DNA of 64,000 nucleotides from assembly GCF_002787055.1 (NCBI RefSeq), contig NZ_CP024808.1, positions 894,328 through 958,327 of the forward strand, in the 5' to 3' direction. A model generated the notes under the pieces. That model saw only the letters and a program-made list of their open reading frames with translations, was not told where the DNA came from and did not search any database. This document shows positions 1 through 64,000 of this stretch, piece by piece (the first letter of the stretch is position 1; each line of letters opens with the position of its first letter). The DNA is from Candidatus Nitrosotenuis aquarius (GTDB taxonomy: Archaea > Thermoproteota > Nitrososphaeria > Nitrososphaerales > Nitrosopumilaceae). The position numbers and the translations under genes were made by a program.

Positions 1-1126
1 GAATTGTCTTGTGAAATATTGCGCGAGTTCTTTCTGATTCTCCCACCAGCAGCTCCAGTCCGTGGATTCCAAATCTCACACTCACTCCCTTTGCCTGGTT
101 TATTTCGGAATTTGCGCGAGCCTTGTGGACTAGTCTTGCCAGAGTTTTTAGTACAAAGACCGGAACTAGGCAGCTTGCAAGTTTTGCCTCTTGCAGAATA
201 ATTTGCATTTCATGCTCTATTGTTTTTGGATAGTGGGTGTGTATGTGGGATTTTAGTCTGTCATAGAGCGGCTCTATTATTTTGCCAGAGTGGGTATAGT
301 CAATTGGGTTTGCAGTTGCAAAAAACACAGTCTTTGGCTCAAAAATAACCGGATACGATCCTGTGGTATATCTGCCCTCTTGCAATACCGACAATAATGC
401 TACTTGCTTTCTTGGGTCCAGAACAGGCAGCTCATCAATGCAAAAGATTCCGTGCTTTGCCTGGAGCAGCTGCCCCGGGGAATACGAGTCTATTTTGTAC
501 ATTTCGACTCCTTTTTTTGCAACCTTGATTGCGTCGATATAGCCAACCAAGTCCTTGACAGAAATGTCTGGTGTTGCCAAAACATATCGAAACCTCTGCG
601 AGCCTTCAACCCAGTTTATCTTGGTGTCTAGCTTGTTGTCTTGGATTTTTTTTGCGCTCTCTGGGCTGATGTGAAATGTGGGCGATGCACCTGACGGCTC
701 TTGGCCTTCTAATAATGACACAAGGTCGTCTTGCGGCAGATCCATCGGGGTATCATTTGTAATGGAGCCATCGATTACTGGTATTGGCGATAGGAGATTT
801 TTTGCAATTACCTCGACTAGTCTTGTCTTTGCCTGGCCGATTTGCCCAATCAAAAATACGTCATGGCATGACAAAATAGCTCTGTCCAGTGCAGGAACCA
901 CATCATCGTCATAGCCTACAATTCCCGGATATTTGGTTCCGTTTTCATTCATTGTGCGAATTAGGTTTTGCCTGAGCTGCTCTTTAGCATCCAACAACCT
1001 ATAATTGATTTCTAGTAGATCGCCAATTGTTTTTAGCGACTGATAGTCTTCTGGCAGTCCTGCCTTGATCTGCGTGTACTTTGGTTGTGAGCCATAACAC
1101 TTTGAGACTAGCTGTGAGGCTTCCAA
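1..1126 (-). CDS. MoxR/Mg-chelatase ChlI-like AAA+ ATPase (partial, runs off left edge)
   Basis: The reading frame opens on the minus strand at a TTG preceded two codons earlier by a TAA, and stays open to the window edge, so about 375 codons are present and the C-terminus is missing. A nucleotide-binding loop of the form GQIGQAKTR lies near residue 95, a Walker B segment GIFCIDELP near residue 228, and a sensor-1 ATANP near 272. These fit the MoxR/ChlI branch of AAA+ ATPases, ring-forming proteins that remodel partner proteins or insert metals. The P-loop Lys is kept, but its Gly-rich part is unusual (GQA instead of GxGK). A TATA-like AAAATAAA about 25 nt upstream supports leaderless transcription. 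The substrate is unknown; a von Willebrand-A partner, typical of the family, would lie outside the window. Confidence 0.82.
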   Translation of the reverse strand, partial: MEASQLVSKCYGSQPKYTQIKAGLPEDYQSLKTIGDLLEINYRLLDAKEQLRQNLIRTMNENGTKYPGIVGYDDDVVPALDRAILSCHDVFLIGQIGQAKTRLVEVIAKNLLSPIPVIDGSITNDTPMDLPQDDLVSLLEGQEPSGASPTFHISPESAKKIQDNKLDTKINWVEGSQRFRYVLATPDISVKDLVGYIDAIKVAKKGVEMYKIDSYSPGQLLQAKHGIFCIDELPVLDPRKQVALLSVLQEGRYTTGSYPVIFEPKTVFFATANPIDYTHSGKIIEPLYDRLKSHIHTHYPKTIEHEMQIILQEAKLASCLVPVFVLKTLARLVHKARANSEINQAKGVSVRFGIHGLELLVGESERTRAIFHKTI

Positions 1127-1190
1127 GTGATATTACTTGGTTTATTTTATCTAATAATATTGCGGAGATATCATAATTGCCAAGGCAGGG

Positions 1191-1198
1191 TTTTTATC
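1191..1198 (+). promoter_or_regulatory. TATA-like box for uS13-uS4
   Basis: A TTTTTATC element is centred about 29 nt before the TTG of the uS13 gene. The spacing is the one expected when an archaeal transcript begins at its start codon, and it decides for the TTG start. Confidence 0.55.
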
Positions 1199-1223
1199 GG
1201 GGTCGCTTGGATTCCCCAATTAC

Positions 1224-1835
1224 TTGTCAGCACAAGACTATAGACACATTGTAAGAATTGTCGGAAAGGACATTCCGGGAGACAAAAAGCTCTCAGTAGG
1301 CCTAACCCACATCAAAGGTGTCGGATACAACTTTGCCAATGCTATAATCGGTGCACTGGGCTTGAACCCAAACAGCAATATTGGCTTTTTGACCGAGTCC
1401 CAAGTCGAGTCCATTGAAAAGACACTCAAGGACCCAACTACAGTGAAATTTCCATCTTGGTTACTAAACAGAAGAAAGGATGTTGAGACAGGCACAACCA
1501 CACATCTTATCACATCAGACGTGGCATTTACAGTTAGAAACGATATTGAACGAGAAAAGCTCTCAAACAGTTGGAGAGGCTTTCGTCATACTTATGGATT
1601 AAAGGTTAGAGGACAGCGAACCCGAACCACTGGTCGTAAAGGAGCATCAGTTGGTGTAAAGAAGGGAGGCAAAGTACTACCTGCCGGAGCTGCACCAGCA
1701 GCTGCCCCAGGAGCTGAAGCGCCAGCTGCCCCAACTGCCGGAGCTGCACCAGCTGCCAAGCCAGCTGCAGGAGCTGCTCCAGCAAAACCAGCCGCGGCTC
1801 CAGCTGCAAAACCAGCTGCTCCAGCAAAGAAATAG
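1224..1835 (+). CDS. rps13: 30S ribosomal protein uS13 with long Ala/Pro/Lys tail
   Basis: Head protein of the small ribosomal subunit that contacts 5S-region and P-site elements. The N-terminal helix-two-turn-helix core is recognisable ([15 protein letters not shown] near residues 27-41), as is the conserved basic [11 protein letters not shown] (residues 140-150). The start is TTG, supported by a TATA-like box about 29 nt upstream. At 203 residues it is longer than the usual archaeal protein of roughly 150. The extra 50 or so residues from about 152 are almost only Ala, Pro, Gly and Lys, in repeated blocks such as AAPAKPAA. The uS4 gene follows after 11 nt, so they are co-transcribed. Confidence 0.97.
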
Positions 1836-1846
1836 AGGGAATGTGA

Positions 1847-2389
1847 ATGGGAGATCCAAAATATCCAAGCCGAGTCTGGAGAAAACCAAAGCGTCCACTG
1901 AACTATGACTTCATGATGGAGGATCTCAACACACTTGGCAATTATGGTCTAAAGAACAAGCGGGAATTATGGAAGGCAAGAACCGAATTATCTAGGGTAA
2001 GACACCAGGCAAGATCACTGCTTGCACTCAGACAAGAAGTTCGTGCACAAAAAGAACCAATCCTGATGAAGTCACTTGCAAAGATCGGCCTAGTAAAGGA
2101 CGATGCAACATTAGATGACGTTTTGAACTTGGCAGTGAACAATCTACTCGATAGGAGACTGCAAACAATAGTTCAGAGAAAGTTCACACTAAAGACACCA
2201 TACCAGGCAAGACAGGCAATTGTCCACGGCCACATTACAATTGGCGACAGAGTCATCACAGTCCCATCATACACAGTAACGGTAAAAGAGGAAAACAGCA
2301 TCCAATTATCACCAAGATTCAAGGTCCAGGCACCAGCCCCAGCAGCCGAGCCTGAAGTAAAAGAAGAAGCACCTGCAGAACAATCCTAA
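1847..2389 (+). CDS. rps4: 30S ribosomal protein uS4
   Basis: Primary 16S rRNA-binding protein of the small subunit, 180 residues. The S4 RNA-binding fold is visible in the middle (RRLQTIVQRK near 102, then ARQAIVHGHITIGDRVITVPSY at about 117-138). The N-terminus (GDPKYPSRVWRKPKRP) is the archaeal/eukaryotic type. The last 20 residues form an Ala/Pro/Glu tail, acidic where the tail of uS13 is basic. It sits 11 nt after uS13. The uS11 and RNA polymerase subunit D genes that follow uS4 in many archaea are not here; glmS is next. Confidence 0.97.
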   Translation: MGDPKYPSRVWRKPKRPLNYDFMMEDLNTLGNYGLKNKRELWKARTELSRVRHQARSLLALRQEVRAQKEPILMKSLAKIGLVKDDATLDDVLNLAVNNLLDRRLQTIVQRKFTLKTPYQARQAIVHGHITIGDRVITVPSYTVTVKEENSIQLSPRFKVQAPAPAAEPEVKEEAPAEQS

Positions 2390-2435
2390 GACAAGCTTAT
2401 CTTTAATACACCATTTTACTAGATCAGTACAGAAA

Positions 2436-4196
2436 ATGTGTTCTATTATCGGCTATTATGGCGATTTGCCGGCAGCGCCAATTTTGGTCAAGGGCTTAAA
2501 GCGAATGGAGTATCGCGGATACGACAGCGTAGGCGTTGCCACAAAATCCGACAATGACATTGTGGTCAAAAAGGGAGTAGGCAAAGTAGAAGTAGTGAAT
2601 AATGCGCTACACTTGGATAATTTGCCAGGCCATGTAGGAATAGGCCACACCAGATGGGCAACACATGGAAATGTTACCGATGTCAATGCGCACCCACACC
2701 CTAGCAGCTCTGGCAAAATAGCCATTGTACATAACGGTATAATAGAAAACTATGAGGAGCTAAAGGCAGACCTCGAAAATAGAGGCTATCGCTTCCAGAG
2801 TCAGACAGACAGCGAGGTGATTGCAAATCTGCTCCAGTTCAACTATGACCAAACCCACGACATAAAACAATCCATGATAAAGACAGTATCCAAGCTAAAG
2901 GGCCACTATGCGTTTGTCGCAATGTTTGAGAATGGAATTTTGTCAGCCGCAAGATACCACGAGCCACTAATAATTGGAATTGGCAAAAAGGGATTTTTCC
3001 TATCAAGCGATGTCTTGGGATTTATCGAAAAGACCGATGATGCCATCTATTTGGACAATGGCGAGCTGGTAATACTGGACAGAATTGGAATTCAGATTTA
3101 CGATTTTGATGGAAATGCAGTAAAGCACCAGGTGACAAAAGTATCAAAGGAATTTGCAGACGCATACAAGGGAGACTATGCGCACTTTACATTAAAGGAA
3201 ATATCAGAGCAGCCAGAAACTATAGTGTCAGCTGGTGAAAAATCTGCAGACGCAATCAATACCGCAACGGAATTCATTAGGCATGCGCGGAGCATCTATG
3301 TTACAGGAAGCGGTACAAGCTACAATGCAGCGCTGGTTGCAAAATATCTGTGGCAAAAATACGCAAAAATCAAAGTAGAGCCAATCATATCCAGCGAATT
3401 ATCATTTACGCCAGAGACAATAGAGCCAAACTCTATTCTAATTGCAATATCCCAGAGCGGCGAGAGCGCAGACGTACTAGAGGCAGTCAAAATAGCCAAA
3501 AAGGCAAACGCCAAGATTCTATCTATAGTAAACATTTTGACATCATCCCTGGCGCAAGAGTCTGCAGTAGTAATTGGAATGGGTTGTGGTCCAGAAATAG
3601 GCGTGGCGGCAACGAAGAGCTTTACTGCGCAGCTTAGCATCATCTACAAAATTACCAAAAAACTCTGTGATGGATGCATCAACATTGATGGTGAAAAGAT
3701 TTCATCGGCTGTTGCCAAGGCACTAGCTGATCACACCAAGATCAAGGAAATAGCAAAAGAGCTCAAGGACGTCCAAGATATTTACATTTTGGGCAGAGCA
3801 GTCCACTATCCTATCGCGACAGAATCTGCGCTAAAGCTAAAAGAGCTATCATACATTCATGCAGAAGGGATTCCAGGTGGTGAGCTAAAACACGGGCCGC
3901 TTGCCCTTATGGACTCTAGCGTCTATGTTGTGATAATAAATCCAAACGACTTTACCTATAACGACACCCTTACTAGTGCTCGAGAGATAAAGGCGCGCGG
4001 TGCCAAGATCATAGGAGTCTCTGACAAGCCAAGTGACGTCTATGATCACTGGATACAGATTCCAACCATAGATGATGCCCTATACCCTCTAATTGAGATA
4101 ATTCCAATTCAGCTGCTATCGTATTATTCCGCAATAGAAAAGAACACAGACCCCGACTATCCAAGAAATCTGGCAAAATCTGTTACTGTGAAATAG
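2436..4196 (+). CDS. glmS: Glutamine--fructose-6-phosphate aminotransferase (isomerising)
   Basis: Makes glucosamine 6-phosphate from fructose 6-phosphate and glutamine, the first step to UDP-GlcNAc for glycans. Residue 2 is the catalytic Cys of the class II glutaminase domain (MCSIIGYYGD), followed by HTRWATHG near 70 and the HNGIIENY element near 99. Two SIS sugar-binding domains follow, with GSGTSYNAAL near 290, SQSGESADVL near 338 and the C-terminal tail ending KSVTVK, the conserved active-site terminus. 586 residues is normal. A TATA-like TTTAATAC lies about 28 nt upstream of the ATG. The 3' end overlaps the convergent cobT-like gene by 14 nt. GlmM, which acts on the product, is at 50.6-51.9 kb. 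Confidence 0.97.
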   Translation: MCSIIGYYGDLPAAPILVKGLKRMEYRGYDSVGVATKSDNDIVVKKGVGKVEVVNNALHLDNLPGHVGIGHTRWATHGNVTDVNAHPHPSSSGKIAIVHNGIIENYEELKADLENRGYRFQSQTDSEVIANLLQFNYDQTHDIKQSMIKTVSKLKGHYAFVAMFENGILSAARYHEPLIIGIGKKGFFLSSDVLGFIEKTDDAIYLDNGELVILDRIGIQIYDFDGNAVKHQVTKVSKEFADAYKGDYAHFTLKEISEQPETIVSAGEKSADAINTATEFIRHARSIYVTGSGTSYNAALVAKYLWQKYAKIKVEPIISSELSFTPETIEPNSILIAISQSGESADVLEAVKIAKKANAKILSIVNILTSSLAQESAVVIGMGCGPEIGVAATKSFTAQLSIIYKITKKLCDGCINIDGEKISSAVAKALADHTKIKEIAKELKDVQDIYILGRAVHYPIATESALKLKELSYIHAEGIPGGELKHGPLALMDSSVYVVIINPNDFTYNDTLTSAREIKARGAKIIGVSDKPSDVYDHWIQIPTIDDALYPLIEIIPIQLLSYYSAIEKNTDPDYPRNLAKSVTVK

Positions 4197-5244
4197 TTTC
4201 CAAGTATTGTTTTTCGGTTAGCGCAAGTAATTGATCAGAGTCGATTCCAATTTTCAGCATTGCTGCAAGCGATGCCCCGCCTGCGCCGACTCCTTCCTTT
4301 ACGAACCCATTTGCAAATGCACGCAGTCCTTGGATTTTGGATTTGCCCAGCGCTAGCCTGACTGAGAACACTGGGATTTGGTCTATTTGGGATATCATGT
4401 TTACAAGATTTGCCGTCTTGTCGTCTGTCACATATGATGTTGTGGCAATTGCGACATTGTCTCGATTATACCCGGTGATTCTGCCAAATGCCAGAACTGC
4501 TGCCATCTGTGTGCCACCTGCCAAAATAACCTTGGTTTGGGCAGATGCGGTACTGAGAATTCCTGCAACTGTAGGTATCATTGGGTCGCCTCCGTTTGAG
4601 ACAACATCAAATTGATTTTTTGATTCGGTTCTTTTTGCGACATCGTTTGCAATTTTTTGTTTTAATGATAATGGATTTTCCTGCATGCTGCTACTGACTG
4701 ATCCGTCTATTCCAAGAGACGTCAGGACTGCCTGTGCAGTGGTAGTGCCTCCAGGGATGCTCTCACCAATCACAAGACAGTCAGTAGTGGAACCAAGTGC
4801 TCTGCCAATCATCCTCCCGTATTCTACTGCATGGGTTACATCGTCAATTGACATGGCAGGCTCTACTGTGATGTTTTTTCCATGAGTCAGGCCGGTTTCA
4901 AAACACGGCATCTGTGGAGCAATTTTGCTTCCGGCATTTACTATGATATTTGGGATGCTTGCTGACTCTAGCGCAGTCTTTGTTAATAGTGCTGGCGTCG
5001 GCTTTCCATCAGGAGTCATCGGTATTGCATCAATGCATTTGCAGTATCCAAAGTTGAGAAATTCTGCATCTGCAGGAGAGGTATACGGAAGTACTTCGGG
5101 TGTTTTTCCAGCCACGGTGATTCCGGGAATTGTGCAGGTTTCAGTGTACGATATTACCAGAGAGAAGAGAAATTGCTTTTTTTCTAGTTGCTCTAGGAAT
5201 TTTTCTCCATTTTTTTGTACAAAAACATCTACATCCTTGTGCAA
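4183..5244 (-). CDS. CobT-like nicotinate-nucleotide phosphoribosyltransferase (UPF0284-type)
   Basis: The 353-residue protein resembles the archaeal branch of nicotinate-nucleotide:dimethylbenzimidazole phosphoribosyltransferase, which activates the lower ligand of cobalamin. Supporting segments are GESIPGGTTTAQAVLTSLG (near residues 159-177), NGGDPMIPTVAG near 212 and the Gly-rich AGGTQMAAVLAFG near 242. The start is TTG, directly after the TAA of the upstream hydrolase gene with no gap, so translation is probably coupled. Its 3' end overlaps glmS by 14 nt. Assignment to cobalamin synthesis rests on family knowledge; ligand specificity cannot be read from the sequence, and no other cobalamin genes are nearby. 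Confidence 0.8.
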   Translation of the reverse strand: MHKDVDVFVQKNGEKFLEQLEKKQFLFSLVISYTETCTIPGITVAGKTPEVLPYTSPADAEFLNFGYCKCIDAIPMTPDGKPTPALLTKTALESASIPNIIVNAGSKIAPQMPCFETGLTHGKNITVEPAMSIDDVTHAVEYGRMIGRALGSTTDCLVIGESIPGGTTTAQAVLTSLGIDGSVSSSMQENPLSLKQKIANDVAKRTESKNQFDVVSNGGDPMIPTVAGILSTASAQTKVILAGGTQMAAVLAFGRITGYNRDNVAIATTSYVTDDKTANLVNMISQIDQIPVFSVRLALGKSKIQGLRAFANGFVKEGVGAGGASLAAMLKIGIDSDQLLALTEKQYLETISQ

Positions 5245-5859
5245 TTAGCCAATACCCATTATTTCCAAAAATTCAGCTTCTGTTCTTGGCTGCATTACAA
5301 AATTCATCTTTTTTTGTGTGCCCAGAGTCGAGGTCGGCGCAGAGCCATAGTTGTGCCCAGGATACATCACGAGATTATCGTCCATTTTGCGCAAAATATT
5401 GACTATACTATGATACAGCTCCCTTGCATCTCCCCCAGGCAGATCCACCCTTCCGCATGTTCCAACAAAGAGTGTGTCGCCGGAGAAAATCTTGCCATCA
5501 CCTACAAGGCACATGCTGTCCTTGGAGTGGCCAGGGGTGTGAACTACGGTAAGCTCGGAGCTGCCAAATTTGATCTTGTCTCCATCAGAGACCTCCAGGT
5601 CGTGCTTTATTGTGGATGTCTTGTATTGTAGTATGGGTGCACCCGTTTCATTTTTTATTGTGTCATTTCCTATTGTGTGATCAAAATGATGGTGGGTGTT
5701 TACGATGTATTTTACTTTGATATTGTTTTTCTGGACAATTCTCATTATTTCATCCAGATCCCAAGACGGATCAATTATGATTCCCTCACTTGTTGACTCA
5801 TCTTCCAAGACATAGGTAAAGTTCTGCATGCTGCCAACAGGAATCTGATGAACTATCAT
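5245..5859 (-). CDS. Metallo-beta-lactamase-fold hydrolase (glyoxalase II type)
   Basis: A 204-residue binuclear metal hydrolase. The metal-binding THHHFDH is at residues 55-61, followed by HTPGHSKDS near 110, SGDTLFVG near 127 and the final histidine in MYPGHNYGS near 165. The short length and these motifs match the stand-alone glyoxalase II-like branch (hydroxyacylglutathione hydrolase or persulfide-related enzymes) rather than RNA-processing beta-CASP enzymes. Its start codon overlaps the stop of the nnrE gene by 4 nt (ATGA). The substrate is not evident; a thioester hydrolase is the simplest guess. Confidence 0.85.
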   Translation of the reverse strand: MIVHQIPVGSMQNFTYVLEDESTSEGIIIDPSWDLDEIMRIVQKNNIKVKYIVNTHHHFDHTIGNDTIKNETGAPILQYKTSTIKHDLEVSDGDKIKFGSSELTVVHTPGHSKDSMCLVGDGKIFSGDTLFVGTCGRVDLPGGDARELYHSIVNILRKMDDNLVMYPGHNYGSAPTSTLGTQKKMNFVMQPRTEAEFLEIMGIG

Positions 5860-6503
5860 AGTACACCTATTTCGGCTTCTGGTGGGATGCCAATCTTTTC
5901 AACAAAGATTGTTCCGCACAGGTCCTTTCTTTTTGGCATGCCTCGCTTCATTTTGTGAAATGTCACAGTCATGTCTGCTGTTACGTACTTGTTGGCAGTG
6001 TTTCCTGTGTCTGGGTCAACGCCAGAAGGAACATCGACTGCTACTTTGAATGCTTTTGTTTTGTTGATAAGATCAATTGCCGACGCATGTGGCTCACGAA
6101 TGTCTCCAGAGATTCCGGTGCCCAAGATTCCGTCAATTATGATGTCAACATCAAAGTTTGCAGCGTCGTTTGGGCCAAACCCAAGCTGAATCGAGTTCAT
6201 CTTTTCTAGGACTTGCCAGTTTGTTCTGCATTCTATGGTCTTGATGTCCGACGGATTTCCCAGCAGTATTACGGTTACTTTGCTTCCGTATCCTGCCAGG
6301 TGTCGTGCAACCACTAGCGCGTCGCCGCCATTGTTGCCAAGGCCTGCAAAGACTAGGATTTTTTTTGATGATATGTCTGGAAATTTTTCCACTATTCTTT
6401 TTACCATCGAGGCGCCAGCGTTTTCCATCATTAGCTGCCTCGGAAAGCCCATCTGGTGGCCGTTTTCCTCGATTTGATACATTTGTTTGACTGTGATTTC
6501 CAT
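5856..6503 (-). CDS. nnrE: NAD(P)H-hydrate epimerase (YjeF N-terminal domain)
   Basis: Interconverts the R and S forms of damaged, hydrated NAD(P)H so that a dehydratase can repair it. The 215-residue protein has the Rossmann-like YjeF_N domain only: MENAGASMVKRI near residue 26, VFAGLGNNGGDALVVARHL near 51-69, IIDGILGTGISGD near 121 and VDVPSGVDPDTG near 157. The fused kinase-like dehydratase domain found in many archaea and bacteria is absent and must be encoded elsewhere. It heads a three-gene minus-strand operon with the metallo-hydrolase and the CobT-like gene. Confidence 0.92.
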   Translation of the reverse strand: MEITVKQMYQIEENGHQMGFPRQLMMENAGASMVKRIVEKFPDISSKKILVFAGLGNNGGDALVVARHLAGYGSKVTVILLGNPSDIKTIECRTNWQVLEKMNSIQLGFGPNDAANFDVDIIIDGILGTGISGDIREPHASAIDLINKTKAFKVAVDVPSGVDPDTGNTANKYVTADMTVTFHKMKRGMPKRKDLCGTIFVEKIGIPPEAEIGVL

Positions 6504-6575
6504 AATACAGCTAAATTTCTGACATAAAATAAGTTATTTGAAAACGACTTTATCCTAGGTTTGCAGAACAAGACT

Positions 6576-7175
6576 ATGGATTCAACAAAGAAATATCTGG
6601 ACAAAATCTCAAAGGCACTAGAAAAAAACCTAGATGAACGAGAAAGTCTGATCAAAAACACAAGACAGATCATCACGTTGTGTAGCGAATCCATAATAGA
6701 TTGCCACAAAAACGACACAAAGGCAGCTGCAAAAAAGATCTTGCAGGCAAAAAGACTTCTAGAGCAATACCGCAAAAACATCGACAAGGCACTATACAAG
6801 TATCTCATACCATCTGAGCAGGAATTCGTAGAGGCATCATCGTTTTTGGCACTAATCCAAGGCAAAGAGATCCCAAGCCCAGAATCACTCAAGGTAAAGG
6901 ACGAGTCCTATGTTTTGGGATTGTTGGACTGCATCGGGGAGATGCGAAGAGACGTCTATGACAAGATCCGAGTCGGCAAGTCAGAGGACGCAAGAAAGAT
7001 GTTTGAGAAAATGGATGAGCTGTATTTGATGCTGTATCCATTTGCGTATTTTGATAAGATCGTCAAAGAGGCAAGAAGAAAGCTTGATGTTGCAAGAATT
7101 CTAGTCGAAGAGACGCGAATTGCGATTACTGAAGAGATTAGACGCGCAGAATTAATCAAGTCAATGAAAAAGTGA
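6576..7175 (+). CDS. Translin-family protein
   Basis: A 199-residue, all-helical protein of the translin/TRAX family, nucleic acid-binding proteins that in eukaryotes form the C3PO RNase and in archaea form octameric barrels. The family hallmark is the segment YVLGLLDCIGEMRRDVYDKI near residues 111-130 with the following acidic helix (KMFEKMDELYLMLYPF). A TTG lies 15 nt upstream in frame, but the ATG at 6576 is preferred because a TATA-like CTTTATCC is centred 25 nt before it. It is divergent from nnrE and stands alone before a minus-strand tRNA-Leu. Confidence 0.8.
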   Translation: MDSTKKYLDKISKALEKNLDERESLIKNTRQIITLCSESIIDCHKNDTKAAAKKILQAKRLLEQYRKNIDKALYKYLIPSEQEFVEASSFLALIQGKEIPSPESLKVKDESYVLGLLDCIGEMRRDVYDKIRVGKSEDARKMFEKMDELYLMLYPFAYFDKIVKEARRKLDVARILVEETRIAITEEIRRAELIKSMKK

Positions 7176-7179
7176 GGAA

Positions 7180-7264
7180 TGCGGGAAGTGGGATTTGAAC
7201 CCACGAAATCCTAAGATACTAGCCCCTCAAGCTAGCGCCGTTGGCCAGGCTTGGCGACTCCCGC
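7180..7264 (-). tRNA. tRNA-Leu (anticodon GAG)
   Basis: Read on the minus strand, acceptor GCGGGAG pairs with TTCCCGC. The anticodon stem CTAGC/GCTAG encloses loop TTGAGGG (anticodon GAG), followed by a long type II variable arm, and T-arm GTGGG-TTCAAAT-CCCAC. The discriminator is A and CCA is not encoded. There is no intron. Confidence 0.97.
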
Positions 7265-7313
7265 AGCAAAATTCCATGGATGGTTTTTATAACCTTACTT
7301 GATTTTTGTCGTT

Positions 7314-7550
7314 GTGTTAATCCCAGTCAGATGTTTCACTTGTGGAAATCTAATTGCTGATAAATACGATGATTATCAAAACAGGATCAAAGCTGGAGAA
7401 GAACCAGTCAAAGTTTTAGATTCACTTGGTTTGAAAAGATATTGCTGCAGAAGAATGATGTTGACAACCGTAGAGACGATGCAACAAGTCATTCCATTCT
7501 ACGAGGCAATCCAAAGACGTTACTTGGAAGTTCAATCTGAGCTAGAGTAG
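7314..7550 (+). CDS. rpoN: DNA-directed RNA polymerase subunit N (Rpb10)
   Basis: Small zinc-binding platform subunit of archaeal RNA polymerase, 78 residues. The zinc-binding set is complete: CFTCG at residues 6-10 and the CC of KRYCCRRMM near 44-45. GTG at 7314 is chosen over a TTG 15 nt upstream because it gives the conserved LIPVRCFTCG N-terminus and lies about 26 nt after a TTTTTATAA element. It begins the cluster that continues with enolase and uS2. In other archaea uS9 and uL13 usually stand just before it; here tRNA-Leu and translin do. Confidence 0.95.
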   Translation: MLIPVRCFTCGNLIADKYDDYQNRIKAGEEPVKVLDSLGLKRYCCRRMMLTTVETMQQVIPFYEAIQRRYLEVQSELE

Positions 7551-7551
7551 C

Positions 7552-8790
7552 TTGCCAAAGATCACATCGGTAAGAGGCAGACTGCTTTACAACAGTCGCG
7601 GTAGCAAGACAATCGAAATAGATGTTATTTCAGACAAAAAACACCTTGGCCGAGCCTGCGCCCCATCTGGTGCAAGTGTTGGAAAATACGAAGCGCAAAG
7701 CTTTGCAGACAACAAGCCAGAAAAAAGCCTCCAAATTCTAAACAAGAATATCAAAAAATTTGTCGGCCTAGACTCGGACGACCTAAAGTCAATTCAAAGA
7801 GAGATAAGAAAAATAGACTCTACCAATAATTATTCAAAAATCGGCGGGGCAGTGGCATATGCACTTACCATAGCGTCAATTGACTCTGCTGCAAAGGCAA
7901 GAGACGAGCCATTCTTTAAGGTAATTTCGCAGACCAAAAAATGGAGATTCCCATTTCCGCTAGGAAACATTCTTGGGGGAGGAGCCCATGCAGGTCCCGG
8001 AACCCCTGACATTCAAGAGATTTTGATCTGCTCAATTGGGGCAAAGACACCAAGAGAATCAATAGAGATGAACTTGGCAGTCCACAAGGAGCTTGGCAAG
8101 GCGCTCCAAAAAGACAACCCTCGATTTACCAACGGCAGGGGCGATGAGGGTGGATGGGCGCCAGAGATGGACAACGAAAAAGCACTAGAGATCTCTGCCC
8201 AGGCAATAGAAAACCTTGGCTACACCCTAGGAAAAGAAGTAGCGTTGGGCGCTGACTTTGCATCATCTACGCAATGGGATGGGAAAAAGAAAAAGTACGT
8301 TTACGACAGGGCAGGCTTTGAGAACACCCCAGAAGAGCAAATCGACTTTGCCGCAGACATCATAAAAAAATACAAGCTAATCTATGCAGAAGACGCAGTA
8401 CACGAGGAAGCATTTGATGACATGGCTATACTGGCAAAGAAATTCCCAAAGACGTTTGTCACAGGCGACGACCTAACAGTCACAAATCCAAAAATTCTAC
8501 AAAAAGCTGTAAAGAAAAAATCATGCACCGGTGTCATTCTCAAGGTAAACCAGGCAGGAAGCCTCTACGATGCACTAGAATTTGCGCAGATTGCCTCCAA
8601 GAACAAAATAGGAATCATAACATCGCACAGATCAGGCGAGTCCACAGATTACCAGATTTCTCATATTGGAGTCGCCACTGGTTCTAAAATGCTAAAGGTG
8701 GGCGTAGTGGGCGGCGAGAGAATAGCAAAACTAAACGAATTGATTCGTCTCTCAGAGCATGGTTTAATATCGGGTATGGCAGAGGTTTAA
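7552..8790 (+). CDS. eno: Enolase
   Basis: Interconverts 2-phosphoglycerate and phosphoenolpyruvate in gluconeogenesis/glycolysis. The 412-residue protein keeps the mobile-loop Ser in PSGASVGKYEA (near 40), the HAG and QE segments near 146-155, GRGDEGGWAPE near 195 with the acid catalyst, metal ligands in AEDAVHEE near 285 and TGDDLTVTNP near 309, and the catalytic Lys in LKVNQAGS near 330. It is slightly short and divergent; the normal GAST loop reads GASV and HAGNK reads HAGPG. The start is TTG, one base after the rpoN stop. Confidence 0.95.
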   Translation: MPKITSVRGRLLYNSRGSKTIEIDVISDKKHLGRACAPSGASVGKYEAQSFADNKPEKSLQILNKNIKKFVGLDSDDLKSIQREIRKIDSTNNYSKIGGAVAYALTIASIDSAAKARDEPFFKVISQTKKWRFPFPLGNILGGGAHAGPGTPDIQEILICSIGAKTPRESIEMNLAVHKELGKALQKDNPRFTNGRGDEGGWAPEMDNEKALEISAQAIENLGYTLGKEVALGADFASSTQWDGKKKKYVYDRAGFENTPEEQIDFAADIIKKYKLIYAEDAVHEEAFDDMAILAKKFPKTFVTGDDLTVTNPKILQKAVKKKSCTGVILKVNQAGSLYDALEFAQIASKNKIGIITSHRSGESTDYQISHIGVATGSKMLKVGVVGGERIAKLNELIRLSEHGLISGMAEV

Positions 8791-8799
8791 AATCGTAAA

Positions 8800-9423
8800 A
8801 TGAGTCAGCAGACAGAACCACAAGACATCAAGAAAAAGATCCTCTCTACAGGAATAAGAGTAGGAACTACTGTCAAGACAACCTTCATGCAGCCATTCAT
8901 CACAAAGGCAAGCCCTGAAGGACTCTACATGATTGATCTGGACCAAACATTGGCAAGAATCAAGACTGCAGCTAAATTCATCAACAGAATAGAACCATCA
9001 CAAATACTGGTTTGCTCTGGACGAGAATATGCAAGCACCCCAATTGAGAAGTTCTGCGAAATCACAGGTGCTAGAAAGATGCTAAGCAGATTCATGCCAG
9101 GAACACTGACCAACCCATCATTGCCATATTACACTGAACCAAAACTAGTCATTATTTCTGATCCTCAAGTTGACTCGCAGGCAATCACAGAGGCAACAAA
9201 TGCAGGAATTCCAGTCATTGGCGTATCAAATACCGACAATGTCACATCAAAAATCGACGTAGTCATTCCAGCAAACAACAGAGGAAGAAAATCGCTTGCC
9301 ACAGTATTTTGGCTGCTGGCAAGAGAAATACTAATCCAAAAGGGAAAGCTGGGCGAAAACGACCCAATGAAATACGAAATCGACGATTTCGAAACAAAGA
9401 TTTCTGAAGAGGAACTAGAATAG
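8800..9423 (+). CDS. rps2: 30S ribosomal protein uS2
   Basis: Small-subunit protein at the head-body junction, 207 residues. The archaeal uS2 pattern is clear: RVGTTVKTTFMQPFI near residues 21-35, GLYMIDLDQTLARI near 41, LVCSGREYASTP near 69 and the Rossmann-like IISDPQVDSQAI near 117, with NNRGRKSL near 162. The C-terminus is acidic. It follows enolase after 9 nt and abuts the MEMO-family gene. Confidence 0.97.
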   Translation: MSQQTEPQDIKKKILSTGIRVGTTVKTTFMQPFITKASPEGLYMIDLDQTLARIKTAAKFINRIEPSQILVCSGREYASTPIEKFCEITGARKMLSRFMPGTLTNPSLPYYTEPKLVIISDPQVDSQAITEATNAGIPVIGVSNTDNVTSKIDVVIPANNRGRKSLATVFWLLAREILIQKGKLGENDPMKYEIDDFETKISEEELE

Positions 9424-10254
9424 ATGCGAATTAGAACACCAGCAGTTGCTGGCATGTTCTATCCAAAAGAAAAATCAAAACTCGAGCAATCAATTACTAA
9501 TTCCATATCAAGCGAGTTTGGAATAGGCCAGATTCATCAAAAAAAAGAAAAGATCTATGGAGCAATCTGCCCTCATGCAGGCTACATGTATTCAGGCCCT
9601 GTGGCCACTCATTCCTTTGAGAGTATTGCAAGCCAAGACTTTGACACTGCCGTAATTTTGGGCCCAAACCACTGGGGTATTGGATGCAACATTGCAACAA
9701 TGAAGGACTGTTCTTGGGAGACCCCGCTAGGACCAGTGGAAGTCGATTCGGATGCAGCAAAACAAATCAACGAGATATCAAGAATAATTGAAATTGATTA
9801 TTTTTCCCATACAAGAGAGCACAGCATCGAGGTTCAGGTACCAATGCTGATGCAGTTTTACAAAAAACCGTTCAAAATCTTGCCCATCATCCTAAATGAT
9901 CAGGACTATGAATACATGCAGGAAGTGGGCAATGCCGTTGCCAAGCTTGCAAGGGAAAGAAAAACCATCATAATTGGCTCATCCGACTTTACGCATTATG
10001 AGCCAAACGATTTTGCATACAAGCAGGATAAGGCACTCATCGAACCGATACTGAAATTAGATGTTGAAAAATTCTATGAAATATTGAATGAAAGGAGGGT
10101 AAGTGCGTGCGGATACGGAGCAATTGCCTCAACGATGATTGCATGCAAGGAACTTGGAGCAACACAAGGAAAGCTGCTCAAGTATGCAACTAGTGGCGAT
10201 ATTGCCGGAGACAAGAGCTCCGTTGTCGGATACGCATCAATCGTGTTTAGTTGA
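9424..10254 (+). CDS. MEMO-family protein (AmmeMemoRadiSam protein B homologue)
   Basis: A 276-residue protein of the MEMO1/LigB fold, related to non-haem iron dioxygenases. Metal-site positions are visible: CPHAGYMYSGP near 49-59, GPNHWGI near 80, HTREHSIEVQVP near 127-138 and a C-terminal CGYGAI near 229. The gene is typically found beside uS2 and mevalonate kinase in archaea, as here, but its function is not established. It starts at the base after the uS2 stop, and its TGA overlaps the TTG of mevalonate kinase by 4 nt, so translation is coupled through the cluster. Confidence 0.9.
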   Translation: MRIRTPAVAGMFYPKEKSKLEQSITNSISSEFGIGQIHQKKEKIYGAICPHAGYMYSGPVATHSFESIASQDFDTAVILGPNHWGIGCNIATMKDCSWETPLGPVEVDSDAAKQINEISRIIEIDYFSHTREHSIEVQVPMLMQFYKKPFKILPIILNDQDYEYMQEVGNAVAKLARERKTIIIGSSDFTHYEPNDFAYKQDKALIEPILKLDVEKFYEILNERRVSACGYGAIASTMIACKELGATQGKLLKYATSGDIAGDKSSVVGYASIVFS

Positions 10255-11192
10255 AGTCAATAGCATCTGCTCCTGCCAAAGTGATCTTGTTTGGCGAGCA
10301 TTTTATCGTGTATGGCGGAAAGGCAGTTTTATGCGCAATAGATAGGCGAATAACAGTAGAGTCCGAGCTTGTCGATTCCAGTACAATCCAGATAGACTCT
10401 GCGCTTGGAACTATTTCCATACCAAAAGACGAGCCAATCAAAAATGTCGATGCAAAATTTAGGCCAGTGGTATTTGTTGCCCAAAAAATTCTAAAGCAAT
10501 TCAACTCTGAATCAGGACTTGGAATAACAATACGATCAGAGATCCCGCCCGGTGTCGGCCTTGGTTCATCGTCTGCTTGTTGCGTTGCCGCAGCAAGCTC
10601 AATTTCCGGCCTTTTTGCAAAATTTTCCAAAGAAAAAGTATCGAGCCTTGCACTGGAAGCAGAAAAAACCGTCTTTGAGAATGCGTCTGGGGCAGACACC
10701 GCAAGCTGTACCTTTGGCGGAATAATGGAATATACAAAACAAGGAACAAAAAACCTGAATCTTGCGCCCAAGTTTCAGCTAGTCATTGCCAATTCAAAGA
10801 TGGTTCATTCAACCAGTGAGGTAGTATCGCGAGTAAAACAGTTCAAGGAGAAACATCCTGACGAGTTTTCCCTTCTTTGCCAGAACGAATCTGCGCTGAT
10901 TGAAGAGTCCTTGGATGCCCTGAGGGCAAATGACCTTGAAAAAATTGGGGAGAAAATGATCGTAAACCAAGCACACCTGCAAAAAATAGGTGTATCAAAC
11001 CAAACCCTGGATTCAATGGTGCAATCAGTCAAAGACATATCATATGGTGCAAAGCTGACTGGCGCAGGAGACGGCGGATGCGTCGTAGTACTAGTTGACG
11101 AGTCCAGTCTGAAAGACACACTTGATGCACTATCAGAATACGAATGTTTTGCAACAAAAATAGACACCGCCGGTGTTGAGCAAAAAGTATAG
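10251..11192 (+). CDS. mvk: Mevalonate kinase
   Basis: Phosphorylates mevalonate, the first committed ATP step of archaeal isoprenoid lipid synthesis. The 313-residue GHMP kinase shows APAKVILFGEHFIVYG at residues 7-22, the nucleotide loop PPGVGLGSSSA near 100-110 and the C-terminal LTGAGDGGCV near 265-274. The TTG start overlaps the MEMO stop by 4 nt. Together with IPK, IDI and the prenyl synthase downstream it gives a modified archaeal mevalonate route; phosphomevalonate-handling enzymes are not in the window. Confidence 0.95.
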   Translation: MKSIASAPAKVILFGEHFIVYGGKAVLCAIDRRITVESELVDSSTIQIDSALGTISIPKDEPIKNVDAKFRPVVFVAQKILKQFNSESGLGITIRSEIPPGVGLGSSSACCVAAASSISGLFAKFSKEKVSSLALEAEKTVFENASGADTASCTFGGIMEYTKQGTKNLNLAPKFQLVIANSKMVHSTSEVVSRVKQFKEKHPDEFSLLCQNESALIEESLDALRANDLEKIGEKMIVNQAHLQKIGVSNQTLDSMVQSVKDISYGAKLTGAGDGGCVVVLVDESSLKDTLDALSEYECFATKIDTAGVEQKV

Positions 11193-11204
11193 TACCACTC
11201 GATA

Positions 11205-11213
11205 CTTTTTAAC
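11205..11213 (+). promoter_or_regulatory. Internal TATA-like box before isopentenyl phosphate kinase
   Basis: A CTTTTTAAC element is centred 28 nt before the ATG of the kinase, in the only gap (44 nt) inside the isoprenoid cluster. It suggests that IPK-IDI-prenyl synthase-GluRS can also be transcribed apart from the RpoN-uS2 part. Confidence 0.5.
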
Positions 11214-11236
11214 TGAGGCCATTTCTGAGGTCAATT

Positions 11237-11974
11237 ATGATTCTCATCAAGCTTGGAGGCTCTATCATAACCAACAAGGAAAGACCTCTTTCTCCAAGAA
11301 CAAAGACCATAGACAGCATTGCAAGACAGCTAAAAAAGATCTCAGAACCCTTCATCATAGTGCACGGCGGGGGATCATTTGGCCATTACTGGTCTGTCAA
11401 ATATGACATGCACACAAAGCCCGCAAAATACGACTACCATGGCGTTGCAATAGTCAAAAACTCGATGATTCAGCTAAACAAGATAATTCTGGATTCTTTT
11501 GCAAAAAACAAGCTAAACCCGTACTGCCTTCCGCCAACTGACTTTATGGCAGGAAACACACCAATCATACCAAAGGTAAAGGAAGTCAAAAAAATTGCAG
11601 AATCCAATTTGGTTCCAGTAACATTTGGCGATGCGTTGTGGTACGGCCAGAAAAAATCCTACATCTTATCAGGAGACAAAATTATGAGCATTCTGGCAAA
11701 AACATTACGCCCAAGGCTCTCAATATTTGTCCTAAATGTGGACGGGCTGTATTCCGATTTTAAGACAAAACGGCTAATCCACGACATGAGGGACCAACAA
11801 GCATCAATACAGGACATACCAATGGATGTCACAGGCGGCATGAGGCGCAAAGTCGAAGAGGCAACCAAGATTTCCAAGATGGGCCTAAAGGTCTTTTTTG
11901 TAAACGGAAACAAGCCGCAAAGAATAGTCGATGCAATACAAAAAAACAAGTTTGAGGGAACAGTATTTCGATAG
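11237..11974 (+). CDS. ipk: Isopentenyl phosphate kinase
   Basis: Converts isopentenyl phosphate to isopentenyl diphosphate, the last step of the alternative archaeal mevalonate route. The 245-residue amino acid kinase-fold protein has ILIKLGGSIITNK at residues 2-14, HGGGSFGHYW near 54-63 (the histidine of GHY is the IPK hallmark) and LNVDGLYSD near 171. An ATG with a TATA-like box 28 nt upstream fixes the start. The IDI gene follows after 2 nt. Confidence 0.95.
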   Translation: MILIKLGGSIITNKERPLSPRTKTIDSIARQLKKISEPFIIVHGGGSFGHYWSVKYDMHTKPAKYDYHGVAIVKNSMIQLNKIILDSFAKNKLNPYCLPPTDFMAGNTPIIPKVKEVKKIAESNLVPVTFGDALWYGQKKSYILSGDKIMSILAKTLRPRLSIFVLNVDGLYSDFKTKRLIHDMRDQQASIQDIPMDVTGGMRRKVEEATKISKMGLKVFFVNGNKPQRIVDAIQKNKFEGTVFR

Positions 11975-11976
11975 AC

Positions 11977-12618
11977 ATGGCAGAAGAATTTCTAATCCTA
12001 GTCGATAGCAACGACAACCCAATAGGCACAGAGGAAAAAGTAAAGTGCCACCTTCCAAACGGCAAGCTTCACCGCGCATTTACTGTATTGCTCTTTGACA
12101 AGGACCACAGGCTCTTACTTACAAGAAGGAGTGAAAGCAAGATGCTCTGGCCAGGAGACTGGGACGGCACGGTCGCAAGCCACCCAAGAAAGACAGAGAC
12201 CTATGTGTCGTCTGCAGAGCGAAGACTACCAGAGGAAATCGGCGCCCAGTGCAAGCTGGATTATCTCTTCAAGTTCGAGTATCACGTCCCATACAAGGAT
12301 GTGGGATCGGAAAATGAGATCTGCGGTACATTGATCGGCCTAGTCCCAGATGATTTTCAAATGAAACTAGTCAAAGACGAGATTAGTGAGATAAAGTGGG
12401 TAGACGAAAAGGAATTGCTCTCAGACATTGACAAAAATCCTCAGATTTATTGTCCGTGGATGCTAGTTGCCCTGTATTTTCTATATGCGTCAGATGAGGC
12501 AATGATTCAAAAACACAAACCAGTCTTTGACAAATGGATGAGGCCAGAGCACAAGCAGATACTGGAAAAATCACTCAAATACCACTTTCCAACAAACAAC
12601 TGGAGGCTGCTAAACTAA
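11977..12618 (+). CDS. Type I isopentenyl-diphosphate delta-isomerase-like Nudix protein (catalytic Cys replaced by Ala)
   Basis: A 213-residue Nudix protein closest to type I IDI, which interconverts IPP and DMAPP. His25 and His32 (CHLPNGKLH), His69 (VASHP) and the ENE pair near 112-114 match the metal ligands and catalytic Glu of the E. coli enzyme, and they fall at nearly identical residue numbers. The catalytic Cys67 of the E. coli enzyme, however, is Ala67 here (GCA at 12175-12177, in GTVASHP). Position in the isoprenoid cluster, between IPK and the prenyl synthase, argues for a role in that pathway. The missing nucleophile makes isomerase activity uncertain. The stop overlaps the next ATG by one base (TAATG). 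Confidence 0.85.
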   Translation: MAEEFLILVDSNDNPIGTEEKVKCHLPNGKLHRAFTVLLFDKDHRLLLTRRSESKMLWPGDWDGTVASHPRKTETYVSSAERRLPEEIGAQCKLDYLFKFEYHVPYKDVGSENEICGTLIGLVPDDFQMKLVKDEISEIKWVDEKELLSDIDKNPQIYCPWMLVALYFLYASDEAMIQKHKPVFDKWMRPEHKQILEKSLKYHFPTNNWRLLN

Positions 12619-13592
12619 TGGTAAAGACACTCCCAAGCACTGCAAAAAAGATCAATTCCTATCTAAAGTCAAATCTGAACGGTAGACCGGATGTTTTGTA
12701 CAAGGCAGGCGCTCACCTAATTGTCAACGGCGGCAAGCGACTTAGGCCATATTTGGTACTGAAAAGCTGCCAAATGCTTGGCGGCTCGACAAAAGACGCA
12801 CTTCCGGCAGCTGCTGCAATAGAGATGGTTCACAACTTTACTTTGGTTCACGATGATATCATGGACAATGATGAGATGCGACACGGCGTTCCAACTGTAC
12901 ATACTAGATTTGGCATGCCGCTTGCAATACTTGCAGGGGACGTTTTGTTTTCAAAGGCATTTGAGATGGTTTCCACAGACAGGGTCAGAAATCCGCAGGT
13001 ATCATCAGGCCTTGTTGCAAGGCTAGCCAAGGCGTGCGTAGACGTGTGTGAAGGCCAAGTCCTTGACATCAAGATGGCCGAGGGAAAAAAGATCCCTACC
13101 AAGGCAGAATACATCACCATGATAGAAAAAAAGACATCGGCCCTCTTTGAGGTATCGTGCGCAATGGGCGCAATTTGCGCCAAAAAACCGCAAGACGTTG
13201 CAAACTTGGCGTCATTTGGAAAAAACCTCGGCGTTTCATTTCAGATAACAGATGACTATATCGGAGTCTTGGGCGACCCCAAGATCACAAAAAAGCCAGT
13301 AGGAAACGACCTGCGAGAAGGAAAGAAATCCCTGCCAATACTGCTTGCAATACAAAAGGCAGACCCAAGATCCAAAAAAATAATCCTCAAAGTATTTGGA
13401 AATCCAAGGGCCGCAAAATCAGACATTGCAAAGGCAATAGAGGTGATGCGAGACCTGCACATAGAGCAAGAAGTAAGGAAAGCAGCTCTGGATTATGCGC
13501 AAAAGGCAAAGCGTTCTTTGGCAAAATATTCAGGTCCTGCAAAATCAGAAATGATTGCGCTTTTGGATTTTGTTGTAACTAGGAGCCTGTAG
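12618..13592 (+). CDS. Polyprenyl (geranylgeranyl) diphosphate synthase
   Basis: Chain-elongating trans-prenyltransferase that builds C20 or similar chains for membrane ether lipids, 324 residues. The first Asp-rich motif is DDIMDND (near residue 79) and the second is FQITDDYIG (near 210), with the basic GGKRLRPYL near 38 binding diphosphate. An open frame extends upstream into idi, but the ATG at 12618 in the TAATG overlap gives the normal start. The residues before the first DDxxD (MVHNFTLV) do not decide product length, so geranylgeranyl is an inference from pathway context. Confidence 0.93.
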   Translation: MVKTLPSTAKKINSYLKSNLNGRPDVLYKAGAHLIVNGGKRLRPYLVLKSCQMLGGSTKDALPAAAAIEMVHNFTLVHDDIMDNDEMRHGVPTVHTRFGMPLAILAGDVLFSKAFEMVSTDRVRNPQVSSGLVARLAKACVDVCEGQVLDIKMAEGKKIPTKAEYITMIEKKTSALFEVSCAMGAICAKKPQDVANLASFGKNLGVSFQITDDYIGVLGDPKITKKPVGNDLREGKKSLPILLAIQKADPRSKKIILKVFGNPRAAKSDIAKAIEVMRDLHIEQEVRKAALDYAQKAKRSLAKYSGPAKSEMIALLDFVVTRSL

Positions 13593-13593
13593 A

Positions 13594-15300
13594 TTGAGTG
13601 AACAAGTAAGAAACAAGATACTAAGAGCAGCACTGCAAAACGCACTAGACCACGGCAAAACCCAGGACAAAATAGTCCTAGGCAAAATTCTCGGAACAGA
13701 GCCGTTACTTCGAACCCAGGTAAAGGAAATAATGCCGGCCATAATCGAGATAGTAAATTCCGTAAACCAAATGTCGCAGGACCAAATCAAAAGACAGATC
13801 CAAGACAAGTTCCCAGACCTGCTTGCAGAAAAGCCAAAAAAGCAAGAAGAGCGAGAAGGCTTGCCCCCACTTGAAGGAGCAGAGCACGGCAAAGTTGTCA
13901 CAAGGTTCCCACCAGAACCAAACGGATATCCACACATTGGGCACGCAAAGGCAGCCATAATCGATGAGGAGTATGCCAAAATGTACGGCGGCAAGCTGAT
14001 TTTGCGATTTGACGATACAAACCCAGAAGCTGAACGACTGGAATATTACGCGGCAATCAAGGTAGGCCTTGACTGGCTTGAGGTAAAGTACGATCGAGTA
14101 AAGAACACATCAGACGACATAGAACTACTCTACAAAAAATGCCAGGAAATGCTGGATGGCAACTATGCGTATGTCTGCACGTGCAAGCAAGAGACAATCT
14201 CTGCAAACAGGCGAGAGATGAAGCCATGCAAGTGCAGCATGGGCGAGCTTGAACAAAACAAGGACAGATGGGACAAAATGTTCTCAAAATTCGGACAGGG
14301 GGACGCCATAGTCCGATTCCGAGGAAACATGAGCTCAGAGAACACCGTGATGAGAGATCCAGTGATGTTTAGAATCATAGAAACAAAGCATCCATTGCTT
14401 GGCGACAAGTATAGAGTCTGGCCAAGCTACGACTTTGCGGTGGCAATTGAGGACAGCGTTGATGGAGTGACACATGCATTTAGGACCAAGGAGTACGAGC
14501 TGAGAAACGAGCTGTACTATACAATTTTGGATCTGCTAAAGATGAGAAAGCCAAAGGTCATCGAGTTCTCAAGACTTGGCTTTGAGGGAATGCCAGTATC
14601 CAAGAGAGTTTTGCGACCGTTAATTGAAGAGGGCAAGGTCTCCGGATATGACGACCCAAGGCTTCCAACGCTAGAGGCACTAAAAAGACGAGGAATACGA
14701 CAGGACGCAATCAGAAAATTCGTATTGTCATTAGGATTTACAAAGGCAGACACACTGGCACCGTTTGAAACCCTAGAGTCGTTTAACCGCAAAATAGTCG
14801 ACCCAGAAAGCATCCGGCTGCACATGGTCAAAAATCCAGCCTCAATTAAGATCAAGGATTTACCATCAAGTACAATCACCATGCCAAACCACCCAACCAA
14901 GGACATGGGCAAGCGCACAATAGAACATGATGGCGGATTTTACGTAGAGTCAGAAGACGTCGACAAGCTAAAGCCAGGCGATGCAATTCGCTTTATGGGC
15001 CTAGGCAATGTCAAAATAACAAGCCAGTCCCCACTAGAAGGCCAATACATCGGAGACGGGTTGGGAACAGATATTCCCAAAGTTCACTGGGTTGCACAAA
15101 AAAATGCGCAGAAAATCAAGGTCCTCATTCCAAGCCAGCTCTTCATCGGCGAGGAATTCAATGCATCAAGCCTGCAGGAGATCAACGTTTTTACAGAACC
15201 CCACTATAACGAGCTAAAAGAGGGAAAGGAAATACAATTCGTAAGATTCGGATACTGCAGAAAGGATTCTATGCTTCAAGCAATTTACACACACAAGTGA
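13594..15300 (+). CDS. gltX: Glutamyl-tRNA synthetase (archaeal type)
   Basis: Class I synthetase charging tRNA-Glu, 568 residues, of the archaeal/eukaryotic GlxRS type with an N-terminal helical extension of about 95 residues. The HIGH signature is in EPNGYPHIGHAKAA (near 108-121) and the KMSKS equivalent is GMPVSKR (near 333). A Cys set CTCKQETISANRREMKPC near 195 resembles a zinc-binding insertion. The C-terminal beta-barrel anticodon-binding domains follow. The start is TTG, one base after the stop of the prenyl synthase. Whether it also charges tRNA-Gln (non-discriminating) cannot be read here. Confidence 0.96.
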   Translation: MSEQVRNKILRAALQNALDHGKTQDKIVLGKILGTEPLLRTQVKEIMPAIIEIVNSVNQMSQDQIKRQIQDKFPDLLAEKPKKQEEREGLPPLEGAEHGKVVTRFPPEPNGYPHIGHAKAAIIDEEYAKMYGGKLILRFDDTNPEAERLEYYAAIKVGLDWLEVKYDRVKNTSDDIELLYKKCQEMLDGNYAYVCTCKQETISANRREMKPCKCSMGELEQNKDRWDKMFSKFGQGDAIVRFRGNMSSENTVMRDPVMFRIIETKHPLLGDKYRVWPSYDFAVAIEDSVDGVTHAFRTKEYELRNELYYTILDLLKMRKPKVIEFSRLGFEGMPVSKRVLRPLIEEGKVSGYDDPRLPTLEALKRRGIRQDAIRKFVLSLGFTKADTLAPFETLESFNRKIVDPESIRLHMVKNPASIKIKDLPSSTITMPNHPTKDMGKRTIEHDGGFYVESEDVDKLKPGDAIRFMGLGNVKITSQSPLEGQYIGDGLGTDIPKVHWVAQKNAQKIKVLIPSQLFIGEEFNASSLQEINVFTEPHYNELKEGKEIQFVRFGYCRKDSMLQAIYTHK

Positions 15301-15307
15301 GAAAACA

Positions 15308-16171
15308 ATGAAGATTGGCAGATTTTTGATTGGAGGCAAGGAGACTTATGGATTTGTCAAGGACGGACAAATTGCAACAAAAGAAGAAATCATATCAAAG
15401 ACAGGAATCCCAATTCCGTTATCGATTAAGGAGTTTTTGTTTGACGGCTGGTACAAAGAAGTCGTATCGCAAAACCCCAAGCTTGACTATTCCGTAAAGT
15501 TATCCGATGCAAAGATCTTGGCTCCAATCCCAAATCCGCCCAAGGTGATCTGCCTTGCATTCAACTATGTGGATCACGCAAAAGAGCAGAACCTAACACC
15601 GCCAACAGAGCCTGCCATAGTAATAATTCCAAGGACTACACTGAACGGTACAAATTCCGAGATTGTCTGCCCTAGTTTTGTAAAACAGCTTGACTATGAA
15701 GTAGAGCTTGCAATTATCATATCCAAAGACTGCAAAAACATACAAGAAAAAGACACAATGGACTCTATCTTTGGATACATGGTCTTCAATGACGTATCGG
15801 CAAGGGACATTCAGGCACAAGACAAACAGTTTGGGCGCGCAAAGGGATTTGACACATTTGCGCCATGCGGACCATGGATTACAACTGCGGACGAAATCCC
15901 AGATCCCCAAAATCTCAAAATGACCACAAAGGTAAACGGAGTATTGCGCCAAAATTCAAACACCGCAAACATGTTCATAAAAATCCCATCAATTGTGGCA
16001 AAACTGAGCAGAGTGATGACACTAGAGCGCGGTGACATCATATCTACGGGAACTCCTGCAGGCGTGATGCTAAACAAGCCAGACGCAGTCTTCCTAAAGG
16101 ACGGGGACAAAATAGAGATGGAAATAGAAAAGATAGGCAAGCTGGAAAACACAGTCCGATTCGTGCATTAG
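15308..16171 (+). CDS. Fumarylacetoacetate hydrolase-family protein
   Basis: A 287-residue protein of the FAH superfamily, which hydrolyses or decarboxylates beta-diketo and oxo acids with a divalent metal. The catalytic domain has VICLAFNYVDHAKEQ near 78, the acidic ligand run LDYEVELAI near 120 (ExE), FNDVSARDIQ near 162 and the C-terminal GDIISTGTPAGV near 239. These fit the acylpyruvate hydrolase/oxaloacetate decarboxylase branch. It starts 7 nt after gltX and ends 32 nt before the Rieske gene. Substrate unknown. Confidence 0.88.
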   Translation: MKIGRFLIGGKETYGFVKDGQIATKEEIISKTGIPIPLSIKEFLFDGWYKEVVSQNPKLDYSVKLSDAKILAPIPNPPKVICLAFNYVDHAKEQNLTPPTEPAIVIIPRTTLNGTNSEIVCPSFVKQLDYEVELAIIISKDCKNIQEKDTMDSIFGYMVFNDVSARDIQAQDKQFGRAKGFDTFAPCGPWITTADEIPDPQNLKMTTKVNGVLRQNSNTANMFIKIPSIVAKLSRVMTLERGDIISTGTPAGVMLNKPDAVFLKDGDKIEMEIEKIGKLENTVRFVH

Positions 16172-16203
16172 ATTTTTAAGAAATACCAAAACATCATGGA
16201 ATA

Positions 16204-16512
16204 ATGGGCAAAATCATTGTAGGCAAGACATCAGAGATTCCGCCAGGAAAGATGACAAAGGTAACCGCGGATGGACGAGAGATCCTGGTTGCAAACATTG
16301 ACGGAAATTATTTTGCCTGTGACGACACATGCACACATGCAGGAGCAAGTCTTTCAGGAGGAGTCTTGGAGGGTGGAATTGTCACGTGCGGATGGCATGG
16401 TGCCAAGTTCAACTGCATGAGCGGCAAGCTGGAAAAGTTCCCAGCCAAAATCAGGGACCTCAGGGCATATAGAACAATAGTAGAATCTGACAACGTTTTT
16501 GTGGAGTTCTAG
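16204..16512 (+). CDS. Rieske [2Fe-2S] ferredoxin
   Basis: A soluble 102-residue Rieske protein of the type that donates electrons to oxygenases or nitrite reductase-like enzymes. The cluster ligands are the CTHAG pair (near residues 43-47) and CGWHG (near 62-66), spaced as in Rieske ferredoxins. There is no membrane anchor. A TATA-like TTTTTAAGA is centred about 27 nt before the ATG, so it has its own promoter. The redox partner is not adjacent. Confidence 0.92.
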   Translation: MGKIIVGKTSEIPPGKMTKVTADGREILVANIDGNYFACDDTCTHAGASLSGGVLEGGIVTCGWHGAKFNCMSGKLEKFPAKIRDLRAYRTIVESDNVFVEF

Positions 16513-16558
16513 GGTGTAGATTTTAAAACTAGTGTCAATATTACAAAATGAATTAGGC

Positions 16559-16831
16559 ATGGCAGACAAAAAGGCTCAAAACCAAAAATCACTTGAAGTG
16601 GCAATCCAGACACTAACCCAGGTTGCCTCAAGTCCTACGACACCAAAGAACATCAAAAAGAATCTGACAGACTTGATTACCAATCTCAAGTCGGGCCAAG
16701 ACCCAGTTTCGATTAGAGCCGCAAATGCAATATCCCAAATTGATGATGTGACGCAAGACCCGAACCTGCCATCATACGTGCGAGTTACACTATGGCAAGC
16801 AGTATCAACCCTAGAGAGTATTAGAGATTAA
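16559..16831 (+). CDS. UPF0147-family protein
   Basis: A 90-residue helical protein matching the archaeal UPF0147 family, known only as conserved. It shows an amphipathic helical pattern with LTQVASSPTTPKNIKKNL in the N-terminal half and SIRAANAISQIDDVTQDPN in the C-terminal half. An in-frame GTG exists 27 nt upstream, but the ATG is preferred because it gives the usual family length and lies downstream of a TTTTAAAAC element. Function unknown. Confidence 0.8.
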   Translation: MADKKAQNQKSLEVAIQTLTQVASSPTTPKNIKKNLTDLITNLKSGQDPVSIRAANAISQIDDVTQDPNLPSYVRVTLWQAVSTLESIRD

Positions 16832-16855
16832 ATTTCCCCAAGTCACATTTCCAGT

Positions 16856-17596
16856 GTGAAAATAGAGGAATACATTTCGTCATTGCCAGATTCTATAATT
16901 TCAGGCCAAGAAGTTCAGCTATTGGATGATTCATTGCGAGAGATTTTCAAGTTTGCAGGCCTTGGTGCAAACGATGTTTTCTATCACCTGGGATGCGGAA
17001 CCGGAAACAGCCTGCAAATAGCTGCCAAAGAATTTGGAGCCCGAGCAGTCGGAATCGACAATGACCCGGAAAAAATCTCACAGATAAAAAAAGATCCAAA
17101 GATAATCGCATTACACCAAGACATAACGGATGCAGACCTATCAGATGCAACAATAGTCCTGTTTTGGTTTTCAGATGAGGCCATAATCGCAAAGATGCTT
17201 GAAAAATTCTCCAATTTGAGGCCGGGATGCAAGATTATCACCATTTTTGATCCATTACCTGGAGTAATCCCAAACAAGGTCAGATTTCCATATCTGTTGC
17301 ACCAGACTCCATTTATCCTAGCAAAGAGTCTCAAGGACCAGATAATGGCAGTATTTGAGACAGAATGCATTGACTTTACCACCGCATGGGAGCATGCAGA
17401 GCGATACACCAAGGCAGTGGGCTCGCCAGACACAGGAAACGACAGGTTTCTGACCATACTGCAGACAGTAATGATCTGGATAAATGCAAAAAATCTCGGA
17501 CTGGCCTGCACTCAGGAGATCCCAGCTCCTGTCAAAGCCTACATCGAAATACTGGATAATTTTTTTAACATAGAGGTAAGGCATCTCATAAAATAG
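16856..17596 (+). CDS. Class I SAM-dependent methyltransferase-like protein
   Basis: A 246-residue protein with a Rossmann methyltransferase core: the SAM loop is LGCGTGNSLQIA near residues 45-56, the acidic end of strand 2 is VGIDNDPEKI near 65, and motif II-like LSDATIVLFWF is near 96. The pattern is like small DOT1/SAM-binding proteins. The C-terminal 80 residues are helical and match nothing I recognise. It starts at GTG, 24 nt after the UPF0147 gene. Substrate unknown. Confidence 0.72.
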   Translation: MKIEEYISSLPDSIISGQEVQLLDDSLREIFKFAGLGANDVFYHLGCGTGNSLQIAAKEFGARAVGIDNDPEKISQIKKDPKIIALHQDITDADLSDATIVLFWFSDEAIIAKMLEKFSNLRPGCKIITIFDPLPGVIPNKVRFPYLLHQTPFILAKSLKDQIMAVFETECIDFTTAWEHAERYTKAVGSPDTGNDRFLTILQTVMIWINAKNLGLACTQEIPAPVKAYIEILDNFFNIEVRHLIK

Positions 17597-17630
17597 CGAA
17601 CCTTTTATTTTTCAGCCACATAAGCAAAGC

Positions 17631-17972
17631 ATGCGACTCAACATCAACGTTTCTGCTACGGATTATGACAAGTCTAGCAAGGAGATAATCAGGACATTGT
17701 CAGGCCTAGAGGAAATGGTTCATGAGAAGGACGGCTTTACTATTACCGATTCGGAATTTGCGTTTGGCTGGCATTTTTACGTAGTTTCTGTGCGCTCTGA
17801 TTTGGTGCAAAAATTAGCAGACCAGATGGGGGCTGATTTTTCCAAGCTAAAGGGCAAGGGAAGCGAAAAAAAGTTTCTCTCCTGGCTTGCCCAAAAAATG
17901 GAAAAGACCAGCCTTCGAGTAAAGTTTGCCATCAAAGAAGAAATGGAATCAAGCAAGTACGGAATCTTTTAG
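17631..17972 (+). CDS. Conserved-looking hypothetical protein
   Basis: I do not recognise this 113-residue protein. It begins with a beta-like segment (MRLNINVSATDYD), has an aromatic-rich centre (FAFGWHFYVV near 43-52) and ends in a basic helical region (KKFLSWLAQKMEKTS). There is no signal peptide or membrane segment. A TATA-like CCTTTTATT is centred about 25 nt before the ATG, supporting it as a real gene. Its stop overlaps the convergent alcohol dehydrogenase stop by 4 nt. Confidence 0.7.
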   Translation: MRLNINVSATDYDKSSKEIIRTLSGLEEMVHEKDGFTITDSEFAFGWHFYVVSVRSDLVQKLADQMGADFSKLKGKGSEKKFLSWLAQKMEKTSLRVKFAIKEEMESSKYGIF

Positions 17973-18919
17973 GGCCTAAGAAAAATTTTGAGTCGACCTG
18001 GACTTTTTGCTGCATCTAGCGCTTCATCTAGTTTGTCCAGCGGATAGACAGTGTCAATTAGATCATCAACATATACTGTGCTTGTTACCAGGGCTTGGAT
18101 TGCAGGCCTGAACGGACCGCACCTAGAGCCGATAAAGGTTATTTCGTTTACTATGGCGGCAGTCAGGTCTATCTTGTTCTTTGATGACATGGTGGATTTT
18201 AGTACAACCGTGCCCCTTGGCTTTGCAAGTCGCATGGTATCTAAGAATCCGGATTCGCTTCCCGTTGCCTCCACTACGACATCGAATTTGTGTTCATCTT
18301 CTGCTGAAATGCCAATTTTTGTCTTTACTCCAAGCTTGGCCAATAATTGCAGTTTGTTTTGATGTCTTCCAAAGCAGGTAATGTTTTTGTGGTGTATTCC
18401 AAGCACTCGTGTGATCAGCTGAGCCAGTCTTCCGTCTCCAAGTATTGCGATTGCCGAGTCTTTGTCGATTTTCAGTTGCTCTTCAATTTCAAATGCAGCT
18501 GCCAGTGGCTCTACAAAGACGGCCTGCTCATCAGAAATAGAGTCAGGTATAACGTGTAGGTTTTTTTCAGGAAGTGATAGATATTGCGCAAATGCTCCGT
18601 CTCGCTTGTATATTCCAAGTACTGTTCTATTTGGACAGTGTCGTTCCAATCCGGTTGTGCACATGGAGCATTTTCCGCAGCCTGCATTAATTTCGCCTAC
18701 AACGCGTTTGCCAATCAGATTTTTATTTTCAGAAGATATTACCTCGCCGACAAATTCGTGGCCTAAAACGCCGGTGTATGAGGCATAGCCCTGAATCATC
18801 TCAAGATCTGTGCCACAGATTCCGGCCAGCCTGACTTTGACTAGGGCTTCCCCGGGTTTGGGATTCGGATAGTCATTTTGCAGTGATATTTTGGAGCCAT
18901 CAAAGTAAGCAGCCTTCAT
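17969..18919 (-). CDS. Zinc-dependent alcohol dehydrogenase-family protein
   Basis: A medium-chain dehydrogenase of 316 residues, close to the threonine/sorbitol dehydrogenase branch. The catalytic zinc ligands are in AGICGTDLE near 33 and GHEFVGEV near 53. The structural zinc lobe has four Cys (CGKCSMCTTGLERHC near 73-87). The nucleotide-binding loop is AILGDGRLAQ near 145. The ATG at 18919 gives the normal N-terminus; an open frame further upstream runs into tRNA-His and is not coding. The substrate is not evident. Confidence 0.88.
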   Translation of the reverse strand: MKAAYFDGSKISLQNDYPNPKPGEALVKVRLAGICGTDLEMIQGYASYTGVLGHEFVGEVISSENKNLIGKRVVGEINAGCGKCSMCTTGLERHCPNRTVLGIYKRDGAFAQYLSLPEKNLHVIPDSISDEQAVFVEPLAAAFEIEEQLKIDKDSAIAILGDGRLAQLITRVLGIHHKNITCFGRHQNKLQLLAKLGVKTKIGISAEDEHKFDVVVEATGSESGFLDTMRLAKPRGTVVLKSTMSSKNKIDLTAAIVNEITFIGSRCGPFRPAIQALVTSTVYVDDLIDTVYPLDKLDEALDAAKSPGRLKIFLRP

Positions 18920-18958
18920 GTTTTTTGTAAATACAATTCTGAGGGAATTAAAGGTGTA

Positions 18959-19031
18959 GGCCCTCGAGGGGAATCGAACCCCTGTCCGGGGATCCACAGT
19001 CCCCTATACTAGCCACTGTACTACGAAGGCC
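18959..19031 (-). tRNA. tRNA-His (anticodon GTG)
   Basis: On the minus strand the acceptor GCCTTCG pairs with CGAGGGC, with an extra encoded G at -1 opposite C73, the His identity feature. The anticodon stem GGGGA/TCCCC encloses loop CTGTGGA (GTG). The T-arm is AGGGG-TTCGATT-CCCCT. No intron and no encoded CCA. Confidence 0.96.
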
Positions 19032-19121
19032 GCAAAAACCAAAGCCGACAGATCCACTATTAACCTAACTACAGCTAAAAATCAAGGACAAATTTATTAT
19101 TCCCTATAAAAAAGACCGATT

Positions 19122-19211
19122 ATGCAAGGCAAGGGCTGGTTCATTGGAATGGCAATAACTGTAGCCGTAGTTTGGTGGGGCGTAAACTACCTATTTCCGT
19201 GGGTTCACTAG
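19122..19211 (+). CDS. Putative 29-residue single-span membrane peptide
   Basis: A short frame starting at ATG encodes 29 residues: MQGKGW, then a hydrophobic run FIGMAITVAVVWWGVNYLF, then PWVH. It could span the membrane once, with four Trp at the interfaces. A TTTATTAT element is centred about 26 nt upstream of the ATG, the spacing seen at other leaderless genes here. The stop shares the palindromic CTAG with the stop of convergent corA. Length makes chance possible; no family is recognised. Confidence 0.5.
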   Translation: MQGKGWFIGMAITVAVVWWGVNYLFPWVH

Positions 19212-20230
19212 TCAGCAAGCCATTTCTTCTTGTAAAAATAGGCATACAATAGTCCAGATGGAATCATAGATAAAATCAGCATTATAATTAGTGCCGTATA
19301 TTCCCCAAGAAACGTCCAGCTTCCTGTCTGGATTCCGCCTGGCAGGTTTATGTTCATGCCATAGATGGCGCCAACTACGGTCGGCGGAATTGTTAGCGTG
19401 AATATTATGGTAAGTGTTGCAAGTATTTTGTTTGATTTTTCAGTAGAGAGTAGAAAGTCAGTGTCCTTGTAGATCTCCATTGTTTCTTTTGCCTCGTCCA
19501 GTGTTTCTGCCACTTTGTCAATGTGATCAATTACGTCATCAAAATGAATCACCAGATCATCATCGGGATTTGAGAAGCGTTGCGTGTTCTTTGATGTTTC
19601 CAGTACGGTTTTTCGCAGCGGATGGACTATACGACGCAGTATTGTGATTTCACGCCTCAATAATGAAATCTTTTTTGGTGTGGACTTGTTTTCGTCAAAG
19701 ACATCGTCTTCTATCTCATCCAGATTCTCCACAATTCTGCGCAATGTATGCAGTAGTTCGTCTACTAGAGCATCAACTATTTTGTATAGCAGAAATCCAG
19801 ACGACTTGCCAAGCAGTTCATTTCTGTACTTGGAATCGTCTTTGCAGCGACTTACCATTTCCACTAGCGGTTTGAGCTCTCCATAGTGTATGGTAACCAG
19901 ATAATCTTTTCCGATGAATACTGCAAGCTGGTTAAATCGCGACATGCCGCGCTTTAGTGCAAGTGGTGGAAAATGCAGGATGATAAAGGAATGATCGTCA
20001 TAGTTGTCTATTTTTGCAAGCTGGATCTTTGAGATAGAGTCATCCAGGTTTAAGGAATTAAAATTGTACATTTGCCCCAGCTTTTCAATTTCTGCGCGGT
20101 CTGGGTTTTGAATGTCAGTCCAAGTAAAGCCATTTCCCTGGATGGTTTCCAGCTTGCTTTGGATTATCTCAGCAGGCTGAGGATGTCTTCGCAAATGTGG
20201 CAACCTGGAGATGAATAGTTCTTTTTTCAA
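19208..20230 (-). CDS. corA: CorA-family magnesium/cobalt transporter
   Basis: A 340-residue channel-like divalent cation transporter. The long cytoplasmic helical domain includes LLHTLRRIVENLDEIED near 165-181. The two C-terminal membrane helices are near 277-297 and 309-330, with the selectivity motif YGMN (near 298-301) between them and a basic tail KKKW. The start is TTG; a TTTTAATTTA element on the minus strand is centred about 27 nt upstream. Divergent from the structured RNA region and tyw1. Which of Mg2+, Co2+ or Ni2+ it moves cannot be read. Confidence 0.92.
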   Translation of the reverse strand: MKKELFISRLPHLRRHPQPAEIIQSKLETIQGNGFTWTDIQNPDRAEIEKLGQMYNFNSLNLDDSISKIQLAKIDNYDDHSFIILHFPPLALKRGMSRFNQLAVFIGKDYLVTIHYGELKPLVEMVSRCKDDSKYRNELLGKSSGFLLYKIVDALVDELLHTLRRIVENLDEIEDDVFDENKSTPKKISLLRREITILRRIVHPLRKTVLETSKNTQRFSNPDDDLVIHFDDVIDHIDKVAETLDEAKETMEIYKDTDFLLSTEKSNKILATLTIIFTLTIPPTVVGAIYGMNINLPGGIQTGSWTFLGEYTALIIMLILSMIPSGLLYAYFYKKKWLAD

Positions 20231-20250
20231 TTCAGCTAAACCTCTCTGAA

Positions 20251-20262
20251 TTTTAATTTAAG
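20251..20262 (-). promoter_or_regulatory. TATA-like box for corA
   Basis: Minus-strand CTTAAATTAAAA is centred about 27 nt before the TTG start, implying a leaderless corA message independent of the structured RNA element further upstream. Confidence 0.45.
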
Positions 20263-20321
20263 TTTTCATTATGATATCGCAAACAAATTTTGCACAAACT
20301 GCATAATTTTTGTGAGATAAT

Positions 20322-20426
20322 GTGCGGGCGTGGCCCCAAGCGTAGAACATGAGAGAATACCTCTCTGTACCATAACGCCTTAGCGTTCATGGTTCACTAT
20401 ATCGTTCTACTGAGCCACGCGCGGAC
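20322..20426. ncRNA. Multi-branched structured RNA element of unknown family
   Basis: A 105-nt segment folds as a branched structure with fully complementary helices: P1 GCGTGGC/GCCACGC (20328-20334 with 20414-20420), P2 GTAGAAC/GTTCTAC (20342-20348 with 20404-20410), hairpin P3 GAGAG/CTCTC (20351-20355 with 20361-20365) and hairpin P4 ACCAT-AACGC/GCGTT-ATGGT (20369-20378 with 20383-20393, one bulge). Outer flanks add four further pairs around two G-G mismatches. All pairs are Watson-Crick, so the strand is undecided. On plus, T-runs follow (20451-20480). On minus, a good TATA-like CCTATAAAG lies upstream. It is not a canonical tRNA, SRP or RNase P RNA. It could be an independent RNA or a mobile-element hairpin. 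Confidence 0.62.
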
Positions 20427-20601
20427 TATTTGTTGGATTTTACATCCTTCCGCATTATTCTTTATAGGAATTTTTTGTATTTAACATTTTGTATGAATTT
20501 TTATAATAAAGATCTGAACATAATGAAATAATTTTTTACATTAAAACCAGGCTCAACTCCAAAAATGAAAAATTAAGTAAAACCAAAGCACAAAAAACAT
20601 C
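20427..20601. other. Non-coding AT-rich spacer before tyw1
   Basis: No supported gene is visible in these 175 bases. They contain a small hairpin GGAT-TTTAC-ATCC (20437-20449), several T-runs that could end a plus-strand RNA, and an AATTAAGTAAA element about 30 nt before the tyw1 ATG that probably acts as its promoter. Confidence 0.5.
20460..20468 (-). promoter_or_regulatory. TATA-like box facing the structured RNA
   Basis: Minus-strand CCTATAAAG would place a transcription start near 20437, about 11 nt before the outer helix of the RNA element. It is one of two reasons to consider the minus strand as the transcribed one, the other being that the plus strand lacks an equally good box. Confidence 0.35.
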
Positions 20602-21624
20602 ATGAGTTGCTCAGGCGAGTTTGTAGAAAATGATATCATTCAGATCAAGTCATCCATCCAGCAACAGCTCAAAAAGGCCAAGTATGGAGTATCAGATCAT
20701 TCCACTGTAGAACTGTGTCACTGGACAAAAAAATCCTTCAAAGGAGAAGAAAGCTGCTACAAGCACAAGTTCTATGGCATATCAACACACCAGTGCATGG
20801 AGTTTTCTCCTGCAGGAATGTACTGCGAGAACAGGTGCGTCTATTGCTGGCGCCCAATGGAGTTTTATGACTCACTTGAGATGAGCCCGCAAAACGTGGC
20901 AGAGCCAAAAGACATCATAACCAAGCTAATGGCAGAACGAGAAAATCTGATCATGGGCCATTATGGTGATCCAAAATCAATCCACAAAAAACTGGACGAG
21001 TCATTATTGCCGGCGCATTACGCAATATCGCTTTCTGGCGAGCCAACAATGTACCCCAAGCTTCCAGAACTGATAAAATACCTCAAGACACTGCCTGCAA
21101 CAAAGTCAATATTTCTTGTAACAAACGGCCAAGAACCACAGATGCTCAGGCGCCTCCAAGACGAGGATGCACTGCCAACACAGATCTACCTATCCACAAA
21201 CGCCGCAGACTGTGATTCATTTATGAGAATAAACAAGCCAAGATATTCGGATTCATGGGAGAGATGGAACCAGTCTCTAGAATTATTGCAAAACATGGAC
21301 ACACGAACGGTCCTTCGAATGACCATGATCAGAAACCATAACGATTTTGAGGAAATGATTCCGGCGTTTGCAGACATGATAAGGCGCGCAAATGTGCACT
21401 TTATTGAGATAAAATCCTATATGCACATTGGCCGCTCCACAAACAGGCTTGCCCGCTCCGACATGCTGGAATTTGAGGAGGTCAGCTACTTTGCAGGCAA
21501 GCTGGCAGAAAAAAGCCAGATCTATTCAATAGTTGACGAAAGTATCGCATCAAGGATAGTATTGTTGCAGAACCAGCAAAGAAAGATCAGCCCCCTTATC
21601 TCCGCGTACGCACAAACCAGCTAG
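20602..21624 (+). CDS. taw1: 4-demethylwyosine synthase (TYW1/Taw1), radical SAM enzyme
   Basis: Builds the tricyclic base of wyosine derivatives at position 37 of tRNA-Phe from N1-methylguanosine and pyruvate. The 340-residue radical SAM protein has the cluster motif CENRCVYCW (near residues 74-82), an upstream Cys region CYKHKFYGISTHQC that can bind the second cluster, LSGEPTMYP near 143 and a C-terminal EIKSYMHIG near 272. ATG start with a promoter-like AT element upstream. The 3' end overlaps the convergent ITPase gene by 29 nt. Confidence 0.95.
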   Translation: MSCSGEFVENDIIQIKSSIQQQLKKAKYGVSDHSTVELCHWTKKSFKGEESCYKHKFYGISTHQCMEFSPAGMYCENRCVYCWRPMEFYDSLEMSPQNVAEPKDIITKLMAERENLIMGHYGDPKSIHKKLDESLLPAHYAISLSGEPTMYPKLPELIKYLKTLPATKSIFLVTNGQEPQMLRRLQDEDALPTQIYLSTNAADCDSFMRINKPRYSDSWERWNQSLELLQNMDTRTVLRMTMIRNHNDFEEMIPAFADMIRRANVHFIEIKSYMHIGRSTNRLARSDMLEFEEVSYFAGKLAEKSQIYSIVDESIASRIVLLQNQQRKISPLISAYAQTS

Positions 21625-22153
21625 CAAATTTTGCCAGCGCGCGATACCTATGGGATATGGCGTTCTTGTCAGGAATTTGCGCATATGTCTTGGTTTTCCC
21701 CCTTGGGACAAATATTGGGTCATATCCCCAGCCCTTGCCTGAGATCTTTTTTGCAATTTTGCCTGGAGTGATTCCCTCAAAAAGAATCGGTTTTCTCTTT
21801 TTGTCACAATACGATATTGTGGCATGGAATTTTGCCGACCTATTTCCCTTTACCAGATCAATTACCCCCTTGTTACCAATGGTGTCAAAGACATATGACG
21901 AATACGGCCCTGGAAAGCCGCCAAGCGACGAAATGACCAGAGCATCATCTTCTATTATTACGGGTTTTTTGCATTTTGAAAATGCATCCAGTGCCTTTGT
22001 CTTGGCAATCGCTGATAAAGAATCAGACTGGATTTCCAGCAAACTTGCCTGGAAGAATCCCAGCCTTATTCCAAATGAAGACATGATTTCCTTTGCTTCC
22101 AGATACTTGTGTTTGTTTGAGGATACAAAATACACATCATTCCATTCTTGCAT
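21596..22153 (-). CDS. Non-canonical purine NTP pyrophosphatase (Ham1/RdgB)
   Basis: Hydrolyses dITP, ITP and XTP to keep inosine and xanthosine out of nucleic acids. The 185-residue protein shows VSSNKHKYLEAKEI near 10-23 (substrate-binding SSN..K), IIEDDALVISSLGGFPGPYS near 66-85 and the C-terminal GWGYDPIFVP near 141-150. It overlaps the upstream Bud32 gene by 17 nt and the convergent taw1 by 29 nt. Confidence 0.95.
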   Translation of the reverse strand: MQEWNDVYFVSSNKHKYLEAKEIMSSFGIRLGFFQASLLEIQSDSLSAIAKTKALDAFSKCKKPVIIEDDALVISSLGGFPGPYSSYVFDTIGNKGVIDLVKGNRSAKFHATISYCDKKRKPILFEGITPGKIAKKISGKGWGYDPIFVPRGKTKTYAQIPDKNAISHRYRALAKFASWFVRTRR

Positions 22154-22757
22154 ATCTTCCCCTTCCCTCTATTATCGATAATTGAGTCAGTACCTTGTTG
22201 AATCGTTCTGTGCCTATAATTGACTTGTATCCTCTCAGAAACGCATCCCATAACTCTTGCATTATTTTTACATGAGCGCTGCCAAGAATCTCTTTGTATA
22301 GTCGCAAATCCACGGCGTGGTCTTCCACTCTGATTGATTTTTGTGCAAGGCCAAAATCAATTGCATAGATTTTGTCGTTTTTGGATATGAAATTTGACGT
22401 GGTAAGATCTCCGTGTATTATGCCGTTTTTGTGCAGTGTGGCAGTTATTCTGCCAATTTCTGCGCATGCAGATTTTAGCTTGGCGTCTTTTAGGTCCCTG
22501 ACTATCACTCCATTGATTTGCTGCATCAGAATAGTACAATCGTTAGTGTTTACCTGATAGACCAGAGGCGTTCTGATCCCAAAGGATTTTGCCTCAGAAA
22601 GAATTGATGCTTCCCGTATGGTTCGCTGCTTTCTTATTTTATTGTCCAGTATCGGATGTCGGTATGGTTTTGTTTTTCGCGTCTTGAGAATTGCAGGCGT
22701 ATTATCAAATTTAACAAGATAGATGTCGCCTTCGGCACCTTTTTTGATTAGCTTCAC
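22137..22757 (-). CDS. bud32: Bud32/PRPK protein kinase of the KEOPS complex
   Basis: Small atypical kinase/ATPase of the KEOPS complex, needed for the t6A modification of tRNAs reading ANN codons. The 206-residue protein starts with the Gly loop KKGAEGDIYLV (residues 5-15) and invariant Lys in AILKTRKTK near 24. It has the catalytic HGDLTTSNF near 123-131 and the metal site AIDFGLAQ near 140-147. The conserved basic RGRYARME tail is present. Kae1 is not fused to it and is not in the window. It shares an operon with the ITPase, an arrangement found in other archaea. Confidence 0.95.
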   Translation of the reverse strand: MKLIKKGAEGDIYLVKFDNTPAILKTRKTKPYRHPILDNKIRKQRTIREASILSEAKSFGIRTPLVYQVNTNDCTILMQQINGVIVRDLKDAKLKSACAEIGRITATLHKNGIIHGDLTTSNFISKNDKIYAIDFGLAQKSIRVEDHAVDLRLYKEILGSAHVKIMQELWDAFLRGYKSIIGTERFNKVLTQLSIIEGRGRYARME

Positions 22758-22806
22758 TATCAGTATAATTTTTCAATCAGATATTAGGATTAAAGAAAAG
22801 AGTTAG

Positions 22807-22881
22807 CGCCCTTGGCGGGATTTGAACACGCGTCTCAGCCGTGACAGGGCCGAATTCTAGACCGGGCTATACTACAAGGGC
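22807..22881 (-). tRNA. tRNA-Asp (anticodon GTC) with a T-stem mismatch
   Basis: Acceptor GCCCTTG pairs with CAAGGGC, discriminator G. The anticodon stem CGGCC/GGCTG encloses CTGTCAC (GTC). The T-arm reads GCGTG-TTCAAAT-CCCGC, which leaves a T-C mismatch at pair 52:62 where GCGGG would be expected. A TATA-like CTTTAAAAAAGG lies about 27 nt upstream on the minus strand, so the gene looks expressed. Confidence 0.95.
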
Positions 22882-22950
22882 TTGAATTTTGATCAAAGAA
22901 TTTCCTTTTTTAAAGTTATCATCTCAGAGAATTTCTTCATCCAAAGACTA

Positions 22951-22958
22951 AATTATAC
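22951..22958 (+). promoter_or_regulatory. TATA-like box for tRNA-Lys
   Basis: AATTATAC is centred 26 nt before the first base of tRNA-Lys, the standard archaeal spacing. Confidence 0.5.
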
Positions 22959-22979
22959 ACGGTTTTGAGAATTTGCGAA

Positions 22980-23053
22980 GGGTTCGTAGCTCAGCCAGGT
23001 AGAGTACCGGACTTTTAATCCGGCTGTCCGGGGTCCGAATCCCCGCGAACCCG
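22980..23053 (+). tRNA. tRNA-Lys (anticodon TTT)
   Basis: Acceptor GGGTTCG pairs with CGAACCC, discriminator G. The anticodon stem CCGGA/TCCGG encloses CTTTTAA (TTT). The T-arm is CGGGG-TCCGAAT-CCCCG, fully paired, with TCC instead of the usual TTC opening the loop. It ends one base before the stop of convergent argH. Confidence 0.97.
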
Positions 23054-24520
23054 CTACCTACTCAACAGTCTAACTTTGGCAGACAGTTTTTCAATTGCAG
23101 AAGTTATTAGAGCACTGCGCCTTGCCATATTTTTCTGGTATTGCCGTATTGTGAACTTGCGCTTTGTAATTAGTCGCTTTTGTTCTGCTATTCCGGCAGA
23201 TCCAAGAGAAGACCTGCTCTGAAGCGAAGATTGAGCATTAATTGAGGAGATGATTTTGCCTAGCCTTTTGGCGTCAAATTCCCGCTCTGAGACAGACCTT
23301 GCCACCTCAGATGCAGTAAGCTCGGATAGCGAGATTTTGGATTCGTGTGCAATTTGGACTAGCTTTCCTACAATTTTGTGTGCTGTTCTAAATGGCAGGC
23401 CTTCCTTTACCAAAGCCTCTGCAATGTCCAGTGCCGCCAGATATCCCGAGTCCGCTATCTGGTTCATCTTTTGCTTGTTTACCTTTAGTGTCGCAAACAT
23501 GGAATTGAGTACCACAAGTGCAGATATTGCAGTACTCGAGCTCAAAAAGACAGACGGCTTGATCTCTTGCAGATCACGGCCATATCCAGAAGCCAGCCCC
23601 TTGAGATTAGACAGTATGGCAACCAGATTTCCAATTACTCGCGCTGTCTTGCCACGCGTCAGCTCCAAGATGTCTGGGTTTTTCTTTTGTGGCATGACAC
23701 TAGACGGTGATGAAAACTGGTCAGACAGCTCCACAAACGAAAATTCCGACGTGGACCAGATTACCAGATCTTCTGCTATTCTAGACAGATTTGTCATAAG
23801 TATGGCAACATGTCCTACATATTCAGCAACAACGTCCCTGTTTGATGTGGCATCAATCGAGTTTTCCACTATTCCAGAAAATCCAAGCATCCTAGCAGTG
23901 CTGTTTCGGTTAATTGGCAACGATGTCCCGCCAACAGGTCCTGCACCTAGGGGAGAATGGTTGACTCGCCCAAATGTGTCATAGAATCGCTCAAAATCAC
24001 GCAACAATGCATCGGCATAGGATATCAAAAAGTGCGAAAATGTGCCAATTTGCGCCTGTTGCAAGTGAGTGTATAGAGGCATTGCAGTGGCCGTGTGCTT
24101 TTCTGCCAATACAACCAGTGTCTCCACCATATCCAAAATGCAATTACAAATGGTGTTGATGTCGTCTCGTATTTTCATGCGTAAATCCAGCGCAACCTGA
24201 TCGTTTCTAGAGCGTGCAGTGTGCATTTTCCCACCTGCCGCAAGGCCAGTCCTTTGTATGACCAGAGTTTCGATTAGCTCATGAATGTCTTCGGCAGAAG
24301 ACTTGTCAGATAGGTTTTGTTTTTTCAGCTTTTCAAGCGCGACTAGAATTTTTTTTACTTCGGATTTGCTGAGAATTTTATTTTCATACAACATTATAGA
24401 GTGAGCTTGGCTGCCAATGATATCATAGATTGCAATTTCAGAATCATCAGAAATTGACGAGACATAATCTAATGTGTGCTTGTCCAGGTTCTTGTCCAGT
24501 CGAGACCGATACATTCCCAA
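23054..24520 (-). CDS. argH: Argininosuccinate lyase
   Basis: Splits argininosuccinate into arginine and fumarate, the last step of arginine synthesis. The 488-residue fumarase/aspartase-superfamily protein shows HTARSRNDQVALD near 100-112, GAGPVGGTSLPI near 195 and the signature SSPSSVMPQKKNPD near 269-282. Length is normal. It starts with ATG and is divergent from the MIP18-family gene. ArgG is not adjacent. Confidence 0.96.
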   Translation of the reverse strand: MGMYRSRLDKNLDKHTLDYVSSISDDSEIAIYDIIGSQAHSIMLYENKILSKSEVKKILVALEKLKKQNLSDKSSAEDIHELIETLVIQRTGLAAGGKMHTARSRNDQVALDLRMKIRDDINTICNCILDMVETLVVLAEKHTATAMPLYTHLQQAQIGTFSHFLISYADALLRDFERFYDTFGRVNHSPLGAGPVGGTSLPINRNSTARMLGFSGIVENSIDATSNRDVVAEYVGHVAILMTNLSRIAEDLVIWSTSEFSFVELSDQFSSPSSVMPQKKNPDILELTRGKTARVIGNLVAILSNLKGLASGYGRDLQEIKPSVFLSSSTAISALVVLNSMFATLKVNKQKMNQIADSGYLAALDIAEALVKEGLPFRTAHKIVGKLVQIAHESKISLSELTASEVARSVSEREFDAKRLGKIISSINAQSSLQSRSSLGSAGIAEQKRLITKRKFTIRQYQKNMARRSALITSAIEKLSAKVRLLSR

Positions 24521-24537
24521 CTAGAGGGTTATAATGG

Positions 24538-24547
24538 TTATATATAG
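24538..24547 (+). promoter_or_regulatory. TATA box for the MIP18-family gene
   Basis: TTATATATAG is centred 25 nt before the ATG at 24567. It decides against an in-frame ATG at 24534, which would place the box inside the coding sequence. Confidence 0.6.
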
Positions 24548-24566
24548 CATAGATGATTTGCCGTTT

Positions 24567-24890
24567 ATGTCACAAGACCTACAAGAGCTCAGAAGAAAAA
24601 TCTTTGACGAGTTATCCGGAATAGTTGATCCAGAAATAAACACGTCGATTACTGATCTAGAGCTCGTAGACAACGTCGACATTTCAGGTTCCGCAGTCAA
24701 AGTGGACTTGCACCTTACCAGCCCGTTTTGTCCAGCAGTCTTTGGATTCAAGATTTGCCAAGACATTCACGATCATCTGCTAAAGCTTGACGGGGTAGAC
24801 GATGTCAAGGTAAATGTCTCAAATCATTTCATGGCAGAGGCAATCAACAACCAGGTAAACAACAGCCCAAACCCAAAAAAGGCAGCCTAG
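24567..24890 (+). CDS. MIP18/DUF59-family iron-sulfur assembly protein
   Basis: A 107-residue protein of the SufT/PaaD/MIP18 family, which helps load Fe-S clusters onto target proteins. The family signature is GIVDPEINTSITDLELVDNV near residues 18-37. It also has the conserved Cys in LTSPFCPAVFGF near 61-72 and the C-terminal VKVNVSNHF. The start is set by the TATA box 25 nt upstream. It sits tail to tail with the succinate dehydrogenase operon, whose iron-sulfur subunit is the nearest candidate client, but this is inference from position only. Confidence 0.88.
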   Translation: MSQDLQELRRKIFDELSGIVDPEINTSITDLELVDNVDISGSAVKVDLHLTSPFCPAVFGFKICQDIHDHLLKLDGVDDVKVNVSNHFMAEAINNQVNNSPNPKKAA

Positions 24891-24891
24891 G

Positions 24892-25656
24892 TTATTTTCT
24901 AAATCCCAACAAATATCCACGCAACAGCTGAATTCCCATTGCAGGATCTACGCCCTTTGGACAGACTTGGCTGCAAGAGCCGGCAAAGTGGCATCTCCAT
25001 ATTCCATGGGATTCATCAATGATTTTGAGTCTAGAGTTCTTCCCTTTATCGCGATTGTCAGCAACGTATCGGTATGCCTGGCCTAGTGCCTGCGGACCCA
25101 AAAATGACGAGTCTGTTGCCATCGTAGGGCATGCGGAATTGCACAGACCACACTTGATGCAGTTTGCAAACTGGATGTATTCTTCTAGCTGCTCTGGCGT
25201 CTGGTTGAATTCCTTGGTCGGTGCAGTTATCTCTGAGTCTTCTCGTATTACATATGGCTGCATTTTTTTGTGGTTTGCAAACATTTTGTCCAGTTTTACC
25301 ACCAAGTCCCTGACAATCGGATAGTTGTTCATCGGCTCTACAGTCACAATATCAGAGTTTAGCTCCGAGATTTTTGTAAAGCACGCAAGCCTTGGCCTGC
25401 CATTGATCTTCATTCCACAAGAACCGCATGATGCCTGCCTGCATGAATATCGCACCGCCACTGAGTGGTCCAGATGCTTTTTGACATCAAGTACTGCATC
25501 CAGAACTGTAGTCCATCTCTCATATGGAACTTTGAAATCAACATACTGCTGGCCGGAATCGCGTTCCGGATTGAATTTTGCAATGCGCAGTGTTACTATC
25601 TTGGATGAAGAGACCTCAGTCGATGATTGTTCTTCCGCTAGCGCTGTTTCGCTCAT
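24892..25656 (-). CDS. sdhB: Succinate dehydrogenase iron-sulfur subunit
   Basis: Passes electrons from the flavoprotein to quinone through three Fe-S clusters, 254 residues. All cluster motifs are visible: [2Fe-2S] CRQASCGSCG near 71-80 with C near 92, [4Fe-4S] CIKCGLCNSACP near 166-177, and the [3Fe-4S] motif CHFAGSCSQVCPKGVDP near 223-239. The N-terminus is Ser/Glu-rich. It is the last gene of the operon, starting one base upstream of the stop of sdhD's frame end. Confidence 0.97.
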   Translation of the reverse strand: MSETALAEEQSSTEVSSSKIVTLRIAKFNPERDSGQQYVDFKVPYERWTTVLDAVLDVKKHLDHSVAVRYSCRQASCGSCGMKINGRPRLACFTKISELNSDIVTVEPMNNYPIVRDLVVKLDKMFANHKKMQPYVIREDSEITAPTKEFNQTPEQLEEYIQFANCIKCGLCNSACPTMATDSSFLGPQALGQAYRYVADNRDKGKNSRLKIIDESHGIWRCHFAGSCSQVCPKGVDPAMGIQLLRGYLLGFRK

Positions 25657-26004
25657 TTACGTAATCCCCATGCTTGCCATCAATATAGTCCTTGAACCAT
25701 ATGCTATTAGGCCTGCCATTCCAGCAATGCATCCGTACGTTACTGCTTTTTCGTATGATCGTCCCTGCTTTAGCTCCAGCAATATGACACGCAATCCATT
25801 GAATCCGTGTACCGACAGCAACACCAAGATCAGCTCCAGCATTATCGCATATGGAAGGTACTTGTAGTTTGCAAGGACGTTCTCATATGCCAGAGAATCC
25901 TCATAGTTCATCATTGTAACTCGAAACAAAACATGTACTGCGACTAGCACTACGGCAGCAAGGGCTGTCCCATAGTGGATTTTCATTATTGTACTTTCGC
26001 GCAT
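25657..26004 (-). CDS. sdhD: Succinate dehydrogenase membrane anchor subunit (SdhD-like)
   Basis: A 115-residue hydrophobic protein with three predicted membrane helices (about residues 10-28, 51-70 and 90-108). The conserved-type His sits in LVAVHVLFRV near 20 and LSVHGFNGLRV near 66, candidates for haem or quinone-site ligands. An in-frame TTG upstream exists, but ATG at 26004 lies one base after the sdhC stop and gives a normal length. Assigned by position between sdhC and sdhB and by its helices; sequence in this subunit is poorly conserved. Confidence 0.85.
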   Translation of the reverse strand: MRESTIMKIHYGTALAAVVLVAVHVLFRVTMMNYEDSLAYENVLANYKYLPYAIMLELILVLLSVHGFNGLRVILLELKQGRSYEKAVTYGCIAGMAGLIAYGSRTILMASMGIT

Positions 26005-26005
26005 T

Positions 26006-26437
26006 TTATTCACCAAACAATACTGACATGCCATACATCATTGCAAGTGCTGCAAGACCAATTGATGCGTAAATGCAAAGCTTGTGCATGTTGTTTTGTG
26101 ACGCCGGAGTGTATGGATAGTCAGGTCGTGCAGGCTTGCCAACGCCGAACCCGCCGTGTCCTAGCATAACTCGAATTCCGTTTGCAGTATGAAATACACA
26201 CATGCCAATTACCAGTGTCAGAACCACATGTCCCTCTGTGGTTTGGGTAAGGCTAAGGAAATTATCCCATGCCGTCTTACCGTTGACAATGTTGCTTGTC
26301 TCATAGACATGCCCAATCAGATATGCCAAGAGGCCAAGACCCGTGATTCTCATCAGCCAATAGGCAAAGCGCTCTATTCCGTATCGGCCTGGGTTTGCCA
26401 TGCCTTTGATTCCCTCACGATTTTCGTTTCGTTTCAT
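26006..26437 (-). CDS. sdhC: Succinate dehydrogenase cytochrome b subunit (SdhC-like)
   Basis: A 143-residue membrane anchor with three predicted helices (about 22-44, 70-90, 118-140). The pattern RYGIERFAYWLMRITGLG near 18-35 with HVYETSN near 43 and FHTANGIRVMLGHGG near 82-96 is typical of the SdhC family, including the haem-ligand His. Its ATG overlaps the TAA of sdhA by one base. With SdhD it holds the SdhAB head to the membrane. Confidence 0.92.
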   Translation of the reverse strand: MKRNENREGIKGMANPGRYGIERFAYWLMRITGLGLLAYLIGHVYETSNIVNGKTAWDNFLSLTQTTEGHVVLTLVIGMCVFHTANGIRVMLGHGGFGVGKPARPDYPYTPASQNNMHKLCIYASIGLAALAMMYGMSVLFGE

Positions 26438-28149
26438 TAGTATTTTCTCTCCACTGGTTGGTATCTAGTTATGGTTACTGGGTGCTTTTTCATTATTGGC
26501 TCTTTTGGATCATAGTAAGCAAGTGTGTGGTGTAAAAAGTTTGCATCGTCTCTGCTTGGATAGTCCAGTCTTGCATGGGCCCCACGAGATTCGCGCCTAT
26601 TGATTGCACCAATTAGCACTACTTCGGCCACTCTAAACATCGAATCAAGCTCCATCACATTGGAAAAGTTTGTGTTGTATTCCTTTGCCTTGTCATCCAC
26701 ATGCTTCCAGGTCCTTGCCTTTAGTTCGCGCAGTTTTTTGAGTCCTTCGACCAGATCGGATTCTGTTCTGTATACGTATGCCTTATCATTCATTGTATCG
26801 GTGAGCTCTTGTCGTATTTCGTATGGGTTGTATTCTCCTTGTCCGCGGAATATTCCGTCATAGATTCTTTTTTCTTCCAGTGTAACTAGTTGATGCGGGA
26901 ATTGCGATGAGGTCTTTGCGTTTAGTGCATATTCTGCTGCATTTTTTCCCGTGATCTTGCCCCAAACAATACATTCAGACGTAGAGTTTGCCCCAAGTCT
27001 GTTTGCACCATGGACGGAATTGCATGCAGCTTCGCCTGCTGCCCAGACTCCTTTGAGTTCTGTTGCGCCATCGATGTTTGTGTGAATTCCACCCATCATG
27101 TAGTGACATACTGGTCTGATGTCAAGGGGCTCCTGCGCAGGGTCTATTCCAGAGAACTTGATTGATATTTCTCGGATTGCACCTAGTTTTTCCTTGATTG
27201 CTTCGTCGCCAATATGTCGCAGGTCTAGCTTCATGCAGTCAACCCCTGTTTCGTGTTTGAATCCACGTCCCTCACGGATTTCACTCATAATTGATCTTGA
27301 TACTATATCACGAGGGGCAAGTTCCATCTTGCTTGGAGCGTACCGCTTCATGAATCTCTCACCATCCTTGTTAAGTAAGTAACCGCCTTCTCCTCGAGCT
27401 GCTTCTGTAATTAGAATTCCAGATGGCAAGATTCCAGTTGGATGAAACTGGACAAATTCCATGTCCTTTAATGCAAGGCCTGCCCTGTACGCCATATCCA
27501 AACCATCAGGTGTTGAAGACAGCGCATATGTAGAAAACGAGTAAATTCTTCCCGCTCCGCCTGTTGCAATTATCATTGCTTTTGCTCGAATTGTGTAAAA
27601 TGTACCACTTGACAACTCTATTGCAGTAACTCCCATGAATTGCTGGCCATCATGAATTATTGCGGTAACAAACCATTCGTTGAGAAATGAAATGTTATCA
27701 AATTTCAGACAAGTATCATAGAGTGTCTGCATTTCAAAAAAACCAACCTTGTCTGAGGCAAATGTAGCGCGTGGGAAGCTGTAACCCCCAAAGTGTCTTT
27801 GCGCAATTCGTCCGTCCTTTCTTCTAGACCATGGCATCCCCCAGTGCTCTAGCTGATAGACCTCTCTTGGCATTTCCTTGCAGAGTCGCTCTGCAACATC
27901 TTGGTCTGCCAAAAAATCGCTTCCTTTAACGGTATCATAAATATGAGACTCTATACTGTCTCCTTCTTCTTCAAACAGTGCTGCAGCTGTTCCACCCTCG
28001 GCAGAAACAGAGTGAGAACGCATTACCTGAACTTTGGATATGACTCCTATCTTTAGATTCGAGCTTGTCTTTGCTGCCTCTATTGCCGCTCGAAGACCTG
28101 CAAGACCCGATCCAACAATAATCAGATCATATTCGATAGAATCAACCAT
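26437..28149 (-). CDS. sdhA: Succinate dehydrogenase flavoprotein subunit
   Basis: FAD-linked catalytic subunit oxidising succinate to fumarate, 570 residues. The FAD-binding GSGLAGLRAAIEAA is near 13-26. The covalent flavin His is in MRSHSVSAEGG near 43-53, the substrate-site HPTGI near 237 and RGEGGYLLN near 252, and the catalytic Arg region RLGANSTSE near 384. It is the first gene of the sdhACDB operon. A minus-strand CATATTTATC box lies about 29 nt upstream of the ATG, facing a divergent PadR regulator. Confidence 0.97.
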   Translation of the reverse strand: MVDSIEYDLIIVGSGLAGLRAAIEAAKTSSNLKIGVISKVQVMRSHSVSAEGGTAAALFEEEGDSIESHIYDTVKGSDFLADQDVAERLCKEMPREVYQLEHWGMPWSRRKDGRIAQRHFGGYSFPRATFASDKVGFFEMQTLYDTCLKFDNISFLNEWFVTAIIHDGQQFMGVTAIELSSGTFYTIRAKAMIIATGGAGRIYSFSTYALSSTPDGLDMAYRAGLALKDMEFVQFHPTGILPSGILITEAARGEGGYLLNKDGERFMKRYAPSKMELAPRDIVSRSIMSEIREGRGFKHETGVDCMKLDLRHIGDEAIKEKLGAIREISIKFSGIDPAQEPLDIRPVCHYMMGGIHTNIDGATELKGVWAAGEAACNSVHGANRLGANSTSECIVWGKITGKNAAEYALNAKTSSQFPHQLVTLEEKRIYDGIFRGQGEYNPYEIRQELTDTMNDKAYVYRTESDLVEGLKKLRELKARTWKHVDDKAKEYNTNFSNVMELDSMFRVAEVVLIGAINRRESRGAHARLDYPSRDDANFLHHTLAYYDPKEPIMKKHPVTITRYQPVERKY

Positions 28150-28173
28150 CTGCTATTGGACCTCCAAAAATCG

Positions 28174-28183
28174 GATAAATATG
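28174..28183 (-). promoter_or_regulatory. TATA-like box for the sdh operon
   Basis: Minus-strand CATATTTATC is centred about 29 nt before the sdhA ATG. It lies 45 nt from the TATA box of the divergent PadR gene, so one regulator bound between them could affect both. Confidence 0.45.
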
Positions 28184-28228
28184 TATTCAAAAGAAAAACG
28201 CCAGAATTTTCGCATAATCCTTATATTT

Positions 28229-28252
28229 ATCGCTAGTGATATCGCTAGCGAT
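28229..28252 (+). promoter_or_regulatory. Tandem palindromic operator at the PadR promoter
   Basis: Two 12-bp units abut: ATCGCTAGTGAT (28229-28240, palindromic but for one pair) and ATCGCTAGCGAT (28241-28252, perfect palindrome). They start right after the TATA-like TTATATTTA (28221-28229) and end inside the start codon, so they cover the transcription start. PadR dimers bind such sites; repression of the gene by its own product is the natural inference. Confidence 0.6.
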
Positions 28253-28757
28253 GGTATCAGAGTGGTTTCAGCGAGTAGGAAGCTCAGTTCCTCGAGGATT
28301 CTCCAGGCATTACATTTTAGAATTATTGTCCACGAAACCGCACACAGGCAAAGAGATCATCGATTCAGCAGAAGCTCAAAGTGAGGGAATGTGGAAACCA
28401 TCACCAGGATTGATCTATCCGCTTTTGGGAAGACTGCTGGACGAAGGACTAGTTGAGGAGACAAAGGATGGAAAATACCAGATAACAAAGAAGGGCAAGG
28501 CAACATCCGAAGACCTAGAAAAGATAAACCAAGTGATAAAAAATCAGCTGGACGTCCTAATGAGAGTCAAAAACGTGGGAAGATTTGTAGCAATGGACCT
28601 AATTGAGCGAATGAACATGATGGGCACCCTGCTATCATCTAATGTCTCCAAGATGACCAAAGACGAAATGTCAAAATACAGAAAGTTCCTCCAAAACGAG
28701 CTGCAAAAGATAGATGCTCAGGAATCAAAGCAGGGAAAAGAGATTAAAATCGACTAG
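28251..28757 (+). CDS. PadR-family transcriptional regulator
   Basis: A 168-residue regulator. The winged-helix domain occupies about residues 10-95: YILELLSTKPHTGKEIID, then SPGLIYPLLGRLLDEGLVEE, which is the PadR recognition region, then the wing KYQITKKGKATSED. A C-terminal helical domain (95-168) should mediate dimerisation. ATG at 28251 is set by a TATA box about 26 nt upstream. Two abutting palindromes cover the transcription start. It is divergent from sdhACDB and overlaps the stop of the secreted-protein gene by 4 nt. The effector is unknown. Confidence 0.92.
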   Translation: MVSEWFQRVGSSVPRGFSRHYILELLSTKPHTGKEIIDSAEAQSEGMWKPSPGLIYPLLGRLLDEGLVEETKDGKYQITKKGKATSEDLEKINQVIKNQLDVLMRVKNVGRFVAMDLIERMNMMGTLLSSNVSKMTKDEMSKYRKFLQNELQKIDAQESKQGKEIKID

Positions 28758-29560
28758 GAAGCATGACCCATGCTTCTTAGCATGTCTGCAGTGTATGTAG
28801 ATACGCATGCCACCGCACCATTATTTCGGGTGACCTTTTCATAGCCATCACGGCACTCTATATTTTGCAATGGGACCTTCTTTTGTAGTTGTTTTAGTGG
28901 TGGTGGCGGTGGTGTTTTTGCTGGTGGCGCTAGCTTTTCAGTAATGTCTTTGCCACCTACTTTGATTGCATCATACAATACATTATAGCCAGTGTGCCTT
29001 TTTGCATCCATTGTTTGGATTATGATATCAGAATTATCTAGTGATCGTAGTATCTTAAATGACATTTCAACTTTGGTCCTATACGAGTCAACCTCAGATG
29101 CAGTAATTGCGACATCCTTGAGCAGTCCCGTAGGATCATCGACTTTGGTGGTCTGCGATACATCAGAGTTCGAGGCAAGAGGCCTGTTCAACAATCCAGT
29201 AAAGGGTTGTTGAAATGATATTGTGGCAAGTATGTTTTTGTGTCTGTCATCCTCAAAGCTGCCTATTGATAGCGAGACATCTCTAAGATAGGTTGCGCCA
29301 GAATTTTCATATGTTATAATCTTGACATTTACTGGTTGCCCAGTTCTAAGTGCGGTTGTTGGCACTGTTTGTGTTCTTTCTGCAACATCAAATGACTTGT
29401 CGTTAATTGTAAAGCCTTTTTCGACTACTTTTTGTCCAGTGTATAACACACCAAGTGTTGGTGGTTCGCAGTCCCTTCGGCATCCAGTGTCTGCAAAACT
29501 AGTTGAGATTAATGATACGGAAAATAATGCAAGGACTGCAACAAAAACAATCTTTATCAT
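28754..29560 (-). CDS. Secreted protein with N- and C-terminal Cys motifs, paralogue 1
   Basis: I know no function for this 268-residue exported protein. Residues 1-23 form a signal peptide ending near TSFADTG. Then comes a Cys pair CRRDCEPPTLGV (near 27-38), a beta-rich middle of about 150 residues, a Pro-rich linker (APPAKTPPPPP near 207-217) and a C-terminal motif CRDGYEKVTRNNGAVACV with TADMLRSMG. The same layout recurs in the gene upstream, so the two arose by duplication. The C-terminal Cys motif resembles one recurrent in thaumarchaeal surface proteins. The two Cys pairs probably form disulfides. Confidence 0.82.
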   Translation of the reverse strand: MIKIVFVAVLALFSVSLISTSFADTGCRRDCEPPTLGVLYTGQKVVEKGFTINDKSFDVAERTQTVPTTALRTGQPVNVKIITYENSGATYLRDVSLSIGSFEDDRHKNILATISFQQPFTGLLNRPLASNSDVSQTTKVDDPTGLLKDVAITASEVDSYRTKVEMSFKILRSLDNSDIIIQTMDAKRHTGYNVLYDAIKVGGKDITEKLAPPAKTPPPPPLKQLQKKVPLQNIECRDGYEKVTRNNGAVACVSTYTADMLRSMGHAS

Positions 29561-29649
29561 CAGTTTTTGGGTAAGATGCCTGATAAATAAATTCTATGTA
29601 AATAGAATAATATCATATAATAAAAAAGCAAAAAGAAATGGTTGTAGAA

Positions 29650-30429
29650 TTATTCAACCAATCCCCATGCTCTTAGTGTGTCTGCAGTGAATGGATAGAC
29701 GCATGCTGGAGTGCCAGTTACGCGAATTACTAGTTCCAATCCTTGTCTGCATTCTACATCTTGTGGAGCAATTCCATCATTTACTTGCTGTAATGGTGGA
29801 GGAACATATGGTGATTGTACAGGAACATATTCGATTATCTCTTCACCGGTTGCTTTGACTGCGTTGAGAAATACGTTGCTTCTTGAGCTTCGCTCCTCAT
29901 CCCACATTTCAACAACTAGAGCAGAGGTCTCAAATGGCTTTACTGGCTTGAATGAATATACTACCTCTGTACGCCATTGGTCAAGTTGTGTTGCCTTGAC
30001 ATTGACGTCCTTGACATAACCATTGGCATCCGTGACCTCAAATGACTGCACACCGTCAAAGGTCTGGTCAAACGAGATCAGGACTTTGTCGTTTTGGTTT
30101 TTGTCATCCATATAGTCAGTTATTGCTATTGAGGCGTGTCTGAATTCATCCACTCCATCATTTTCGTAAATCATGAGCTTTACCTTTGCAGTGTTGCCTG
30201 TGGTAAAGGTCATGGTTGGATTTGTCTGAATTTGGTGGTCTACCTCAAAGGTTCTGCCATTAATTGCCAACCCATAATCAATTACTCGCTGTCCACTGTC
30301 TGTGACGCCAAGGGTTGGTGCTTCACAGTCTCGGCTACAGTTTGCATTTTCTGATGCATAAACATTAGCTGTAAACAGTGAGATTGAAAGAATTCCTGCT
30401 GCAATCAATACTTGTAATAGCTTGGTCAT
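29650..30429 (-). CDS. Secreted protein with N- and C-terminal Cys motifs, paralogue 2
   Basis: A 259-residue paralogue of the downstream neighbour. It has a signal peptide (residues 1-25, ending YASENA), the Cys pair CSRDCEAPTLGV near 31-42, the shared segments GQRVIDYGLAINGRTFEV and LIYEND-type strand, a Pro-containing linker (SPYVPPPLQQ near 206) and a C-terminal CRQGLELVIRVTGTPACV with TADTLRAWG. The two proteins share both ends best. The genes are 89 nt apart, and each seems to have its own promoter. Function unknown; an extracellular or cell-surface role is inferred from export. Confidence 0.82.
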   Translation of the reverse strand: MTKLLQVLIAAGILSISLFTANVYASENANCSRDCEAPTLGVTDSGQRVIDYGLAINGRTFEVDHQIQTNPTMTFTTGNTAKVKLMIYENDGVDEFRHASIAITDYMDDKNQNDKVLISFDQTFDGVQSFEVTDANGYVKDVNVKATQLDQWRTEVVYSFKPVKPFETSALVVEMWDEERSSRSNVFLNAVKATGEEIIEYVPVQSPYVPPPLQQVNDGIAPQDVECRQGLELVIRVTGTPACVYPFTADTLRAWGLVE

Positions 30430-30541
30430 TGATTTTGAGTCGAGTCCGGCGATAATTAAATCCTATGTAGAATAGGTAAGTGTTTTTGCAAATTATGGAT
30501 CAAATGTAGCTATTCATAAATAACAAAGTCAACCATGTTTT

Positions 30542-31405
30542 TTGTTGAAGACCCTCAAGCAGCTTATCAATGATCCATCAAAACCGCTTGTGATTCCTGG
30601 CGTCTATGACGCAATTGGTGCAAAAATTGCGCAAAAGGTGGGCTTTGAGGCGATGTTCCAAACTGGATACGGTACATCTGCCACATTATTTGGAATGCCT
30701 GACTATGGATTCATAGGAGCTACAGAGACCACCGAAAACGCAAGGAGAATTTGCAGAGCAGTCTCAGTTCCGGTGATAGTTGATTCCGATACCGGCTATG
30801 GGAATGCATTGTCTGTATGGAAGCTTGTAAACGAACTACAGTCTGCAGGTGCTGCCGGAATATTCCTAGAAGACCAGAGATGGCCCAAGCGGTGTGGCCA
30901 CATGGCGGGAAAAGAAGTAATTGAAAAAGAAGAGTATGCAGAAAAACTTCAAGCTGCAGTTGACGCCAAAAAAAGCAAGGACTTTATCATTGTTGCAAGA
31001 ACGGATGCTCGGGCAACCAGGGGCCTAGATGAGGCAATAGAGCGCGCAAAATACTATAAAAAAATCGGTGCAGACGCAGTCTTTGTAGAGGCTCCAAGAT
31101 CAATTGACGAGATGAAAAAAATCGGCAAAGAGATCAATGCGCCACTTGTTGCAAACATGATAGAGGGCGGAGCAACACCGGTCCTGTCTGCCAAGGAACT
31201 GCACAAAATGGGCTTTAAGATAATCCTGTATCCACTTTCGGTTCTTTATGCCAATACGTTTGCCTCACTTGCTATTCTCAAGGAGCTAAAAAAATCAGGC
31301 ACGACAAAAAGACTGGCAAAAAATGTCGTTACCTTTGATCAATTCAACGATATTGTGGAACTATCAAAATTTCGAAACATGGAAAACCGCTACAAAAGTG
31401 GATAA
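30542..31405 (+). CDS. Isocitrate lyase/PEP mutase-family enzyme
   Basis: A 287-residue TIM-barrel enzyme. The metal-binding DSDTGYGN is near residues 81-88, EDQRWPKRCGHM near 117-128 contains the K(K/R)CGH motif that marks true C-C lyases of the family, and ARTDAR is near 159. This fits methylisocitrate lyase, dimethylmalate lyase or a related carboxylic-acid lyase rather than PEP mutase. A TATA-like ATTCATAAATA is centred about 26 nt before the TTG used here; a second in-frame TTG follows directly. No methylcitrate genes are nearby. Confidence 0.88.
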   Translation: MLKTLKQLINDPSKPLVIPGVYDAIGAKIAQKVGFEAMFQTGYGTSATLFGMPDYGFIGATETTENARRICRAVSVPVIVDSDTGYGNALSVWKLVNELQSAGAAGIFLEDQRWPKRCGHMAGKEVIEKEEYAEKLQAAVDAKKSKDFIIVARTDARATRGLDEAIERAKYYKKIGADAVFVEAPRSIDEMKKIGKEINAPLVANMIEGGATPVLSAKELHKMGFKIILYPLSVLYANTFASLAILKELKKSGTTKRLAKNVVTFDQFNDIVELSKFRNMENRYKSG

Positions 31406-31431
31406 ATAAAAAAGTCCAAGTAAAGAAACGA

Positions 31432-31716
31432 TTAAGATGCGTTTCTTTTTACTTCGATTTCTATTGTGGATACGTTTCGTGACTTGCCGTCTTTGGATTC
31501 TAGTTGTTCAGAGCCTATCTTGATTTGGCCAATGGAATATCCAGCATTTTCTGTTTTGCGTGAGATGATTTGTGCAACATCTACTGCGCGTCCAATGCTT
31601 AGTCCTCTAGCCTTGATATGCACTGATGGAAGATTAGCCAACTGAATAAGCGTAGATGTTACATACGCCATCAATGGCTTCTTGCCAATGAAAATTACGT
31701 CTCTGTTTTCGGACAT
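31432..31716 (-). CDS. albA: DNA/RNA-binding protein Alba
   Basis: Small dimeric chromatin protein, 94 residues. The family pattern is visible: VIFIGKKPLMAYVTSTLIQL near 7-26 with the Lys that contacts DNA, then ARGLSIGRAVDVAQIISRK near 36-54 and the beta hairpin GSEQLESKDGKSRNVSTIEI near 68-87. The paired-Lys position is GKKP rather than the crenarchaeal KPxxNY form. It has a single-gene transcription unit convergent with the lyase. Confidence 0.95.
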   Translation of the reverse strand: MSENRDVIFIGKKPLMAYVTSTLIQLANLPSVHIKARGLSIGRAVDVAQIISRKTENAGYSIGQIKIGSEQLESKDGKSRNVSTIEIEVKRNAS

Positions 31717-31813
31717 GCACTAATCACAGACATCGATAATTTAAAGCTAAAAACAAAATTCTTGCTTGCAATTCAAAAATTTCTTATTTGCTTACATGTG
31801 CAATACACAAAGG

Positions 31814-32362
31814 ATGGATTCTGAGCAATTCAAAAAAGTCCTGCAGTCTGGCTCAAAGGAAGACAAAATCATTGCGCTAGAATCATTATCAAATTCTACC
31901 AATGGTGAGATTTTGCAGTCCATAATTTCCATATTTGATGATGAAGACATTGAATTAAGGGGTGAAGCATTTAGTACTCTGCTTTTAAATGACAACGACA
32001 TTTCCGAGGTTTTGCTTGCAAATCTGAAAAGCAAAAGCAAGAACATTCGTGGATATTGTGCGCTGGTATTGGCAAATAGAAACGATAGAGTGGCAGTATC
32101 AGAAATAATTCAGCTTACTGAAGACAGTAGTGCGATGGTACGCTCCTGTGCAGTAGGCGCATTAGGCTTTCTTAGGGCGGTAGAAGCCACATCTGCAATA
32201 CAAAAATGCCTCGATGATCCGAACTTGGAAGTAAAAAAAAGCGCAATAAAATCAGCAATCGACATCGGCGACAAGTCTTTGCTGATGAGATTAGAGAATC
32301 TAACGCATGACGGAGATCCGGAGATTAGCAGTCTGCTAGTTATTGCCAGAAATAATTTGTAA
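31814..32362 (+). CDS. HEAT-repeat protein
   Basis: A 182-residue alpha-solenoid protein made of about five HEAT/PBS-lyase-like repeats, for example EDIELRGEAFSTLLLND, SKNIRGYCALVLANRND, SAMVRSCAVGALGFLR and PNLEVKKSAIKSAIDIGD, spaced about 31 residues. Such proteins are scaffolds; no partner is evident. Earlier in-frame starts exist (31766), but the ATG at 31814 lies 26 nt after a TTTCTTATTTG element and is preferred. It is convergent with tRNA-Ala, whose 3' end is two bases away. Confidence 0.8.
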   Translation: MDSEQFKKVLQSGSKEDKIIALESLSNSTNGEILQSIISIFDDEDIELRGEAFSTLLLNDNDISEVLLANLKSKSKNIRGYCALVLANRNDRVAVSEIIQLTEDSSAMVRSCAVGALGFLRAVEATSAIQKCLDDPNLEVKKSAIKSAIDIGDKSLLMRLENLTHDGDPEISSLLVIARNNL

Positions 32363-32363
32363 G

Positions 32364-32437
32364 TGGACCGGGAGGGATTTGAACCCTCGATCTCACCCAT
32401 GCCAAGGGCGTATCCTACCAGTCTAGACGACCGGCCC
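32364..32437 (-). tRNA. tRNA-Ala (anticodon GGC)
   Basis: Acceptor GGGCCGG pairs with CCGGTCC, including the G3-U70 wobble that identifies tRNA-Ala; discriminator A. The anticodon stem CGCCC/GGGTG encloses TTGGCAT (GGC). The T-arm GAGGG-TTCAAAT-CCCTC is fully paired. Confidence 0.96.
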
Positions 32438-32557
32438 ACAAAACCAAACTGGTTCGCCTTTGAAGTTTTCAGATCGATTATTAACGTTTAGCTGGAAAAA
32501 AGAAATTTGATTATCATTTAACATAAAATATTTAACCGTCAGCAGACAGGTCTTGAT

Positions 32558-33400
32558 GTGGTAGTAGAAAACAAAGCAACCATCACTTATATTCAATTAC
32601 TAAAAGAAGACTTGGCGATTTTCCGTCTTGTTCCAAATGACGGAGTGATTCCAGATTACAAGGCTGGTCAATTCCTGACAATTGGAATGAATGTTCCAAG
32701 TGAGGGTAAAGTAATCCGACGAGCATATTCCATTGCATCAAATCCGGAGAACAAAAAATACATCGAGCTTGTAATTAGATGGGTAAGAAAGCCACTTCCA
32801 GGACGACTAACTACGCAACTGTTCAATGCAAAGGAAGGCGACGAGGTGACTTGGATTAGGCCAACAGGCGCGGCATTACTAATTAACGACAAGCTTCCAA
32901 ATGGACAAAAAGACGAGCGAAGAATTGTTTGCCTTGGAGGCGGAACAGGAGTTGCTCCATTTGTCAGCTTTGCACAACATTTGCACGCAGTAGGCGACAA
33001 ACGCGAAGTTGTTGTTTTACACGGGGCAAGCTATGTGGATGAGCTAAGCTACAAGGAACTCTTTACCAATCTTGAAATGGAGAGCATCGACAAAGGCCGC
33101 GACAAGTGGAATTTTAGATATCGTGCAGCAGTCAGCAGACCACAGGAATGGTTTAACCGTTCTTGGAGTGGGCAAACAGGTAGGGTAGAAACATTCCTAA
33201 GATCAAAGGACGGCGAACCATCACCGCTAGAGCAGATGATTGGCGAGCGAGTGACTCCGCAAAACACAATGTTTTACATTTGCGGATGGCAGGGAACCAT
33301 CGACGGCTGTATGGATTATCTTGGTGCCAAGGGATTTGTCACAGAGAGAAACAAGCGCCCAGATGGAAGCTTTGAAGTAAAGTACGAGTCTTACGGATAA
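32558..33400 (+). CDS. Ferredoxin-NADP reductase-like flavoprotein
   Basis: A 280-residue reductase of the FNR superfamily. The FAD-binding RRAYSIASNP is near residues 51-60. The NAD(P)-binding GGGTGVAPFVSFAQHL is near 128-143, and the C-terminal YICGWQGTIDGCMDYL near 247-262 matches the conserved CG pocket. No N-terminal signal is present and no iron-sulfur domain is fused, so it likely exchanges electrons with a separate ferredoxin such as the one at 44 kb. A TATA-like AATATTTAA about 27 nt upstream fixes the GTG start. Confidence 0.9.
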   Translation: MVVENKATITYIQLLKEDLAIFRLVPNDGVIPDYKAGQFLTIGMNVPSEGKVIRRAYSIASNPENKKYIELVIRWVRKPLPGRLTTQLFNAKEGDEVTWIRPTGAALLINDKLPNGQKDERRIVCLGGGTGVAPFVSFAQHLHAVGDKREVVVLHGASYVDELSYKELFTNLEMESIDKGRDKWNFRYRAAVSRPQEWFNRSWSGQTGRVETFLRSKDGEPSPLEQMIGERVTPQNTMFYICGWQGTIDGCMDYLGAKGFVTERNKRPDGSFEVKYESYG

Positions 33401-33436
33401 CTCAAAGGTAATATTGTTTAGTTTTGTCCCAAATTC

Positions 33437-33510
33437 GGGGACGTAGGTTAGCTTGGTATACTGCCAGCCTCGGGCGCTGGAGATCATGGGTTCAAGTCCC
33501 ATCGTCCCCA
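33437..33510 (+). tRNA. tRNA-Pro (anticodon CGG)
   Basis: Acceptor GGGGACG pairs with CGTCCCC, discriminator A. The anticodon stem CCAGC/GCTGG encloses CTCGGGC (CGG). The T-arm ATGGG-TTCAAGT-CCCAT is fully paired. No intron and no encoded CCA. Confidence 0.96.
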
Positions 33511-33547
33511 CATTAATTGAAATAGTACCAAAAAATACCAAATTCGC

Positions 33548-34150
33548 TTGACCGTTGTAATTTACCTTGCACACCTAAATCCACTGACCAACGCACATGT
33601 AGAAATCATAAATGACCTAAAAAAAGAAGACAAAGTAATAGTGATGCCCGTTGTATTTTTGGATGACGGCGTTGAGATAAACAGCAAGAGTTTTCCATTC
33701 AGCTATGAGATACGAAAAAAGATGCTGTTTTCGGTGTTTGGTGACTCTATTGGGGTATCCTCAAACTATACGTTTCATGCCCCGTTTTACCGATATTTTC
33801 CACCTGTCTTGTCCCCATACTCATGGAAGCTGCGTTCACAAATCCTGGACGGAGTAGGGAATGACTATTACACATACACTGGCGATAAAACCGAAGGCCT
33901 AATGCTCAAGGCATACAGGCTTAATCCACGGGTGGGCGCACGTAGGGCTCTGTCGGCATCCTCAGTCAAGGACAAACTGTACGAATCTGCAAATGGAAAA
34001 AAGACAGACTGGAGAAGCGATGTTCCAGAACAAGTAGCAAAAATAATTGAGGAAAACTGGGCCGTTGTTGAAAAATACGCAAATTCTGAAGACATGACTA
34101 CCAGAGTTGCGGGAATGAAATTCCCAAAGGCCGGCCTCAAGACAAGATAG
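33548..34150 (+). CDS. Nucleotidylyltransferase-fold protein with degenerate motifs
   Basis: A 200-residue protein that looks like a cytidylyl/adenylyltransferase of the HxGH superfamily. The N-terminus VIYLAHLNPLTNAHVEII (near 4-21) fits GxFxPxHxGH, with TNAH at the HxGH site. The C-terminal SASSVKDKLYE near 150 sits where ISSTxIR-type phosphate-binding motifs occur. Both motifs are altered (no Gly in HxGH, Lys-Asp for the Arg), so substrate and activity are uncertain. The middle is rich in Tyr and Pro (APFYRYFPPVLSPYSW). The TTG start lies 37 nt after tRNA-Pro. Confidence 0.65.
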   Translation: MTVVIYLAHLNPLTNAHVEIINDLKKEDKVIVMPVVFLDDGVEINSKSFPFSYEIRKKMLFSVFGDSIGVSSNYTFHAPFYRYFPPVLSPYSWKLRSQILDGVGNDYYTYTGDKTEGLMLKAYRLNPRVGARRALSASSVKDKLYESANGKKTDWRSDVPEQVAKIIEENWAVVEKYANSEDMTTRVAGMKFPKAGLKTR

Positions 34151-34176
34151 ATTAATGCCATTGCAAAAATCACACT

Positions 34177-35094
34177 ATGAAATTTGACATTTCCAAATTT
34201 GTCTGGTTTGACGGCAAATTTATTCCGCTAAACAAGGCAAACGTGCCAATCACAACACACGCCATACATTATGGCACATCAATCTTTGAGGGAATTCGCG
34301 CATATTGGAATTCAAAGAATTTGTACATTTTCAGACTAGAAGACCACATCAAGCGATTCAGACAGTCTGGAAGATTCTATTCTATTTCTCTGAAATTCTC
34401 AAATGAACAAATAATGGATGCGCTAATACAATTATGCAAGAAAAACAACATGAGAAGATCCTGCTATATCAGGCCTTTCTATTTCGTTGGCCAATATGGA
34501 ATCAATTTGCACATAAATGAAAACGCCCCGACTCATGTTGCTGCATTCATGTTTCCGTTTGGTGACCTCTTTGACAAAAATGGAATCAGTGTCGGGATTT
34601 CTTCGTGGCGCAAGTTCAGCGACCAGTCAACGCCGCCCCTAGCAAAGATGGGTGGGAACTATCTGAACTCTATTTTGGCAACACAGGAATGCAAAAGAAA
34701 TGGATATGATGAGGCAATCCTGCTTGATTTGAACGCAAATCTGAGTGAGGCGCCTGGCGAGAACGTTTTCATTGTGAAAAATAATACGCTCATTACACCG
34801 CCACTGGAGTCCTCCGCACTAGAGGGAATAACACGAGATTCTGTACTGAAAATTGCAAAAGATCTTGGCTATTCCACAAAAGAAAAGACAATCACGCGTG
34901 GGGAAGCATATTTGGCAGATGAAATGTTTCTCACCGGAACTGCCGCAGAGATAACGCCGGTGATCAGCATTGACGGTAAAAAAATCGGCACCGGAAAGCC
35001 TGGAAACATCACAAAAGAAATCGTTTCGACGTATTTGGATATAGTTGCTGCAAAAAACGACAAATATTCCAGCTGGCTAAGCCCTGTGTATTAG
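34177..35094 (+). CDS. ilvE: Branched-chain amino acid aminotransferase
   Basis: PLP enzyme of fold type IV, transaminating branched-chain oxo acids, 305 residues. The N-terminal HAIHYGTSIFEGIRAYW near 28-44, the PLP-linked Lys in LAKMGGNYLNSI near 157-168, and LSEAPGENVFIV near 190-201 match BCAT; D-amino acid transaminase and ADC lyase are less likely given the length and the TGTAAEITPV near 249. It leads a run of genes continuing into sugar modification functions; the next gene starts one base after its stop. Confidence 0.93.
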   Translation: MKFDISKFVWFDGKFIPLNKANVPITTHAIHYGTSIFEGIRAYWNSKNLYIFRLEDHIKRFRQSGRFYSISLKFSNEQIMDALIQLCKKNNMRRSCYIRPFYFVGQYGINLHINENAPTHVAAFMFPFGDLFDKNGISVGISSWRKFSDQSTPPLAKMGGNYLNSILATQECKRNGYDEAILLDLNANLSEAPGENVFIVKNNTLITPPLESSALEGITRDSVLKIAKDLGYSTKEKTITRGEAYLADEMFLTGTAAEITPVISIDGKKIGTGKPGNITKEIVSTYLDIVAAKNDKYSSWLSPVY

Positions 35095-35095
35095 C

Positions 35096-36031
35096 TTGAA
35101 AGTAGCACAAATAGGAGTTGGAGGGTGGGGCAAAAACCATGCCCGCGTTTTATCCCAGCTTGGCGCCCTAGTTGCAGTGTGTGATGCAGACGAAGCCAGG
35201 GCAGGAGAAGCAGGTCAGAAATACAACGTAAACCACTATACCTCGCTAGATACAATGCTGGAGTCAGAGCAAATCGACGCAGTTTTTGTCTGCACGCCAA
35301 CAGTTACGCATTTTGATATTGCGTCAAAACTGATTCAAAAGAAGAAATCAGTCTTTGTGGAAAAGCCAATGACATACAAGTCCGAAGAAGGCCTCAAGCT
35401 TGCAGAGCTTGCCAAAAAAAATGATGTCATCCTTACCTGCGGATACATTGAGCGATTCAACCCAGCAGTAGAAACAGTAAAGGAATTTGTCAAATCAAAA
35501 AAGTACGGCGAGCTGATCATGCTAGAGTTTCACAGAGAAAACAGAATGCCACTTCACATCAAGGATGTCGGCATCATATACGATACATCAGTGCATGACA
35601 TTGACACTGCGATGTATCTATTCGATGATGTACCCCAGGTGGTATTTGCAAGATCCGGCAAGATACGACATGAGCATGAAGATTTTGCAACAATAATGCT
35701 TGGCTTCAAAGACAACAAAGTAGCTGTAATATCATCAAACTGGATAACACCGTCGCGTGTCAGGCACTTTAACGCAGTGTGCACTGAAGGAATAATCTCT
35801 GGCGATTTTATCACACAAGAAGTCAAGATAGAAAAAGATCAAGGCTCTGAGACTCCAAGAAAGGAAAAACAAGAACCACTTACCCTTGAGATAAAGAGCT
35901 TCTTGGATGCGCTAGAGTCAAAGAACACCCCACGAGTCAGAGCAGAAGAGGCAGTAAATGTGACCAAGATAGCAGAGGCAGCGTTATTATCCAGCCAGAA
36001 AGGAGTTCCAGTGTATATCGATTTAAAATGA
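35096..36031 (+). CDS. Gfo/Idh/MocA-family oxidoreductase
   Basis: A 311-residue NAD(P)-dependent sugar oxidoreductase. The Rossmann loop is VAQIGVGGWGKNHARVL near 3-19, followed by the family EKP (VFVEKPMT near 91), the substrate-site segment CGYIERFNPAV near 121-131 and HDIDTAMYL near 166 with the catalytic His. The latter parts resemble UDP-N-acetylglucosamine 3-dehydrogenase-type (WlbA) enzymes. TTG start one base after ilvE. It overlaps the next gene by 4 nt, then an acyltransferase follows, so synthesis of an acetamido sugar is plausible. Confidence 0.88.
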   Translation: MKVAQIGVGGWGKNHARVLSQLGALVAVCDADEARAGEAGQKYNVNHYTSLDTMLESEQIDAVFVCTPTVTHFDIASKLIQKKKSVFVEKPMTYKSEEGLKLAELAKKNDVILTCGYIERFNPAVETVKEFVKSKKYGELIMLEFHRENRMPLHIKDVGIIYDTSVHDIDTAMYLFDDVPQVVFARSGKIRHEHEDFATIMLGFKDNKVAVISSNWITPSRVRHFNAVCTEGIISGDFITQEVKIEKDQGSETPRKEKQEPLTLEIKSFLDALESKNTPRVRAEEAVNVTKIAEAALLSSQKGVPVYIDLK

Positions 36032-36297
36032 ACAAAAAAATGATGGACATGTTGGTATGTCCAATTGACAAACAATTTCCTCTGGAATTACACGAGACAA
36101 AATCAGAGCAAGAAGTCATTATAGAAGGCGCACTGTTTTGTTCAAAATGCGCCAGATTCTACCCAATAATAGAAGAAATACCAATAATGCTTCCTGATGA
36201 GCTCCGAGACAAAAAGCAGGACATTGACTTTTTGGAAAAAAACAAGCAGAGTCTACCTCAAAAAATAATTAAAGACGCAAATCCATGGCACCTATAG
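36028..36297 (+). CDS. Trm112-like zinc-ribbon protein
   Basis: An 89-residue protein of the Trm112/YcaR fold: MLVCPIDKQFPLELH near 8-22, LFCSKCARFYPIIEEIPIML near 36-55 (two Cys pairs or a degenerate set) and a C-terminal helical tail. Archaeal Trm112 activates several methyltransferases; others in the fold act with sugar enzymes. Its position between the oxidoreductase and the acyltransferase, overlapping the former by 4 nt, suggests co-expression but not a specific partner. Confidence 0.8.
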   Translation: MNKKMMDMLVCPIDKQFPLELHETKSEQEVIIEGALFCSKCARFYPIIEEIPIMLPDELRDKKQDIDFLEKNKQSLPQKIIKDANPWHL

Positions 36298-36298
36298 T

Positions 36299-36772
36299 TT
36301 GGTAACCAATTTTATTTCCGATAAGGCAAAGATAGGAAAAAACGTCAAGATTTGGCATTTTACATATGTTGGAGACAACACCATACTAGGCGATAATGTC
36401 AAAATTGGCTCACTTGCCCATGTCGACTATAATGTCATAATTGGCGATAACACCATGATCGAAGGCCAAGTATACATTCCGCCACTATCAAAAATAGGCA
36501 AAAATGTATTCATTGGTCCAGCAGCTGCGTTAACTAACGACCCGTACCCTCCAAGCCAGAAAATGATAGGAGTCACAATAAAGGATGGTGCAGTGATTGG
36601 ATCTCGCGCAGTCATAAAGGCAGGAGTCACAATTGGAAAAAACAGCGTAGTTGCAATGGGCGCAGTAGTAACAAAAGACGTGCCAGATGACACCGTAGTC
36701 GCAGGTGTGCCAGCCAAGATAAAGTACAGCAGATCAGAATACGACAAAAAGCAGGCCCAGTGGAAGGCCTAG
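36299..36772 (+). CDS. Hexapeptide-repeat acyltransferase (WlbB-like)
   Basis: A 157-residue left-handed beta-helix acyltransferase. Hexapeptide repeats run through most of the protein (IGKNVKIWHFTYVGDN, ILGDNVKIGSLAHVDYN, IGDNTMIEGQVYI), followed by the acceptor loop TNDPYPPSQ near 79-87 and VVAGVPAKIKY near 136. These match N-acetyltransferases acting on amino-sugar nucleotides. TTG start one base after the Trm112-like gene. Its stop shares CTAG with the convergent small membrane protein. Confidence 0.9.
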   Translation: MVTNFISDKAKIGKNVKIWHFTYVGDNTILGDNVKIGSLAHVDYNVIIGDNTMIEGQVYIPPLSKIGKNVFIGPAAALTNDPYPPSQKMIGVTIKDGAVIGSRAVIKAGVTIGKNSVVAMGAVVTKDVPDDTVVAGVPAKIKYSRSEYDKKQAQWKA

Positions 36773-37005
36773 GCCTTGATCTGTTTTTGAAATATTTTGT
36801 TTTTCAGTTTTGATAGCACAATTACCCAGAACACAACCAAGACCAGAGCAATCGCCGCCTTGATTAGAGACGCAACAAAAAAGTCCATTTGTTCTCCATA
36901 ACCAGAAATTGAGATTTTTGAAACTAGTGTAACAAGAATACCTCCGCCTGCCAGTATCAGAATCCACATTATGCCAATGAATGCAAAAATCAAGAGCTGG
37001 GCCAA
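36769..37005 (-). CDS. Small two-helix membrane protein
   Basis: A 78-residue protein with two hydrophobic helices (about residues 3-28 and 42-65) joined by a short loop and ended by a basic tail (KLKNKIFQKQIK). I recognise no family. Its start overlaps the 3' end of the GlcNAc-1-phosphate transferase gene by 16 nt, so it is co-translated with the transferase, and an accessory role in lipid-linked sugar assembly is a guess. Confidence 0.7.
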   Translation of the reverse strand: MAQLLIFAFIGIMWILILAGGGILVTLVSKISISGYGEQMDFFVASLIKAAIALVLVVFWVIVLSKLKNKIFQKQIKA

Positions 37006-38006
37006 ACTACAACTCCTGATGCAAATGCAGTAATTATTGCCAAGATTCCCGAAAATATAGCCAGCCTAAAGATTGCAAAGCCAATTTCCTTTTCTGTCAA
37101 GGGTTTTGCCGCTACAATCAGCCTTACCAGTGTGACTGGCGCATCCAGTTCCTTTGTAGCAGTTATTTTGTGGTCTTCCGTGTGTGTAGTAGGTCCTTTG
37201 ATCTGCCTGTGCTCCACAATTCTCTTTACGCTTGATAAAAACAAGAAAGAATTGATTATGGCAGGCAAAAGTGCAATTGCCGCAATCACCTCGACGCGGC
37301 CCACAATAGCAATTACTCCATATGCAGCACCAAGTGTCAGAGCCCCCGAATCTCCTGGAAATATTTTGGCTGGAAATCTGTGATACCTAAAGAATGCAAG
37401 TGATGCAAATGCAATGGGCAGTGTCATTATTGCAACGGAATAGTTTTGCATAACAAACAGTACAATTGCAAGTGAAAATGATGCAATCATCATAAATCCG
37501 CTTGCGATCCCGTTCATCACATCAATAGAGTTTATTGTGTTTCCAGTAATTGGGATCATGAATATAATCAGGCCTAGGTATAACGCTGGGATTTTTACCT
37601 CCCCAAAGAGCGGAAATGCCAGATTCGGCTCATATGCGCCAAGTGCAATAATCGGAATGGCGGCACCCGCCAGTGCAAGTGGTTTGAACCATCCCCCCAT
37701 AACTCGCCTATCGTCAATAAATCCAATTACAAATGCCGCAGACGTTGTGATTAGAAGAGCAGTGATTCCTCTTGTGATGATTTTTTCCTGCGGCAATAGA
37801 AAATAAAGTGATATTTCAGCTGCGATTATTCCTGCAAGTATCGCAGGCCCACCAGGCCTTGGCACCATTGCGCCGCCAACCCTGTTTACATCCTTGACTG
37901 CCCAATTTTTCCTAGTCAGGGCTTTGATGAGTGGTGGAACCATACCAAAAACAACAAAAAACGCAATTGCCGATGTAACCACTGCTGCAATGATAAACTC
38001 TTGCAA
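36990..38006 (-). CDS. UDP-GlcNAc:polyprenyl-phosphate GlcNAc-1-P transferase (MraY/Alg7 family)
   Basis: A 338-residue polytopic enzyme, about ten membrane helices, that starts lipid-linked glycan assembly by moving a sugar phosphate to a polyprenyl phosphate. Family motifs: DVNRVGGAMVPRPGGPAI near 38-55, IGFIDDRRV near 94-102 (the DD pair), NSIDVMNG near 158-165 and FPGDSGALTLG near 216-226. It fits archaeal N-glycosylation (AglH type). The minus-strand neighbours upstream are Hel308 and MCM, with no gap to Hel308, so it is at the end of a replication operon. Confidence 0.9.
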   Translation of the reverse strand: MQEFIIAAVVTSAIAFFVVFGMVPPLIKALTRKNWAVKDVNRVGGAMVPRPGGPAILAGIIAAEISLYFLLPQEKIITRGITALLITTSAAFVIGFIDDRRVMGGWFKPLALAGAAIPIIALGAYEPNLAFPLFGEVKIPALYLGLIIFMIPITGNTINSIDVMNGIASGFMMIASFSLAIVLFVMQNYSVAIMTLPIAFASLAFFRYHRFPAKIFPGDSGALTLGAAYGVIAIVGRVEVIAAIALLPAIINSFLFLSSVKRIVEHRQIKGPTTHTEDHKITATKELDAPVTLVRLIVAAKPLTEKEIGFAIFRLAIFSGILAIITAFASGVVVWPSS

Positions 38007-40133
38007 TTATCTCACTTTTTTGAGTTGAGATTTAATATTATCTGCAATGGTTGGGCCGATTTTATCAATTTCTGCCAGCTTGTTGACTGGAATTTGTTGT
38101 AGATCGGACACTGTTCTTATTCCGTGATCATACAGTTTTCGTGCGCGCACGCGCCCAATTCCACGTATTTGGACTAATTCTACCAGTTCTTGCTTTATTC
38201 CATAAGAGATCCTCTTTCGTAGAGTAGAGAGCTCCTCCAGCAGATCTGCACGTTCTGCCAGCTTGGCAAGCTCATACAGACAATACACGAGCCAGTCGGC
38301 AGTCTCCACCATCCTGTGCATGTCACCGGATTCAATCCCAAGATTGTCAGACAGGTGAATCTCTGATGATTCCGATATCCAGGAATGTAATGCCAAGAGA
38401 CTTCGGTTGCAGTCATATTCTGATATTGGTTCTATGAGCTCAGATGACTTATTCTCAATTAGCGTGCTTAGTGTTTCGTAATCCTTGTTTCTTAGGGAAA
38501 ACTTGGGAAAGAACTCTTCGCAGCTCGACACTAGGTGCAAGAACCCAAATGTGTGGGCATTGTTTTCCGATACGGCTTCCAATCCGCGCTTAAAGTAAAT
38601 CGCAGTAATTGGGTCAATGTACAGCATTGACACCTTTTTGCCAAACTCTGTTGCGGCAAAACGCTCTGCTTTTTGTACGATGAGGTTTTCGCGAAGCAGG
38701 AATTTTTTTGCAATTTCTATTGAAAACGAAAGTGTGTTTTTTCTTATCTGCAGGCCTGCAAGAGTTTTTTGAAAAAATCCAAGTATTTCTTCTCCTTTGA
38801 TTCCAGGATTTGACACAATATGGCTCAGAATGTGGATTCGAAGCGCCTTGTCGTCTGCCAATTGCGATTCTATTGGCTCGGGTGTGCCGTTGATGTAGTA
38901 TTCAGTAAGATCAGACGAGTTTGCATTGCCCACAATTATTGCCTCGCCGAACTTGTCGTATTGTGGCCTGCCTGCCCTTCCGCACAATTGTTTGTATTCT
39001 AGAATGCTAATTGGCTTGTTTGCGCCCGCCTTGACGTCATATCTCACAATACTAGATATGATAACGCGCCTTGCAGGAAGGTTTACGCCTGCAGCAAGAG
39101 TAGGAGTTGATGCCAAGAGCTTGATCTTGCCATTTCTGAATTCCGTCTCTACTATTTCCCGGCAGTTTTGGTTGAGGCCCGCATGATGGAATCCAACTCC
39201 TTTCTTTAGTAGAGAGGAAAGCGTTTTGATTAGATCAGTGTGTTCGTTGTTATCTAGAATTTTTTGCGATATTTCTTCGAGATATTTTTTCTCTGAATCT
39301 GATAGAAATTTGAAGACTGCATCAGAGCCTTTTGCGGCAAGTGACGCAGAACGAGTTCGTGTCTCTGCAAACACCAAGGATTGGCCGCCTTTTTTTATGG
39401 TATCAAGGCAAAGATCTATTGGCGGACCCCTAATGCTGGATTCTATTTCGTCCGAGTCTCCATTGTTCCACAGTATTGTTCCGCCATCAAAGACTCCCTC
39501 GGCTAGTGGAACTGGACGCCAGTCACTAGACACTAGCTTGCACCCAAGCCACTCGGCTAGCTCATTAGAATTTGTTATGGTGGCAGAAAGGCCTACTATT
39601 TGCGGCTTTGCTGGAAGCTCCTTTAGTTTTGTGAGTACCACTTCAAGTGTTGGGCCCCTGTCCTTGTCACCGATCAGATGGACTTCGTCTGCTATTACAA
39701 GGCCAATTTTGTCAACCCATTCTGCTCCATGGCGGATTAGCGAGTCCATTTTTTCATTTGTAAGTACAACAATGTCGGCGTTTTCTGATTCCTTGTCCAC
39801 CGAGTCAAAATCACCAGTAGATATTGCTGCCTTGATCCTGCGTCCAAAATCGAGTTTTTCCATTTTTTTAAATTCCGAGAATTTTTCTGAAGCCAGAGCC
39901 CTGAGCGGTGTCAAGTAGACTATTTTGCCTTGTTTTGTGCTCAAAAATTCCATCATTGCAAGCATCGCAATCAGGGTTTTTCCGCTTGCAGTAGGGGCTG
40001 CGACCAGTATGTTTTGGCCTTCAAGCAGGCCTGCTTTTACGGCATCTGCCTGCGGAGGATATAGTTTTGTTATGTTTTGCTCAGCTAGAAATTCTTGTGC
40101 GGAGTGGTTTATGCCAAGTGTCTCTATTCTCAT
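38007..40133 (-). CDS. hel308: Hel308-type superfamily 2 DNA helicase
   Basis: A 708-residue Ski2-like helicase that unwinds forked DNA and acts in replication restart. Motifs in order: Q-motif region LYPPQADAV near 25, Walker A APTASGKTLIA near 45-55, DEVH near 150-153 (DEVHLIGDKDRGP), SATITN near 183, QSLVFAETRTR near 254 (motif IV), LAAGVNLPARRVII near 342-355 and QLCGRAGRPQYD near 380-391 (motif VI). The C-terminal helix-hairpin-helix RGIGRVRARKLYDHGI near 655-670 binds DNA. It overlaps mcm by 4 nt. Confidence 0.95.
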   Translation of the reverse strand: MRIETLGINHSAQEFLAEQNITKLYPPQADAVKAGLLEGQNILVAAPTASGKTLIAMLAMMEFLSTKQGKIVYLTPLRALASEKFSEFKKMEKLDFGRRIKAAISTGDFDSVDKESENADIVVLTNEKMDSLIRHGAEWVDKIGLVIADEVHLIGDKDRGPTLEVVLTKLKELPAKPQIVGLSATITNSNELAEWLGCKLVSSDWRPVPLAEGVFDGGTILWNNGDSDEIESSIRGPPIDLCLDTIKKGGQSLVFAETRTRSASLAAKGSDAVFKFLSDSEKKYLEEISQKILDNNEHTDLIKTLSSLLKKGVGFHHAGLNQNCREIVETEFRNGKIKLLASTPTLAAGVNLPARRVIISSIVRYDVKAGANKPISILEYKQLCGRAGRPQYDKFGEAIIVGNANSSDLTEYYINGTPEPIESQLADDKALRIHILSHIVSNPGIKGEEILGFFQKTLAGLQIRKNTLSFSIEIAKKFLLRENLIVQKAERFAATEFGKKVSMLYIDPITAIYFKRGLEAVSENNAHTFGFLHLVSSCEEFFPKFSLRNKDYETLSTLIENKSSELIEPISEYDCNRSLLALHSWISESSEIHLSDNLGIESGDMHRMVETADWLVYCLYELAKLAERADLLEELSTLRKRISYGIKQELVELVQIRGIGRVRARKLYDHGIRTVSDLQQIPVNKLAEIDKIGPTIADNIKSQLKKVR

Positions 40134-42205
40134 ACACGATTATAGTGGCCAGGCTTGGATTCATAAATTGATGCTTCTCGCAGCATTCTTCGAATAAAGT
40201 TCCTTGCCTCTTCTTCTGTGAATTTGCCTGTTTTTGTTAGCTCCTTGACGAAGAGCTTTTCCTCAACTGGGGTCTTGCTGTCGCCTTCAAGTGATTTTAG
40301 TACATCCATGAACAGCTGCAGTTTTGATACCTCGCTGTGTGGCCTTCCTTGCAGTACACCAAGGTCTACTTTGCCGGTGTTTACATCAACGCCTGCGTCT
40401 TCCAGCATGCTTTGGATTAGAAATATTGCTCGCTCTGCGTCTTCTGCCTCCACTTGGTCCTTCATTAACAGTCTTGCTCTTGCAGTTGCAAGTCTGATCA
40501 ATCCACCAAGCTGTCTTGGTGTTACTGTGATCATTTCCTCAGATTCTACATTTCTCATCTTTAGGTAATAGTCAAGAATTTTTTCCTCTGCCTCTGGTGT
40601 TAACATTGGATCTGATCTTTTGCAATATGCCAGATATTTTGTGAAAATGTCTGCATCAATTAGCGATCTGGTGTCGGTTGCAGATTTTTTGTGCAGTCCT
40701 ATGATGTGTTGTGCAATGTTTCGGTCTTTTTCCTTTGAAGGAATGTCTCGCACAACAAAGATCAAATCGAATCTGGTCAATAATGGAATTGGCAATGCGA
40801 CATTTTCTGTGATATTTTTGAATGGGTCGTACTTGCCATACATTGGGTTTGCGGCAGCCAGAATCGAGGTTCGGGCGTTGAGCGTAGCCACGATTCCACC
40901 CTTTGCAATACTTGCGGACTGTTGTTCCATTACTTCGTGCAGTGCGCTTCGGTCTTCAGGCTTCATTTTATCAAATTCGTCAATGCAGACTAGGCCTTGG
41001 TCGCCCAACACAACAGCTCCTGCCTCCAGCATCATGATTCCAGTTTTGTCACGAACCACGGCTGCTGTGAGTCCGGCAGCTGTTGAACCTCTACCTGATG
41101 TGTAAAGTCCCCTTGGTGCAAGTCTTGCACAGAACTTGAGCATCTCTGATTTTGCTGTACCTGGATCGCCGACCAAAAATACGTTAATGTCGCCTCGTAT
41201 TTTTGTGCCATCGCCCATCACTCTTTGGGTAGAGCCAACCATCAAAAGCAAAATTGACTCTTTGATTATTGCGTGGCCCTGAATGTGCGGAGCAAACGAG
41301 TTGATCAGTCTCTCGTAAATGTCGGCATTTTGGGCCAGGGATTTGATTATTTTTTCCTCTTCCGGTGATATCTCTTCCCTCTCTGAGCGCCTCGAGTTTT
41401 TGCCGCCCCTTCCTCCCAGAAATTCAATATTGTTTCCTTCAATTCGTAGTCGGTGCAGCCCGCTGTTTACTCTGGTTCCAGTGATTTGCTCTTGCTCTAT
41501 TCTGACAATTCCAGTAAGGATGATTCTGTCGCCGGGGCGCGCATTGTCCACAAGGTCTTGCTTTATTGTAACATCAATGTAATGCGGTAGCTGTCCCGGA
41601 GGAAGATCTTCTGGAAGCTCTTGCAGCCTTACAATTTGAAAGTCGATGAACTTGCTGTTTTCTGGATCAATTCGAATATCTCGGTGTGCGCATTTTTCAG
41701 ATGAACACTTGCTTGGCGTGTAAATGCTGAGGCCTCGCTCCAGCGGAACCTCTGTAATGTGTCCTTCCGGACACTTGTAGACTACATTTCTCGCAAGTGG
41801 TTTTACTTCTGATGAGCGAACGACCATGCCTGAGACGCTTGTCATCTTGCCGATTACTTCGGCATTGATCTGTCTGAGGCTGCGCTGAATTGGATAGTTT
41901 GCAATTCTTACTCTAATGTCATCAGAGATTTTTGCCGCATAATCTGGAAATCTTTCTTCTAGAATGTTTTTGATTGCCCGAGAAAAGGCATAGAGGATCT
42001 CGTCTGGTTCTAGGTTGAACTTTACCTCAATATCTTTGTGAGACACTATATCATTATAGTCGACTACGATGAACTTTGCCTGCTTTGCCATCATTTGGTC
42101 GATTTCTTCTACATAGTGGAATTGTCCTGACTTGTCCTTAAACGAGGAAAGAAAGTGCTGCACTTGGTCTATTGTTGCACTGCGAGACTGGGTTTCAAGC
42201 GTCAA
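40130..42205 (-). CDS. mcm: Replicative helicase MCM
   Basis: The archaeal replicative helicase, 691 residues, acting as a hexamer. The N-terminal domain has a zinc site CPEGH...CSSEKC (near 149-172) and an OB fold. The AAA+ domain shows Walker A GDPGTAKSEML near 343-353, Walker B CIDEFDKM near 404-411, sensor 1 AAANP near 447 and arginine-finger LLTRFDL near 468-474. A C-terminal winged helix follows. It overlaps gins by 4 nt and hel308 by 4 nt, so the three replication genes form one translated unit. Confidence 0.97.
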   Translation of the reverse strand: MTLETQSRSATIDQVQHFLSSFKDKSGQFHYVEEIDQMMAKQAKFIVVDYNDIVSHKDIEVKFNLEPDEILYAFSRAIKNILEERFPDYAAKISDDIRVRIANYPIQRSLRQINAEVIGKMTSVSGMVVRSSEVKPLARNVVYKCPEGHITEVPLERGLSIYTPSKCSSEKCAHRDIRIDPENSKFIDFQIVRLQELPEDLPPGQLPHYIDVTIKQDLVDNARPGDRIILTGIVRIEQEQITGTRVNSGLHRLRIEGNNIEFLGGRGGKNSRRSEREEISPEEEKIIKSLAQNADIYERLINSFAPHIQGHAIIKESILLLMVGSTQRVMGDGTKIRGDINVFLVGDPGTAKSEMLKFCARLAPRGLYTSGRGSTAAGLTAAVVRDKTGIMMLEAGAVVLGDQGLVCIDEFDKMKPEDRSALHEVMEQQSASIAKGGIVATLNARTSILAAANPMYGKYDPFKNITENVALPIPLLTRFDLIFVVRDIPSKEKDRNIAQHIIGLHKKSATDTRSLIDADIFTKYLAYCKRSDPMLTPEAEEKILDYYLKMRNVESEEMITVTPRQLGGLIRLATARARLLMKDQVEAEDAERAIFLIQSMLEDAGVDVNTGKVDLGVLQGRPHSEVSKLQLFMDVLKSLEGDSKTPVEEKLFVKELTKTGKFTEEEARNFIRRMLREASIYESKPGHYNRV

Positions 42206-42714
42206 TGTTTTTCACCAAAGATTTGTTTTACGAAATCGGCACTGTTGTTGTGAATGGTATTGTATAAAGAGCGCTCCTCAATTGAGAGTTTTTTTGCCAG
42301 GTCTGCAGTGAGTTCCATAGAATTTGCCCTAGGAATTAGCTTGCCAAGTCTTTTTCTGATAAGTGTGTTTAACAGGGATTCCAGCTTGTCATATTCTTTT
42401 TCTGATTGCCTTGCCATGTAACCTCTAACTTTGATGTAAAAGTCGGGCTCTAGGTGTGATAGCTCTTCGCCTTGGAAATTTTCCTTGGAAATCGACTGGG
42501 TTAGCTCTATTCCCATGTCGGATTCTTGGATTTCCGCATGAGAGTCGGATTCCAAGGTTTGGGCAATCCAGCGCGGCATGTTGATTACTTCGCCTTGCTT
42601 GCCGGAAATTGTGACGCCAGAGACGTCGATCTTAAAGTCGTGATTAATGACTGTCTTTACGTCTTCTATTTGATAACCTATGGTGTACACTTGCAAAAGC
42701 TCGTTTATTTTCAA
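42202..42714 (-). CDS. GINS subunit, probably Gins23 type
   Basis: A 170-residue GINS-family protein, part of the CMG replication helicase. The N-terminal 55 residues are beta-type and end with GEVINMPRWIAQTL, a form of the PxWLA motif of the small B domain. The helical A domain follows (residues 70-165). This B-then-A order marks the Gins23 branch; Gins51 has the reverse. Operon order gins-mcm-hel308 agrees. A start at ATG with the divergent RFC gene 119 bp away. Confidence 0.85.
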   Translation of the reverse strand: MKINELLQVYTIGYQIEDVKTVINHDFKIDVSGVTISGKQGEVINMPRWIAQTLESDSHAEIQESDMGIELTQSISKENFQGEELSHLEPDFYIKVRGYMARQSEKEYDKLESLLNTLIRKRLGKLIPRANSMELTADLAKKLSIEERSLYNTIHNNSADFVKQIFGEKH

Positions 42715-42754
42715 TGGTTATCAAACTTGATTCAAGGATTTAATGGATACGATC

Positions 42755-42792
42755 GATCAAATGTGTTTACAAATAGCTTTGATCATTTGATC
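42755..42792. promoter_or_regulatory. Inverted repeat between divergent replication operons
   Basis: GATCAAATG (42755-42763) and CATTTGATC (42784-42792) are perfect inverted arms with a 20-bp centre, and an extra GATC precedes the left arm. The repeat lies midway between the GINS-MCM-Hel308 operon and the RFC gene, upstream of the RFC TATA element (TTTATTAATA near 42803). A shared operator is possible; no known replication-origin box is recognised. Confidence 0.4.
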
Positions 42793-42833
42793 CTCAGGCG
42801 TGATTTATTAATAATGCAATCTAGGGTTTAACA

Positions 42834-43787
42834 ATGTCGGATTCCATAATGTGGGTTGAAAAATACCGCCCGCAAAAAATCACGGATCTGGTAAACCAAA
42901 AAGAAATTGTTGGAAGTCTGACTGCATTGCTGAAAAATGTCACAGAGATTCCACACTTGTTGTTTTCCGGATCTGCAGGAGTAGGCAAGACAACACTTGC
43001 ACTATGCTTGTGCAGGCAAATTCTAGGAGAAGGCTGGAAAGAATACACGCTGGAATTGAACGCATCTGATGAGCGTGGAATCAACATGGTTAGAGAGAGG
43101 GTAAAGAAATTCTCCAAATTTGCAGGCCTCGACACAAACATTCCATTTAAGATCATAATTTTGGATGAGGCGGACGAGATGACATCTGACGCTCAGACTG
43201 CCTTGCGCAGAATCATAGAGGATGCCTCAAAATTATGCAGATTCATCCTAATTGCAAACAACATCTCCAAGATAATAGAGCCAATCCAGAGCAGATGTGC
43301 TGTATTCAAGTTTACCAGAATCTCTGAAAAAGACGTGATTGCGCACATAAAGGACATTGCAAAAAAGGAAAAGGTCAAGGCAGACGAAGACGGCCTCAAG
43401 GCAATCTACGACTATACCGAAGGCGACCTCAGACACGCAATCAACCTGATGCAGGCAACTGCAAGCCTTGGCGCAATATCCGAGGAAAATGTCAAGGCAT
43501 CGGCAGGCCTTACCAAGACCAAAGATGTAGACGAAGTACTCAAGATGGCAATTGCAGGTAAAATTACAGATGCAAGAAACAAGATGATTGAACTAATCAA
43601 GGTCTATGGTATGTCGGAATCGGATTTTCTAAAATACATCAATGAAGCAATATACAGAACAAAACAGGCAAACCTAGTTGAGATTTCAGGAGTAATCGCA
43701 AAATATGATTACAGAATTTTGTCTGGTGCAAACCCGGAAATTCAGCTTTCTGCGCTTTTAGCAGAGATGAGCAAATTTGGAAAATAA
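42834..43787 (+). CDS. rfcS: Replication factor C small subunit
   Basis: Clamp-loader subunit that opens PCNA, 317 residues. Walker A FSGSAGVGKTTLAL is near 41-54, Walker B LDEADEMTSDAQTALRR near 109-125 (RFC box V with SRC: IEPIQSRC near 150), and the C-terminal collar helices follow. ATG start with a TTTATTAATA element about 27 nt upstream. The large subunit gene is not in the window. Opposite to the GINS-MCM operon across a 119-bp divergent region. Confidence 0.97.
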   Translation: MSDSIMWVEKYRPQKITDLVNQKEIVGSLTALLKNVTEIPHLLFSGSAGVGKTTLALCLCRQILGEGWKEYTLELNASDERGINMVRERVKKFSKFAGLDTNIPFKIIILDEADEMTSDAQTALRRIIEDASKLCRFILIANNISKIIEPIQSRCAVFKFTRISEKDVIAHIKDIAKKEKVKADEDGLKAIYDYTEGDLRHAINLMQATASLGAISEENVKASAGLTKTKDVDEVLKMAIAGKITDARNKMIELIKVYGMSESDFLKYINEAIYRTKQANLVEISGVIAKYDYRILSGANPEIQLSALLAEMSKFGK

Positions 43788-43788
43788 G

Positions 43789-43872
43789 CGCAGAGAGAGG
43801 GATTTGAACCCCCGGATGCTTGCGCACACAGGCTCTCAAGGCCCGCGCCCTACCGAGCTAGGCGACCTCTGC
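43789..43872 (-). tRNA. tRNA-Ser (anticodon TGA)
   Basis: Acceptor GCAGAGG pairs with TCTCTGC (one G-U), discriminator G. The anticodon stem CGGGC/GCCTG encloses CTTGAGA (TGA). A long type II variable arm (TGTGCGCAAGCA) and a T-arm with loop TTCAAAT follow. The Ser discriminator G and type II arm agree with the assignment. Confidence 0.95.
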
Positions 43873-43951
43873 GAAGTTCGATGAAAAGAACTGGTTAAAA
43901 TTTGTTTTAGTAATTTAGAAAATTAAAAGAAAAGAAAAAAGTTATTTTTCT

Positions 43952-44485
43952 TTAGTCGTGTGCGTGTGGATTTTCTCCACCTTCTAGCTTGACATATGTT
44001 CCTGCTGCTTTCTCGTGGTGCTCTAGGTTTGATTGATCAACCTTGATAGCTTGAGGTGGGCAGACTGAAACGCATGCCATGCACCAGATGCAATCATGTT
44101 CTCTGATTGGATCTGCTTTGTCGGTGTAGTCTTTGCGCTCTTCTTTTACGGAAGAACCGGTACCTGCGAATGTCTTTCCAACAACATCTTTTGCTGGAAT
44201 GTCCATCTCAGTTCTGTACCATTGGAAAACTTGTACTGGGCAAGCTTCGATGCATGCACCGTCTGCTACACAAGAATCCCAATCGACTGCGACCATTGTG
44301 CCACTGACACCTAATGGAACTTGTGTTTCACCGCGGGCTTCGTAAGCTGCGATTACTTCATGGTTTGAGAAACATTCAGCATCGCTTCTTCCTGGACCCC
44401 ATCTAAAGTGAAAGTGTTCGCCATCAGAGTGGAAAATTTTTCCAAGTGGCTGTAGTCCTTGTGGGAAATGCTCATCTATTGGCAT
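43952..44485 (-). CDS. fdx: Zinc-ferredoxin-like dicluster ferredoxin
   Basis: A 177-residue electron carrier with two Fe-S binding motifs: CVADGACIEACP near 72-83 and CIWCMACVSVCP near 132-143, so one classical [4Fe-4S] site and one longer-spaced site. The N-terminal His-rich extension (HFPQGLQ, HSDGEHFHFRWG) and the insertion between motifs resemble archaeal zinc-containing ferredoxins. It ends in HAHD. Minus-strand GATTTAAATAAC lies about 27 nt before the ATG. A likely main ferredoxin of central metabolism, but its partner enzymes are not adjacent. Confidence 0.9.
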   Translation of the reverse strand: MPIDEHFPQGLQPLGKIFHSDGEHFHFRWGPGRSDAECFSNHEVIAAYEARGETQVPLGVSGTMVAVDWDSCVADGACIEACPVQVFQWYRTEMDIPAKDVVGKTFAGTGSSVKEERKDYTDKADPIREHDCIWCMACVSVCPPQAIKVDQSNLEHHEKAAGTYVKLEGGENPHAHD

Positions 44486-44631
44486 GAGACTGCTCTGATG
44501 AAATGTTATTTAAATCTAAACAAAATTAGTGGAAACTAAACTTGGATTTTGCAAAAAATTATCGCATTATAACACCGTTTGAGTGTGATCGCACCTTTAC
44601 GTTCATATCTTTTTGTTTGCAAAACTGGTAG

Positions 44632-45297
44632 TTGGATATTTACAAATATGATGTGTATCGGGGCCCAAATATCGGCATTTACACAAAGACAAATGATGAG
44701 TTTGTTTTTGTGCCAAACGGATTTGCTGATACCAAGGCAAAGACTCTGGCATCTTATCTGAAAGCAGAATACGTCTTTGCATCAGTAGCAAACACTAGGG
44801 TCTTGGGCACAATGATGGTAATGAACAACAACGGAATATTACTGCCTAGCCTGTGCTCGCAGTGGGAAATAGACCACATGAAAAAAACAACCAAGCTCAA
44901 CATTGGAGTTTTGGATACAAAACACAATGCGCTTGGGAACCTAATCGCGGCAAATGACAGGGGCGGAGTCGTGTCTCCGAAAATTCCAAGCGAGGCAGTC
45001 AAGACAATCAAGGACACACTTGGGGTCGAGATAATTCAGAAAAAAATTGCAGGCTATCACCAGGCAGGCGTCATGGTTTGCGCAAACAACATCGGAGGAA
45101 TAATCCATCCAGAAACGGACGAAGACGACATCAAGTCAATTTCTGATGTGCTAAAGGTAAAGCTGGAACCTGCTACAATAAACGGCGGAATTCCATACAT
45201 TTCATCAGGGATATTGGCAAATAACAAGGCAATAGTTGTCGGAAACATGACCAACGGTCCTGAGATAATGATGCTCACCCGCGCATTTACAGAGTAA
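44632..45297 (+). CDS. eif6: Translation initiation factor aIF6
   Basis: Anti-association factor that binds the large ribosomal subunit, 221 residues. It has the pentein fold with repeated strands, for example GPNIGIYTKTNDEFVFVP near 10-27, NTRVLGTMMVMNNNGILLP near 54-72 and the Asn-Asn-rich turns CANNIGGIIHP near 145. TTG start with an AT-rich element about 26 nt upstream. The 3' end overlaps the convergent hisS by 11 nt. Confidence 0.95.
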   Translation: MDIYKYDVYRGPNIGIYTKTNDEFVFVPNGFADTKAKTLASYLKAEYVFASVANTRVLGTMMVMNNNGILLPSLCSQWEIDHMKKTTKLNIGVLDTKHNALGNLIAANDRGGVVSPKIPSEAVKTIKDTLGVEIIQKKIAGYHQAGVMVCANNIGGIIHPETDEDDIKSISDVLKVKLEPATINGGIPYISSGILANNKAIVVGNMTNGPEIMMLTRAFTE

Positions 45298-46561
45298 ACA
45301 GAGAGTCTACATTAGAAAACAACGAGTCTACTTGTGTGATGGCTTCCTTGCCGTCAGACATGTTTTTGATTATAACCTGATTTTGAGAGTATTCCTTTGG
45401 CGCGATTATTACCGCAAATTTGGAGTTTGACGCATTCTCCATTTGTTTTTTGAATGGTCTTCCCAGCAGATCAATTTCTATTGCAAGACCTTTTTCTCGC
45501 AGTCTTGATGCAATGTTCATTGCCGGCCTTGCCATCTCTTCATTAACAAACAACACCGTAATTGGGATCGCAGATTCTATTGTTTGCAGTCCCTGTGCTT
45601 CTAGCGACAGAATTATTCTTTCCACCCCCCCTGCAACGCCGGTTGCACCAATGTCTTCTCTACCAAACGCCTTTGGCAGACTGTCGTATCGTCCGCCACC
45701 GACCAATGCCCCAAAGCTAGTCGAGCTGTCAAATGCCTCAAAGACCATTCCAGAGTAATAGTCAAGGCCGCGAACTATGCCAAAGTTGATGCGAATGTTT
45801 GCAACGCCCCTGTTTTTCAGAGAAGAAAACAGTTCTTTCAGCTCGGCCCAGGCTTGGATTCCAGAGACATCAAAGACAGACTCGACTTCGTCTGGCTGGC
45901 CCTTGATTTTGGAGAATTCTAGGACTTGTTCTAGCTTTTCTTTGGAATAGCCCCTTTGTGTGTATTCAGATATGATTTCGTCCTTTTTCTTTTTCTGGAT
46001 TTTGTCTATTGCGCGGAAAATATCGCCAATCGTTTGCGAGTCTGCAGAGCCAAAAATTCTGCTTACGACAGACTCGACTAGTTTTCGGTGAGAAATATCA
46101 ATTGTGATATTTTTGAGATTCAGCTTTGAGAAAAACTTTGATGTGAACTCGATTATCTCTGCATCTGACTCTAGACTGGGCTTGCCATAAACTTCCAGAT
46201 CCCATTGATGAAAGTACCTATACCGGCCTTTTTGCGGCTCGTCATATCTCCAGACTCCACCAAACGCGGAAATCTTGGCAGGCATTTTCAATGACTTTTG
46301 TTCAACCACATATCGAGTCAGGCCAACTGTAAAGTCAAATCGCAGCGCGATTTCTCTATCACCCTTGTCCTTGAAAAAATAAATCTCGTCTCGTATTGCT
46401 GGGCCAGATTTAGCTTCTATGACGGAAACAAGTTCTAGTGGCGATGGGGCCATGAAATTAAACCCAAATGATTTTGATGTTTCTAGAAATTTTTGCCGAA
46501 CAAATTCGATTTTTGACTGCTCAGCAGAATCAAAATCTTTCATTCCTCGTGGCAGATTCAA
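45287..46561 (-). CDS. hisS: Histidyl-tRNA synthetase
   Basis: Class II synthetase, 424 residues. Motif 1 lies near 60-80; motif 2 is the GGVWRYDEPQKGRYRYFHQ stretch near 102-120; the histidine-binding RGLDYYSGMVFE is near 260-271, and motif 3 is GGVERIILSLE near 316-326. The C-terminal anticodon-binding domain covers about 335-420. tRNA-His is at 19.0 kb. Convergent with aIF6 and divergent from archease. Confidence 0.95.
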   Translation of the reverse strand: MNLPRGMKDFDSAEQSKIEFVRQKFLETSKSFGFNFMAPSPLELVSVIEAKSGPAIRDEIYFFKDKGDREIALRFDFTVGLTRYVVEQKSLKMPAKISAFGGVWRYDEPQKGRYRYFHQWDLEVYGKPSLESDAEIIEFTSKFFSKLNLKNITIDISHRKLVESVVSRIFGSADSQTIGDIFRAIDKIQKKKKDEIISEYTQRGYSKEKLEQVLEFSKIKGQPDEVESVFDVSGIQAWAELKELFSSLKNRGVANIRINFGIVRGLDYYSGMVFEAFDSSTSFGALVGGGRYDSLPKAFGREDIGATGVAGGVERIILSLEAQGLQTIESAIPITVLFVNEEMARPAMNIASRLREKGLAIEIDLLGRPFKKQMENASNSKFAVIIAPKEYSQNQVIIKNMSDGKEAITQVDSLFSNVDSLFTL

Positions 46562-46611
46562 CTTGGAAAAACTTTCATGCTAATGGATTTAGATGTTGTT
46601 GTTTTGTCTTA

Positions 46612-46621
46612 CTTTTAATAA
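46612..46621 (+). promoter_or_regulatory. TATA-like box for archease
   Basis: CTTTTAATAA is centred about 27 nt before the TTG at 46644. It rules against the in-frame ATG at 46593, since the box would then lie inside the gene. Confidence 0.55.
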
Positions 46622-46643
46622 CAGAAAACACAACCCGAACCAG

Positions 46644-47060
46644 TTGAGCTACAAGAGCCTAGAGCATGCAACGGACGCAATCTTTGAAGTAAATGCGGAA
46701 AACCTAGATGATGCGTTTGTTGCAGCGGCAAAATCGGTAATAGAGACAATTTTGGATATTACTACCATAGAGGAAAAAGAGGAAAAAACACTTGCAGTCT
46801 CTGGAAAAGATCTTCGGTACTTGCTGTACAACTGGCTTGAGGAGCTCATAATTTTGACCATAACAGACGGATTTGCGGCAAAAACAGTCACAGTAAAGGT
46901 AGAGAAAAACTCGGAATACCATATTTGTGCAAAACTTCGGGGCGAAAAAATAGACATCAAAAAGCACCACTTTAGAGTTGAGATAAAGGCCCCGACATTT
47001 CATGAGATGGAGATTAGGCAAAACGGCGCAGTATACATGCGATACTTGCTTGATCTGTAG
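46644..47060 (+). CDS. Archease
   Basis: A 138-residue cofactor that speeds turnover of the tRNA-ligase RtcB. It matches the family by YKSLEHATDAIFEV near 3-16 (the His-x-x-x-Asp calcium/metal site), DLRYLLYNWLEELI near 66-79 and a C-terminal HFRVEIKAPTFHEMEI near 113-128. The TTG start is chosen because it follows a TATA-like box by 27 nt and gives the usual length; a longer frame starts at 46593. RtcB itself is not in the window. Confidence 0.9.
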   Translation: MSYKSLEHATDAIFEVNAENLDDAFVAAAKSVIETILDITTIEEKEEKTLAVSGKDLRYLLYNWLEELIILTITDGFAAKTVTVKVEKNSEYHICAKLRGEKIDIKKHHFRVEIKAPTFHEMEIRQNGAVYMRYLLDL

Positions 47061-47090
47061 AAATTAATATTTCAAATATAGAAAAAAACC

Positions 47091-47492
47091 ATGGACGACC
47101 CGGAACTAGAAAAAATAAAGCAAAAAAAGCTTGCAGAAATGATTGCGCAACAGCAAGAGTCCATTGCACAAAGCCAAGTCCAGGTGGTTGAGCTAAATTC
47201 TGCAAACTTTGATGCAATTACATCGCAGGGATTGGTTCTAGTCGACTTTTGGGCAGAGTGGTGCGGTCCGTGCAAGATGATGCACCCAGTTTTTGAGAGA
47301 ATGGCAAAAAAATACCAACACATCAAGTTTGCGCGAGTAAATGTGGATCAAAACCAAGATATTTCAATGAAATTTGGGGTTCAGGCGATTCCCACATTTA
47401 TCATGTTCAAGGACGGCAAGCAGGTGGACAGAATGATGGGCGCAGTAGGCGAGCCGGGAATTCACATGATTGCCAAGAAATATCAGATATAG
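47091..47492 (+). CDS. Thioredoxin with a PDCD5-like N-terminal helix
   Basis: A 133-residue protein. Residues 35-133 are a complete thioredoxin domain with the redox motif WAEWCGPCKM near 56-65 and the cis-proline in FGVQAIPTF near 99-107. The first 30 residues are a charged helix, DPELEKIKQKKLAEM, that resembles the N-terminus of archaeal PDCD5-type DNA-binding proteins. Its role there is unknown. ATG start; convergent with aIF5B, overlapping it by 10 nt. Confidence 0.92.
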   Translation: MDDPELEKIKQKKLAEMIAQQQESIAQSQVQVVELNSANFDAITSQGLVLVDFWAEWCGPCKMMHPVFERMAKKYQHIKFARVNVDQNQDISMKFGVQAIPTFIMFKDGKQVDRMMGAVGEPGIHMIAKKYQI

Positions 47493-49267
47493 CCGTAAGA
47501 GGCGTCCTTTGCGCGCAATAACGCTACAATCTCATTGAAGACAGATTGCTGTTCTGGGCTGAGCTTGTGCATGAATTGCTCCAAGATGAGCTTTGCCTCG
47601 CGAGAATTCGGCATTGAATAAAACACGTCTTCTTCTGATATTTGGCGCCCTATGGTGACATCCTGAATGGAGCAGGCTACTTCTTGGCCTTGTGTTGCAG
47701 TGTCGATTGATTTTTTGCCGTCCTGGAGCTGGTGTATTCTGCCAACCTTTTTTCCGTCACTTTTCATGATTTGGATTTTTTGCTTTACTTTTCCGGCATC
47801 CACACGTATGCCAAACACTGCCGGGTTACTGTTCCTAAAGATAAAACCCTTGAGAAATGTAAACTTGCAAATAGGCGTGATCTCTGAAAAGACTGCATTT
47901 TCCTCGTTTGCCTTGTCGTCATCAACCCATAGCGTGTAATTGTCAATTAGGCTGTAGATTACTTGGTCGTTGAAAATTTTGATGTGGTGGTTGTCTGCTT
48001 CTTCTTGTGCGTCAGGCAATGTTTTCACATTAAACGCTAATATCACTCCGAGGTGCCTGTCGTTTTCTTTGATTGCCTTTGCCTCCATTACATCGCGCCT
48101 GTTTACGTGGCCAATGTCGGCCTTTGCTACTGGAATTTGCTGGCGCCTTAGCATCTCAGTTATTGCCTCCAATGAACCAATTGTATCACATTTGAGGATG
48201 ACTCCGTTTGTCTGGGTATCGATAAAGACAGACTTCATTTCAGACTCGATTATCCTTTTGAATTCTTCAATCTGGGATTCCTTGTTGGTGACATAGAGAG
48301 TGCTTCCAGGTAGGACTCCTTCTAGATCGGGCGAGGCAATCTTGATTCCAGCTGCTGCAATGACTTCGTCTACGGGCTTGAATTTGTCTCGAGGATCGCG
48401 CATTTCATCAAGCGGCTTTGGCAGCAATAGCGCCTTTGGTTTTATCACAATCACGGAATCGCGCTTTGCCACAACTACAGAATCGCCTTTTTTTATCTGG
48501 CCGTCAATGAGTATCATGTTTGCCGTGGTCCCAAGGCCTACCTCATCGTTTACTTCGAGAATAATTCCGCGGTTTTGCTTTTCTTCTTGGGATAGTCTTT
48601 TTTGCATGTATTGTTGTGTTAGGCCTACCAGTACAGTTAGTAATTCTGGAATGCCGACGCCAGTTCGTGCACTCACTGGGACAATTGACACTTCTTTTCC
48701 AAAGTCCTTTACCCTATAGAATGCCTCTGACTGGAACCCAAGAATTGAAAGTGTGCCGACAACGTTGTAGATTTGCTCATCAAGCGTTGTCTGGATAAAC
48801 TGGTCCTGCTTTTTTATTGCCAAAGAAATGTACGGAGTGTCTGCTGGGCGCCAGCCTGGAATCTGGTCTACTTTGTTTAGTGCTACAACAAACGGGACCT
48901 TTCTTGCTTGGAGGATTTTTAGTGACTCGTTTGTTTGCGGTTGGAATCCTCGATTTGTGTCAACTACTAGTATGGCAATGTCTGCTGCAGAACCGCCACG
49001 TGTCCTAAGATTTGTAAAGACTTCGTGGCCTGGCGTGTCAATTACCAAAAGGCCTGGCACGTCGTGTTCCGTTTTTGTGAGCTTTTCTGCGAGCTGGCCG
49101 CACATTTGCTTTATGGTATCAGATGGCAGAAAGCTTGCGCCAATGTGCTGTGTGATTCCGCCTGCCTCTCTTCCTTGGACGCCTGTTCCGCGGATTTTGT
49201 CTAATAACGAGGTCTTGCCAGAATCTACGTGGCCTAGAACTGCCACAATCGGCTGTCGAATTCGCAA
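47483..49267 (-). CDS. infB: Translation initiation factor aIF5B (IF2 type)
   Basis: GTPase that joins ribosomal subunits, 594 residues. G1 is GHVDSGKTSLLD near 12-23, the switch region contains GGITQHIG near 36, G3 is DTPGHEVFT near 77-85 and G4 NKVDQIPG near 131. The remaining beta-barrel and helical domains reach the C-terminus (FNEIVALLRAKDASYGYI), which contacts aIF1A in the family. No intein is present. It follows ndk after 7 nt at the end of the eL8 operon. Confidence 0.96.
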   Translation of the reverse strand: MRIRQPIVAVLGHVDSGKTSLLDKIRGTGVQGREAGGITQHIGASFLPSDTIKQMCGQLAEKLTKTEHDVPGLLVIDTPGHEVFTNLRTRGGSAADIAILVVDTNRGFQPQTNESLKILQARKVPFVVALNKVDQIPGWRPADTPYISLAIKKQDQFIQTTLDEQIYNVVGTLSILGFQSEAFYRVKDFGKEVSIVPVSARTGVGIPELLTVLVGLTQQYMQKRLSQEEKQNRGIILEVNDEVGLGTTANMILIDGQIKKGDSVVVAKRDSVIVIKPKALLLPKPLDEMRDPRDKFKPVDEVIAAAGIKIASPDLEGVLPGSTLYVTNKESQIEEFKRIIESEMKSVFIDTQTNGVILKCDTIGSLEAITEMLRRQQIPVAKADIGHVNRRDVMEAKAIKENDRHLGVILAFNVKTLPDAQEEADNHHIKIFNDQVIYSLIDNYTLWVDDDKANEENAVFSEITPICKFTFLKGFIFRNSNPAVFGIRVDAGKVKQKIQIMKSDGKKVGRIHQLQDGKKSIDTATQGQEVACSIQDVTIGRQISEEDVFYSMPNSREAKLILEQFMHKLSPEQQSVFNEIVALLRAKDASYGYI

Positions 49268-49274
49268 GGTCCGC

Positions 49275-49676
49275 TCACTCGAACACTACCTTTGCTTCTT
49301 TTTCAAAATTTTCCTTAGAGTCAGATGCGTGAATGATATTGTCTGATATGCCAAGACCAAAATCGCCGCGAATGGAGCCCGGGGCTGCCTCGTACGATTT
49401 TGTGGCACCAACTAGAATTCTAGTCGTTGCAACTGCATTGTTTCCTTCGATTACTGCAACCACTACTGGGCCGGATGTGATAAAGTCGACTAGCTCGCCA
49501 AAGAACGGCTTGGTATTGTGCACTGAATAGAATTCCTGGGCTTGTGCTTTTGTAAAAGTGAACATTTTCAGTTTTAGAATTTTGAATCCTTTGGTCTCAA
49601 ATCTTGCAATGATCTGTCCTACTAGCTTTCGAGCTACTGCGTCGGGTTTTACTATGAATAATGTTTGTTCGCTCAA
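49275..49676 (-). CDS. ndk: Nucleoside diphosphate kinase
   Basis: Equilibrates nucleoside di- and triphosphates through a phosphohistidine, 133 residues. The active His is in NIIHASDSKENFEKE near 113-127. FIVKPDAVARKLVG near 6-19 and ATKSYEAAPGSIRGDFG near 90-106 are the nucleotide-binding segments. Position between eL24 and aIF5B is the usual archaeal arrangement. Confidence 0.97.
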   Translation of the reverse strand: MSEQTLFIVKPDAVARKLVGQIIARFETKGFKILKLKMFTFTKAQAQEFYSVHNTKPFFGELVDFITSGPVVVAVIEGNNAVATTRILVGATKSYEAAPGSIRGDFGLGISDNIIHASDSKENFEKEAKVVFE

Positions 49677-49689
49677 TTTGATTCAGAAA

Positions 49690-49890
49690 TTATTTCTTGA
49701 TAATTCCGCCCTTTTGGTATTTTTTGGTCCACTTTAGTGTTCTTGGATCTCGCTTCAATACCAACATGTTCTTTTTGCATTTTGGCGAGCAGAACCACAG
49801 CACTGTGCCATCGTTTTTGACTAGCATTGTACCTGAACCCTTGGCTACTGGTCTGTCACAAAAACTGCATGGTTTAACGATTAGACTCAT
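49690..49890 (-). CDS. rpl24e: 50S ribosomal protein eL24
   Basis: A 66-residue zinc-ribbon ribosomal protein of the large subunit. The four zinc ligands are two Cys pairs: CSFCDRPV near 8-15 and FCSPKCKKNM near 33-42. The basic tail KRDPRTLKWTKKYQKG follows the family pattern. It begins 4 nt after the eS28 stop. Confidence 0.96.
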   Translation of the reverse strand: MSLIVKPCSFCDRPVAKGSGTMLVKNDGTVLWFCSPKCKKNMLVLKRDPRTLKWTKKYQKGGIIKK

Positions 49891-49894
49891 TTAA

Positions 49895-50110
49895 TCACCT
49901 AATTTTTTTGGCCTCGCGTTCTGTTTCTCGAAGCATCAAAGTATCAGACAGTCGTACTGAACCCTTGACATTTCTTGTCAAGACTCGACCCTTGTCGCGG
50001 CCTCCAAGAACCTTAACGCGCACTTGAGTGATTTCCCCTGCAATGCCAGTCTTGCCAACAATTTGTATTACTTCGGCTGGCACTACCTCATCAGTCTGGG
50101 GAGTACTCAC
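49895..50110 (-). CDS. rps28e: 30S ribosomal protein eS28
   Basis: A 71-residue small-subunit protein of OB fold. The signature [16 protein letters not shown] near residues 22-37, followed by [15 protein letters not shown] and the C-terminal [12 protein letters not shown], is diagnostic. Its start codon overlaps the stop of eL8 by one base. Confidence 0.97.
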
Positions 50111-50487
50111 TAATTGCCACCTTTAAGTTTCTTAATTGAAGCTACTACTTCTTCGACAATGTGGTTTGCGTCGCCGGCATCCAAAATTGCAGCTGCTGCA
50201 GAGGTCACATCAATGCCTAGTGCTTTGCCTAGTTCTTGCTTTGATGGTACAAACGCATATGCGGCATTTTGCTCTTCACAGATAATTGGAAGATGTGCTA
50301 CCACCTCTGGTGGCTCTACATCTTCTGCAATAACGATGAGTTTGCTTATTCCGCGCTCAATTGCCTTTGTTGCCTCATTGGTGCCTTTTCGTACCTTTCC
50401 GCTGCTTGATGCAACTCTGACTGCTTCCAGAATTGGATTAACAAGATCAGCTGGTGTCTCGAATTTTACATAGTAAGCTTTACCCAA
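50110..50487 (-). CDS. rpl7ae: 50S ribosomal protein eL8 (L7Ae)
   Basis: A 125-residue kink-turn-binding protein, part of the large subunit and of box C/D, H/ACA and RNase P particles in archaea. The RNA-binding signature is [22 protein letters not shown] near 35-56 (GTNE motif), then [22 protein letters not shown] near 70-90. It heads the eL8-eS28-eL24-ndk-infB operon. TTG start; a TAA-rich element lies upstream on the minus strand. Confidence 0.97.
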
Positions 50488-50550
50488 TTAAATCACCCGT
50501 AGGGATCATCTCCATTCCTTCAGTCGATTAGAATCGCCTTATTAGTGTTA

Positions 50551-51897
50551 TCAGCTGCCAAGCACGGACTTTACTTTTTTGAGATATCTTGACATGGTTT
50601 GCTCAAGTCTTGGTTCCGAGTCGGCCTCTGCATAAATTCTCGCTATTGGTTCGGTTCCGCTTGGCCTAATCATCACCCAGTTTTTCTCATCAAAGATTAT
50701 TTTGATGCCGTCTGTTGTGTCATAGTTTTTGTGTTCTTTTTTTAGGGCGTTGATTATTTTTCTTGCTTGGTTCCGGGTGCAAGAAACCTTGTCCTTTGTG
50801 GTGTAGGTTTTTGGGATTTTTTGCATCTCTTTTGTAATTGTATGATTAGAGCTTGCAAGCAAGTCCAATGCAAGTGCCAGTGCCATGCATCCGTCACGGA
50901 CTGCGTTGTGCTTGCCATACATGAATCCGCCGTTTTCCTCAAAGCCGATCAGTGCCTTTTGTGGGACCATTTTACGCGATACCTCAACGCTTCCCACCTT
51001 GGTGCGAATGACTTTGGATTTTGTTTTTGCCGCAAGCGTTTCAATTGCAGAGCTGGAATTAAGGCAGGTCACTATCTTGGATCGCGGATATTTTTTCAGA
51101 ATGTGATTTGATAATAATAATGCGGATTTGTCACCTGTGAGAATTTTTCCCTGATCATCGCAAAAGATGCTCCTGTCTCCATCGCCATCAAATGCAATTC
51201 CAAGCGCCGCCTTGTTTTTGCTAACCGCTCTGGTTAGCTTTTGCAGATTTTGCGGGGTCGGCTCGGATCCTCTGCCCGGAAACTGCCCGTCTATTTTGTC
51301 ATTAATCAGAAATGTTCTACATCCCAATTCCTTGCACAAGACTGGTGCCGCAACTGCTTGCGCTCCATTTCCAAGATCCAGGGCAACTTTGAATTTCTTT
51401 GATCTTATTTTTTTCCAGTTTACCTGCGACTTTATTCCGGAAATATAGGTCGGAATTATTCTTGATTCTGTTCCTGTTTTTCCTATTTTGGAGAATTTTG
51501 GCCATTTTTTGGCAAAATAGATTTTCTCTATTTTTGCCTCATCCTCTCGAGATATTTCCACGCCGTCCTTTGCCACGGGCTTGATGCCGTTGTACTGTGG
51601 TGGGTTGTGAGACGCAGTAATCATTATTCCGCCAGAATAGCCAAGCTTTTTTGTTGCATATTCTAGCGCAGGGGTTGGGACTAGGCCTCCCAGATTACAG
51701 TCTAGGCCGCAATAATTCAGAGCGGAGCATACTACTTTTGCAACCAAAACACTAGAGTCTCGCCCGTCGTATCCTACCAGAATTGGGCCTTTTTTGAAAT
51801 AAACAGCAAACGATAGTGTCAGATCATGGACAAATTCCAGAGTAAAGTCTTTGCCAAAAACGCCTCTAACTCCGTTTGTGCCAAAAAGCTTGCCCAT
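50551..51897 (-). CDS. glmM: Phosphoglucosamine mutase-type phosphohexomutase
   Basis: Converts glucosamine 6-phosphate to glucosamine 1-phosphate (or related sugar phosphates), 448 residues. The phosphoserine loop is MITASHNPPQYNG near 88-100, the metal loop DGDGDRSIF near 231-239, the sugar loop GFEENGGFMY near 318 and the C-terminal phosphate loop RPSGTEP near 408. ATG at 51897 gives the family-typical GKLFGTNGVRG start. It acts on the product of GlmS (2.4-4.2 kb); family members also include phosphomannomutases, so specificity is inferred. Confidence 0.92.
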   Translation of the reverse strand: MGKLFGTNGVRGVFGKDFTLEFVHDLTLSFAVYFKKGPILVGYDGRDSSVLVAKVVCSALNYCGLDCNLGGLVPTPALEYATKKLGYSGGIMITASHNPPQYNGIKPVAKDGVEISREDEAKIEKIYFAKKWPKFSKIGKTGTESRIIPTYISGIKSQVNWKKIRSKKFKVALDLGNGAQAVAAPVLCKELGCRTFLINDKIDGQFPGRGSEPTPQNLQKLTRAVSKNKAALGIAFDGDGDRSIFCDDQGKILTGDKSALLLSNHILKKYPRSKIVTCLNSSSAIETLAAKTKSKVIRTKVGSVEVSRKMVPQKALIGFEENGGFMYGKHNAVRDGCMALALALDLLASSNHTITKEMQKIPKTYTTKDKVSCTRNQARKIINALKKEHKNYDTTDGIKIIFDEKNWVMIRPSGTEPIARIYAEADSEPRLEQTMSRYLKKVKSVLGS

Positions 51898-51916
51898 TGA
51901 CTTTGGATTTGGGCGG

Positions 51917-52411
51917 TTAGATTTGTGCTTTGTTGACTGTCCTTTTTGCAAAAAAGGTGCCTGTTGCCACAATTATGATGGCTGCTATCAAAAACAACAC
52001 CCAGTCATAGCCAATCAAAAACACAGTCTTGCCCAAAAACGGGATCAATAAAGGAAACGAGCTGCCAAGTGTACCTGAGAGCAACACATCAAATGAGACA
52101 TGAGTCAGAACTGACGCAATCGATATCGCTCCAAGTCGATAGTCCTTTTTGCCCAAAAAATACATCATTAGCGGAACGGAGATAATTGCAAAGACAAACG
52201 AGTGGCCCAGTCTTGGGATTGCCTCTAGGTCCAAAAACTGAATTAGGTGATCCGCATCAAGCGCAATTGGAAACAGGCCTGCCAGTACAACATAACGAAT
52301 GCTCAGAGATGCAACACCCACAATAAGACCAAATGCAATATGCCCCATTACGTGTTCTAGAGATATTCCGCTTACCTCTAGGGGATTGCCAATCACATAT
52401 GGCTTTGGCAT
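51917..52411 (-). CDS. DUF457-like integral membrane protein (start uncertain)
   Basis: From ATG 52411 this gives 164 residues with about five membrane helices and the DUF457/YdjM pattern: HVMGHIAFG near 20, DADHLIQF near 52-59 (DxDH, a metal-site-like motif), RLGHSFVF near 66-73 and LTHVSFD near 102. However, the same frame is open further upstream and encodes another hydrophobic helix (between 52412 and about 52492), with no ATG, GTG or TTG. The true N-terminus therefore probably lies upstream, at a CTG (52504) or after a frameshift from the ATG at 52508. Function unknown. Confidence 0.7.
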   Translation of the reverse strand: MPKPYVIGNPLEVSGISLEHVMGHIAFGLIVGVASLSIRYVVLAGLFPIALDADHLIQFLDLEAIPRLGHSFVFAIISVPLMMYFLGKKDYRLGAISIASVLTHVSFDVLLSGTLGSSFPLLIPFLGKTVFLIGYDWVLFLIAAIIIVATGTFFAKRTVNKAQI

Positions 52412-52593
52412 ATAGTCGCCAAATATTGGAAACAGTCCAATTACTGAAAACGCTGCGGAAATGCCAGCATACAGACCGCTTGACTTTATGATAAATTTGA
52501 ACAGACATAGACTTGATTGCGCTGTAATTTTTAGGAACCGATCTTTTGCACCAAATGGTAAGCAATAAGTTTGTGTGGAATTTGAGCAATGAT

Positions 52594-52678
52594 GCGGGGG
52601 TCGCCAAGCCCGGTCAACGGCGTAAGGTTTAGGCCCTTATCTCTTAGGGGTTCGTGGGTTCAAATCCCACCTCCCGCA
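52594..52678 (+). tRNA. tRNA-Leu (anticodon TAG), CCA encoded
   Basis: Acceptor GCGGGGG pairs with CTCCCGC (one G-T), discriminator A, and CCA follows in the DNA at 52679-52681. The anticodon stem TAAGG/CCTTA encloses TTTAGGC (TAG). A type II variable arm and T-arm GTGGG-TTCAAAT-CCCAC follow. Confidence 0.96.
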
Positions 52679-52740
52679 CCATTTTGATTTTTCTCAGGCT
52701 CAAAACCTAACTTAATAAAGTGAAATTGCAAGACAACTCC

Positions 52741-53577
52741 ATGAAAAAGATCCGAATAGGAATCACGGTTGTCGGCAAGGACCGCGAGGGAGTGGTTGCG
52801 GCATTTACAAATTTGATTTTCCAAAAACAAGGCAATATTGAAAAGATAAACCAAAATGTCATCAAGGGTCTTTTTGGCATGCACCTAGAGGCGTCATTTT
52901 CCAAGGAAATTGACGTAAAAAAGTTCGATAAAGAACTCCAAGACCTAGGAAAGCAGCTTGCAATGGGGGTAAGCGTATACCATGAAATCAATTCCAACAA
53001 AAACATTGCAGTCTTTGTGACAAAAGAACCGCACTGTCTAGAAGCACTGCTTGCTGCCAGGGGCCAGCTAAAGGGAAAAATCAGCGTCATAGTAGGTACA
53101 GAAAAAACACTAGAGCCAATTGCAAAAAAGGCAGGCATACCATTTGTGCTAGTTGATGAAAAAGACCAGCAAAAGGCAGAGGACCACCTAATCGAGGTTG
53201 CAAAAAAATACGACATTGACTTGGTGGTACTTGCAAGATACATGAGAATAATGACTCCAAACTTTGTGTGGCGCTATCCGCACAGAATAATCAACATACA
53301 TCCGTCACTTCTTCCCGCATTCCCGGGAGCATTTGCATATGCGCAGGCCTTTGAGCGGGGCGCAAAAATAGTCGGAGTCACTGCTCACTATGTCACAGAG
53401 GAGCTGGACCAGGGACCAATCATTTTCCAGGACTCGTTTAAGGTTGATTCTTCCGATACTCTGGAGACGATTAAGAAAAAGGGCCAGGAACTAGAGGCGC
53501 AAACACTTCTCAAAGCAGTCAAGATGCACCTTGAGGGAAAACTAGAGGTCTCTTGGAGAAAAGTATACACAAAATGA
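52741..53577 (+). CDS. purU: Formyltetrahydrofolate deformylase
   Basis: Hydrolyses 10-formyl-tetrahydrofolate to formate, 278 residues. An N-terminal ACT domain (GITVVGKDREGVVAAFTN near 6-23) precedes the formyltransferase-fold domain with the catalytic Asn-His-Asp set: NIHPSLLPAFPGAFAYAQA near 178-196 and GVTAHYVTEELDQGPII near 208-224. The ATG at 52741 lies about 26 nt after CTTAATAAAG; an in-frame TTG 21 nt upstream is rejected. It overlaps the creatininase-family gene by 4 nt. Confidence 0.93.
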   Translation: MKKIRIGITVVGKDREGVVAAFTNLIFQKQGNIEKINQNVIKGLFGMHLEASFSKEIDVKKFDKELQDLGKQLAMGVSVYHEINSNKNIAVFVTKEPHCLEALLAARGQLKGKISVIVGTEKTLEPIAKKAGIPFVLVDEKDQQKAEDHLIEVAKKYDIDLVVLARYMRIMTPNFVWRYPHRIINIHPSLLPAFPGAFAYAQAFERGAKIVGVTAHYVTEELDQGPIIFQDSFKVDSSDTLETIKKKGQELEAQTLLKAVKMHLEGKLEVSWRKVYTK

Positions 53578-54275
53578 CAGAGATTAGGAACCTCTCCGAT
53601 CCCGTAATCCGCAAAATCCGCTCAAAGTCGGCAATAATCCCAGTAGGCTCACTAGAACAGCACGGGCCGCACCTGCCAATTTCTACTGATTCCGATATAG
53701 TAACCGAGGTGGCAAAGAGCCTTGCCAAAAAATGCAAGATGCTTCTTTGCCCAACCATACAATATGGTGTGTCCTTTGAGCATGCGCCATTTGTCAATTT
53801 CAGCATCAGGGACAGGACTTTACAGAACTATTTGGTGGACCTTTGCGTGTCACTAGACCAAAACAACATACGCAAAATAATAATCCTGAATGGCCATCAT
53901 GGAAACCAGAATGCGTTAAGGTCCATTTCTGGCAAAATAGCCAGGATCACCAATGGCAAGACAAAGGTGTTTGTTTTCTCTTATTGGCGATTCATGGACC
54001 GCGAATTTGATCATGCGGGATTTGCAGAGACATCCCTGATGCTTGCGCTAACAAACAAGGCAAAAATGAAGCTTGCGAGAAAAGGCCTCTCCACACAAAA
54101 CATGACCATACCACAAAGACAGAAAATCTCCAAGCTTGCATCAAAGAAATTCATCAAGGCAACAAAAAACGGAATCTGGGGAGACCCCACAATAGCCAGC
54201 AAAAAAGCAGGACAGGAAATTTTTTGCGAAATCATACAGAATTTGTCAAAAACAGTGTCAAAGTTGATACACTGA
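53574..54275 (+). CDS. Creatininase-family amidohydrolase (ArfB candidate)
   Basis: A 233-residue metal-dependent amidohydrolase. The metal-binding segments are GSLEQHGPHLPISTDSD near 25-41, NGHHGNQNALRS near 105-116 and AGFAETSLML near 147-156. In archaea a creatininase-family member, ArfB, deformylates the formamidopyrimidine intermediate of riboflavin and F420 synthesis. Its fusion-like overlap (ATGA) with purU, another deformylase, is compatible with formyl-group handling. Whether it is ArfB or another amidase is not decided. Confidence 0.85.
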   Translation: MTEIRNLSDPVIRKIRSKSAIIPVGSLEQHGPHLPISTDSDIVTEVAKSLAKKCKMLLCPTIQYGVSFEHAPFVNFSIRDRTLQNYLVDLCVSLDQNNIRKIIILNGHHGNQNALRSISGKIARITNGKTKVFVFSYWRFMDREFDHAGFAETSLMLALTNKAKMKLARKGLSTQNMTIPQRQKISKLASKKFIKATKNGIWGDPTIASKKAGQEIFCEIIQNLSKTVSKLIH

Positions 54276-54345
54276 CTAAAACTCTATTGTTCACCACTGA
54301 AACTTTAATATATTAACGGCATAGGGGAGTCAATAAGTGAATTAA

Positions 54346-54576
54346 ATGTCAGTTGACATGGCAGTAAAAGTACTGGACGAAAGCATAGACAAGGTAGTTC
54401 TAATCAAGCTCAAGGGCGGCAAAACCATTCGTGGCAACCTAAGAGGCTTTGATCAACACATGAATCTGCTACTCGACGGCTCAGAAGAGATCCCTTCTGA
54501 TGGCGAGGCAAAAAGCATAGGAACCATAGTTGTGCGTGGAGATAACGTAGTAATGATATCTCCTCCACCGGCATAG
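54346..54576 (+). CDS. Sm-like (LSm) archaeal protein
   Basis: A 76-residue RNA-binding ring subunit. Sm1 is [20 protein letters not shown] near 17-36, with NLLLD near 40, and Sm2 is [14 protein letters not shown] near 59-72. ATG start. Together with eL37, whose gene starts 13 nt later, this is a conserved archaeal pair linking RNA metabolism and the ribosome. A TTTAATATATTAA element lies about 35 nt upstream. Confidence 0.96.
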
Positions 54577-54589
54577 TGGTGTCTGATTT

Positions 54590-54757
54590 ATGGGTCGTGG
54601 AACTCCCTCGATGGGGCTTTTTACAAGAAAGAAACCCCACATTCGATGCAGAAGATGCGGAAAGAACTCTTATCACAAAAGACAACACAGATGCTCTAGC
54701 TGCGGTTTTCCAGATGCAAGAATTAGAAAATATTCTTGGATCAAATGGTACGCCTAA
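54590..54757 (+). CDS. rpl37e: 50S ribosomal protein eL37
   Basis: A 55-residue zinc-finger ribosomal protein. Frame from ATG 54590 reads [19 protein letters not shown], then a Cys2/Cys2 finger (CRRCG near 19-23 and CSSCGFP near 34-40) and ends [12 protein letters not shown]. Residues fit the family over the full length. It overlaps the frame of a longer, unlikely open frame and is easily missed for its size. The ATG of the next gene follows the TAA without a gap. Confidence 0.95.
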
Positions 54758-55717
54758 ATGGAACTAGCGCTAGTTCTTAGTTCTCTAGCAGGCGCTGCAA
54801 CTGCTGCAACAATTTCCAAGTTTCCTAAAGGAAAAAACAAGATACCGCTCATGGGAGCCAACTCTCAGATTCGATCACAAATAGATGCACTTCGAATTGA
54901 AAAAGAGATTCTGCAAAAGACAATTTCACGATTATACGGCGAACCAACTACGCTTACCAAAGTACAGGTTGACAAACTATTATCAAGATACCAATACCAG
55001 TTAGGGGTCATTTTAGCTAAAATTGAAAAACTAGAGGAGGCATCCAAGTATCCGGACCTTGGCCCGCTAGGCGACGGCCTGATGACTCTGATGGACCAAA
55101 AACTATCTGCACTAGACAAGAGACTGGCAGACATTTCATCCAAGATACAGGTAGCCCAGACAGTCCAGATCAAGCCCGAGATCAAAGAAATAAAGAAGGA
55201 AGAAGCCAAAATTGAAAAACCAATTGTAGAGACAAAGCCCGAAATTACCACCACGCAAAATATTGAGGAATTAATCAAGTCGTTTGCAAAGCCTGGCAAG
55301 AGAATTGAATTCACAACATTGACAGAGATTCCAGATGTGCCTGTTCCTCTAGTAGAAATCGAGACTAGAATAGAGCAGCCAGTAGATACGCCTGAAATCC
55401 ACGTTCAGACAATGGCGGAAATTGTACATGCACCAGAGATAATACCGGTAATAGAGACAAAGCAGGAGATAATACAACAGGTTGCCGAAACAGTTCAGCC
55501 GGAAATAATCAAGCCAGTCTTAGCAGAGCCAATCGACATTGAGCAAAAAGTAAAGGCAGAGCCGCCAAAGCTCGAATTCAAAGAGCAGGAAAAGAAAAAG
55601 CCAAAGGTAAACCTGCCAGAGCCAGAAGAAGTAGAAGACGACGAAGACGATTTAGATTCCATCAAACGTGAAATAATGAAGACACTATCGAAGCTAGAGC
55701 AGGCCGAGGTAGAGTAA
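54758..55717 (+). CDS. Coiled-coil/low-complexity protein of unknown function
   Basis: A 319-residue protein I do not recognise. Residues 3-19 are hydrophobic (a possible membrane anchor or signal). A coiled coil lies at about 36-150 (SQIRSQIDALRIEKEIL, LDKRLADISSKIQ). Residues 150-280 are rich in Pro, Glu, Ile, Thr and Val with many short repeats such as IKPE, PEI and VETKPEI. The C-terminus is highly acidic (EPEEVEDDEDDLDS) and ends in a helix. It begins at the base after the eL37 stop, so it is co-transcribed with the LSm-eL37 pair. A scaffold or filament-like surface role is only a guess. Confidence 0.78.
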   Translation: MELALVLSSLAGAATAATISKFPKGKNKIPLMGANSQIRSQIDALRIEKEILQKTISRLYGEPTTLTKVQVDKLLSRYQYQLGVILAKIEKLEEASKYPDLGPLGDGLMTLMDQKLSALDKRLADISSKIQVAQTVQIKPEIKEIKKEEAKIEKPIVETKPEITTTQNIEELIKSFAKPGKRIEFTTLTEIPDVPVPLVEIETRIEQPVDTPEIHVQTMAEIVHAPEIIPVIETKQEIIQQVAETVQPEIIKPVLAEPIDIEQKVKAEPPKLEFKEQEKKKPKVNLPEPEEVEDDEDDLDSIKREIMKTLSKLEQAEVE

Positions 55718-56392
55718 TTGTCATATGATGATGCCATTGAGGCATTATCCAAGGACGCATTAAAATTTGTCAAAAACAATTCCGTTTTGGGCCTAGGCAG
55801 TGGCCGGGCAGCAACTGCATTTGTAAAACAGCTTGGCGGATACATCAAGCGAAAAAAACTAAACATCCGAGGCGTACCGACATCCCTGCAGATAAAGCTC
55901 ATTGCAGAGCAGGCTGGAATTCACCTAATATCTGCAGACCAGGTCGAAAAAATCGATGTTGTCTTTGACGGCGCCGACCAGATTGACTCTAAAAAATATT
56001 TGATCAAGGGAGGCGGCGGGGCATTGCTTCGGGAAAACATTCTGATCTCATCAGCTGAAAAAATAGTGATAATGGCAGATGCATCCAAATTTGTCAAAAA
56101 TTTCACCAGAACCGTACCAGTCGAGGTCCACCCCTTTGCAAGAAACACGGTTCAAAAATTCATCAAAAAACTTGGCGGAAAACCGCAAATCCGTACAATA
56201 GAGCGAGGTTATCCGTTCATCACAGAAAATGGCAACATCATCTATGACTGTGATTTTGGCACAATCAAAACCCCAGGCTCACTTGCGCTCAAAATAAAGC
56301 AAATCCCAGGCGTAGTGGAAGCCGGAATTTTTGTGCGAAAACCCGATGTGATTTACAAGGCAAAGGAAAACGGCAAATTCGAAATTATCTAG
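55718..56392 (+). CDS. rpiA: Ribose-5-phosphate isomerase A
   Basis: Interconverts ribose 5-phosphate and ribulose 5-phosphate, 224 residues. GLGSGRAATAFVKQLG near 22-37, PTSLQIKLIAEQAGI near 54-68, the catalytic Asp pair in DGADQID near 83-89 and GGGGALLREN near 96-105 are conserved. The TTG start follows the stop of the previous gene directly, so it is translated with it. Convergent with the dihydroorotase, overlapping by 8 nt. Confidence 0.94.
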   Translation: MSYDDAIEALSKDALKFVKNNSVLGLGSGRAATAFVKQLGGYIKRKKLNIRGVPTSLQIKLIAEQAGIHLISADQVEKIDVVFDGADQIDSKKYLIKGGGGALLRENILISSAEKIVIMADASKFVKNFTRTVPVEVHPFARNTVQKFIKKLGGKPQIRTIERGYPFITENGNIIYDCDFGTIKTPGSLALKIKQIPGVVEAGIFVRKPDVIYKAKENGKFEII

Positions 56393-57767
56393 ATCTGTCC
56401 ACTAGTTTGCCATGCCCCAGCTTTCCGACCAGCTGCATGTCTTCTGTTACTGGTATTCCCCTGACCAGAGTAGTTATTGGCCAGCCCTTTAGCTTCCATC
56501 CCTCATACACAACATAATCTGAAAATGCACCAAAGAAATCAGAGCGGACCTGTTGCTCTTTTTTCAGATCTATTAGGACTATATCTGCATCAAATCCTAG
56601 TTGGAGTGAGCCCTTGTTTTTGAGGCCAAAGATTTTTGCGGCATTCCCACTGGTAAGATGTGCCAGCTGCTGGAGGTTGATCTTGTTTTGGTTTACTCCC
56701 TCTGATAGCAGAATAGGCAGTGAGGTTCCGATTCCTGGAAATCCTGCCAGAGACGACCAGACATCGGTTCCCACCTTGAGCTTTAGTCTGTTTGCCACAT
56801 GGTCGGTTCCTATGGTATCTATTGCGCCAGAGGCCATTGCGGCCCAGATCTTTTCATTGTCTGATTTTGTTCTAATTGGCGGCATTACCTTTGCCAGATA
56901 GCCGCTTTGCTTTTCATACGATAATGTGAGATAATGCGGGCAGGTCTCGACAAAAATCTTGGTTCCTTTCTTTCTTTCTTGCTCTATTGTGTCTAGCGCT
57001 ACTGCAGATCCAATGTGGACAAAATAGATGGTTGTTCCATATTGCCGGGCAATCTCGCATACATTTTTGATGCTCTTTGCTTCCGAGTCTGGCGGCCTGC
57101 TTTGCGACCAGGCAGCTAGTCCGTCCTTGTTGTCCTGCTTTGCCTTTTTGATTCCGCACTCGCACATTTGATAGTCTTCTGCATGTACTAAAACAGGACA
57201 GCCAAGTCTAGCTGCATTTTGGCAAACCTTTTGGAGGGTTGCATTTTCTAGCTGGACTTGGGCATCAAATAGGCTAGTGGAGCCTGGATCCATGTCCATG
57301 TAGACGTGGCCCACCTCGCCCCCAAGATTCATGTAAATTTTGAATGACGTGATGCCGCTTTCTGCGCAATACTGCATTTCGTCTGCCTGCTTTTCATCAA
57401 ATATTGTGGCGTGAAGTGTATAGTCGACATAATGGTTTGAGCGCGATGCGACTAGCTGAGCTTGGAGGTATTTTTTGTAGGATCGGCCCAGTCGTAGCAT
57501 CCGCATCATTGTGGTGACCCCGCCAAGGGCAGCTGCTCTTGATTCTGTTTTTGCGGCCTCTTCAATTGGGGAATATACCCCATAATGGACGTGCGTGTCA
57601 ATCAGTCCAGGTATTGCAACTAGTCCCTTTGCGTTGATTTTTTTGTCACATGACGGAACGTCTGTTGTAAAATCTGAGATTTTTCCATCATCGATCACAA
57701 TGTTTCGCTCTAGCATTCCCTTTGGTGTTATGGCCTTGGCATCCACAATAACGCAGTCTACTGTCAA
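56385..57767 (-). CDS. pyrC: Dihydroorotase-family amidohydrolase
   Basis: A 460-residue cyclic amidohydrolase. Metal ligands: DTHVHYG near 57-63, the carbamylated-Lys candidate in SFKIYMNLG near 140-148, HAEDY near 197 and FVHIGSAVAL near 248. The catalytic Asp is in GTDHVANRL near 318-326. It fits dihydroorotase (pyrimidine synthesis) or the close hydantoinase/allantoinase branch. Length is in the class I range. Other pyr genes are not here, so the specific substrate is inferred. Confidence 0.85.
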   Translation of the reverse strand: MTVDCVIVDAKAITPKGMLERNIVIDDGKISDFTTDVPSCDKKINAKGLVAIPGLIDTHVHYGVYSPIEEAAKTESRAAALGGVTTMMRMLRLGRSYKKYLQAQLVASRSNHYVDYTLHATIFDEKQADEMQYCAESGITSFKIYMNLGGEVGHVYMDMDPGSTSLFDAQVQLENATLQKVCQNAARLGCPVLVHAEDYQMCECGIKKAKQDNKDGLAAWSQSRPPDSEAKSIKNVCEIARQYGTTIYFVHIGSAVALDTIEQERKKGTKIFVETCPHYLTLSYEKQSGYLAKVMPPIRTKSDNEKIWAAMASGAIDTIGTDHVANRLKLKVGTDVWSSLAGFPGIGTSLPILLSEGVNQNKINLQQLAHLTSGNAAKIFGLKNKGSLQLGFDADIVLIDLKKEQQVRSDFFGAFSDYVVYEGWKLKGWPITTLVRGIPVTEDMQLVGKLGHGKLVDRSR

Positions 57768-57805
57768 CTAGAATGATTCAAAATAATCTGGCTATTATTC
57801 TTTGA

Positions 57806-59026
57806 TTACCAGATGGTTTGGTACTGGATTTGTTTTTTGGTCAGCCTTTCTAGTTTGATGTTTTGTGAGTCCAATGCGTCTTGCGCTATTTGGTTGTCAA
57901 TTTCTTCGGGTACTGGATAAACTTGGTTTTTAAGATTTTTGTGATTTTTTAGAATATACAGAATAGAGTACAGCTGGTTTGAAAACGACAATGCCATGAT
58001 TTCTGCTGGGTGACCTTCTGATGCAATCAGGTTTGCCACGCGCCCCTTGCTCACTAGATAGATTTTCTTTTTGTTTGGCAAAATACACTCGTCAAGATGT
58101 GGCCTGACCTGCCTGACTTTTTGCGATAGGAGGAATTTTGCGTCAATTTCCACATCAAAATGGCCCACATTGCCCAGTACTGCACCATCCTTCATGGACA
58201 AGATATGTTGCTTTGTTATGATATCGCGCATGCCAGTACATGTGATGAAAATGTCACCTAGTTTTGCTGCCTGACTCATCGGCATTACCTCAAATCCATC
58301 CATGTGTGCTTCTAAGGCTTTGATTGGGTCGACTTCGGTTATGATGCATTTTGCGTCCATCCCCTGACACCTTTTTGCGACTCCCCTTCCAAGCCAGCCG
58401 TATCCCGCAATTACAATTCTCTTTGATGCAAAAAGCAGATTCATTGCTTGTAGGAATCCGTCAATTGTGGATTGGCCTGTTCCGTATTGATTATCAAATA
58501 ACATCTTTGTTCTTGCGTCATTTACTGCAATGATCGGGTATTGCAACCTACCTTTTTTTGCCAGGGATTGATAACGCGTTATGCCTGTCGTGGTTTCTTC
58601 TGTTGCGCCAAAAATTCGAAGCTTTGCCTTGTGGGCCTTTATGTTGAGGTCTCCGCCGTCATCAGTTAGGATGTCTGGTTTTTTCTGCAGCACCATATTT
58701 TGGCACCAGTCATATTCTGGCATGGTTTGATTTGACCAAGCAAAGATCTCTAATCCTTGTGAATCAAGATATGCCGCAATGTCATCCTGTGTGGTAAGCG
58801 GGTTTCCTCCACAACACACTATTTTTGCTCCAAGCTCCTGCAGTCCCATTAACAATACCGACGTCTCTTTTGTTATTTGCAGGCAAACCCCAAGTGTTGT
58901 GTTTTTGAGAGGTCTTGATTTTTTCAGCTTTGTTATGGCATGAGTCAGGATTTGCATGTGGTCCTTTGCCCATCGGTATTGGGTTTTTCCCATGTCTGCC
59001 AAAGATGGGTCTTTTATCTTGCTCAA
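57806..59026 (-). CDS. ahcY: Adenosylhomocysteinase
   Basis: Hydrolyses S-adenosylhomocysteine to homocysteine and adenosine, removing the inhibitor of methyltransferases, 406 residues. The NAD-binding GYGWLGRGVAKRCQGM is near 211-226. Active-site segments DDGGDLN near 121 and NQYGTGQSTIDG near 180-191 are present, and the C-terminal LERLTKKQIQYQ ends with QTIW. The family-typical Lys and Tyr at the extreme C-terminus are replaced here. Single gene, about 40 nt upstream of pyrC, likely co-transcribed. Confidence 0.93.
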   Translation of the reverse strand: MSKIKDPSLADMGKTQYRWAKDHMQILTHAITKLKKSRPLKNTTLGVCLQITKETSVLLMGLQELGAKIVCCGGNPLTTQDDIAAYLDSQGLEIFAWSNQTMPEYDWCQNMVLQKKPDILTDDGGDLNIKAHKAKLRIFGATEETTTGITRYQSLAKKGRLQYPIIAVNDARTKMLFDNQYGTGQSTIDGFLQAMNLLFASKRIVIAGYGWLGRGVAKRCQGMDAKCIITEVDPIKALEAHMDGFEVMPMSQAAKLGDIFITCTGMRDIITKQHILSMKDGAVLGNVGHFDVEIDAKFLLSQKVRQVRPHLDECILPNKKKIYLVSKGRVANLIASEGHPAEIMALSFSNQLYSILYILKNHKNLKNQVYPVPEEIDNQIAQDALDSQNIKLERLTKKQIQYQTIW

Positions 59027-59102
59027 TTGTAGTGCATGATGCTCGGCACAAAATAACGATTTGTTAAAGACTAGAAATAGAAGTGCGGTTTTTTGTTAGT
59101 TA

Positions 59103-59174
59103 GGGCTGGTGGCTTAGTGGTATAGCGCTGCATTCGCAATGCAGAAGTCGAGAGTTCAATTCCCTCCCAGTCCA
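59103..59174 (+). tRNA. tRNA-Ala (anticodon CGC) with a T-stem mismatch
   Basis: Acceptor GGGCTGG pairs with CCAGTCC with G3-U70, discriminator A. The anticodon stem CTGCA/TGCAG encloses TTCGCAA (CGC). The T-arm is GAGAG-TTCAATT-CCCTC, which has an A-C mismatch at 52:62. Confidence 0.94.
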
Positions 59175-59190
59175 CTATTTTAGTATAAAA

Positions 59191-59205
59191 ATCCAAAATT
59201 TGGAT
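59191..59205. repeat. Short palindrome downstream of tRNA-Ala
   Basis: ATCCAAA and TTTGGAT flank a single A. The palindrome lies 16 nt after tRNA-Ala and could form a hairpin in a read-through transcript. Function is not evident. Confidence 0.3.
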
Positions 59206-59220
59206 TTGACCATAAAATCA

Positions 59221-59279
59221 TAACTGGACAGCTTTTAGATAGGCCTGCGTAAAATCTGGCTCTAACTGGACAGCTTTTA
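59221..59279 (+). repeat. Pair of 17-bp direct repeats
   Basis: TAACTGGACAGCTTTTA occurs at 59221-59237 and 59263-59279, 42 bp apart start to start, in the 253-nt gap before the CcdA-like gene. The spacing is close to four helical turns. Two copies and their unique flanks rule out a CRISPR array. A binding site or target-site-like duplication are both possible. Confidence 0.45.
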
Positions 59280-59376
59280 CAATTCAAGGATTTAATCCAA
59301 GAAATTAAACAATTCTGATTTTTGTCTAGTAGAAAACACATAGTATGGGTTAAACGCTTGATTTGTTCAGATACAC

Positions 59377-59390
59377 TTTACAATTGTAAA
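59377..59390. promoter_or_regulatory. Perfect palindrome upstream of the CcdA-YHS operon
   Basis: TTTACAATTGTAAA is a perfect 14-bp palindrome located just upstream of the TATA element TAATTAAATA (59398-59407), which is itself 26 nt before the ATG at 59428. Its core TACAATTGTA recurs before the malic enzyme. A dimeric regulator site is likely. Confidence 0.45.
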
Positions 59391-59427
59391 TTACTGTAAT
59401 TAAATATCAAGCAACCCATCAAATATC

Positions 59428-60417
59428 ATGCAATCCCTAGAGACAAAAAAGTTCCTAGTCGTGTCCTTGTTCGTGTTGTTTTCATTTGTGTTTGTAGGAA
59501 TAATTTTCTCATTTACAATTGGTATTGTTGGCGCAAACAACACTGTATCATACAGCAGCTGGCTTGGAATTGCGTACGTTGCAGGCCTATCCATGATAAT
59601 TCTTCCGTGTACCATGCCAGTCGTGTTTGTCATAGTCCCGCTCAGCATGGGGCACGGATACAAAAAGGGCCTCGGCATGTCGCTTCTCTTTGGAGCAGGC
59701 CTAGTAGCTACAATAACCTTGTACGGCCTTGGCGTTGCCATACTGGGCAATACTGCATCCTTGGACCAGATATCATTTACAATGTTTGTAATAGCTGGAA
59801 TAATTGCATATGTGTTTGGCCTCTCGCAGCTAAGACTAGTTGATCTGAGAATTCCGACATATTCCGGGACTCCAAAATTCATACTAGAGTGCGGCGATTA
59901 CACCAAGTCACTTTTCATGGGATTACTACTTGGAAACGCAGGAGTCGGCTGCCCAAACCCAATGTTTTACTGGCTTTTGATCTACATTGCAGGAACAGGA
60001 AGCGTAGAGATAGGCTCATCGCTTGGCTTGGTCCACGGGGTGGGCCGTGCAATACCGCTGATTCTGATTTCTGCACTGGCAATAATAGGAGTAAACACCA
60101 CGAAGGGCCTTGTCGCAAACAGACTAAAAATTGAAAAGATGACCGGATGGATGCTCGTGTTTTTGGGCTCTTTTCTGATAATTAACGGAATGCCTGGAGG
60201 ACACCAGTGGTACGAAGATACCTTTGTGCACATAATGTGGAACAATCTTGTTTCCATGACTGGAATTCCTCCGGAATTTCATGTGGGCCAGCACATGCAT
60301 GATCCAATGCCAATTGAAATACCAAGAAATATGGTTCCGGCAATACTGGCCGCTCTTTTGGCAGCGCCAATCATGTGGAAGATTTACATAAACAAGAGGA
60401 CGAAAATTACAACATGA
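59428..60417 (+). CDS. CcdA/DsbD-like thiol-disulfide membrane protein
   Basis: A 329-residue protein with about seven or eight membrane helices. Its two conserved Cys elements, SMIILPCTMPVVFVIVPLSM near 53-72 and LGNAGVGCPNPMFYW near 169-183, are those of the CcdA/DsbD transmembrane domain, which passes electrons from cytoplasmic thioredoxin across the membrane. The loop near 255-295 is His- and Met-rich (GHQWYED, HVGQHMHDPMP), suggesting a metal site outside the usual family. The ATG has a TATA element 26 nt upstream. It overlaps the YHS peptide gene by 4 nt. Confidence 0.85.
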   Translation: MQSLETKKFLVVSLFVLFSFVFVGIIFSFTIGIVGANNTVSYSSWLGIAYVAGLSMIILPCTMPVVFVIVPLSMGHGYKKGLGMSLLFGAGLVATITLYGLGVAILGNTASLDQISFTMFVIAGIIAYVFGLSQLRLVDLRIPTYSGTPKFILECGDYTKSLFMGLLLGNAGVGCPNPMFYWLLIYIAGTGSVEIGSSLGLVHGVGRAIPLILISALAIIGVNTTKGLVANRLKIEKMTGWMLVFLGSFLIINGMPGGHQWYEDTFVHIMWNNLVSMTGIPPEFHVGQHMHDPMPIEIPRNMVPAILAALLAAPIMWKIYINKRTKITT

Positions 60418-60548
60418 AAGATCCTGTGTGCGGCATGGAAGTTGGCAAAAAAGGAGAGCCAGTCATTCGTGACGGAAAGGAATACTATTTTTGCTGCGCC
60501 ACCTGCAAGTGGGCTTTTGAGCAAAACCCAGAGCAATTCACAAAATAG
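60414..60548 (+). CDS. YHS-domain metal-binding peptide
   Basis: A 44-residue protein, too short for many gene finders. It has the YHS/TRASH-like pattern KDPVCGMEV near 2-10, YYFCCATCKWAF near 24-35 and a C-terminal Asn-Pro-rich helix (EQNPEQF). In other proteins such domains bind heavy metals such as copper or occur next to copper ATPases. The ATG overlaps the TGA of the CcdA-like gene, so the two products probably act together, perhaps in metal or thiol handling. Confidence 0.85.
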   Translation: MKDPVCGMEVGKKGEPVIRDGKEYYFCCATCKWAFEQNPEQFTK

Positions 60549-60580
60549 GACGCAGTTTGGACGTCCATGCGCATTTTGCG

Positions 60581-60596
60581 TACAATTGTAAATAAG
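60581..60596. promoter_or_regulatory. TACAATTGTA palindrome fused to the malic enzyme TATA box
   Basis: TACAATTGTA (60581-60590) is a perfect palindrome that runs into TAAATAAG, the TATA-like element 26 nt before the ATG at 60618. A protein bound here would compete with TBP. The same 10-mer is the core of the 14-bp palindrome at 59377. Confidence 0.45.
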
Positions 60597-60617
60597 CAAT
60601 TCACATCCAATCAAGAC

Positions 60618-61784
60618 ATGACAGACAAGCAGGCAAAAGATGCCATAAAGTTACACCAAAAGCTAAAAGGCAAAATCACAATAGAAAGCAAAATTCGCAA
60701 TCTAAAACTGAAAGATATTCAGTTGATTTACACACCTGGAGTCGCAGCCGTCTGTGAGAAAATACACAAAAACCCAGATCAGAAATATTACCTCACATCA
60801 AAGGCAAACAATGTAGCAATAGTTACCGACGGCACAAGAATACTTGGCCTAGGCAATATCGGCCCAGATGCAGCACTTCCTGTTATGGAAGGAAAGGCAG
60901 TGCTGTACAAAAAATATGGCAAGGTGGACGCATTCCCAATTTGTCTTAACACTACAAAAAAGCAGGAGATCATCACAGTCATCAAAGCAATAGAGCCAGT
61001 GTTTGGCGCAATTAACTTAGAAGATATCGAATCCCCCAAAGTTTTAGAAATAGCAGATGAGCTCCAAAAAGAATTATCAATTCCAGTATTTCATGATGAC
61101 CAGCATGGTACTGCAGTAGTGGTACTTGCGGCACTCTTAAACTCGCTAAAGATTGTCAAAAAGAATACCAAATCAGTAAAAATTGTGATTGCAGGAGCTG
61201 GCTCTGCAGGATACGGAATTTGCAAGTTACTAAGTTTTGCTGGATGTAAGAACATCATTGTTGTGGACTCGTCTGGGGCAATATATCAAAACAGATTGGA
61301 AAACATGAATAACTACAAGAGCGAAATTGCAAGAATTACAAACCCAACAATGCAAAGGGGAACCCTGGAAGAGATCCTAAAAAATACAGATGTAATCGTA
61401 GGAGTTTCTGGAATGAGTGGAATTCTTTCTGGCAAGACAATTCAGAGCATGAATAAAGATCCGATCGTATTTGCACTAACAAACCCAGAACCAGAGGTAG
61501 ACCCAAAAATAGCCAAAAAGGCAGGGGCCAAAATCATAGCAACTGGAAGCTACCTATACAAAAACAAGGTAAACAATGCCATTGTCTTTCCATATCTGAT
61601 GAGAGTGGTTCTAGATAGGAAAATCAAAAAGATAACTTTGGAGATGTTGTATCGTACAGCAAGAGCAATAGCAGATTCAGTGCCAAAAAAAGATCTGACA
61701 CATGATAACATCATTCCAGAGATTACAAATCCAAGACTATACAAAAACATCAGTTCCAGCCTGAAAAAATTAGAAATCAGCTAG
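60618..61784 (+). CDS. NAD(P)-dependent malic enzyme
   Basis: Oxidatively decarboxylates malate to pyruvate, 388 residues. The substrate and metal-binding segments are IYTPGVAAVC near 36, TDGTRILGLGNIGP near 71-84, NLEDIESPK near 134-142 and PVFHDDQHGTA near 155-165. The dinucleotide-binding loop is VIAGAGSAGYGICKLL near 190-205. It lacks the C-terminal phosphotransacetylase domain seen in many bacteria, as is normal for archaea. The ATG at 60618 is set by a TATA box; an upstream in-frame ATG is rejected. Cofactor preference is unknown. Confidence 0.93.
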   Translation: MTDKQAKDAIKLHQKLKGKITIESKIRNLKLKDIQLIYTPGVAAVCEKIHKNPDQKYYLTSKANNVAIVTDGTRILGLGNIGPDAALPVMEGKAVLYKKYGKVDAFPICLNTTKKQEIITVIKAIEPVFGAINLEDIESPKVLEIADELQKELSIPVFHDDQHGTAVVVLAALLNSLKIVKKNTKSVKIVIAGAGSAGYGICKLLSFAGCKNIIVVDSSGAIYQNRLENMNNYKSEIARITNPTMQRGTLEEILKNTDVIVGVSGMSGILSGKTIQSMNKDPIVFALTNPEPEVDPKIAKKAGAKIIATGSYLYKNKVNNAIVFPYLMRVVLDRKIKKITLEMLYRTARAIADSVPKKDLTHDNIIPEITNPRLYKNISSSLKKLEIS

Positions 61785-61844
61785 TCAAACAACTAATGTT
61801 ACGACCTAGTAAACATTATAGGTCTACAAAGCAAAATTCATTCC

Positions 61845-62204
61845 ATGAAGGTCTTCAACGGCAAACAGTCAGCCCAAGACTACATGTCTGCACATACCCT
61901 GGCATTTTCCACGCCAGAACTCACACTAATGAGGTACGCGTTTTGGCTAGGAGACATAATTCCAGACCCAAAGGACAAAAACAACACCATCCCAAGGATA
62001 ATGGCCTACGTTGAGGAAAAAGACTTTGCACCAGTCGAGATAATCGACGAAGAGCACTACGAGCCAACAGGCGCCGTGCGAATAACAGGCACATACGGCA
62101 ATGTCAACAAGGTCTCAGGCGATGGCAAGTTTTGCTCAGAGTGCGGCTCCAAGATCTCTGCATCGGCCAAGTTCTGCACAGAGTGCGGCGCAACCCAGGA
62201 TTAG
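61845..62204 (+). CDS. Hypothetical protein with C-terminal zinc ribbon
   Basis: A 119-residue protein with an unrecognised N-terminal domain (about residues 1-90, containing ALFSTPELTLMRYAFWLGDII-like hydrophobic helices split by charged turns) and a C-terminal double CxxC: FCSECGSKIS near 96-105 and FCTECGATQ near 110-118, a zinc ribbon. A TATA-like ACATTATAGG about 28 nt upstream supports expression. A similar ribbon ends the protein at 63.4-63.9 kb. Function unknown. Confidence 0.78.
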   Translation: MKVFNGKQSAQDYMSAHTLAFSTPELTLMRYAFWLGDIIPDPKDKNNTIPRIMAYVEEKDFAPVEIIDEEHYEPTGAVRITGTYGNVNKVSGDGKFCSECGSKISASAKFCTECGATQD

Positions 62205-62239
62205 AGAATCTTTATCTCAAGTTATTATTGTATAGTATC

Positions 62240-62602
62240 ATGGCAAAGAAAAAGACACAGGCACCAAAGACAAAGAACTGGGATTCTCTATGGAATGAAT
62301 ACTCGAGTCTGCTCAAAAAATGGGCGCAAAACCTAGAGACCCTGCAAAAGACAAGCTCCGATGTCCAGGCAAAATACAACGAGGTAATGCTCAAGGCCGC
62401 AAACGAGTCCAGCGAAAAGACACTAAAAGAATTTCACAAAAACTGGCAAAAGGCAATGAATGACGCGGCACTGGAGGCATTCAAGCAATTTGACAAAAAC
62501 TGGCAAAATATCACATCCGAATCAGGCATGGAACAGCTAAAGGCATATGGCGAGCTCATGGACAGCTTTGCAAAAACCTGGCAGAAAATGTGGCAAAAGT
62601 GA
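62240..62602 (+). CDS. Helical, Trp/Lys-rich protein, possibly phasin-like
   Basis: A 120-residue all-helical protein with a repeating pattern of Lys, Glu, Gln and regularly spaced aromatic residues: FHKNWQKAMND, FDKNWQNITSES and FAKTWQKMWQK in the second half. The general look resembles phasins or the PhaE subunit of PHA synthase, granule-surface proteins, but no motif proves it and no PHA synthase is in the window. Start at ATG, 35 nt after the previous gene, with a TTTATC element upstream. Confidence 0.72.
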   Translation: MAKKKTQAPKTKNWDSLWNEYSSLLKKWAQNLETLQKTSSDVQAKYNEVMLKAANESSEKTLKEFHKNWQKAMNDAALEAFKQFDKNWQNITSESGMEQLKAYGELMDSFAKTWQKMWQK

Positions 62603-62610
62603 ATTTGTGT

Positions 62611-62961
62611 CTAAAGCGGTACTGCTTTAGCAAATTCTCGATTTAGTTTTTTATTTCCCTGCGTGTCAATCCACGTAAGGGATCCGTCGTTGTTTATGAC
62701 GATTTTATTCTGATATGCCAGATATGCGATAATCGTGTTCAGTATGGTGGATTTCATTGTTCCATCTAGTTTTCTGAGCAGCTGACTCCTAGAATCAAAC
62801 TCGATATGCTTTTTGAACAAGCTTTCAATTTTCATTATGCTAAGTAAAGTGGGATTGTTTTTTTCTGCCAGATTATGAACAAATTCTTCTAGTTTCTTTT
62901 TTGCAATTAATTTTTGCAAGAAAACATCACCACTGGAACGAGTGTTTTTACTTGCTAGCAC
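62611..62961 (-). CDS. Hypothetical protein, possible winged-helix
   Basis: A 116-residue basic protein of unknown family: an N-terminal helical half (IAKKKLEEFVHNLAEK), then a region TMKSTILNTIIAYLAYQNKIVI near 67-88 followed by a hairpin-like NNDGSLTWIDTQGN, which looks like helix-helix-wing. A DNA-binding regulator is possible. GTG start, 27 nt after a TATATAC element on the minus strand. AT-rich relative to its neighbours. Confidence 0.65.
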   Translation of the reverse strand: MLASKNTRSSGDVFLQKLIAKKKLEEFVHNLAEKNNPTLLSIMKIESLFKKHIEFDSRSQLLRKLDGTMKSTILNTIIAYLAYQNKIVINNDGSLTWIDTQGNKKLNREFAKAVPL

Positions 62962-63004
62962 ATGTATATTATCTACTTAATAGTATATAACTAAATCGTA
63001 TACA

Positions 63005-63355
63005 TCAATGAGATTTCTTTTTAAAATAGCCAAATTGCTTGTTGTATTCATCATGAGAAAGCAACTTTAGAAATAATGCTTCTTTGTCATCATTAGATCT
63101 AGATCTCCTCACAGTATACATCAACCTATGATGATTAGGCATCTCAAAGTGATAAAGCGTCTGAAGACTGAATCTTGCAACATAACAAGTTGGAATCGTA
63201 TTCTTTTGGTGATGAATTCCTAGAGGTTGGTTTGATTGTTCTAGTTGTTGTTTGACGGTTTTTATTGCATCCAACATTGTCTTGTTTTGTTCCTCATAAG
63301 TAATGAGTTTGTGATACATTGGCATGAAACTTTCTTGATGTGCCATTACTTGCAA
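63005..63355 (-). CDS. RelE/ParE-superfamily-like protein without a visible antitoxin
   Basis: A 116-residue protein whose second half fits archaeal RelE-type folds: CYVARFSLQTLYHFEMPN near 57-74, HHRLMYTVRR near 75-84 (the xRLxYTV strand) and a C-terminal LLSHDEYNKQFGYF near 98-111. The N-terminal half is helical and matches the usual helix pair. The TTG start is 28 nt after TTATTAATC on the minus strand. No typical antitoxin precedes it; the next minus-strand gene downstream has its own promoter. The toxin role is not shown. AT-rich, perhaps acquired. Confidence 0.6.
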   Translation of the reverse strand: MQVMAHQESFMPMYHKLITYEEQNKTMLDAIKTVKQQLEQSNQPLGIHHQKNTIPTCYVARFSLQTLYHFEMPNHHRLMYTVRRSRSNDDKEALFLKLLSHDEYNKQFGYFKKKSH

Positions 63356-63419
63356 GATTGTTTTTTGATGAAATTCTGATTAATAAGATGCAGGTAATTA
63401 TAATGTCAAAAATACAGAT

Positions 63420-63947
63420 CTAAACTTTGGTTCCGCACTTGGTGCAGAACTTGGCGCCTGCTCGCAGCTCGGCACCACATGACTTGCATCCAGATCCTGA
63501 GGATTGCACGGATGATCTTGGCGCCAGTGCCGGATCCGGAGACGGTAATGTTCCTGGCGCAGAAAACGCTTGTTGTGCAGAAACAACAGATGGCGGCCTT
63601 CCCGGTGTTTGTGCAGGCATTACTGGGACTCGTCCCGGCATTCCCAGTCCCGGTGCGCCCATTCCAGGCATCAACCCTGGAGACTGTGTTCCGCCAAGAT
63701 TTCCAGCGCCTGCCCTGTCGAGCGCTTTTTTGAGCTCAAAGATCACCTTGACTGCCAAAAACTCTAATGCTGAATATGCAACGGTATAGTCACCTAGCTT
63801 TTCAAAGAATTCCTTGTCTGATAGCTTGCCCTGCTTGTACATTGTGTTTGCATCCAAAAACGACTCATAGTATCCTTGCGAGTCCTTGAAGAGATTGTCT
63901 AGCTTTTCGGCTAAAAGATTGAGTGTGTCTACCTCGCCTAGCGACAT
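63420..63947 (-). CDS. Hypothetical protein with Pro/Gly linker and C-terminal zinc ribbon
   Basis: A 175-residue protein: an N-terminal helical domain (1-75, LLAEKLDNLFKDSQGYY, with YTVAYSALEFLAVKVIFELKKAL), a Pro/Gly/Met/Ala-rich linker (about 80-145, repeats such as PGMGAPGLGMPG) and a C-terminal ribbon CKSCGAELR near 152-160 with FCTKCGTKV near 166-174. No known family fits. The ribbon resembles the one at 61.8-62.2 kb. ATG start. It lies at the right edge of the window. Confidence 0.78.
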   Translation of the reverse strand: MSLGEVDTLNLLAEKLDNLFKDSQGYYESFLDANTMYKQGKLSDKEFFEKLGDYTVAYSALEFLAVKVIFELKKALDRAGAGNLGGTQSPGLMPGMGAPGLGMPGRVPVMPAQTPGRPPSVVSAQQAFSAPGTLPSPDPALAPRSSVQSSGSGCKSCGAELRAGAKFCTKCGTKV

Positions 63948-64000
63948 GCAAAAAATCCGTTCAAACTGGTATTAATTACTTGGGATCAAAAAAAGAGTTT

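Follow-up and report, generated by a model that had tools for sequence, protein, structure and literature searches.

A structured RNA of the Nitrosopumilaceae with a nine-codon reading frame of fixed length, and its possible gating by translation

Between the genes corA and taw1 of Candidatus Nitrosotenuis aquarius there is a structured RNA gene that begins with a nine-codon open reading frame (ORF), one which is kept among relatives while the peptide that it would encode drifts. The explanation that we favor, and which we view as about evenly poised between right and wrong, is that of a stand-alone, structured small RNA of approximately 130 nt that is ‘gated’ by a ribosome, with that ribosome translating the nine codons and then terminating against P1, the first helix of the structured domain that follows. 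The element was noticed within a window of 64,000 nt (contig NZ_CP024808.1, positions 894,328 to 958,327), i.e., the whole stretch of DNA that was analyzed, and unprefixed positions given here are those of that window.

The RNA gene is on the minus strand, at about 20327 to 20458, as indicated by a conserved TATA-like box at its 5' end along with a T-rich tract after its 3' end, the latter seen in most homologues. An initial, sequence-only reading had assumed the plus strand, erroneously so given that conserved box and the conserved start codon with which the 5' end is supplied on the minus strand. A plus-strand RNA was considered and rejected: it would fold about equally well but lacks a conserved promoter, with the conserved TATA box and ORF both found instead on the minus strand. 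The same reading had placed the element at 20322 to 20426. The element is indeed there, but it is longer, extending from 20327 to 20458 plus a promoter that reaches to 20484, and DNA similarity spans about 20327 to 20536, which is past the right end as first given. As delimited by covariance matches (models R1 and R3) and by BLAST and covariance homologues, the core of the gene is 132 nt long and consists of a 5' mini-ORF containing a hairpin, P0, followed by a P1–P4 domain that forms a three-way junction. Both the ORF and this fifth hairpin had gone unseen. The neighbors, which are outside of the element, are corA (CorA Mg2+ transporter; 19208 to 20230, minus strand; PF01544, E 2.5e-55) and the divergent taw1 (radical SAM, wyosine; 20602 to 21624, plus strand; PF08608 and PF04055).

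The fold of the element is real rather than a product of chance. Taken alone, the interval 20322 to 20426 reaches -44.7 kcal/mol on the plus strand (z -4.75, with 0 of 200 shuffles as good) and -44.0 kcal/mol on the minus strand (z -3.83). The full minus-strand RNA, 20320 to 20458, reaches -52.5 kcal/mol (z -4.77, likewise with 0 of 200 shuffles as good). The four helices that were originally described are present, both strands of the interval fold far better than shuffled sequence, and the hairpins of 5 and 10 bp among them both exist, identified as P4 (GAGAG-CUCUC) and P3, respectively. On the minus strand, P1 pairs GCGUGGCUC (20412 to 20420) with GGGCCACGC (20328 to 20336) and P2 pairs GUAGAAC (20404 to 20410) with GUUCUAC (20342 to 20348). 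The P3 hairpin (20370 to 20392, minus strand) is variable in both sequence and length, and indeed P3 and the linkers vary widely among copies. P4 (GAGAG-GUAUU-CUCUC; 20351 to 20365, minus strand) is the most conserved hairpin in an alignment of 81 domains, reading GAGGNAAUCUC in most copies. The same architecture is obtained from single folds of distant members.

Covariation in relatives, a check that the initial reading had suggested, is strong. In a MAFFT alignment of 33 sequences, one which is not fitted to structure, 98.8% of cells are paired and seven pairs are changed on both sides, above 500 of 500 shuffles. With 96 diverse homologues, in an alignment that is fitted to the covariance model and which hence leans towards the structure of that model, 97.3% of pairing cells hold, 22 of 25 pairs have changes on both sides (0 of 500 shuffles), and the covariation score is 0.342, as against 0.174 for shuffles and no more than 0.081 with partners slid. 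For these same homologues, P1 consists of 9 pairs (98.6% of cells paired, 7 pairs changed on both sides), P2 of 7 pairs (96.8% of cells paired, all 7 changed on both sides), P3 of 4 core pairs (all 4 changed on both sides), and P4 of 5 pairs (4 changed on both sides).

The element had been ascribed to an unknown family, being neither RNase P RNA nor SRP RNA, and this holds up. Rfam 15 yields no family at gathering score for the element (within the window it finds only tRNAs, and the best sub-threshold E is 4.2), and both of those RNAs are located elsewhere in the genome. That is, the RNase P RNA model (RF00373) has no match in the window, with the genome's RNase P RNA at C1:655484-655761, and archaeal SRP RNA (RF01857) is not at the element but instead at C1:1109415-1109725. 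No C/D or H/ACA boxes stand out in the alignments, in which the 3' end of the RNA is provisional, nor is there an Rfam match. A transposon or viral hairpin was rejected as well: the locus is conserved across genera, and the covariance model has no match in retrieved viral contigs, with 21 such contigs drawn by a short pattern and 0 of these confirmed by the model. The transposon explanation raised at the outset thus is unsupported, there being a copy at a conserved locus across genera and a distribution that is confined to Nitrosopumilaceae. The mRNA-like domain of tmRNA is similar in form to what is seen here in one sense, as there too a structured RNA contains a frame, about ten codons long and variable in sequence, that ends beside a helix. 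The present RNA, however, has no tRNA-like domain, lacks the conserved CCA end, has its own start codon (ATG, GTG or TTG) at its 5' end, and has no Rfam match, and tmRNA was rejected on these grounds. Nor is tmRNA known from archaea.

The TATA-like box, TTAAATA (20478 to 20484, minus strand), is a block of conservation beyond the RNA, is conserved in nearly all homologues, and in 78 of 94 copies has its first base 29 nt upstream of the start codon. A minus-strand TATA signal near 20460 had been taken to point towards corA; this is indeed a promoter region, but the conserved box is at 20478 to 20484 and is the RNA's own. Given the usual archaeal TATA spacing, transcription would start at, or a few bases before, that start codon, a leaderless geometry. 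A look at promoter geometry among the protein genes of the window yielded few matches.

In the window's copy the ORF, ATGCGGAAGGATGTAAAATCCAACAAATAG (20426 to 20455, minus strand; MRKDVKSNK*), occupies the 5' end as ATG CGG AAG GAT GTA AAA TCC AAC AAA TAG. Among 96 distinct RNAs, which are related by descent such that the counts are of non-independent events, the ORF is of nine codons in 87, eight in 5, ten in 2, and is absent from 2. Exactly nine codons are expected in 0.5% of cases, based on composition shuffles, and in a subset at less than 85% identity nine codons are found in 52 of 60. Starts are ATG in 87, GTG in 5 and TTG in 2, with stops TAA in 62, TAG in 13 and TGA in 19, and the gap from stop to P1 is 3 to 5 nt in 92 of 96. 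Nor is the ORF a product of model bias towards ATG starts. A second covariance model, R2, covers the P1–P4 domain alone, keeps only 6 base pairs and holds zero ORF information, and the further loci that it recovers, where correctly placed, carry a frame of eight or nine codons (two that are incorrectly placed, L167 and L190, are at contig ends). In some copies the ORF may be dispensable, as 2 of the 96 are without it and two others are extended to ten codons, with their stop at P1. Rare copies that have lengthened or lost the nine-codon frame (L155, L156, L122 and L144) are possible natural experiments on the need for that frame.

These same data bear on whether the RNA might be purely structural, i.e., non-coding, with the start and stop triplets serving as untranslated RNA motifs. 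An unconserved peptide and a P0 that is kept as structure would both be in keeping with that. Three different starts and three different stops nevertheless replace one another at set positions, frame 0 alone is depleted of interior stops (found in 9 of 72, versus 48 of 72 and 29 of 72 in the other frames, with 45% expected), and the majority of ORF length variants, at 8 or 10 codons, keep the frame. We consider this explanation to be quite unlikely.

The features that are kept are the set length of the frame, the hairpin P0 within it, and its position next to P1. Across 34 close pairs we count 9 synonymous and 64 nonsynonymous changes versus 19.6 and 53.4 expected, and the peptide, as judged from these comparisons, therefore is not under purifying selection; 67 different peptides are encoded. 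P0 (GGAU-GUAAA-AUCC; 20435 to 20447, minus strand) is reflected in 30 divergent ORF interiors that fold lower than shuffles (combined p 3e-16), and its pairing alone could constrain part of the ORF. As the frame is conserved without conservation of the peptide, it is the act of translation, rather than the product, which seems to be under selection. Were the short peptide itself the product, e.g., a signal, toxin or cofactor precursor, with the remainder of the RNA a structured 3' untranslated region, then a constant length of 8 to 10 residues would make sense. Nonsynonymous changes if anything are in excess, however, with those 67 peptides all differing and the structured domain far better conserved than the peptide, and we view this possibility as decidedly improbable. 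A dual-function small RNA with a conserved functional peptide was rejected based on the same 9 synonymous and 64 nonsynonymous changes. That is, small RNAs of the SgrS/SgrT type similarly combine an ORF with a structured part, but here the peptide is without purifying selection.

Gating by translation would proceed as follows. Transcription directed by the RNA's own TATA box, starting with the start codon itself or a few bases ahead of it, would supply a bare 5' end, onto which a ribosome therefore could load in a leaderless manner. That ribosome would translate nine codons of arbitrary sequence, melting P0, and would meet the stop codon 3 to 5 nt ahead of P1. At the stop it would cover roughly the next 9 to 12 nt, i.e., about the first 6 to 8 nt of the P1 5' strand, and because most of that strand would be held by the ribosome, the P1 3' strand would be freed. 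This P1-opening step is derived entirely from general ribosome geometry. Translation would then be a ‘switch’ between a closed P1–P4 domain, with P1 formed, and an open one, and the domain would act on a partner, whether protein, ribosome or another RNA. More generally, this may be a new class of archaeal RNA, one in which an attached RNA domain is mechanically gated or timed by a ribosome that translates a leaderless frame whose length is fixed and whose sequence is arbitrary, with selection on translation rather than on product. To that broader claim we give slightly less than an even chance.

Alternatively, the leaderless mini-ORF could capture whole ribosomes which the structured domain then ‘parks’, i.e., for storage or hibernation, or as a global brake on translation. 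The evidence from ORF conservation applies equally to such a ribosome-occupying RNA. In addition, the near-invariant P4 segment, GAGGNAAUC (20351 to 20365, minus strand), may be read as resembling a Shine-Dalgarno sequence, though imperfectly so, with N often not U, and the segment is base-paired. Precedent exists in the ribosome-associated small RNAs of Haloferax volcanii (PMC12482152; PMC6104027), which, as likened by description, are archaeal, engage ribosomes and in several cases are without coding potential, but the accessible text of those papers does not describe a conserved ORF of fixed length. With P3 and the linkers varying as widely as they do among copies, we judge ribosome occupation to be unlikely.

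That the RNA stands alone, rather than serving an adjoining gene, is consistent with its genomic context. At the majority of loci a convergent gene lies downstream, and the RNA therefore is not the leader of any particular gene. One small gene of unknown function, for which no Pfam family was found, recurs as the convergent partner of the RNA, at 22 of 43 loci. This conserved convergent neighbor across genera (from L096 1638 onward, with orthologues, 22 loci) encodes a protein of about 143 residues that is probably membrane-anchored. Often a gene for an SDR reductase is upstream of the RNA, on the other strand, and other RNA copies are at varied places. At or one gene past the RNA's downstream side, there is a gene for a TFB-like transcription factor at some loci (among L068, L009, L061 and related ones) and a Snf7-like, possibly CdvB-type gene at others of that set.

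That the RNA is a leader or riboswitch acting in cis on corA, or on another downstream gene, is suggested by the window's copy, where corA is downstream and on the same strand. That arrangement, however, is found only with one Nitrosotenuis copy, copy A, with mostly a convergent gene elsewhere, and a promoter-like box for corA lies between the RNA and corA. The probability of such a leader we regard as verging on negligible. The sequence-only reading had leaned towards a stand-alone RNA rather than a corA leader, and in this it was right. Leader peptides and attenuators of the TnaC or MgtL type are similar in that translation of a short ORF can alter a downstream fold, but here there is no conserved gene downstream, on the same strand, that would be regulated in this way. 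The anatomy fits no known kind among those tested.

When 41 genomes were searched at the DNA level, the element turned up in that of the window and in 16 others of genus Nitrosotenuis, mostly as two copies each, and named records with the core pattern are of Nitrosotenuis and related Nitrosopumilales. The covariance model R1, built from 33 sequences, matches 175 of 200 Nitrosopumilaceae genomes, from 17 of 22 genera, at 1 to 6 copies each; a few Nitrosopumilaceae, including 0.8-Mb genomes of one genus, are without a convincing match. Outside of this family, no relative is seen at E ≤ 1e-4 among 398 genomes of the phylum (weak matches near E 0.3-1 were disregarded). From these searches the RNA is specific to Nitrosopumilaceae. 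Hosts include genomes matched to N. maritimus SCM1, C. symbiosum A and N. zosterae NM25, along with one which we take to be N. brevis CN25; in the first of these the RNA is placed at C1:22395-22527, 488157-488277 and 690168-690297. One Nitrosotenuis genome has a third, divergent copy at a different locus (L018; G013:C1:874650-874784), and many genomes have extra copies like it, with as many as six copies in G143. At L108 (G079:C184; 1501-1620 and 1810-1928) there is a tandem pair of copies, separated by about 190 nt, whose frames differ and are of nine and eight codons.

The Tan1 RNA of marine group II Euryarchaeota (PMC5069720) is, by its description, likewise an abundant, orphan structured RNA of marine archaea, but is from another phylum, is 229 nt long, and is presented, in the text accessible, with no mention of an ORF. 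Blainey 2011 refers, in the portion available, to one conserved noncoding RNA common to N. limnia and N. maritimus, which is mentioned without identification. No description of the RNA considered here was found in open publications, with an earlier sighting of the bare transcript possible in subscription papers. Its covariance alignments permit immediate annotation of the RNA as well as searches of transcriptomes for it.

The Nitrosopumilaceae, drivers of marine ammonia oxidation, rank with the most abundant archaea on Earth. To our knowledge, their small RNAs have hardly been explored. A nine-codon frame that is kept while its peptide drifts is evidence, of a rare kind, that translation itself is selected, and this RNA is as well a compact system with which to test leaderless initiation and termination in archaea.
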